Below, in pieces: positions 1 to 21,576 of a DNA stretch of 21,576 nt. The DNA is from a virus: the IMG/VR virus record IMGVR_UViG_3300048919_000283, positions 1 to 21,576 of that record; one strand, given 5' to 3'. Below the pieces are notes generated by a model. That model had not been told where the DNA came from. It did no database searches and saw only the letters and a list, made by a program, of their open reading frames with translations. Made by a program: the position numbers and the translations under genes. Within the stretch, counting starts at the first letter, position 1. Every line of letters starts with the position of its first letter.

Positions 1-889
1 TGTTAGTAAACTTAACTCCGCGAGGGTGCAGGATATTGGTTTTCCTGTTAATCAGGTAATCAACACCGGATCCTTTTCTCTTGGCTCTATCTGTTTCAGT
101 TGGAACAAATCCGACAGGAGAACCATTACCCAATGCAACAGCACCCGCACCAAACAGATAAGATGTAAAAACCATATTGGATCCAGAACCTTCGTAAGGA
201 CAACCATCATCAATGATTACACGTTTTCCCTGATATACATCAATTCTCCCTCCAGTAGAAGGTTGAACGGTTTCAATTAAATTCTGTTTTCTTAGGAAAG
301 CCTCCGTTGCGCTATGTACAGCCACTGCCGACAGCTGCTCCTTTGCATCTCCGAGGCACTGCTGTGCATCAATGAAAGCGCTACCACTCCATTTTGCCTT
401 GTCCCCAGTCAGTCCAGAAATGTCCATAATATTACTTGCAAGCCTTGTAGTGGCTGACCCTCCATCCGGAGTAAATGTACCGAATGCACCTTTCAATAAT
501 GCAATCAATTCTTTCTGCATATCTCGAGCCCAGAATCCAGCTACCAAATCTGCAATTGCCTTCATGGGATCTGCTCCGGCAAGGGCAGCGCTTAAGTCGG
601 ATGCACTCCACATCTTTGCCCTACGGATGATTGCAGCAACATCCTTACTGGATGTAATCTTGTTATCCTCCAGATCATCTCCTTCAATAACCTGTTCTGA
701 TTCCCCCTGTAGATCTTCGAAAAATGGCATATTAACCAGTGGGCTGGCCTGAGAGGCCAATGAATCAAACTCACTATTGTTTACTACAATTCCGCTCTGA
801 ATCAAAGCAGAAAGTACCATTGTGCGGTTAACCACATAAGGGTTAAACAGTTCCGGCACAATAACATCAACTAATCTTGTTCCTGGCAT
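1..889 (-). CDS. Major capsid protein, SPP1 gp13-like (3' end beyond window)
   Basis: An open frame of 296 codons begins with ATG at 889 behind AAAGGTGA and runs off the left edge without a stop. The translation starts MPGTRLVDVIVPELFNPYVV and continues with capsid-like features: an early strand/helix segment, then an acidic stretch around residues 65-75 and a long alanine-rich helical region. This fits major capsid proteins of the SPP1 gp13-like HK97-fold group, which form the icosahedral head shell. It is the last gene visible after portal, MuF and scaffold, exactly where SPP1-type phages place it. The family call is from recalled sequence character and gene order, not from a search. Confidence 0.85.
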   Translation of the reverse strand, partial: MPGTRLVDVIVPELFNPYVVNRTMVLSALIQSGIVVNNSEFDSLASQASPLVNMPFFEDLQGESEQVIEGDDLEDNKITSSKDVAAIIRRAKMWSASDLSAALAGADPMKAIADLVAGFWARDMQKELIALLKGAFGTFTPDGGSATTRLASNIMDISGLTGDKAKWSGSAFIDAQQCLGDAKEQLSAVAVHSATEAFLRKQNLIETVQPSTGGRIDVYQGKRVIIDDGCPYEGSGSNMVFTSYLFGAGAVALGNGSPVGFVPTETDRAKRKGSGVDYLINRKTNILHPRGVKFTN

Positions 890-916
890 ATTTATTCACC
901 TTTGCCTTTCTTATCC

Positions 917-1522
917 TTAAATTGTTACACCGGCAGCCGTAGCCAATTCTTTGGCTTGTGCCGGATTATCTTTTAATAGTTTCCCCTGTTCAGTCAAATT
1001 AAAGGTATCCTTTGCAAAAGGATTCTTCCCGGTATAATTACCACCGCCGGCAGGAGTGTAATTTGTTCCGTCAGCAGCCTTAAATAAATAAGACATGGTC
1101 TTATCCTCTTTCATTGGCTTAAGAATATCTTCAATGCCAATAGGCTTGCTTTCTTTATCATAATTAAACTTCTCAAGCCCGCCCTGTTTATAAATCAGGT
1201 AATCTGGATCAAGGACACCTGCTTTACTTAACTGCTCTTTCAGGGCATATGACTTGGTAGTATTGGTAGCATCATCCTGAAGCTTTTTAATAGTAGTCTC
1301 ATGCTCCTTGATGGTACTCTGCAATGTTTCATTGTCACCATTATTCTTTTTCAAGGTTTCAATGGTTGTATTGGCTGTCTTGAGCTTCTCATTTGCCTCG
1401 TTAAATTCCGACTTTGGTACTGCGTGCTTAGGAAACTCTGTATTAATCTCCTTCGTAAGAGCTTCTGTATCAAGAACACCCTCTTTTGTGTGTTTTGCGA
1501 TTAAATCTAATAACCATTGCAT
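917..1522 (-). CDS. Phage capsid scaffolding protein (GP20/DUF4355-like)
   Basis: The 201-residue product begins MQWLLDLIAKHTKEG; ATG 1522 is chosen over a start five codons upstream because GGAGGAATTATTT sits directly before it. The middle third is a long charged coiled coil with many Lys/Glu/Asn/Thr residues (about residues 35-95). A glycine-rich stretch near GGGNYTGKNPF follows, then a helical tail. This layout (short N-terminal helix, coiled coil, C-terminal helix) is typical of phage scaffold or minor structural GP20 proteins that direct capsid assembly and are lost on maturation. It lies 27 bp upstream of the major capsid gene, the standard position. Confidence 0.8.
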   Translation of the reverse strand: MQWLLDLIAKHTKEGVLDTEALTKEINTEFPKHAVPKSEFNEANEKLKTANTTIETLKKNNGDNETLQSTIKEHETTIKKLQDDATNTTKSYALKEQLSKAGVLDPDYLIYKQGGLEKFNYDKESKPIGIEDILKPMKEDKTMSYLFKAADGTNYTPAGGGNYTGKNPFAKDTFNLTEQGKLLKDNPAQAKELATAAGVTI

Positions 1523-1543
1523 AAATAATTCCTCCATAGATTT

Positions 1544-1658
1544 TTATTCCCGCTCTCCGGGTAATGGGATTCTGCCGTTATTCTCCGGCGGAGTAATTTA
1601 GTTTAATGTCATTTCGGACATAAAAATAAGACCGTAACCCTGGCCTTAAGGGAGATAT
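1544..1658 (-). pseudogene. Possible decayed or non-ATG mini-gene behind a perfect Shine-Dalgarno
   Basis: The 152 bp between the 76-residue gene and scaffold contain a full AAAGGAGGTG (1665-1674), but no ATG, GTG or TTG follows at usable spacing. Eight bases after GGAGG lies ATA (1656-1658), opening 26 codons (to TAA 1578-1580) that read like protein: SPLRPGLRSYFYVRND, then IKLNYSAGE. One base over, the frame continues ENNGRIPLPGERE to a stop at 1544. This may be a small gene with a mutated start and a one-base frameshift, a rare ATA start, or chance. The visible facts are the SD, the spacing and the two frames; the rest is inference. Confidence 0.3.
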
Positions 1659-1674
1659 TTGGAACACCTCCTTT

Positions 1675-1905
1675 CTATAGCAAATTGTTATAAATTGTTA
1701 CATTATCCTTTAAGGTGATTAGTCCATTACCCATGTCTACAAAGACCGGTTCCGTCCCTTTTGGATATAACTTAAATTCTATTCCATCTTTTACAAAACC
1801 ATCTTCTCCGGTAACCAGTGGTATATATGCCAGAATCTCTTTTGTATCTGCCCTGTAAACCGCCACACCTTCATGCATACTAATTTGGATTTCTAAGTTT
1901 GCCAA
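1675..1905 (-). CDS. Small phage head-region protein, unknown
   Basis: TTG 1905 is preferred because AGGAGGTGAG lies just upstream; the longer reading from GTG 1929 would place that ribosome site inside the gene. The 76-residue product is mainly predicted beta: ANLEIQISMHEGVAVYRA at the start and then repeated short strands with Gly/Asp turns. No membrane segment or known catalytic motif is seen. It sits between the HExxH gene and scaffold in the head operon, so a structural or accessory virion role is possible. I do not recognise the family. Confidence 0.7.
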   Translation of the reverse strand: MANLEIQISMHEGVAVYRADTKEILAYIPLVTGEDGFVKDGIEFKLYPKGTEPVFVDMGNGLITLKDNVTIYNNLL

Positions 1906-1919
1906 CCGTGTCTCACCTC

Positions 1920-2246
1920 CTATAAACACTCCGTTTCCTGAAAAGCCTTAAATATTTTAGATGCCTGCAAAGCTATCCAATCAACCAGTTTCTCATCTGC
2001 GCAGTAATCAGGTAATCCAGATTCATGAAAAAATGCATGGATAATTTCATGTCTCAATACTTTCTTTTCATATTCTTTAAAATTAGCGAACGATCTACCG
2101 TCTCCTTCATCCATTCCAGAATCAATGATAAGCTCTTTGGCATAAAGTTCTGCTAAGCCATTCGCCTCACATATCTTGAGCTTTTGATACTCATCCTCTG
2201 AAAGATGTTTGATTTCGTATTCCGTTCCCAGTATGGTTACTTTCAT
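1920..2246 (-). CDS. Small zincin-like (HExxH) phage protein
   Basis: The 108-residue protein has HEIIHAFFHESGL at residues 66-78, a standard HExxH zinc-metallopeptidase helix, followed by E85-KLVDWIALQ, which fits a downstream acidic zinc ligand as in gluzincins. The N-terminal part looks like a small beta/alpha domain. ATG 2246 is preceded by AGGAGGCGTAA. Proteins of this size with HExxH ... VDWIA are common in phages of Gram-positive hosts, usually near the head genes, and their substrate is not established. The stop is TAG. It lies 28 bp after the MuF-like gene, in the same operon. Confidence 0.75.
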   Translation of the reverse strand: MKVTILGTEYEIKHLSEDEYQKLKICEANGLAELYAKELIIDSGMDEGDGRSFANFKEYEKKVLRHEIIHAFFHESGLPDYCADEKLVDWIALQASKIFKAFQETECL

Positions 2247-2274
2247 TTACGCCTCCTGATTTTTAGCAAACTAA

Positions 2275-3336
2275 CTACTTCCCATTCTTAACATATCTCT
2301 CATACCATTCTGGATAAGTCATTTTATCATCAACATAGATTGTTTTACCAGTTATGAAATCCCTGGCAGCTCTCTGACCAGTTAAAATATCTTCCAAGTC
2401 AGCATAGTGTGGCGCTGTAGATGTTCTGCAATTTGGATGAAAGGGATTAGCAGTAACGCCAATCTTGTAGTCGCTGACTTTGAAAACCTTGCCATCAAGG
2501 CTTCTGCAAATCTCAGAGGTCTTCAAATCAAGCGCAGATACAATCTTATACTCTTTTACACCGTTTGCAATGTAACTTTCCTTTCTTGACAGGGAACTCA
2601 TGGCCGCTGATTCTGTCATGACAAGGCGTCCAGCTTGTTTCTTGCTAACATTCATTTTATCAGCTATTGTCTTTATAACCTTGTCTGGTGCATCGCCTCG
2701 TATTATGCTTTGTGTAAGTTCTTTGTTTAAGGTGTCTACAAGCTGTTTCTGATTGGACCATATCCTATCACTAAAAGTCTTTCCATCTGCTGTCCAGGGC
2801 TTTGACATAACCTTTTCAACAGTTGAGGTATCAAGCTTTTGGATATCCATACCGATATTATGACCTTTTTGCAATTCATAGGCTGTCTTATAGTATCCTT
2901 CTGTGTAGATATTCTGTAGCAACTCCGGTACCTTAACTTCCATACTTCCAACAAGAGTTTCTACTTGCTGCTGTATTTCTAGCTGGATAGCTTCCAACTT
3001 TGATATATGTACTCTCGCGGAAGCATTCTCAAGTTCTTTTATCCATTGTTGATTTAAGGCGTTCTCCTGTCCATATTTTATGTATTCCTCTACAGACCAC
3101 TTAAATTCCTTTAATTCCTGATTGGTAAGCATTTGCTTGGCTCTAGCAAATGAAACATCATTATTTTGTGCTAAGCGGAGATACCAAACCAGAACTTTAT
3201 CCTGAATGTTCCTAGATGCCTTCTCGTATTGCTTAACCAATTCGGCACTGTATTCATCTCCCTTATTTAGTAAAGCTTCCTGAAGTATTTCAAAGCGTTT
3301 CTGCCAGTATTCATCACTCTTCTTTGCCATATGCAT
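2275..3336 (-). CDS. Phage minor head / head morphogenesis protein (MuF, SPP1 gp7-like)
   Basis: The 353-residue protein is helical for its first two thirds. It then shows the MuF-type C-terminal domain: RLVMTESAAMSSLSRKESY around 237-255, a cysteine in SEICRSLDGKVF (C277) and NPFHPNCRTS at 297-306. These match the conserved Cys/His pattern of phage Mu F and SPP1 gp7 proteins, which bind the portal and are packed into the procapsid. The gene begins immediately after the stop of the small membrane protein gene. The start could be ATG 3336 or ATG 3330; neither has a strong ribosome site, suggesting translational coupling. Confidence 0.9.
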   Translation of the reverse strand: MHMAKKSDEYWQKRFEILQEALLNKGDEYSAELVKQYEKASRNIQDKVLVWYLRLAQNNDVSFARAKQMLTNQELKEFKWSVEEYIKYGQENALNQQWIKELENASARVHISKLEAIQLEIQQQVETLVGSMEVKVPELLQNIYTEGYYKTAYELQKGHNIGMDIQKLDTSTVEKVMSKPWTADGKTFSDRIWSNQKQLVDTLNKELTQSIIRGDAPDKVIKTIADKMNVSKKQAGRLVMTESAAMSSLSRKESYIANGVKEYKIVSALDLKTSEICRSLDGKVFKVSDYKIGVTANPFHPNCRTSTAPHYADLEDILTGQRAARDFITGKTIYVDDKMTYPEWYERYVKNGK

Positions 3337-3501
3337 CTACCGAATTGTATTATAACTTAACATTGCTACAAGGAACCAAATTGCTGTCGTAAATACCCTT
3401 ACTGTTCTTTCCATTACTGTTCTACCAGTTAAAATACATTTAAAATTCAAAACAACTAATATGGTAGATACAATTAATAAAATCCATGCTACTACAATCA
3501 T
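3337..3501 (-). CDS. Small two-TM membrane protein (54 aa)
   Basis: ATG 3501 follows GAGGAGGGAATAAAAGA and overlaps the portal stop as ATGA. The 54-residue product starts MIVVAWILLIVSTILVVLNF, a hydrophobic segment at about 2-20, has a short basic loop (CILTGRTVMERTVR) and a second hydrophobic segment at about 36-50 (VFTTAIWFLVAMLS). It ends at TAG 3337-3339 directly before the MuF-like start. The good ribosome site, the tight overlap and the two clean membrane segments make it a real gene. Function is unknown; it lies inside the portal-MuF operon. Confidence 0.75.
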   Translation of the reverse strand: MIVVAWILLIVSTILVVLNFKCILTGRTVMERTVRVFTTAIWFLVAMLSYNTIR

Positions 3502-4889
3502 TCTTTTATTCCCTCCTCGTTATTCATTTCTTTCCCAAATGAATCCTTGTACTGGTCTGCTTCATCAGCAGCAGCTTCTTCCTCTAAATACTTAATCTCA
3601 GCATCTGCATCCTCAACAAGCGGGTGATTTTTAAGAATTGTTCGTCTACTAACGATCCCCACACTATCCTTACATATCTGCGCTTGCTCTGTATCATTCC
3701 TAATACAGGTTCGTGTCCAGGTCTGGATGATTGACTTGCATTCTACTTTCAGGTATTGGCATATTGCCCTTACAAACTCCGCAAATCCAAGCATAAACTC
3801 TGTTTGCATTAAACCAGCCTTCATCTCAAGCAATGAGTACATAAATTTAAGTGCTTCTCCTGACTGATTGCCAAAACTTTCAGGTTGTGGGTCAAATCCT
3901 TGCCCTTGTTCAAATATCGCCTTTCTTGTAACATCCAAAACTGTCTTACGTGCTTCTATGGGTATCTCAATGCTAAGAGTGCTTACTCCTGGATTGCTTC
4001 CTTCATCGCCATCAACTTTGATAGTTTTAAACCTTTTAAGATCCTGCAGGAAACTATTTAAATCAGTACCGCCGTAACCAGATAACACAAATATGAGTTC
4101 CTGTATATCATCTAAGTCATTAATGAACCCACTATAAACCTTATCATATATATCTATTAAACTTTTGACATTACCAAGGTCATTGGTATTGATATTGTTG
4201 TTGAAAAATGGGATGAATGGCACCCGTCCATAATCATGAGTAAAAGTATTCTCTAAATATGCCATACCATCTACAAAGGTGCTGAACATTGCATATGACT
4301 GCAATCCCTCATCCAGAGTTTCCGATGTTTTTCTCCTAAAGGCTTGGCACTGTGTATCATTCCAATACTGATATATGGTGTAAAGCTCTCCGTCTGTATC
4401 GTCTAATTGTTCATATACCCTTAAGATTCCACTGAGCTGCTTGTTCAGGTCGGCTGTCCATACCGGAATAATTTGCTTAGAATCTACAACACCGTATTGA
4501 AATGCACTATCCTTATCCAACCAATAATGAAGCCATGCAACGGAGCAGTTGGATGCATTTACACACAAATCCTTTGCTGTTTTAGCATATCTATCCCCCA
4601 GTGCATCGGTAATCCTCTTATTAGCTTCCTGGCTACCGATATCAAAGAGAGGTGGGGCTGTTAAAAGATAAGCCGCCTTTTGGTTAACCAGAAGACCATG
4701 GAAGTTCCGTGGAATCCGGTTGTCGGCATTTCTCAACGGGTTTTCTGTATCATCCTTTTCCTTAGGTTTATCCGCCAGAATATCATTTTTGTTTCTATAA
4801 TACCTCTCTGCCACAGCAGCCTTAGTTATAAAATCGGAATGCCCAGTTGCATATCTCTTTATGACCTTTTTTATAGCTTCTAAATCCAT
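3498..4889 (-). CDS. Phage portal protein (SPP1 gp6-like)
   Basis: The 463-residue protein begins MDLEAIKKVIKRYATGHSDF. ATG 4889 is chosen over GTG 4898, which falls within the AGGTGAG ribosome site. An early RIPRNFHGLLVNQKAAYLL segment, YGVVDSKQIIPVW and the QPESFGNQSGEALKFMYSLL region near the C-terminal third are typical of SPP1 gp6-family portals. Portals form the dodecameric DNA channel at one capsid vertex and dock the terminase. The tail is strongly acidic (EEEAAADEADQYKD). The stop overlaps the next gene by four bases. Confidence 0.92.
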   Translation of the reverse strand: MDLEAIKKVIKRYATGHSDFITKAAVAERYYRNKNDILADKPKEKDDTENPLRNADNRIPRNFHGLLVNQKAAYLLTAPPLFDIGSQEANKRITDALGDRYAKTAKDLCVNASNCSVAWLHYWLDKDSAFQYGVVDSKQIIPVWTADLNKQLSGILRVYEQLDDTDGELYTIYQYWNDTQCQAFRRKTSETLDEGLQSYAMFSTFVDGMAYLENTFTHDYGRVPFIPFFNNNINTNDLGNVKSLIDIYDKVYSGFINDLDDIQELIFVLSGYGGTDLNSFLQDLKRFKTIKVDGDEGSNPGVSTLSIEIPIEARKTVLDVTRKAIFEQGQGFDPQPESFGNQSGEALKFMYSLLEMKAGLMQTEFMLGFAEFVRAICQYLKVECKSIIQTWTRTCIRNDTEQAQICKDSVGIVSRRTILKNHPLVEDADAEIKYLEEEAAADEADQYKDSFGKEMNNEEGIKE

Positions 4890-4907
4890 GTTTCTCACCT
4901 GCCTTTA

Positions 4908-4936
4908 TTGTTATAATTTGTAATTTGTATTATAAT
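4908..4936 (+). promoter_or_regulatory. Sigma-A-type promoter for the YjzC-like gene
   Basis: TTGTTA (4908-4913), a 17-bp spacer and a consensus TATAAT (4931-4936) lie upstream of the plus-strand gene at 4983. The box is in the leader of the opposite-strand portal gene. Confidence 0.7.
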
Positions 4937-4943
4937 GTAAATA

Positions 4944-4959
4944 TGGTACAAATGTACCA
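4944..4959. promoter_or_regulatory. Operator-like palindrome at the predicted transcription start
   Basis: TGGTACAAATGTACCA has two perfect 7-base arms around AA. It starts 8 bases after the TATAAT box, so it covers the expected start of transcription, a classic repressor position. The binding protein is unknown. Confidence 0.5.
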
Positions 4960-4982
4960 ATTACATATGAAAGGAGTCTCAT

Positions 4983-5147
4983 ATGCCAGAACCAATTAAG
5001 CCAGGGACTGATAACCAACCTAAAGGAACATATAAAGAAGTCGGCCCAAGAGGTGGTCAGGTTCCTCATCCAAGAACAGTTAAAATTGACCCGGGTGATA
5101 GGCTCCCTCCTACACAAAAACCTGGTCGAGGATGGGAAAAGAAGTAA
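4983..5147 (+). CDS. YjzC-like small protein, reversed within the late operon
   Basis: ATG 4983 follows AAAGGAGTCTCAT. The 54-residue product starts MPEPIKPGTDNQPKGTYKEV and contains GPRGGQVPHPRTVKIDPGDR and LPPTQKPGRGWEKK. The pattern KPG..P.G.Y.E.G..G ... GDR.PP....G..W matches small YjzC-type proteins found in many bacteria, whose function is not established. It reads against TerL and portal, has its own promoter and operator-like site, and its TAA ends one base before the stop of the convergent 39-residue gene. This looks like a cargo gene expressed apart from the late operon, perhaps in lysogeny. Confidence 0.8.
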   Translation: MPEPIKPGTDNQPKGTYKEVGPRGGQVPHPRTVKIDPGDRLPPTQKPGRGWEKK

Positions 5148-5267
5148 TCAAATCATGATTCTTTTTCTTGATATGCAGAAGCACTTACTAAATAAATTAA
5201 TTTGAATCCACGCTTCTGCATATCTTATCCCGTCTTCTGTATATTTTGTTATATAATGATAAATCAT
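5148..5267 (-). CDS. Conserved-looking 39-aa phage protein between TerL and portal
   Basis: ATG 5267 has a strong AAGGGAGGTGAG ribosome site at ideal spacing. The product starts MIYHYITKYTEDGIRYAEAW, continues IQINLFSKCFC and ends with basic residues. It reads as two beta strands with a CFC pair near the end. Its SD overlaps the last codons of TerL, and the stop (TGA, 5148-5150) abuts the convergent YjzC-like stop with no spacer. I recall similar tiny proteins next to terminase genes in clostridial phages but know no function. A cysteine pair and basic tail could suggest nucleic-acid or metal contact, which is inference. Confidence 0.75.
   Translation of the reverse strand: MIYHYITKYTEDGIRYAEAWIQINLFSKCFCISRKRIMI
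5170..5224. repeat. 13-bp perfect inverted repeat, 29-nt loop
   Basis: GATATGCAGAAGC (5170-5182) and GCTTCTGCATATC (5212-5224) are exact reverse complements. They lie inside the 39-residue gene and just downstream of the convergent YjzC-like stop. No T-run follows, so it is not a standard terminator; it could form an RNA hairpin in either transcript. Confidence 0.6.
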
Positions 5268-5284
5268 CAATTTCTCACCTCCCT

Positions 5285-6586
5285 TTATTTTAAAACTGAA
5301 ACTCCACTGCCACCCTTTAAATCTGATACCTCATAATCATCCAGGGCATACCAAATTGCGGATAATGTATGTGGGTCAATGTTAAATTCATCCTCAATTA
5401 TTTCACCGTTCTTATCTACCTTGAAAGTTAAGTCTTGCAGTTCTTCTATTGTGTTTACACAGTTATCTAAACAGATAATCTTTTTAAATCTTTTAACTTT
5501 CTTGGTATACATTGCTCTTGAACCTTGAAACTTCTTACAAGACTTCATCCGGTACCCTTGTTGCTTATAATATTTAATTGCTTTAGGCTCTGCGCAATCA
5601 GCCTTTATTAACTCCTGAGTCTCTTTGAATTCAGCAATATCTGTATCAATCTCTGTATCATCTTTACCTTTGGAATAGTACTCCCAGTATATGTATAGTA
5701 TTTTATTATCGTGGTCAATTGCTAATCGCAACAGTGCATTATAAGAAGTGACAAATCCAAAATCCATACCATTTTTAAGCAACTGGTTCTTAATTCTCTT
5801 AATTTCTTTCATGCCCTGTTCATATGGCATTGTCTCAAACTGAGGGAATACCAAAGTACCATTTACACCGAATCTTCCCAGCCTTGCAATTCTATACAAG
5901 TCAGGATCATGCGTTTTCAAGTCGTCTAGCTGTTCAATGTAGTCTTTCGGCACAAAAAAATTATCATCAACTGTAGAGTGATGATAATAAGTTTTACCGT
6001 TTATCAATATTCTTTTTATATACAATTCTTCATCGTCCTGGATTAGGAGCTTTTCCTTTTTATCCTGAAAGAAGAATTTATAACACCAGTTGCTCTTGCT
6101 AACCGGGTTTGTAGAGAGAATTATGTGATTGCTTAAAATGGGATGCCTTAGTCTTCCTAAGATTTCTTTAAACCCTTCGTATTTTACTTCGGAACATTCT
6201 TCTATCCAAACTATTGATACACCATTTAAGGACTTTAACTTTGCCGGCTTATCCATTCCCTTAAATATTATCTTGCTTCCATTCTGGAATCTAACCTGCA
6301 TCGGAGAGGTTGTAAATGTAACATAGTCCTCAACTTCCATAGCTATCACTATTTCTTGTAATAGATCAAAGCAAGAATCCCTAATTGTATCGTACACTTC
6401 CCTTACTACCAAGGCTTTACGCTTTTCTTCAAGAAGTTTCTTAACAAGCTTAATTCCTACATGGTAACTCTTTGAGGAACCATAACCACCAGTTAGCATA
6501 TAGAATTTATAATCCCAATTGTGAACAAAGTCAAAGAAGTGGTCATTAAGAGCGAAATTAACATTCTTAGTTTCCATGACTATCAC
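5285..6586 (-). CDS. terL: Terminase large subunit (TerL, PBSX/SPP1 type)
   Basis: The 433-residue protein has a Walker A variant [12 protein letters not shown] at 33-44, a Walker B with catalytic acid in [12 protein letters not shown] (123-134, E129/E130) and a motif III-like ILSTNPVS (156-163). The C-terminal nuclease half carries GMDFGF with D275, [10 protein letters not shown] with D330, and [14 protein letters not shown] with D404, a RNase H-like acidic set. TerL pumps DNA into the procapsid and cuts the concatemer. It overlaps the end of TerS by 20 bases. The start may be GTG 6586 or ATG 6577; neither has an ideal ribosome site, so coupling to TerS is likely. Confidence 0.95.
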
Positions 6587-7268
6587 TTGCCTTTGTAAAA
6601 GTTATCTGAATTGGTATGTCCTTCTCACTGTTTACTTTATCCTTTAGTACAGCAATACGGGCTTTCTGTTCCTCTGTGGCAAGCTCCCAGTTATTATGCA
6701 ACATTTCGTCATACTGCTTAATCATACTACGGAGTTCACCTTGTGCTCTTGCTTGAGCTTGCATAAACTTAGAATGCTTATCTATTGCTGTTTGCACAAG
6801 GAAATCTTCACCGATAATCTTACCATCTTTGTATCCAGATCTAATTATCGTATTATCTTCTTGATCCCTAACGTATGATAATTTCTGCGCCCTTACAATA
6901 GCAGCATAAGCAATCTGTATCTGATCCCATAGAATATCTAAAGGATTAAGAGACATATTATTTACAATATCAAGCGTCTCCTGCGGAAGATACTTTTCAA
7001 ACAATCCATGTTTAACAGCATTATCATTTTTAACGGGTGCTCCACCATCATTGTTAATAGCATTCTTATTCCCAGGTTGACCACCTTTGTTCCGTTTCGC
7101 AACGTTGCGTTTATCTGATTGCAACGTTGCGTTCCATTTGTAACGGTTCTTCCATGACCTAACCGTTCCTTCTGGAAGATCTAATTGACTTGCAATCTCA
7201 ATTAGTTTTAATCCACTTTTAAATAGTTCATGAGCCTTACCGACTCTTTCATCTGGTGCCCTTGGCAA
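6567..7268 (-). CDS. terS: Terminase small subunit (TerS)
   Basis: The 233-residue protein starts at TTG 7268 behind GGAGGTGAGCCTGA. It begins [19 protein letters not shown], followed by a helix-turn-helix ([20 protein letters not shown], 22-41), the DNA-recognition domain of PBSX-like TerS proteins. A basic linker with GGQPGNKNA (62-70) and an oligomerisation region rich in helices follow. TerS binds the packaging site and hands DNA to TerL. Two GCAACGTTGC palindromes lie within its own coding sequence (see repeat). No promoter is obvious in the short gap between the upstream terminator and this gene, so read-through, antitermination or an ArpU-dependent start is needed. Confidence 0.92.
7098..7131. 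repeat. Paired 10-bp palindromes inside terS (candidate packaging-site element)
   Basis: GCAACGTTGC occurs at 7099-7108 (extended to the 12-mer CGCAACGTTGCG, 7098-7109) and again at 7121-7130. The centres are 22 bp apart, about two helical turns, so both face the same side of the DNA. In many phages the pac site is within or beside terS. Confidence 0.55.
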
Positions 7269-7303
7269 TCAGGCTCACCTCCATTCGTGTTGTTTTGTGT
7301 ATG

Positions 7304-7327
7304 AAAAAAGCACCCCGAAGGATGCTT
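7304..7327 (-). terminator. Rho-independent terminator, UUCG loop
   Basis: On the minus strand AAGCATCC-TTCG-GGGTGCTT forms an 8-bp stem (one G-U pair) with a UUCG tetraloop, followed by a T-run. It lies 13 bases past the stop of the TM-protein gene and closes the three-gene cassette before terS. Confidence 0.88.
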
Positions 7328-7340
7328 GTGTATGTATTGT

Positions 7341-7787
7341 TCATTTTATCTTCTTTATTTTCTTTCCCATATATCTATTACTAATACATTCGTATACATG
7401 ACCCAAATCAGTTTCAAAACTACTATAAAAGTTAGCATGCTCTTCATTTGTCATTTCACCGGTCTGCACTACAAGCTTGTCCTCTACTTTCTGTACGACT
7501 GATAACAATCTTTTATAAAATTCGTTATCATTGTACTTAAAGTAAATAGAATTCTCCCTTAGCTCTCTTAATATCTCCAACATACTATCAGTTCCACTAA
7601 GTTCTACTCCGTTGTAGTGTATAAATTGTCTTGCTTGTGGTATTTTTTTTACAAGAAATTCATTGTAGATATCTTTATAGTACTCTGACAATAAATTAAT
7701 TTTATTAATATTTTTATTATACATATATTCAAATAATGGAACACCTAAAGAAATAATTACTGCAACAAACGATAATAACAGTGACAT
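7341..7787 (-). CDS. Single-TM helical protein, third gene of the GHKL/DUF4325 cassette
   Basis: The 148-residue protein has one N-terminal membrane segment (MSLLLSFVAVIISLGVPLF, about 2-20). A predominantly helical cytosolic part follows, with Asn/Lys/Tyr-rich helices (YNKNINKINLLSEYYKDIYN) and a very basic end (GKKIKKIK). ATG 7787 follows AAGGGAGAATAAG, 17 bp after the DUF4325 gene. I recognise no catalytic motif. N-terminally anchored helical proteins of this kind are common beside conflict-related enzymes, where they may act as membrane effectors or tethers; that role is inference. The region is visibly more AT-rich than the terminase genes. Confidence 0.8.
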   Translation of the reverse strand: MSLLLSFVAVIISLGVPLFEYMYNKNINKINLLSEYYKDIYNEFLVKKIPQARQFIHYNGVELSGTDSMLEILRELRENSIYFKYNDNEFYKRLLSVVQKVEDKLVVQTGEMTNEEHANFYSSFETDLGHVYECISNRYMGKKIKKIK

Positions 7788-7804
7788 CTTATTCTCCCTT
7801 TCTT

Positions 7805-8092
7805 TTATGAAAATAAATCTCTCATTATTTCTTTTTTTAAACTTTCATTTTTGATATCTAATATAATTATATTTTGAAACCCTATATAACCAACTTCTTT
7901 TATAATTTCTGAAAAAAATCCTTGAACAAACGAAGAAGCCACTTTTTCTATATTTTCCGGAAACGAAATAACGTTGACTCGTGAAAAGTCTATTTTGTTT
8001 TTTACTTGTTTGTCATACACGTCTTTTCCATAAGGATTGCCGGCCAAACGAGTTGTTGCTTTATTAAAAATCAATTCAATCCTCTTTTCCAT
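7805..8092 (-). CDS. STAS-like domain protein (DUF4325-like)
   Basis: The 95-residue protein contains TRLAGNPYGKDV (14-25), then DFSRVNVISFPENIEKVASS (35-54) and SFVQGFFSEII (54-64), and a strand IIILDI (75-80). This is the layout of the STAS-like DUF4325 family: a strand with D-F-x-x-V, then a helix starting SSFxxGFF. STAS-like folds act as phospho- or nucleotide-dependent partner switches, e.g. SpoIIAA with the GHKL kinase SpoIIAB. ATG 8092 follows GAAAGGAAAG and overlaps the GHKL gene end by 17 bp, suggesting stoichiometric co-expression. The family call comes from motif recall. Confidence 0.82.
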   Translation of the reverse strand: MEKRIELIFNKATTRLAGNPYGKDVYDKQVKNKIDFSRVNVISFPENIEKVASSFVQGFFSEIIKEVGYIGFQNIIILDIKNESLKKEIMRDLFS

Positions 8093-9239
8093 ATATTTTC
8101 TTTCCTTTCATAACAAAATTTAGATTAAATGCAGTTCCTGGCATATATATATAGCACTCTGATATTACTCTTTTTTCAGGGATTCCATTAATATAGTTTT
8201 TAGCCTTGTTGAACCCTACCCAATTGTCCTCGTCAAAGTCTATTGTATTTTGCAAAAAATGTACAGCTCTACCACCGCTAATCATATAGCATTTATGCGC
8301 TGAAGATCGCTTTTCTAAAGACTTAATTAATTGAGTTAATCCTGTTCCTCCTGTGGATTCACAATGTTCTCTCCCCGAAATTTTGTGTTGAAAAGCAGTT
8401 ATATTATAAAAATCCTCTTCTAGATACTCTGAACTAAATTTGGACTTATGATATTCATATGCAGAATATATGTTTTTATACCTTCCATCACAATCAAACC
8501 TTTCAGCTATTTTTCTTTTTATACCATCACCAATTAATTTATCAGAAAAATTTAACACTACTATGTTTATTCCATAGTAGTCATCACTATCTACAATATC
8601 ATTTACACGCCTACTGTAGTCGCCAGTCACATCAACATCTATTAGACAATCAGATATTCCATGTTCGCAAGAGTTGCCGACTAATTCCACAATAACTTTT
8701 GATATATCATCCTTACAATCATCTTGAACTCCAAAAGGTGTTAAAAAACTATCTATCTCTTCAAACAATTCACCCAAAAAGTTGGTATTATCTCTATCTT
8801 TTCCGCTTATAACTCTTCTTAAGTGATATCCATAGGTATCTTTTTTAAATTTATCTTTGAATTTTATCATATTATCAATTTTACCAGAATTCAACAATAA
8901 TAATGGTGAGGAGTACGCTCCTTCTGTTCCTATACTTTTTTTTACCTTGGAGAAGATATGGACTTCCTGTCTATATTTATCTATTAAACTGTAACAAATG
9001 CACTCTAAAAAAACAAATGTTAGCTTATCAATGAAGGTAATATCTCCTAAATTTATAAATATGGGCATTCTCACACCAGGATATTGAAAGTGAATTGCAT
9101 TAATAAACTCAATAATCGTATTTATGTTTTTTCCTGTAAATAAAGAGTCTTTATTTATGAAGATAATTTGCCCCTTTGTAATCTTTATTTTATAAATTGC
9201 TTTCCTATTTTTTTCAAATAATAATTCAATATTCTGCAT
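8076..9239 (-). CDS. GHKL-family ATPase with N-terminal STAS-like segment
   Basis: The 387-residue protein has a histidine-kinase-like ATP-binding domain. Its N-box is VIVELVGNSCEHG (182-194; E185, N189, H193) and its G2 glycine loop is ESTGGTGLTQLI (294-305). The G1 position (VVLNFSDKLIGDG, 227-239) lacks a clean DxGxG. Residues about 55-95 (MPIFINLGDITFIDKLTFVF) resemble a STAS strand-helix unit. No receiver, HAMP or phospho-acceptor His-box is seen, so this is not an ordinary two-component kinase; it is closer to SpoIIAB/MORC-like ATPases. ATG 9239 follows GGGAGAGA and its own TTGACA/TATAAT promoter. It is the first gene of a three-gene unit with the DUF4325 and TM proteins. Confidence 0.82.
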   Translation of the reverse strand: MQNIELLFEKNRKAIYKIKITKGQIIFINKDSLFTGKNINTIIEFINAIHFQYPGVRMPIFINLGDITFIDKLTFVFLECICYSLIDKYRQEVHIFSKVKKSIGTEGAYSSPLLLLNSGKIDNMIKFKDKFKKDTYGYHLRRVISGKDRDNTNFLGELFEEIDSFLTPFGVQDDCKDDISKVIVELVGNSCEHGISDCLIDVDVTGDYSRRVNDIVDSDDYYGINIVVLNFSDKLIGDGIKRKIAERFDCDGRYKNIYSAYEYHKSKFSSEYLEEDFYNITAFQHKISGREHCESTGGTGLTQLIKSLEKRSSAHKCYMISGGRAVHFLQNTIDFDEDNWVGFNKAKNYINGIPEKRVISECYIYMPGTAFNLNFVMKGKKIYGKED

Positions 9240-9264
9240 ATTCTCTCCCGGGGTTTTTTACCAT

Positions 9265-9291
9265 ATTATACCTTTATATGTTAAATGTCAA
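9265..9291 (-). promoter_or_regulatory. Promoter of the GHKL/DUF4325/TM cassette
   Basis: On the minus strand TTGACA (9286-9291) and TATAAT (9265-9270) are both perfect consensus boxes with a 15-bp spacer; shifting the -10 to TAATAT gives 17 bp. They sit just upstream of ATG 9239. Confidence 0.65.
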
Positions 9292-9349
9292 CACCAGAAG
9301 ACACACGACCACATTGCCGAGTGCCTTTTCCAGGGAGTATAAGTATAAG

Positions 9350-9363
9350 TACATGTACATGTA
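9350..9363. repeat. 14-bp perfect palindrome beside a direct repeat
   Basis: TACATGTACATGTA equals its own reverse complement. It follows AGTATAAGTATAAGTA, a tandem AGTATA repeat. The site lies between the late regulator gene and the GHKL cassette promoter and could be a protein-binding site. Confidence 0.55.
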
Positions 9364-9365
9364 TA

Positions 9366-9430
9366 GGGGGTTCTCCGTCTTGAAGACGCAGCCACCGACC
9401 GATGAAAGCCGGCAGCCGTCAGGAGGTTTT
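9366..9430. other. GC-rich stretch with nested complementarity (possible structured RNA)
   Basis: About 65 bases are markedly GC-rich in an AT-rich intergenic region of 263 bases (9240-9502). CGTCTTGAAGACG (9376-9388) is an odd palindrome. In minus sense CCTCC near 9422-9426 can pair with GGAG at 9373-9376, and GACG (9417-9420) with CGTC (9385-9388), enclosing GCCGGC. It matches no riboswitch class I could confirm. The open frames through it on both strands look like non-coding translation. The remaining gap holds the palindrome and the cassette promoter. Confidence 0.4.
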
Positions 9431-9502
9431 CTTACAACCTTCCTTTTACAGATTAACATATTGAAAAAAACATTAAAAGAACATCTTTTTATCATGTTTT
9501 AT

Positions 9503-9991
9503 TCAAGCCATTTCTAATCCATCAACACCAAATATTCTGATACTAATCTCTTTTGTGACTTCAGTAATCCATCGTCTAATAGTAACTGTGCTTGTTTCCA
9601 ACTCCTCTGCTTCTTTTTCACACGTTACATTGTTCATTAAACACTCATAGAAAGCTGTATACTTGTACAACATCTCTTTTTGCTCATACTCTTCTTTAGC
9701 AAGTTCCAGCGCTCGATCAATATGCGCTATAACAATTAAGCTCTTTAGCTTACTCCTTCGAATACTGGCTATGTAAACATCGTCCTCGTCAGAGTAAGAT
9801 TGCGACTCTAGTTGGTTCGCTTCTGAAATAGCTTCCTCGACGCTACTCTTAATCTTTTCATAGTTCTTAAGAAGAAGCTTAGTATTATGTAACGCTTTCC
9901 GCTTACGCTCTGATTTCTGCTCTTTGCTATAATCCTTTATAGCCTTTTTTACTGCTCTCTCAATTAATTCATCTGCTGTCTGCTGATTCAA
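9503..9991 (-). CDS. ArpU/RinA-like phage late transcription regulator
   Basis: The 162-residue protein starts at TTG 9991 behind AAAAGGGGTGAGAGA. The longer GTG 10042 reading is disfavoured because a hairpin spans its first codons. The N-terminal two thirds are long charged helices. The C-terminal region has YKYTAFYECLMNNV, then an HTH-like segment (EAEELETSTVTIRRWITEVT) and ends SIRIFGVDGLEMA. This signature (IxxxLFGxDG after a sigma region-4-like HTH) is typical of the ArpU family, which activates phage late genes. In related phages it sits directly before terS; here about 2.2 kb of cargo separates them. Confidence 0.82.
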   Translation of the reverse strand: MNQQTADELIERAVKKAIKDYSKEQKSERKRKALHNTKLLLKNYEKIKSSVEEAISEANQLESQSYSDEDDVYIASIRRSKLKSLIVIAHIDRALELAKEEYEQKEMLYKYTAFYECLMNNVTCEKEAEELETSTVTIRRWITEVTKEISIRIFGVDGLEMA

Positions 9992-10011
9992 TCTCTCACC
10001 CCTTTTTATCC

Positions 10012-10041
10012 TGCAGGAACAGCCTAATTGCCATTCCTGCA
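10012..10041. repeat. 8-bp stem hairpin ahead of the late regulator
   Basis: TGCAGGAA (10012-10019) and TTCCTGCA (10034-10041) are exact reverse complements around a 14-nt loop. The hairpin is between the 222-residue gene and the TTG start of the regulator, and could modulate read-through or translation. Confidence 0.5.
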
Positions 10042-10048
10042 CGAGTTA

Positions 10049-10717
10049 TTAATCAAAATATTGTGTATAGATACTATCTGGTTGCGATGGAACTTTGTTT
10101 TGAAAATTTCTCATAAGGCACATTGGTGCTTCGCCAATAAAATAAGTGGTATATACATTCTTAGGATGCTTATATCCACATCTGTGTAACCATGCGTGGG
10201 TCAACGATCCTGCCAATAAGATGTTGTTTAAAGCAGGATTATCCAGAATTTCAGGGTTCAGTATTACACTCAAATTAACTTTATTTTTTCTCAGTATTGT
10301 TCTAGATAAGAAGTTCAACTTTTCCCCTTCTCTTGGTACCTTATATTTAATTTTGGCAACACTTACTCTTCTAAACCCGTTTTCCCTGAATCGCTGTGTT
10401 AAAACATTCATAGCAAATTCTAATGCTTCTTCCCCATTGGTGATACGTGGCCATATATGCCATACAGGAGATAACTTTCTGATAGAATATTTGTTTGAAC
10501 AAGCTGCCCACTGTGATGTACCCGATGCTGCTGTCTGTTGGTAGTGTTGTTGCCATGAACTAATTAGTGTAAGAATTGTTACTCTAATCCTTGTGGATTG
10601 TACTGCTGAAAACCTTGTATCAATATCAAAGTATAAGCTTAGTGGTAACCCCTCTACACCTGGTGGAGTAGGCAAGGCCATTGTAATTCTTTCGTAAGAA
10701 GGTTTCTTACATAACAT
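10049..10717 (-). CDS. Metzincin-like protein with Glu-less zinc motif (HAWLHRCGYKH)
   Basis: The 222-residue protein starts at ATG 10717 after AGAGGATAGTC. Near its C-terminus, LLAGSLTHAWLHRCGYKHPK (167-186) has the exact HxxxHxxGxxH spacing of the metzincin zinc site (H174, H178, G181, H184), but the catalytic Glu is Ala175 (codon GCA; GAA would differ by one base). The N-terminal half (MALPTPPGVEGLPLSLYF at 13-30 and a Ser/Thr/Gln-rich helix) is unrecognised. The gene precedes the late regulator. It may be a zinc-binding but non-peptidase domain, an inactivated protease, or a coincidental match; the first is favoured because all three His and the Gly are kept. Confidence 0.7.
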   Translation of the reverse strand: MLCKKPSYERITMALPTPPGVEGLPLSLYFDIDTRFSAVQSTRIRVTILTLISSWQQHYQQTAASGTSQWAACSNKYSIRKLSPVWHIWPRITNGEEALEFAMNVLTQRFRENGFRRVSVAKIKYKVPREGEKLNFLSRTILRKNKVNLSVILNPEILDNPALNNILLAGSLTHAWLHRCGYKHPKNVYTTYFIGEAPMCLMRNFQNKVPSQPDSIYTQYFD

Positions 10718-10746
10718 GACTATCCTCTTTTCAATGAATACTAATA

Positions 10747-10800
10747 ATTGTCATAATGCGTCACAATATATGATATTCTGATTTATAGACAATGTGACAA
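10747..10800. promoter_or_regulatory. Putative promoter with TTGTCA/TGTGACA repeats
   Basis: The 103-bp gap ahead of the metzincin-like gene has ATTGT...ACAAT arms at 10747-10767 and GACAATGTGACAA at 10788-10800, repeated TGTCA/TGACA half-sites. Minus-strand TTGTCT (10787-10792), 16 bp, TATATT (10765-10770) could be a promoter overlapping them. Plausible operator region, not proven. Confidence 0.35.
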
Positions 10801-10820
10801 AATATAATGTTTGGACACCT

Positions 10821-11015
10821 CTAAGTTACCTTCCCCGATATCCGCTTATACTCCCGATCAAGTACTACCTGTATCTTCTCTGCCAGGATGTCTCTGTCTC
10901 GCCTGCAGCCGTTCCGCAGATATGCATACAGCATGAAGAAACTACAGTACCCTTTATCATTAACATGCTCACATTCGCTACACTTCTTTATACCTGAATT
11001 ATTTCTTCTTCCCAT
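10821..11015 (-). CDS. Small cysteine-containing phage protein (64 aa)
   Basis: ATG 11015 follows GAGGTTGAGAT inside the end of the upstream 78-residue gene (28-bp overlap). The product has KKCSECEHVNDKGYCSFF (10-27) and RNGCRRD (34-40): a CxxC, then two more cysteines, a likely small zinc ribbon. The C-terminal part is helical and basic. Short proteins of this type are common in early or middle phage operons and often bind nucleic acid or partner enzymes. Function unknown; overlap, ribosome site and Cys pattern support it as real. Confidence 0.65.
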   Translation of the reverse strand: MGRRNNSGIKKCSECEHVNDKGYCSFFMLYAYLRNGCRRDRDILAEKIQVVLDREYKRISGKVT

Positions 11016-11224
11016 ATCTCAACCTCATCGTCGCATTCTGGTTCACCTTGGTCACTGGAAACAATCTTTATACCTTGCTTTCTTCCTAGCTCCATTAGAT
11101 AATCATCCATTGAATGTCCTTCGTATGTAGAATCTATTGCATTATCAATATCTTCTTCTGTTCCTTCAAGTACAACCTCGTTTAAGGCATATAGTTTTTC
11201 TTTAAACACAATTCTCTTAATCAT
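10988..11224 (-). CDS. Small acidic phage protein (78 aa), unknown
   Basis: ATG 11224 lies three bases past the stop of the preceding small gene, with AAAGGATTGAACT upstream. The product begins MIKRIVFKEKLYALNEVVLE and is strongly acidic thereafter (EGTEEDIDNAIDSTYEG; ECDDEVEIWEEEIIQV at the end). No cysteine cluster or membrane segment is seen. The acidic tail could suggest a DNA-mimic or partner-binding role, but I do not recognise it. It is part of a string of three overlapping or adjacent small genes (11401 to 10821). Confidence 0.65.
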   Translation of the reverse strand: MIKRIVFKEKLYALNEVVLEGTEEDIDNAIDSTYEGHSMDDYLMELGRKQGIKIVSSDQGEPECDDEVEIWEEEIIQV

Positions 11225-11227
11225 AGT

Positions 11228-11401
11228 TCAATCCTTTCCCAGGACCGTCCTGATCCTGTCTTCAAACTTCTCCAACTCATATCCGTTTAACTCTTCCTGA
11301 AGAACACAGGTAACGACTAACCGGCATCCGAACCGTGTCTTTACAGCCTGCACCTTCCATGGTTTTATCTTTATGGTACGTCCTAATCCTTTTAGTTTCA
11401 T
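11228..11401 (-). CDS. Small basic phage protein (57 aa), unknown
   Basis: ATG 11401 has a strong AAGGAGGTCTT ribosome site. The 57-residue product starts MKLKGLGRTIKIKPWKVQAV and continues with a basic, strand-rich segment (KTRFGCRLVVTC) and a helical end (ELEKFEDRIRTVLGKD). It ends three bases before the next ATG. It immediately follows the terminator of the DUF4062 gene on the downstream side, so its transcription must come from read-through or from an unseen start. Function unknown. Confidence 0.7.
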   Translation of the reverse strand: MKLKGLGRTIKIKPWKVQAVKTRFGCRLVVTCVLQEELNGYELEKFEDRIRTVLGKD

Positions 11402-11424
11402 AAGACCTCCTTAATTTTGGGTAT

Positions 11425-11455
11425 AAAAAAACTACCAATACGAATATTGATAGTT
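11425..11455 (-). terminator. Rho-independent terminator of the DUF4062 gene, UUCG loop
   Basis: On the minus strand AACTATCAATA-TTCG-TATTGGTAGTT makes an 11-bp stem (one G-U pair) with a TTCG tetraloop and a following T-run. It begins 13 bases past the DUF4062 stop. Confidence 0.9.
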
Positions 11456-11467
11456 GATTTCCTGAGT

Positions 11468-12508
11468 CTAGTTTTCTTTTTTAATTGCAATTAATTGAAT
11501 CATTACATGTTCCCCATATGGAGTGAGTTTCCAGTATGTAAGTTTGTCCTTTACACTTCTATTTTTTATACTCTTTTGTATAAGACCAAGCGCCTGTAAT
11601 TGTACCTTAATAATCTGAAATGAGTTTATTTTAATTTCAGTCAGCGTTATTTTCTTTACATCATTTTCTTTTCTAAATAGTTTTATATCTTCACTATATC
11701 CTTCACTATTTCTTATTAGTTCCTTTAAAACTTTTAGTAAACTTACTTCATCGCATTCGCTTACCAAGTAAGGTGATAGCTCACTAAATAATTCATTCCA
11801 TGTATAATTATATGCATAATCATGAAACCATTTTTTATCTGATTTATCTGTGTAATGGATACAATATGTTATATCTACCACATCATCCCCTTGTGCAAAT
11901 TTATTAGCACCTTCAGGAGCATCAACTTTTAAATTCGCAATTTGTTTTTTTAACTCATTATTTTCCTTTTGCAACTTTAAAAGTTCTATCATAGTGTTTT
12001 CATCTGATATATTATCAGCCTTTACCCAGCCAATGGCAGGATAATCCCTGATTAACCTTATCATGCTCCTTGAAACAACGCTACCTAAGTCGTGTGAATC
12101 TGTCCAATATTTAGTCATCTTTGTTTGTGCAAGTTCACGAAAAGCACCTAATTTTTCTATCCCTTCTGGTGTTTTTTCAGACTTTGATGTTATAATATTA
12201 TCCGGATTCTTGTGAAGAAATGCAATAACAGGCTTACCAGTTTCTATTGCATAACGATACTCTTTTTCAGTATATCCCATGCCTTCACTATCCATAGAAC
12301 CATATCTCCCTGCTAATATTAGTATATAATAATCACAGTCATCAATTACCTTTTTTATTAGAGTCCACTGGTCATCATTTGATGCAGGGAATAACTCCAT
12401 TCCGGCTGGGATACAATCTTGCTCTAGTAGTGCTTGCATTACCTCTTTTCGTTCTTCCTGCAAATCAACATAAGTTGAACTTATAAAAACCTGATATCTT
12501 TTATCCAT
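11468..12508 (-). CDS. DUF4062 (TIR-like) protein with coiled coil and winged-helix-like C-terminus
   Basis: ATG 12508 is chosen over 12559 because GGAGGATAGT lies just before it. The 346-residue protein opens MDKRYQVFISSTYVDLQEER, the DUF4062 hallmark, followed by GMELFPASNDDQW (36-48), DDCDYYILILAGRYGS (56-71), YTEKEYRYAIETGKPVIAF (79-97). DUF4062 resembles TIR-type domains and is often coupled to defence-type ATPases. A coiled coil (about 168-195) links to a C-terminal domain ending in a winged-helix-like segment (LQALGLIQKS ... YWKLTPYGEHVM). No STAND NTPase is fused here. With a private promoter and terminator it is a self-contained cargo gene, probably anti-phage or host-modulating; that role is inference. 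Confidence 0.85.
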   Translation of the reverse strand: MDKRYQVFISSTYVDLQEERKEVMQALLEQDCIPAGMELFPASNDDQWTLIKKVIDDCDYYILILAGRYGSMDSEGMGYTEKEYRYAIETGKPVIAFLHKNPDNIITSKSEKTPEGIEKLGAFRELAQTKMTKYWTDSHDLGSVVSRSMIRLIRDYPAIGWVKADNISDENTMIELLKLQKENNELKKQIANLKVDAPEGANKFAQGDDVVDITYCIHYTDKSDKKWFHDYAYNYTWNELFSELSPYLVSECDEVSLLKVLKELIRNSEGYSEDIKLFRKENDVKKITLTEIKINSFQIIKVQLQALGLIQKSIKNRSVKDKLTYWKLTPYGEHVMIQLIAIKKEN

Positions 12509-12537
12509 ACTATCCTCCATACAATGACATATAATGT

Positions 12538-12566
12538 ATAATATCCTATTTTTTACCAACTATCAA
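12538..12566 (-). promoter_or_regulatory. Promoter of the DUF4062 gene
   Basis: Minus-strand TTGATA (12561-12566), 17-bp spacer, TATTAT (12538-12543), about 30 bases upstream of ATG 12508. A TTGACA at 12575-12580 could act as an alternative -35 with a weaker -10. Confidence 0.65.
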
Positions 12567-12606
12567 TATTCAATTGTCAATGTACGACATTTTATTTTAA
12601 TTTATG

Positions 12607-12780
12607 TTATTTAACACACTCTTTTAATGACAACATTCGCCTCGTCACATTCTCTATGCCTACGCACTTGCTGCATAAATCCTTCTCTACCCAGTAATAT
12701 CCACCTAGGCATGCATTATTCTAGGTACAGCCACATACCCTGCATGTTAATTTGAATTTTATAATGTTAAAATCTTGCAA
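12607..12780 (-). pseudogene. Remnant of a small phage zinc-finger gene, interrupted by an amber codon
   Basis: One minus frame reads CRVCGCT (12724-12744), TAG (12721-12723), then NNACLGGYYWVEKDLC and SKCVGIENVTRRMLSLKECV to TAA at 12607-12609. The CxxCGCT...NAC.GG..WVE.DLCS.C pattern is a recurrent small zinc-binding protein type in Firmicute phages, where the stop position normally holds an amino acid. No ATG start or ribosome site precedes the frame; the plus-strand promoter's TTGCAA begins exactly at its upstream limit (12775-12780). Nonsense codon plus lost start suggest a decayed gene. Amber recoding is unlikely since other genes here end in TAG. Confidence 0.6.
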
Positions 12781-12803
12781 ATTTCAAAATATGATTGTAA
12801 AAT
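12775..12803 (+). promoter_or_regulatory. Promoter for the plus-strand 69-aa gene
   Basis: TTGCAA (12775-12780), a 17-bp spacer and TAAAAT (12798-12803), followed by AAGGAGG at 12813-12819 and ATG 12828. The leader is therefore only about 15-20 bases. Confidence 0.6.
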
Positions 12804-12827
12804 TGGTATAAAAAGGAGGATATTTAT

Positions 12828-13037
12828 ATGCAAGTGTCAATTAAGAAATTTAATGTTGAAATGGAATTAAAAAATTCAGGTATTGAACTAGAAATCCGCG
12901 ACACACAGGGTAATTTTCTAGGTGACTTAGTGGTCGATAAGTCCAAGCTTACATGGTGTAAAGGAAGAACAACCAAATCAAACGGCATCGCCATCTCATT
13001 GGAAGACTTTATTCAATTTATGGAGTCCAAAAATTAA
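12828..13037 (+). CDS. Small plus-strand protein (69 aa), unknown cargo
   Basis: ATG 12828 follows AAAAAGGAGGATATTTAT, the strongest ribosome site on the plus strand. The product begins MQVSIKKFNVEMELKNSGIE, continues LEIRDTQGNFLGDLVVDKSK, LTWCKGRTTKSNG and ends in a helix (LEDFIQFMESKN). It looks like a compact beta domain plus C-terminal helix with a conserved-looking WCxGxT.xNG turn; I recall similar small proteins in many bacteria and phages but know no function. It is one of only two supported plus-strand genes, with its own promoter, opposed to the replication operon, as expected for lysogeny-expressed cargo. Confidence 0.8.
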   Translation: MQVSIKKFNVEMELKNSGIELEIRDTQGNFLGDLVVDKSKLTWCKGRTTKSNGIAISLEDFIQFMESKN

Positions 13038-13067
13038 TTTTCTTCAATAATTCATCCACTGGCATTC

Positions 13068-13099
13068 CGTCCAGAGCTATGATTTCTCCGCTCTGGACG
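13068..13099. terminator. Dyad between convergent genes, likely bidirectional terminator
   Basis: CGTCCAGAG (13068-13076) and CTCTGGACG (13091-13099) are exact complements around a 14-nt loop, in the 67-bp gap between the convergent 69-residue and 589-residue genes. A T-run follows on the plus side after a few bases. Confidence 0.55.
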
Positions 13100-13104
13100 A
13101 AGTG

Positions 13105-14874
13105 CTATTTTTTCTGTATCTCTTTCAAATACTCTACCAGTGCTGACTTATTGGAGTTGCACTCATAGAAAGTTCTAGAATCATCTTCATCGTAGATCAT
13201 CTTTGTGCTACAGCTCATCTTGATTCCTAACAGGTAATATTGCTCTGCGCCATACTCATAATCCGTAGTTTCTTTGTAAGTCTTCCAGGCATGTTTACGG
13301 CTAACCTTTACCACAATAGCTACCTTGCCAGATAAGTCGTACCGGTAGTACTTCTCTCCCGTATGCGGAAGGTCAATCCATACTGGCCAGGAAGTATAGT
13401 TATCAATAAAATCCTTGCGCTGATCATTATTTTTCAGGATTGGCAGCTCTGGTTGAACAGCCTCAGACTCCACTTCTACTATTGGCTCTCTTAACTTATC
13501 CAATAATGCACTAGCCGCGTCCAGTCTCATTTTATTTTTAAACCGGATAGGAGTTACTACATTTTCCCTGCGCAAGATAGCTAGATTGTTGGTATGTTCT
13601 CTAATTTCCCCTTGTATATCTGCTATGCTGTATTTCTCTGGATCCGTTTCTGTCTGGATAACATCTGCTTCTACAATCTCCGGTTCCTGTTCAACTGTAG
13701 AATCTACTACCGGCTCAACAATGCCTATGTCAGGTCTCCAGTTATGAATCTTGCTGTCACAATTATCACATGGGAATTCATTCGTATCCGGATGATCTTG
13801 AAAGTAGTCCTCTCGAGGCATGATATTGTATTTACAGTTACTGCATCCTCTTTCTGTTATTACCTCTGATTCCGGTTCAGTTACGGAATCCAGTGTTTCG
13901 TTCACAGGTTCAGTGGTATCGTTCACGATTTCTTGTTCTGGTCTAGGTATCCTTTCTTCCAACCAACCACACTCTCCATTGCAACTTCCATGTTCTGGAC
14001 ACTCTCTGCAACATTCAGCTCCAGTACTGCATACAGCAGCACAAAGTGTTTTATTATCATACATACAATGTTTAGGACCTGTTTCATTTTTTTTCCTTAA
14101 CGCTGCCACAGTATTCCATTCATTCTGTATCTGCTTGGATACATCTGAATATAAAACAAAGTGTTCAGAATCACTTTTAGATACTTTGATATAGGCTAAC
14201 TTGAATTCCATATTCATATCACCAGAAACAAAGGATTTCTTGGTCAGTTTACTTTCAAGTATCTCTGAAAAGTCTCCTTTTTCTTTTACCGGTAACAGCT
14301 CGTCCCATAGGTAACCTATGCACCATATTGCTACTTCTTTAGCCAGGGATTCTGTTATTGCCTGTGGGTTTGGTTTATCATCTTGGAGAGTAGTATTTTC
14401 CTCTGGTAACGGTAAAGATTTTTCTTCCGGTTCGAGTTTCGGCGCCGAAACTTCTATGACGCTTTCTTTCTTACCTGCATTTCTGATCTGAACCAATGTC
14501 ATAACCGGCTCAATGGTTTCTTTTTCATCTTCATCTAGGTAAATTATCTCTTCAAGCTTAGCAATACTAAACTCTCTCCATTTATCCTCCAGCACTGGCG
14601 AGTTACCATTCACAGAAAGATCCTCTATTATCTTGATTAGCCTTGAAACCCTTTGTTTCTTAAGACCGAATTCGCTAAAAGCATAATCTTGTATACTACT
14701 ATATCCATCCTCTTTGTAAAACCCTTTATCTCTGGCTTGCTTTAATGCAAATCCTGTAGATATCCAATCGTCGCACATTCGGTTGATATTGTTCTTTATG
14801 ATATTCTTTACCTGTTCATTTGAGGTAATTTCATATCCTTCCCACAAAGATTTTCTATCAATGATATCTTCCAT
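13105..14874 (-). CDS. Large cysteine-rich phage protein with DUF3102/ParB-like N-terminus
   Basis: ATG 14874 follows AAAGGGGCTGCTTT. In the 589 residues, the N-terminal about 20-130 are helical with SSIQDYAFSEFGLKKQRVSR (59-78), resembling the HTH part of DUF3102/ParB-like phage proteins. The middle carries a dense cysteine cluster (C270, C278, C282, C288, C289, C292, C298, C302), then CSNC (344-347) and CDNC (369-372), likely several zinc sites separated by acidic Glu/Pro/Thr linkers. The C-terminal about 485-589 form another domain (SWPVWIDLPHTGEKYYRYDL). It ends the replication operon. A DNA-binding or replisome-organising role is inference; no catalytic motif is seen. Confidence 0.75.
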   Translation of the reverse strand: MEDIIDRKSLWEGYEITSNEQVKNIIKNNINRMCDDWISTGFALKQARDKGFYKEDGYSSIQDYAFSEFGLKKQRVSRLIKIIEDLSVNGNSPVLEDKWREFSIAKLEEIIYLDEDEKETIEPVMTLVQIRNAGKKESVIEVSAPKLEPEEKSLPLPEENTTLQDDKPNPQAITESLAKEVAIWCIGYLWDELLPVKEKGDFSEILESKLTKKSFVSGDMNMEFKLAYIKVSKSDSEHFVLYSDVSKQIQNEWNTVAALRKKNETGPKHCMYDNKTLCAAVCSTGAECCRECPEHGSCNGECGWLEERIPRPEQEIVNDTTEPVNETLDSVTEPESEVITERGCSNCKYNIMPREDYFQDHPDTNEFPCDNCDSKIHNWRPDIGIVEPVVDSTVEQEPEIVEADVIQTETDPEKYSIADIQGEIREHTNNLAILRRENVVTPIRFKNKMRLDAASALLDKLREPIVEVESEAVQPELPILKNNDQRKDFIDNYTSWPVWIDLPHTGEKYYRYDLSGKVAIVVKVSRKHAWKTYKETTDYEYGAEQYYLLGIKMSCSTKMIYDEDDSRTFYECNSNKSALVEYLKEIQKK

Positions 14875-14888
14875 AAAGCAGCCCCTTT

Positions 14889-15077
14889 CTACGAACCATA
14901 ATTACTATTCCAGCAATGTTTATGTATGAATATCTCATGTTTACTTTTGGTCTGAGAATAGTGAAGGTCTTCCTCATTGGCTTCTGACTCTGAGATATAT
15001 TTATCGCATAGTGCACACCGCTTTCCAATAGCTCTTTTTATGATTGCTGGAGTGTATAAATCCTTTTTATTTGCCAT
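14889..15077 (-). CDS. Small zinc-finger-like phage protein (62 aa)
   Basis: ATG 15077 overlaps the end of the upstream 107-residue gene by 11 bp and has GCCAGGAGGTACAT just ahead. The product contains RCALCDKYI (19-27) and HKHCW (52-56): a CxxC and an HxxC pair about 28 residues apart, the arrangement of an HNH-type or treble-clef zinc site without the HNH catalytic motif. The basic N-terminus (KKDLYTPAIIKRAIGKR) could contact nucleic acid. Function is not known; it sits in the replication operon. Confidence 0.7.
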   Translation of the reverse strand: MANKKDLYTPAIIKRAIGKRCALCDKYISESEANEEDLHYSQTKSKHEIFIHKHCWNSNYGS

Positions 15078-15390
15078 ATGTACCTCCTGGCGTAAAATCT
15101 TCTTCTATGGTTTCCATGAGTATCAATAATGTTTTTTTACATAAATCACAATCATTGTATTTGATGCTTAACTGCTTTGCTTCCTCCAGCATACGGCTCC
15201 AATCAATCTCTTCTTTACTCCTGGCTTGTTCCCACCTTGTATAAAAGTTATAAGTATCTGCCATGATACCTCGAGCTATAGCTGGTGGCACCTTACCAAT
15301 ATTGCTCATAATAGCCCAGTATAGAGGATTATCTAAATTCTCTTTATACAAACTGAATGAATTACTAAAAATAGATTTAACATCACTCAT
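15067..15390 (-). CDS. Phage protein, unknown (107 aa)
   Basis: ATG 15390 overlaps the helicase stop by 8 bases. The product is mostly helical, with YWAIMSNIGKVPPAIARGIM at 24-43, a WEQARSKEEIDWSRMLEEA segment and a CDLCKK pair at 81-86. The ribosome site is AAGAAAGGGTGCATTATAA inside the helicase end. The translationally coupled position suggests it works with the helicase or the following zinc protein. I do not recognise the family. Confidence 0.7.
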   Translation of the reverse strand: MSDVKSIFSNSFSLYKENLDNPLYWAIMSNIGKVPPAIARGIMADTYNFYTRWEQARSKEEIDWSRMLEEAKQLSIKYNDCDLCKKTLLILMETIEEDFTPGGTYGK

Positions 15391-16759
15391 TTATAATGCA
15401 CCCTTTCTTGCGATAATGGGTTTTCCGTTTTTTATATTGATTCTCACAGAATTGTATATCATCCACATAGTCATAGCAGATTGCTTCCGTTTTATCAGGA
15501 CTTACCCTTCCTATGCGTCCTATGCTTTGAACAACAACAGCAAAATCTTTTTTCGGAGTAGCTAGATACAACCGATCCAGGCAGGGTATATCTAATCCTT
15601 CTTTCGCAAGAGAGTAAGAAGCAAATAGATATTTTTTCTTACCAGACCGCATATCCTCTAAAGCTCTGGCTCTTTCTGCCTTTCCCTTTTTACTGGTCAT
15701 TTTACCGCTTATCATAACTGCGTCCGGAGAATTAAGCTTATCCATTAGTATTTCTAAATGCTCCAGCCGGTCTGAAAGGATGATATTACTGTGAGTTTCA
15801 TTTGCTTTAAGCTGTTCAACAATCAGTTCATTTCTTTTCTCGCTGTACACCAAGTAATTCATAAGATTGCCGTATATCAAAGTACCATCCGTATCTAAGC
15901 AGGTTTCATTTGTCTTGATGTCGGTATTGCATTTATGAACAACTATCTGCATTGTCTTATCCGCAACTGCTTCTTCCGGTACGGTATAAGCAATATCTCC
16001 AACTATAGCAAAGGTGGATTTTATTAATCCATCCCCTCTATGAACAGTAGCAGATAACCCGTATTTATATCTGGCTGCCAATGTGTTCATTACTCTGGAG
16101 AACATAGTCACCTGTGTAGGTGTCCCAGCCAGTCTTTGAACCTCATCTACAATAATAACGTCCCAGGTGTATTTATATTGCTGTAGATCTAATTTAGTTA
16201 ATGTTTGTACTGTGGCAAAGGTGATTCCTGAACCGATATGCACTTTTCCTTCTGTCATCCTGCCTAGCAAGCTCCTGTCCATATACATAGCCGCTCTATC
16301 ATAAGACTGATTTAATAAATCTGCTGTATGAGTAATCCATAATGCTTTACGGCCTATCCTAGCCGCTAATGCTATTCCCATCTGGGTTTTGCCTGAACCA
16401 CAAGGAGATTGTAAGATTCCACATCCAAACTTCTGCATGGCTGCCACTGCTGGCTCCTGGTAATCGTATAAAGGTATCTCTGACTGAAAATTGATTGGTG
16501 GGTTATCTGCCAGGTCTTGCTTAATATCTGCACCGGTTACAAACTTTCTGATATGCTTTCCTGTTCCAACAGGGACTATAAGACTGTTTCCGTTTACCTG
16601 ATACAAATAGATATATTCAGGCATATTTCCTACCCATAAACCCATCCTTTTCTTTTTCTGATAATCAGGATTTTTAATAATCAAGTTGTCTTGAACCCAT
16701 TTAACCAATGCAGAGGAAGGATCCTTAATAGTTATTTCATTACTGATTATTACTTGCAT
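15383..16759 (-). CDS. SF2 DEAD/DEAH-type helicase
   Basis: ATG 16759 follows GGAGGGGTTAGG and is preferred to a start six codons upstream. The 458-residue protein has SPCGSGKT (118-125, motif I), IIVDEVQRL (202-210, motif II as DEVQ), GLSATVHR (234-241, motif III), a motif V-like EGLDIPCLDRLYLATP and motif VI QSIGRIGR. A YDYQEPAV segment before motif I is typical of RAD25/ERCC3-like SF2 translocases. It likely unwinds or remodels phage DNA during replication or recombination. The gene overlaps the nuclease gene by 10 bases and the next gene by 8, so the proteins probably act together. Confidence 0.93.
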   Translation of the reverse strand: MQVIISNEITIKDPSSALVKWVQDNLIIKNPDYQKKKRMGLWVGNMPEYIYLYQVNGNSLIVPVGTGKHIRKFVTGADIKQDLADNPPINFQSEIPLYDYQEPAVAAMQKFGCGILQSPCGSGKTQMGIALAARIGRKALWITHTADLLNQSYDRAAMYMDRSLLGRMTEGKVHIGSGITFATVQTLTKLDLQQYKYTWDVIIVDEVQRLAGTPTQVTMFSRVMNTLAARYKYGLSATVHRGDGLIKSTFAIVGDIAYTVPEEAVADKTMQIVVHKCNTDIKTNETCLDTDGTLIYGNLMNYLVYSEKRNELIVEQLKANETHSNIILSDRLEHLEILMDKLNSPDAVMISGKMTSKKGKAERARALEDMRSGKKKYLFASYSLAKEGLDIPCLDRLYLATPKKDFAVVVQSIGRIGRVSPDKTEAICYDYVDDIQFCENQYKKRKTHYRKKGCIINE

Positions 16760-17163
16760 CCTAACCCCTCCAGCCATTTATTAAGTGATGTAGAATACCA
16801 AAGCAAATCATTTTTATTAACTACTTTTATACTTTTGTTTTTTAGGAATTCTAAGACTTCCAAGGATATTATCCTGATGCCCTTGCTGGTATTCATAGCA
16901 AATAATCCTTCATGGTTTCCGCATTTCTGCCAAAGAGCCATAGAATTGTATTGATTTTCTTCTATCCTGGATAACGGAAAGGTATCATTCTTACAGTCCT
17001 TGCAGTCAAATATATAAGTATTGCCTGCTCTGGCTGCTATAACGTCAAACGGTTGTCCGTTTTTATTATCTTGCAATTTATGTACCCAAAATCCATGTTT
17101 AGCAAGGATATGTACAAAATCGTATTCAAAGTCCGTTCCTGCTTTTTTGTTGTTTAACTTCAA
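16750..17163 (-). CDS. Holliday-junction-resolvase-like PD-(D/E)xK nuclease
   Basis: TTG 17163 follows TAGGAGTGATAGA. The 137-residue protein has an archaeal Hjc-like order: KKAGTDFEYDFVHILAKHGF (6-25, E13), GQPFDVIAA (36-44, D40) and IFDCK (51-55; D53-C-K55), the E...D...D-x-K nuclease core, then a Gln-containing helix (EENQYNSMAL, 68-77). Such enzymes resolve branched DNA. It is directly followed by the helicase and preceded by the GGTTACC repeat region, consistent with processing of replication or recombination intermediates. Alternative: a general VRR/Hjc-like nicking nuclease. Confidence 0.82.
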   Translation of the reverse strand: MKLNNKKAGTDFEYDFVHILAKHGFWVHKLQDNKNGQPFDVIAARAGNTYIFDCKDCKNDTFPLSRIEENQYNSMALWQKCGNHEGLFAMNTSKGIRIISLEVLEFLKNKSIKVVNKNDLLWYSTSLNKWLEGLGCK

Positions 17164-17180
17164 TCTATCACTCCTATTTA

Positions 17181-17389
17181 GTTACCAAGGTTACCAGTTT
17201 TTCAAAAAGTATCCCCCTAGTGGTAACCGATTAAATTCAGTAAAATCAATGGTTTCCGTCTACGGTTACCCGGTTACCCTGATTTTAGTATCTCCTATAA
17301 AGAAAGTATGTGTATGTATGTTAATTCCGACACACACACCAAGTATTATATATGTGTGCTTCTTGGGGTAACCGGGTAACTGGGTAACC
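17181..17389. repeat. GGTTACC/GGTAACC repeat cluster in 8-bp phase (candidate origin or operator array)
   Basis: In the 227-bp gap there are eight copies: 17181 (partial), 17189, 17222, 17264, 17272, 17367, 17375 (partial) and 17383. Within groups the units are spaced exactly 8 bp (17181/17189; 17264/17272; 17367/17375/17383). The 17264-17279 block and the 17365-17380 block form an inverted repeat (GTTACCCGGTTACCC against GGGTAACCGGGTAAC) about 85 bp apart. An AT-rich TG/CA-alternating stretch lies between. Related GGTTACC copies occur in the flanking DUF927 gene, e.g. 17535. This resembles iterons or a multi-site operator; no gene was found here. Confidence 0.75.
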
Positions 17390-17390
17390 A

Positions 17391-19298
17391 CTAAACATTA
17401 AAAGGCAAGTCCATTTGGTCATTAACCGATACAAATTCAGTATTTTCAAGGTCTTCGCCATCTTCACTATCCTCCAACTCATCCATTTTCAAATAAACAC
17501 ATCGAACAGACTTTCCACTAAATTTTTTATTTTTGGTTACCCTGGATTTCTTATCTTTATCCTTTATCAATAGATTATTTCTGTCTGCCCAAGTCAAAAA
17601 TGACTTTTTGGAAAAGTTACCCCTCTCGCACATTCCTTTAAAAATTAAATCATGTATAATAACGTATCCATTATCAATACAACCCCAGACCTCGCCTCTA
17701 TAGTTTCCATAATCATCTGGAACAAAGTTATTTCTATGGATGGCTACATCCGACATAATAAAGGAGTATGCTCGTTCTTCCTCTGAAACTTCCTCCTTGT
17801 TCTTTAACATGTCAAAACACATATCAAAATCTAAATACATTCCATCTTCAAAAATATGCTCTGTCGCTATCTTGTCAGCAGTTAAAAGAATAGACATAGG
17901 GAGTATTTGCTTATCTTCCTTCTCTACACCTAACTCCGTAGCCCTGGCATATATCTTATCCTGAAATCCTTTGCGAATATTTTTGAGGTCCTGTAAGTCC
18001 ATATGGCTAATAATTTCAATGAATTCCTTTCCTGCATATCCGTAATGCTCCTTTATAGTGCTAACCACAGCCCCTGATTCTGAAATGTTTCCAAAGATAT
18101 TACCCTCATCACTTTCAAATTCGATAATACGATTGATAGCTCCGCCCTGCATAGTATCGCTGATTAAAGAGCGTTCTGAATTAGTGAGAATGACATTTTT
18201 CCAGTATCTCTGTCGCTGCAACCCTATATTTACATTCGAGCGTTCTTTTCCGCCTCCGGAACAAAGGCTATATACATATCCTGAAAAATCATCTTTCATT
18301 TTTTTCTGAATTTCTGAAAAATCATCAACAGCCAGTGGTAAATGATTCAAAAAGTCTAATCTGGCTTCTAAGGCGATTTCATTTGCTTTAGATTTAATCC
18401 AGTACTTACCTTCCGCTGGATCAGCCCATACAGATGTTGCTATCATCAATGTAACGGTCTTGCCTTTTCCGGATTTTCCGTAGTTATCAATAATAAAGGG
18501 TAGTGCATCGAATTTATGTAAAAGTGGACTAGCAAAGGCACCAGCAAGATATATTCTTGGCTCGAATCTATTGCTCTTTCTGACACCGACCATTAATTCA
18601 AGCCATTTAGTATATGAACCGGATGAGTGAATACTCTTAAAGGCACCTGAAAGGGCATCGTCATTATCAAAAACGACATTGTCATCATATGGTATGAAAC
18701 CTTTGTTCAGCCACCCAAGCTTAGAAGTAGACAGTTGCTCTGGAATTAGAGCGTCATTCATGCTTTCTATGTCAGCCAGATATTGTACAAGAGCCCTAGC
18801 ATTCTCGCTGGTTACCCTTACACCATACTTTGATAAACCAGTAATCCGGTTACTAGAAGACATAGTCTCTTTATCCACGATGACTTCTTTCCAACGATTC
18901 CTTACTTTGAAGGCTAGGACGGTTTTTATATATCCTGTTTCTGCATTGATTAAAGATTTAACAGGTAATATAGGGTGGCTGCATGCTGTCTTTTCTCCAA
19001 AATTCGTTAAGATTGTAATTCCGTCTTCCCTTGCAGTCCATCCTCCTGAATATAGTGGAGGGTACCCTCCGTCAAATTCCGTATAGTTACCACCTGTTTT
19101 TTGGGTGTAGTTCCTTTTGGACTTGGAAAAGGCTTTCAGCATACGGTCAAAACTCTGCTTAACCCCAAGCTCCTTTGCTCTATCTGTGAGAGTCAGGATA
19201 AGCCTGGATTGCTGAATTATATCCTTTTCTTCATAGATTTCAAAAAAGACCTCATCCTCCAGTATTGTTTTTGCATCAAGTTCATTAATATTTTTCAT
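17391..19298 (-). CDS. DUF927-domain replicative helicase-like ATPase
   Basis: ATG 19298 overlaps the primase stop as ATGA. The 635-residue protein has the DUF927 layout: an N-terminal region, then LGWLNKGFIPYDD (194-206), FASPLLHKFDALPFIIDNYG (255-274) and Walker A GKSGKGKT (274-281). An acidic pair LPLAVDDFSE (320-329) fits Walker B, LTNSE (371-375) sensor I and GAINRIIEFE (386-395) an arginine finger. DUF927 proteins are AAA+/helicase-like ATPases of phage and mobile-element replication modules, often next to a primase domain, as here. The C-terminal about 500-635 may be a DNA-binding domain. The stop is TAG. Confidence 0.9.
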   Translation of the reverse strand: MKNINELDAKTILEDEVFFEIYEEKDIIQQSRLILTLTDRAKELGVKQSFDRMLKAFSKSKRNYTQKTGGNYTEFDGGYPPLYSGGWTAREDGITILTNFGEKTACSHPILPVKSLINAETGYIKTVLAFKVRNRWKEVIVDKETMSSSNRITGLSKYGVRVTSENARALVQYLADIESMNDALIPEQLSTSKLGWLNKGFIPYDDNVVFDNDDALSGAFKSIHSSGSYTKWLELMVGVRKSNRFEPRIYLAGAFASPLLHKFDALPFIIDNYGKSGKGKTVTLMIATSVWADPAEGKYWIKSKANEIALEARLDFLNHLPLAVDDFSEIQKKMKDDFSGYVYSLCSGGGKERSNVNIGLQRQRYWKNVILTNSERSLISDTMQGGAINRIIEFESDEGNIFGNISESGAVVSTIKEHYGYAGKEFIEIISHMDLQDLKNIRKGFQDKIYARATELGVEKEDKQILPMSILLTADKIATEHIFEDGMYLDFDMCFDMLKNKEEVSEEERAYSFIMSDVAIHRNNFVPDDYGNYRGEVWGCIDNGYVIIHDLIFKGMCERGNFSKKSFLTWADRNNLLIKDKDKKSRVTKNKKFSGKSVRCVYLKMDELEDSEDGEDLENTEFVSVNDQMDLPFNV

Positions 19299-19792
19299 TT
19301 ATCCAGCTCCAACAAATTTTCTAGTAAATATATTTGGTATTGCAGTTTATTCTGGTAATAACACCACCGGTCTGAGAATGGCCGTTCCTTGGTTATGAGC
19401 AATCTATACGCTGTGATATGTAAGTGAATAGAACGTATTCTTAGCTTTTGCTGCTTCTGTTCCTGTTCTTTCTGCAATCTAGCTCTCTTTGCATTAGATG
19501 CTATTACAGTTGCTCTCCATGAAGGCTTTTCACTTCCTCCCAATAACTCAAAAGCAGTCCAAAAATCACACCCTTCAAAGTGTTGTGTGATAGCAAAAAT
19601 GTCCATTGCCTCATCACATACATAACACCAAAGATAATCGTTGGTTACTTTAGCATTCAGGTCTTTACCATCGTGGCAGATACCTCTGCATCTGCCACGC
19701 CTAATTTCAACACCATATCTCTGTAAAACTTCCGGCACTGTTACTGTTGCCTTAACTTCGTCAATACGTTCTTGTAACTCTTCCTTGGTCAA
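19295..19792 (-). CDS. Stand-alone CHC2-type primase zinc-binding domain
   Basis: TTG 19792 follows CGGGGTGATTGA. The 165-residue protein contains GRCRGICHDGKD (33-44) and LWCYVCDEAMDIFAITQHFE (54-73), a C-x3-C-H ... C-x2-C zinc ribbon of the DnaG/CHC2 type followed by the usual helical FxAI..FEG segment and WTAFELLGG. There is no TOPRIM catalytic domain; the rest is a basic Gln/Lys-rich coil (KEQEQKQQKLRIR). It probably recognises primer sites for the DUF927 ATPase or a host primase. It overlaps the next gene by four bases, supporting a joint function. Confidence 0.85.
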   Translation of the reverse strand: MTKEELQERIDEVKATVTVPEVLQRYGVEIRRGRCRGICHDGKDLNAKVTNDYLWCYVCDEAMDIFAITQHFEGCDFWTAFELLGGSEKPSWRATVIASNAKRARLQKEQEQKQQKLRIRSIHLHITAYRLLITKERPFSDRWCYYQNKLQYQIYLLENLLELDK

Positions 19793-19805
19793 TCAATCAC
19801 CCCGA

Positions 19806-20408
19806 TTACATAAATGGAAGTTGTTCTTCTAAGCCGTCCGGTATATTCATAAAGCCGTCACCAGCGGCACTTGGTGTATATCCCTGTCCATAACCACTGT
19901 TTGAGCTTTCAGGAAGCAGCTTATCCTCAGGTGTATCGACACCATTGCGAATGGCTTCAACGCTGCGAAATTGAACACATTTAGTTGCAAGTTTCTTTTC
20001 CTGATAAGCATTCAGATACTGCTCACGGCCAAAGACACCACCTATTAATTTTCCTTTAAAGCATGCAGCAAATTTATCACCCCAGGCTACCTTAAATCCA
20101 GAATTAGAATTTTCTACTGCTGTTATAAAGGATTTAAATCCTCTGCTAGTGTTTCCCTCATTATCTTTAAGAAGTTGATATACAACACATCCCCATTTCT
20201 TATTATCCCTGGTATCCGATTTATATTGCTGCGCATAATAGTCCTTCTGATCTCCTTCTGCAATATCAAGGCTGATTTTTAGCATATCTTTTCCGTTGCT
20301 TGACTTTGTTTCTTCCACCTGCATGATTTTACAGATGTGTCCTCCGAGCCTCAGGGGAGTAAATTCTCCATAAGCTTGTACGTTTTCATAATCATTTGGT
20401 TTCTGCAT
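19806..20408 (-). CDS. SSB-like phage protein (DUF669-type)
   Basis: ATG 20408 follows GGGAGGAAATAAAGA. The 200-residue protein has an OB-like N-terminal part: LRLGGHICKIMQVEE (19-33), SNGKDMLKISLDIAEGD (37-53) and KWGCVVYQLLKDNEGN (71-86). A Ser/Gly/Tyr-rich linker leads to an acidic end LEEQLPFM (193-200), similar to SSB C-terminal tips that recruit partner enzymes. Proteins of this kind (DUF669-like) follow AAA ATPase genes in many Firmicute phages and are thought to bind single-stranded DNA in recombination. Overlaps the ATPase gene by 17 bp. Function by analogy. Confidence 0.78.
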   Translation of the reverse strand: MQKPNDYENVQAYGEFTPLRLGGHICKIMQVEETKSSNGKDMLKISLDIAEGDQKDYYAQQYKSDTRDNKKWGCVVYQLLKDNEGNTSRGFKSFITAVENSNSGFKVAWGDKFAACFKGKLIGGVFGREQYLNAYQEKKLATKCVQFRSVEAIRNGVDTPEDKLLPESSNSGYGQGYTPSAAGDGFMNIPDGLEEQLPFM

Positions 20409-21045
20409 TCTTTATTTCCTCCCTGCTTAATTCGTAATAGTCTCTGATTGCCTCATCCACAAGTTTTAAGTCGTTATCTATTTCTAAGGTTTCAAACATT
20501 CCCATAGGGGATTTACTAACTGCTCCAGCTTCTGCCTGGGTAATAAATTTATGAACATTGTTTTCAGCTATACAGCGCAGGACTATCGTAAACATTCCTT
20601 CAACACACACTTTTTCATCCAGCAGTTTTCCTATAGTTTTAGGACGTATATCTCCGAAGTCATTCACATCCTCATGCATGATAAAATAAACAATCTTATC
20701 TGCCGGTAAACTCTTTATAACAAACTGAATCAACCTCCAGAAATAATCTCCTAGGTCATTGTAAAGACTAAATACGGCATTGCCACCGCCTACGGAACTA
20801 TGTTTTGACATGAAATGATTTGTTATAAGATAGCCAGCATCATCAATTACAAAGCTTTTAAACTGAATATTGCAAAGCTGCTTCATGATTTGTTGATAGT
20901 CATCTGTTACCACCTTAGGTATCTTTGATTTAAAAGGAAGGGGCTTGCCTAGGACATTAATAAGGGCTATTCCTTCTTTGAAATTCCGCAGACTTGTACT
21001 CTTGCCGCTCCCTGATTTACCTATTATTAAAACCGGTATTCCCAT
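20392..21045 (-). CDS. Phage P-loop ATPase (AAA_24/nucleotide-binding type)
   Basis: ATG 21045 is chosen over an open-frame start 37 codons upstream because GAGGAGGCGAAAAGATA sits before it and its A is shared with the stop of the preceding gene. The 217-residue product starts MGIPVLIIGKSGSGKSTSLR; Walker A is GKSGSGKST (9-17) and Walker B SFVIDDAGYL (64-73). A sensor-like YFIMHEDV (120-127) and a C-terminal basic/acidic helix follow. This is the single-domain RecA-like ATPase paired with SSB or Erf recombinases in phages, probably powering strand annealing or loading. It heads the replication operon in this window. Confidence 0.88.
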   Translation of the reverse strand: MGIPVLIIGKSGSGKSTSLRNFKEGIALINVLGKPLPFKSKIPKVVTDDYQQIMKQLCNIQFKSFVIDDAGYLITNHFMSKHSSVGGGNAVFSLYNDLGDYFWRLIQFVIKSLPADKIVYFIMHEDVNDFGDIRPKTIGKLLDEKVCVEGMFTIVLRCIAENNVHKFITQAEAGAVSKSPMGMFETLEIDNDLKLVDEAIRDYYELSREEIKNAETK

Positions 21046-21576
21046 TATCTTTTCGCCTCCTCTGCAAAGCTTATATCTGATAAAGCCTGAATAACTGGAC
21101 TTTTTACTGGTGCGGCTTCTCCAATAAGAAGTAATGTAGATGTAGCATTCCGCCAATAAAATGTATCCTGGTTAAAACCTGTACAAGGTCCTGCTGGTAC
21201 TCCCTCCTGGTCATGTTCAATCTCATTTAGGTCTATAAGATTCATTAAACTCATATCCATTAAAACTAATTGATTGTTCATTTCAATCTGCAGAAGACTA
21301 TACACACTGTATTTCTTGTCAATCAAAACCCCAGTGACTGTAACAGGCAGCTTAGCCTCTCTCTGCAAGATGTTAATGTGTGTAAAGTTCCCTGTATCCA
21401 TTTCAAGCTGCGGCATAGGATTTTCTTTACTAACTGTAAATAATGTATCCTCTTCTGGAAGAGTGCCGGCCAGCTCCATGATAACCGCCTTAACTTTATT
21501 TGGAATAAAGTCAACATCAAGCCACACGCCCCATTTACCACCAAATATTACATATCCATCATCAATGTAGCCAATT
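21045..21576 (-). CDS. Unknown phage protein, 5' end beyond window
   Basis: The frame is open from the right edge (reading IGYIDDGYVIFGGKWG before WLDVDFIPNK) with no ATG inside it up to 21576. The GTG at 21527 is therefore probably internal, and the true start is off the window. The visible 176 residues are rich in beta strands with hydrophobic/acidic alternation (VYSLLQIEMNNQLVLMDMSL) and end FAEEAKR; TAA 21045-21047 shares a base with the next ATG. I do not recognise the family; position upstream of the P-loop ATPase suggests a recombination or replication accessory role. Confidence 0.75.
   Translation of the reverse strand, partial: IGYIDDGYVIFGGKWGVWLDVDFIPNKVKAVIMELAGTLPEEDTLFTVSKENPMPQLEMDTGNFTHINILQREAKLPVTVTGVLIDKKYSVYSLLQIEMNNQLVLMDMSLMNLIDLNEIEHDQEGVPAGPCTGFNQDTFYWRNATSTLLLIGEAAPVKSPVIQALSDISFAEEAKR

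Follow-up and report, generated by a model that had tools for sequence, protein, structure and literature searches.

A repeat array beside a DUF927 helicase gene as the probable SaPI/Cch-type replication origin of a phage of Clostridia

Background

What does a cluster of short repeats do between two genes of a phage replication module? The question is raised by a viral DNA fragment of 21,576 nucleotides (IMG/VR record IMGVR_UViG_3300048919_000283), to which we refer in full as the window. The original prediction held that the repeats were either the phage's replication origin or the operator of a dedicated regulator. We favour the first answer. With a probability of roughly nine in ten, the array is the origin of replication of a phage of Clostridia, an iteron origin of the SaPI/Cch type at which the initiator encoded next to it would bind and replication would start.

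The element is a phage and not a satellite, since genes for terminase, portal, scaffold and major head protein lie at 2-7268; a SaPI depends on its helper phage for head and packaging genes, and this element has its own. The gene order Sak4-SSB-nuclease-primase-helicase is also annotated in Roseburia phage Jekyll. A small protein with a primase-type zinc domain (19295-19792, minus strand; CHC2-like, a weak match) and a RecU/Hjc-like Holliday junction resolvase directly after the array (16750-17163, minus strand) are encoded nearby. Between the terminase genes and the next part of the operon, three genes at 7341-9239 (387, 95 and 148 aa) gave no Pfam or PADLOC matches and are a possible cargo or defence module. 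The phage also carries a DUF4062 protein (11468-12559; match 2.7e-29).

Layout of the array

Eight GTTACC/GGTAAC units lie within 17181-17388, the number predicted; only six of them are full GGTNACC words and two are not. Along the coding strand of the initiator gene, rep, the order is three inward units, an 88-bp AT-rich spacer and two outward units, followed by a conserved element, one inward unit, two more outward units and then the ribosome-binding site of the next gene. The three inward GTTACC units make up inner set 1 (17367-17388, minus strand; units at 17367-17372, 17375-17380 and 17383-17388). This set begins 2 bp past the rep stop codon, so that the array stands directly downstream of rep. 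Inner set 2 (17265-17278, plus strand; units at 17265-17270 and 17273-17278) is in the opposite orientation. The spacer between them (17279-17366, no strand assigned) is 67% A+T, contains an imperfect GTGTGTGT/ACATACACA inverted repeat and is the presumed melting site. A single distal iteron (17222-17227, minus strand) lies 37 bp from inner set 2, and the outermost pair (17181-17195, plus strand; units at 17181-17186 and 17190-17195) adjoins the ribosome-binding site. An 8-bp spacing had been noted for the units, and it holds within both inner groups; the outermost pair steps by 9 bp. The large inverted repeat that had been described is there, with arms of 15 nt, 100% identical and 86 nt apart.

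The proposed scan for GGTNACC density gave 11 copies in the whole window against 1.86 expected. In dinucleotide shuffles the word is about one-sixth as frequent, and none of 100 shuffles matched the count. A further full GGTTACC at 17535-17541 falls inside the initiator gene, over codons R586-V587-T588, and other GTTACC copies occur in that gene; the copy over these codons is probably there by chance. GC skew is uniform across the 21.6-kb fragment, so it is uninformative and lends no support to an origin. Two other kinds of element were considered and rejected. A DnaA-type origin would call for DnaA boxes (TTATNCACA), of which the window has none, and an RNA element finds no Rfam family at the array, where only chance matches far below threshold were obtained.

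The neighbouring initiator helicase

The gene rep (17391-19298, minus strand) encodes a protein of 635 aa with a DUF927 AAA+ core (Pfam match 6.8e-32) and a C-terminal HTH_56 winged helix (residues 507-607, codons at 17478-17780, minus strand; Pfam 3.1e-19). Pfam describes HTH_56 as the 'Cch helix turn helix domain', and 55 of 56 relatives have it; a Pfam match to the RepA_N initiator domain is absent from the protein. In the AlphaFold2 model (mean pLDDT 88) the C-terminal domain is a winged helix, with the HTH helices at residues 507-579 and a wing of two strands, 589-593 and 596-604. Codons 586-604, which cover the wing and include R586, N590, S597 and R599, are at 17487-17543 (minus strand). 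SaPIbov1 Rep (8tch) and SCCmec Cch (5dgk) are the nearest solved structures, both by sequence and by the fold of the model. The protein is homologous to Rep of the SaPI-like PT1028 over more than 450 residues (E 2e-24), and its Walker A residues, G279 and K280, show no variation. By homology the initiator is a self-loading helicase of the SaPIbov1-Rep/SCCmec-Cch type, expected to work as an ATP-dependent hexamer. The array is explained by having such an initiator as its neighbour. Three candidate binders had been put forward, the primase, the DUF927 protein and a 589-aa protein; they are now narrowed to the DUF927 protein, which would bind through a winged helix that had been overlooked.

The initiator ends in QMDLPFNV (17391-17412). 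[LIVM]PF occurs within the last 12 residues in 102 of 130 relatives and the longer Q..[LIVM]PF at the C-terminus in 68 of 130, and the SSB-like protein of the window has a similar end, EEQLPFM. The tail resembles a sliding-clamp-binding motif or an SSB-type tail.

Conservation of the plan among relatives

We gathered 146 loci from IMG/VR, GTDB genomes and phage records, of which 130 are non-redundant. In 122 of these 130 a six-base word recurs strongly just behind the gene, far beyond shuffles, with a mean of 7.8 copies compared to 2.8 in shuffled sequence and 3.0 within the gene. Two inverted tandem sets are present in full in 94 of the 130 and by half in another 26; stretches of the same genes gave no full and three half plans, and shuffled sequence two half plans. 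Of 207 iteron steps, 199 measure 8 or 9 bp, and the gap between the inner sets has a median of 95 bp. The inner spacer has a family median of 73% A+T compared to 53% in the gene, and the spacer of the window is less AT-rich than that median.

Relatives that keep the genes and lack the repeats would have spoken against an origin. There are eight loci of 130 without repeats just after the gene, and three of them have an array further downstream; about five have at best a weak array within 1.5 kb. A small gene for a DNA-binding protein lies between rep and the array in [Ruminococcus] gnavus phages (4884-5060 in locus L010), which puts the array there at about +190. Motifs like CTCGCGCGTA or CCTATATAGG recur in the AT-rich spacers of relatives (e.g. 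L048, L057 and L134), in some 20 loci each. None of the annotated phage records examined carries an origin mark at the position of the array.

Covariation of iterons with the initiator wing

The repeated word is not the same in all relatives: GTTACC, GTTCCC, GTTACA, GTAACA, GTGGGA and GTCGGA are all found, and so the palindrome GGTNACC of the window is incidental. Inward iterons nearly always start with GT, followed by TACC, TCCC, TACA, AACA, AACC, CACC, GGGA, CGGA, GCGA, AGAC, TGAC or others. When the iteron bases were compared with all columns of the protein, mutual information had its main peaks at residues 599, 586, 590 and 597, all within the wing or next to it. With Arg599, iteron position 5 is C in 93 of 93 cases; with Arg586, position 6 is C in 40 of 42, and in one clade C at position 6 occurs alongside Lys586. 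Val590 is mostly found with T at position 3, and Leu590 or Gln590 with A.

Descent was controlled for with independent pairs, drawn without overlap from a tree of the helicase core, in 1,095 tests over all 635 columns. Arg586 with C6 was the best of all the tests (26 pairs, of which 20 for and none against; Bonferroni 0.002), Lys586 with C7 stood at 15:0 (Bonferroni 0.047) and Val590 with T3 at 13:0; the associations of residues 590 and 599 fail Bonferroni correction on their own. We also asked how often the nearest neighbour has the same four variable bases, leaving out relatives with at least 70% core identity. The answer is 49% for neighbours by wing, 18% by HTH helices and 13% by core, with 17% expected by chance. 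A predictor based on four residues is not independent, having been picked on these same data. A partial Mantel test of the wing given the core (r 0.25, 0 of 999 permutations) points the same way, less strongly than the pairs test. From these comparisons of sequences we infer that the C-terminal wing reads the variable iteron bases and that its specificity amounts to a readable code.

Some relatives appear to be natural swaps. Loci L127 and L010 are 99% identical in the core, 69% in the domain and 58% in the wing, and their iterons are GTTACA and GTAACA; between L135 and L046 the core is 96% identical and the wing 38%. The opposite case is that of L105 and L005, which agree in only 61% of the core, and in 83% of the domain, and have an identical iteron. 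Near-identical cores combined with different wings and different iterons mean that the reader domain and the origin were exchanged together. The winged helix and the origin thus behave as one cassette, replaced as a unit, which gives related phages distinct origins. We further infer that iteron types do not cross-react.

A second conserved element

The conserved element mentioned above, element E (AAACCATTGATTTTACTGAATT; 17234-17255, minus strand), lies between the inner and distal iterons and is the best-scoring site of the window. The consensus forms an imperfect dyad, roughly AAAACCTnGTATTTATGCGGTT, scoring 1165 compared to 458-503 for shuffled segments. It occupies this place in 103 of 116 loci, with iterons of all kinds, and an E-like element is found on the other side in 45. 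The window too has such a site (17425-17446, minus strand; score 11.5), beyond the inner sets in the 3' end of rep, as repeat D2. Sites were accepted in the top 0.05% of positions in genes; as 21 of 116 AT-rich spacers also pass this threshold, a single weak match carries little weight. From the inner pair to the distal iteron the distance is in most cases 36-39 or 45-48 bp. These classes are about one helical turn apart, as if the distal and inner iterons were constrained to face the same way.

Alternative explanations

Could the array instead be an operator, bound by Rep or another phage regulator acting as a repressor of genes downstream of rep, with replication starting elsewhere? Self-repression is common among iteron initiators, the outermost iterons lie against the ribosome-binding site of the following gene, and the small gene in the [Ruminococcus] gnavus phages could be counted for a regulator. 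We nevertheless hold this to be very improbable. No promoter-like site was found in 16900-17600, the array is 3' of rep and not in front of it, its double set, symmetric about AT-rich DNA, agrees with known origins, and the iteron word changes together with the helicase wing. An operator is not needed to account for the array, which may have an added operator or autoregulatory role. A site for recombination, packaging or restriction (e.g. recognition or modification of GGTNACC), used by the neighbouring nuclease, is barely credible: the resolvase gene does adjoin the array and GGTNACC is palindromic, but the words of relatives such as GTTCCC, GTTACA and GTGGGA are mostly not, for which we rejected such a site, and the array persists where the following gene is unrelated by annotation.

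A different objection concerns the code and not the origin. Since the reader domain and the origin are adjacent and transferred together, linkage alone could make wing and iteron correlate, and the association would come from shared descent and recombination blocks without direct reading of bases by the wing. We find this unlikely, because the independent pairs single out residue 586 among all columns and because the HTH helices, equally linked, predict the iteron poorly.

Comparison with known systems

The origins of SaPIs follow closely on rep, and their iterons are recognised by the C-terminal domain of Rep (PMC7581432); PICI origins always have two iteron sets flanking an AT-rich region (PMC6092414). 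The array of the window has these properties of position and plan, being 3' of rep with two inverted sets around AT-rich DNA. It shares with SaPI rep-ori, as in SaPIbov1, a DUF927-type self-loading initiator helicase and short iterons in this arrangement. PT1028 has GTTCCC iterons and a distance of 38 bp to the distal iteron, as in these phages; element E, strong in the family of the window, is only weakly matched there (score 3.4). Unlike a SaPI, the element of the window is a tailed phage that has head and packaging genes of its own, and its iteron word differs.

SCCmec Cch shares the DUF927 plus HTH_56 architecture. Cch2 binds direct repeats just downstream of its own gene through its C-terminal domain (PMC7581432), but it is a member of a different helicase family, and only three iterons of 5 nt, with no symmetric double set, make up its putative origin. 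In PLE satellites of Vibrio cholerae, changes in the DNA-binding domain of the RepA_N initiator go with changes in the origin, and its specificity has been swapped; there the origin-cutting nuclease Odn, directed at the origin, selects for change (PMC8263062). The PLE initiator is unrelated and has no helicase, and PLE iterons are about 30 bp. SaPI origins have been compared to the SV40 T-antigen origin (PMC9894130), in which repeats of opposite orientation direct two initiator helicases head-to-head, as they would in the window. T-antigen is a different initiator and reads its origin through an N-terminal domain.

Proposed mechanism and implications

Gene family, position, layout, an inverted plan in 120 of 130 relatives and wing covariation together give strong support to the replication origin that was one of the two predicted roles. 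We imagine the following course of events. The C-terminal winged helix of Rep would bind the GTTACC iterons, with wing residues 586-604 reading the variable bases. Steps of 8-9 bp are less than a helical turn, so neighbouring reader domains would be wound around the duplex. This spacing had been called unusual for a dimeric repressor, and indeed it fits a ring- or spiral-forming protein better. The inner sets, inverted around some 90 bp of AT-rich DNA, would let two Rep assemblies load head-to-head, and the facing assemblies would then melt the spacer and begin unwinding. Element E may be a second contact, for a further partner.

A broader suggestion can be made, to which we give somewhat less than even odds. 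A few wing residues (586, 590, 597 and 599) would set the iteron bases in a compact, decodable code; exchange of the reader and origin cassette between near-identical phages would create many mutually blind origin types; element E, bound by a factor common to all types, would mark the origins; and interference aimed at origins, between phages or satellites, would drive the turnover. That these phages are under pressure from origin-directed attack is a guess by analogy.

What was an unexplained array next to a domain of unknown function becomes a replicon with a predicted start site, in more than 100 phages and prophages of Clostridia. Their natural variation suffices for reading a DNA-recognition code and for following initiator and origin as they change together. 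It bears on whether replication of different phages and satellites within one cell depends on the identity of their origins.
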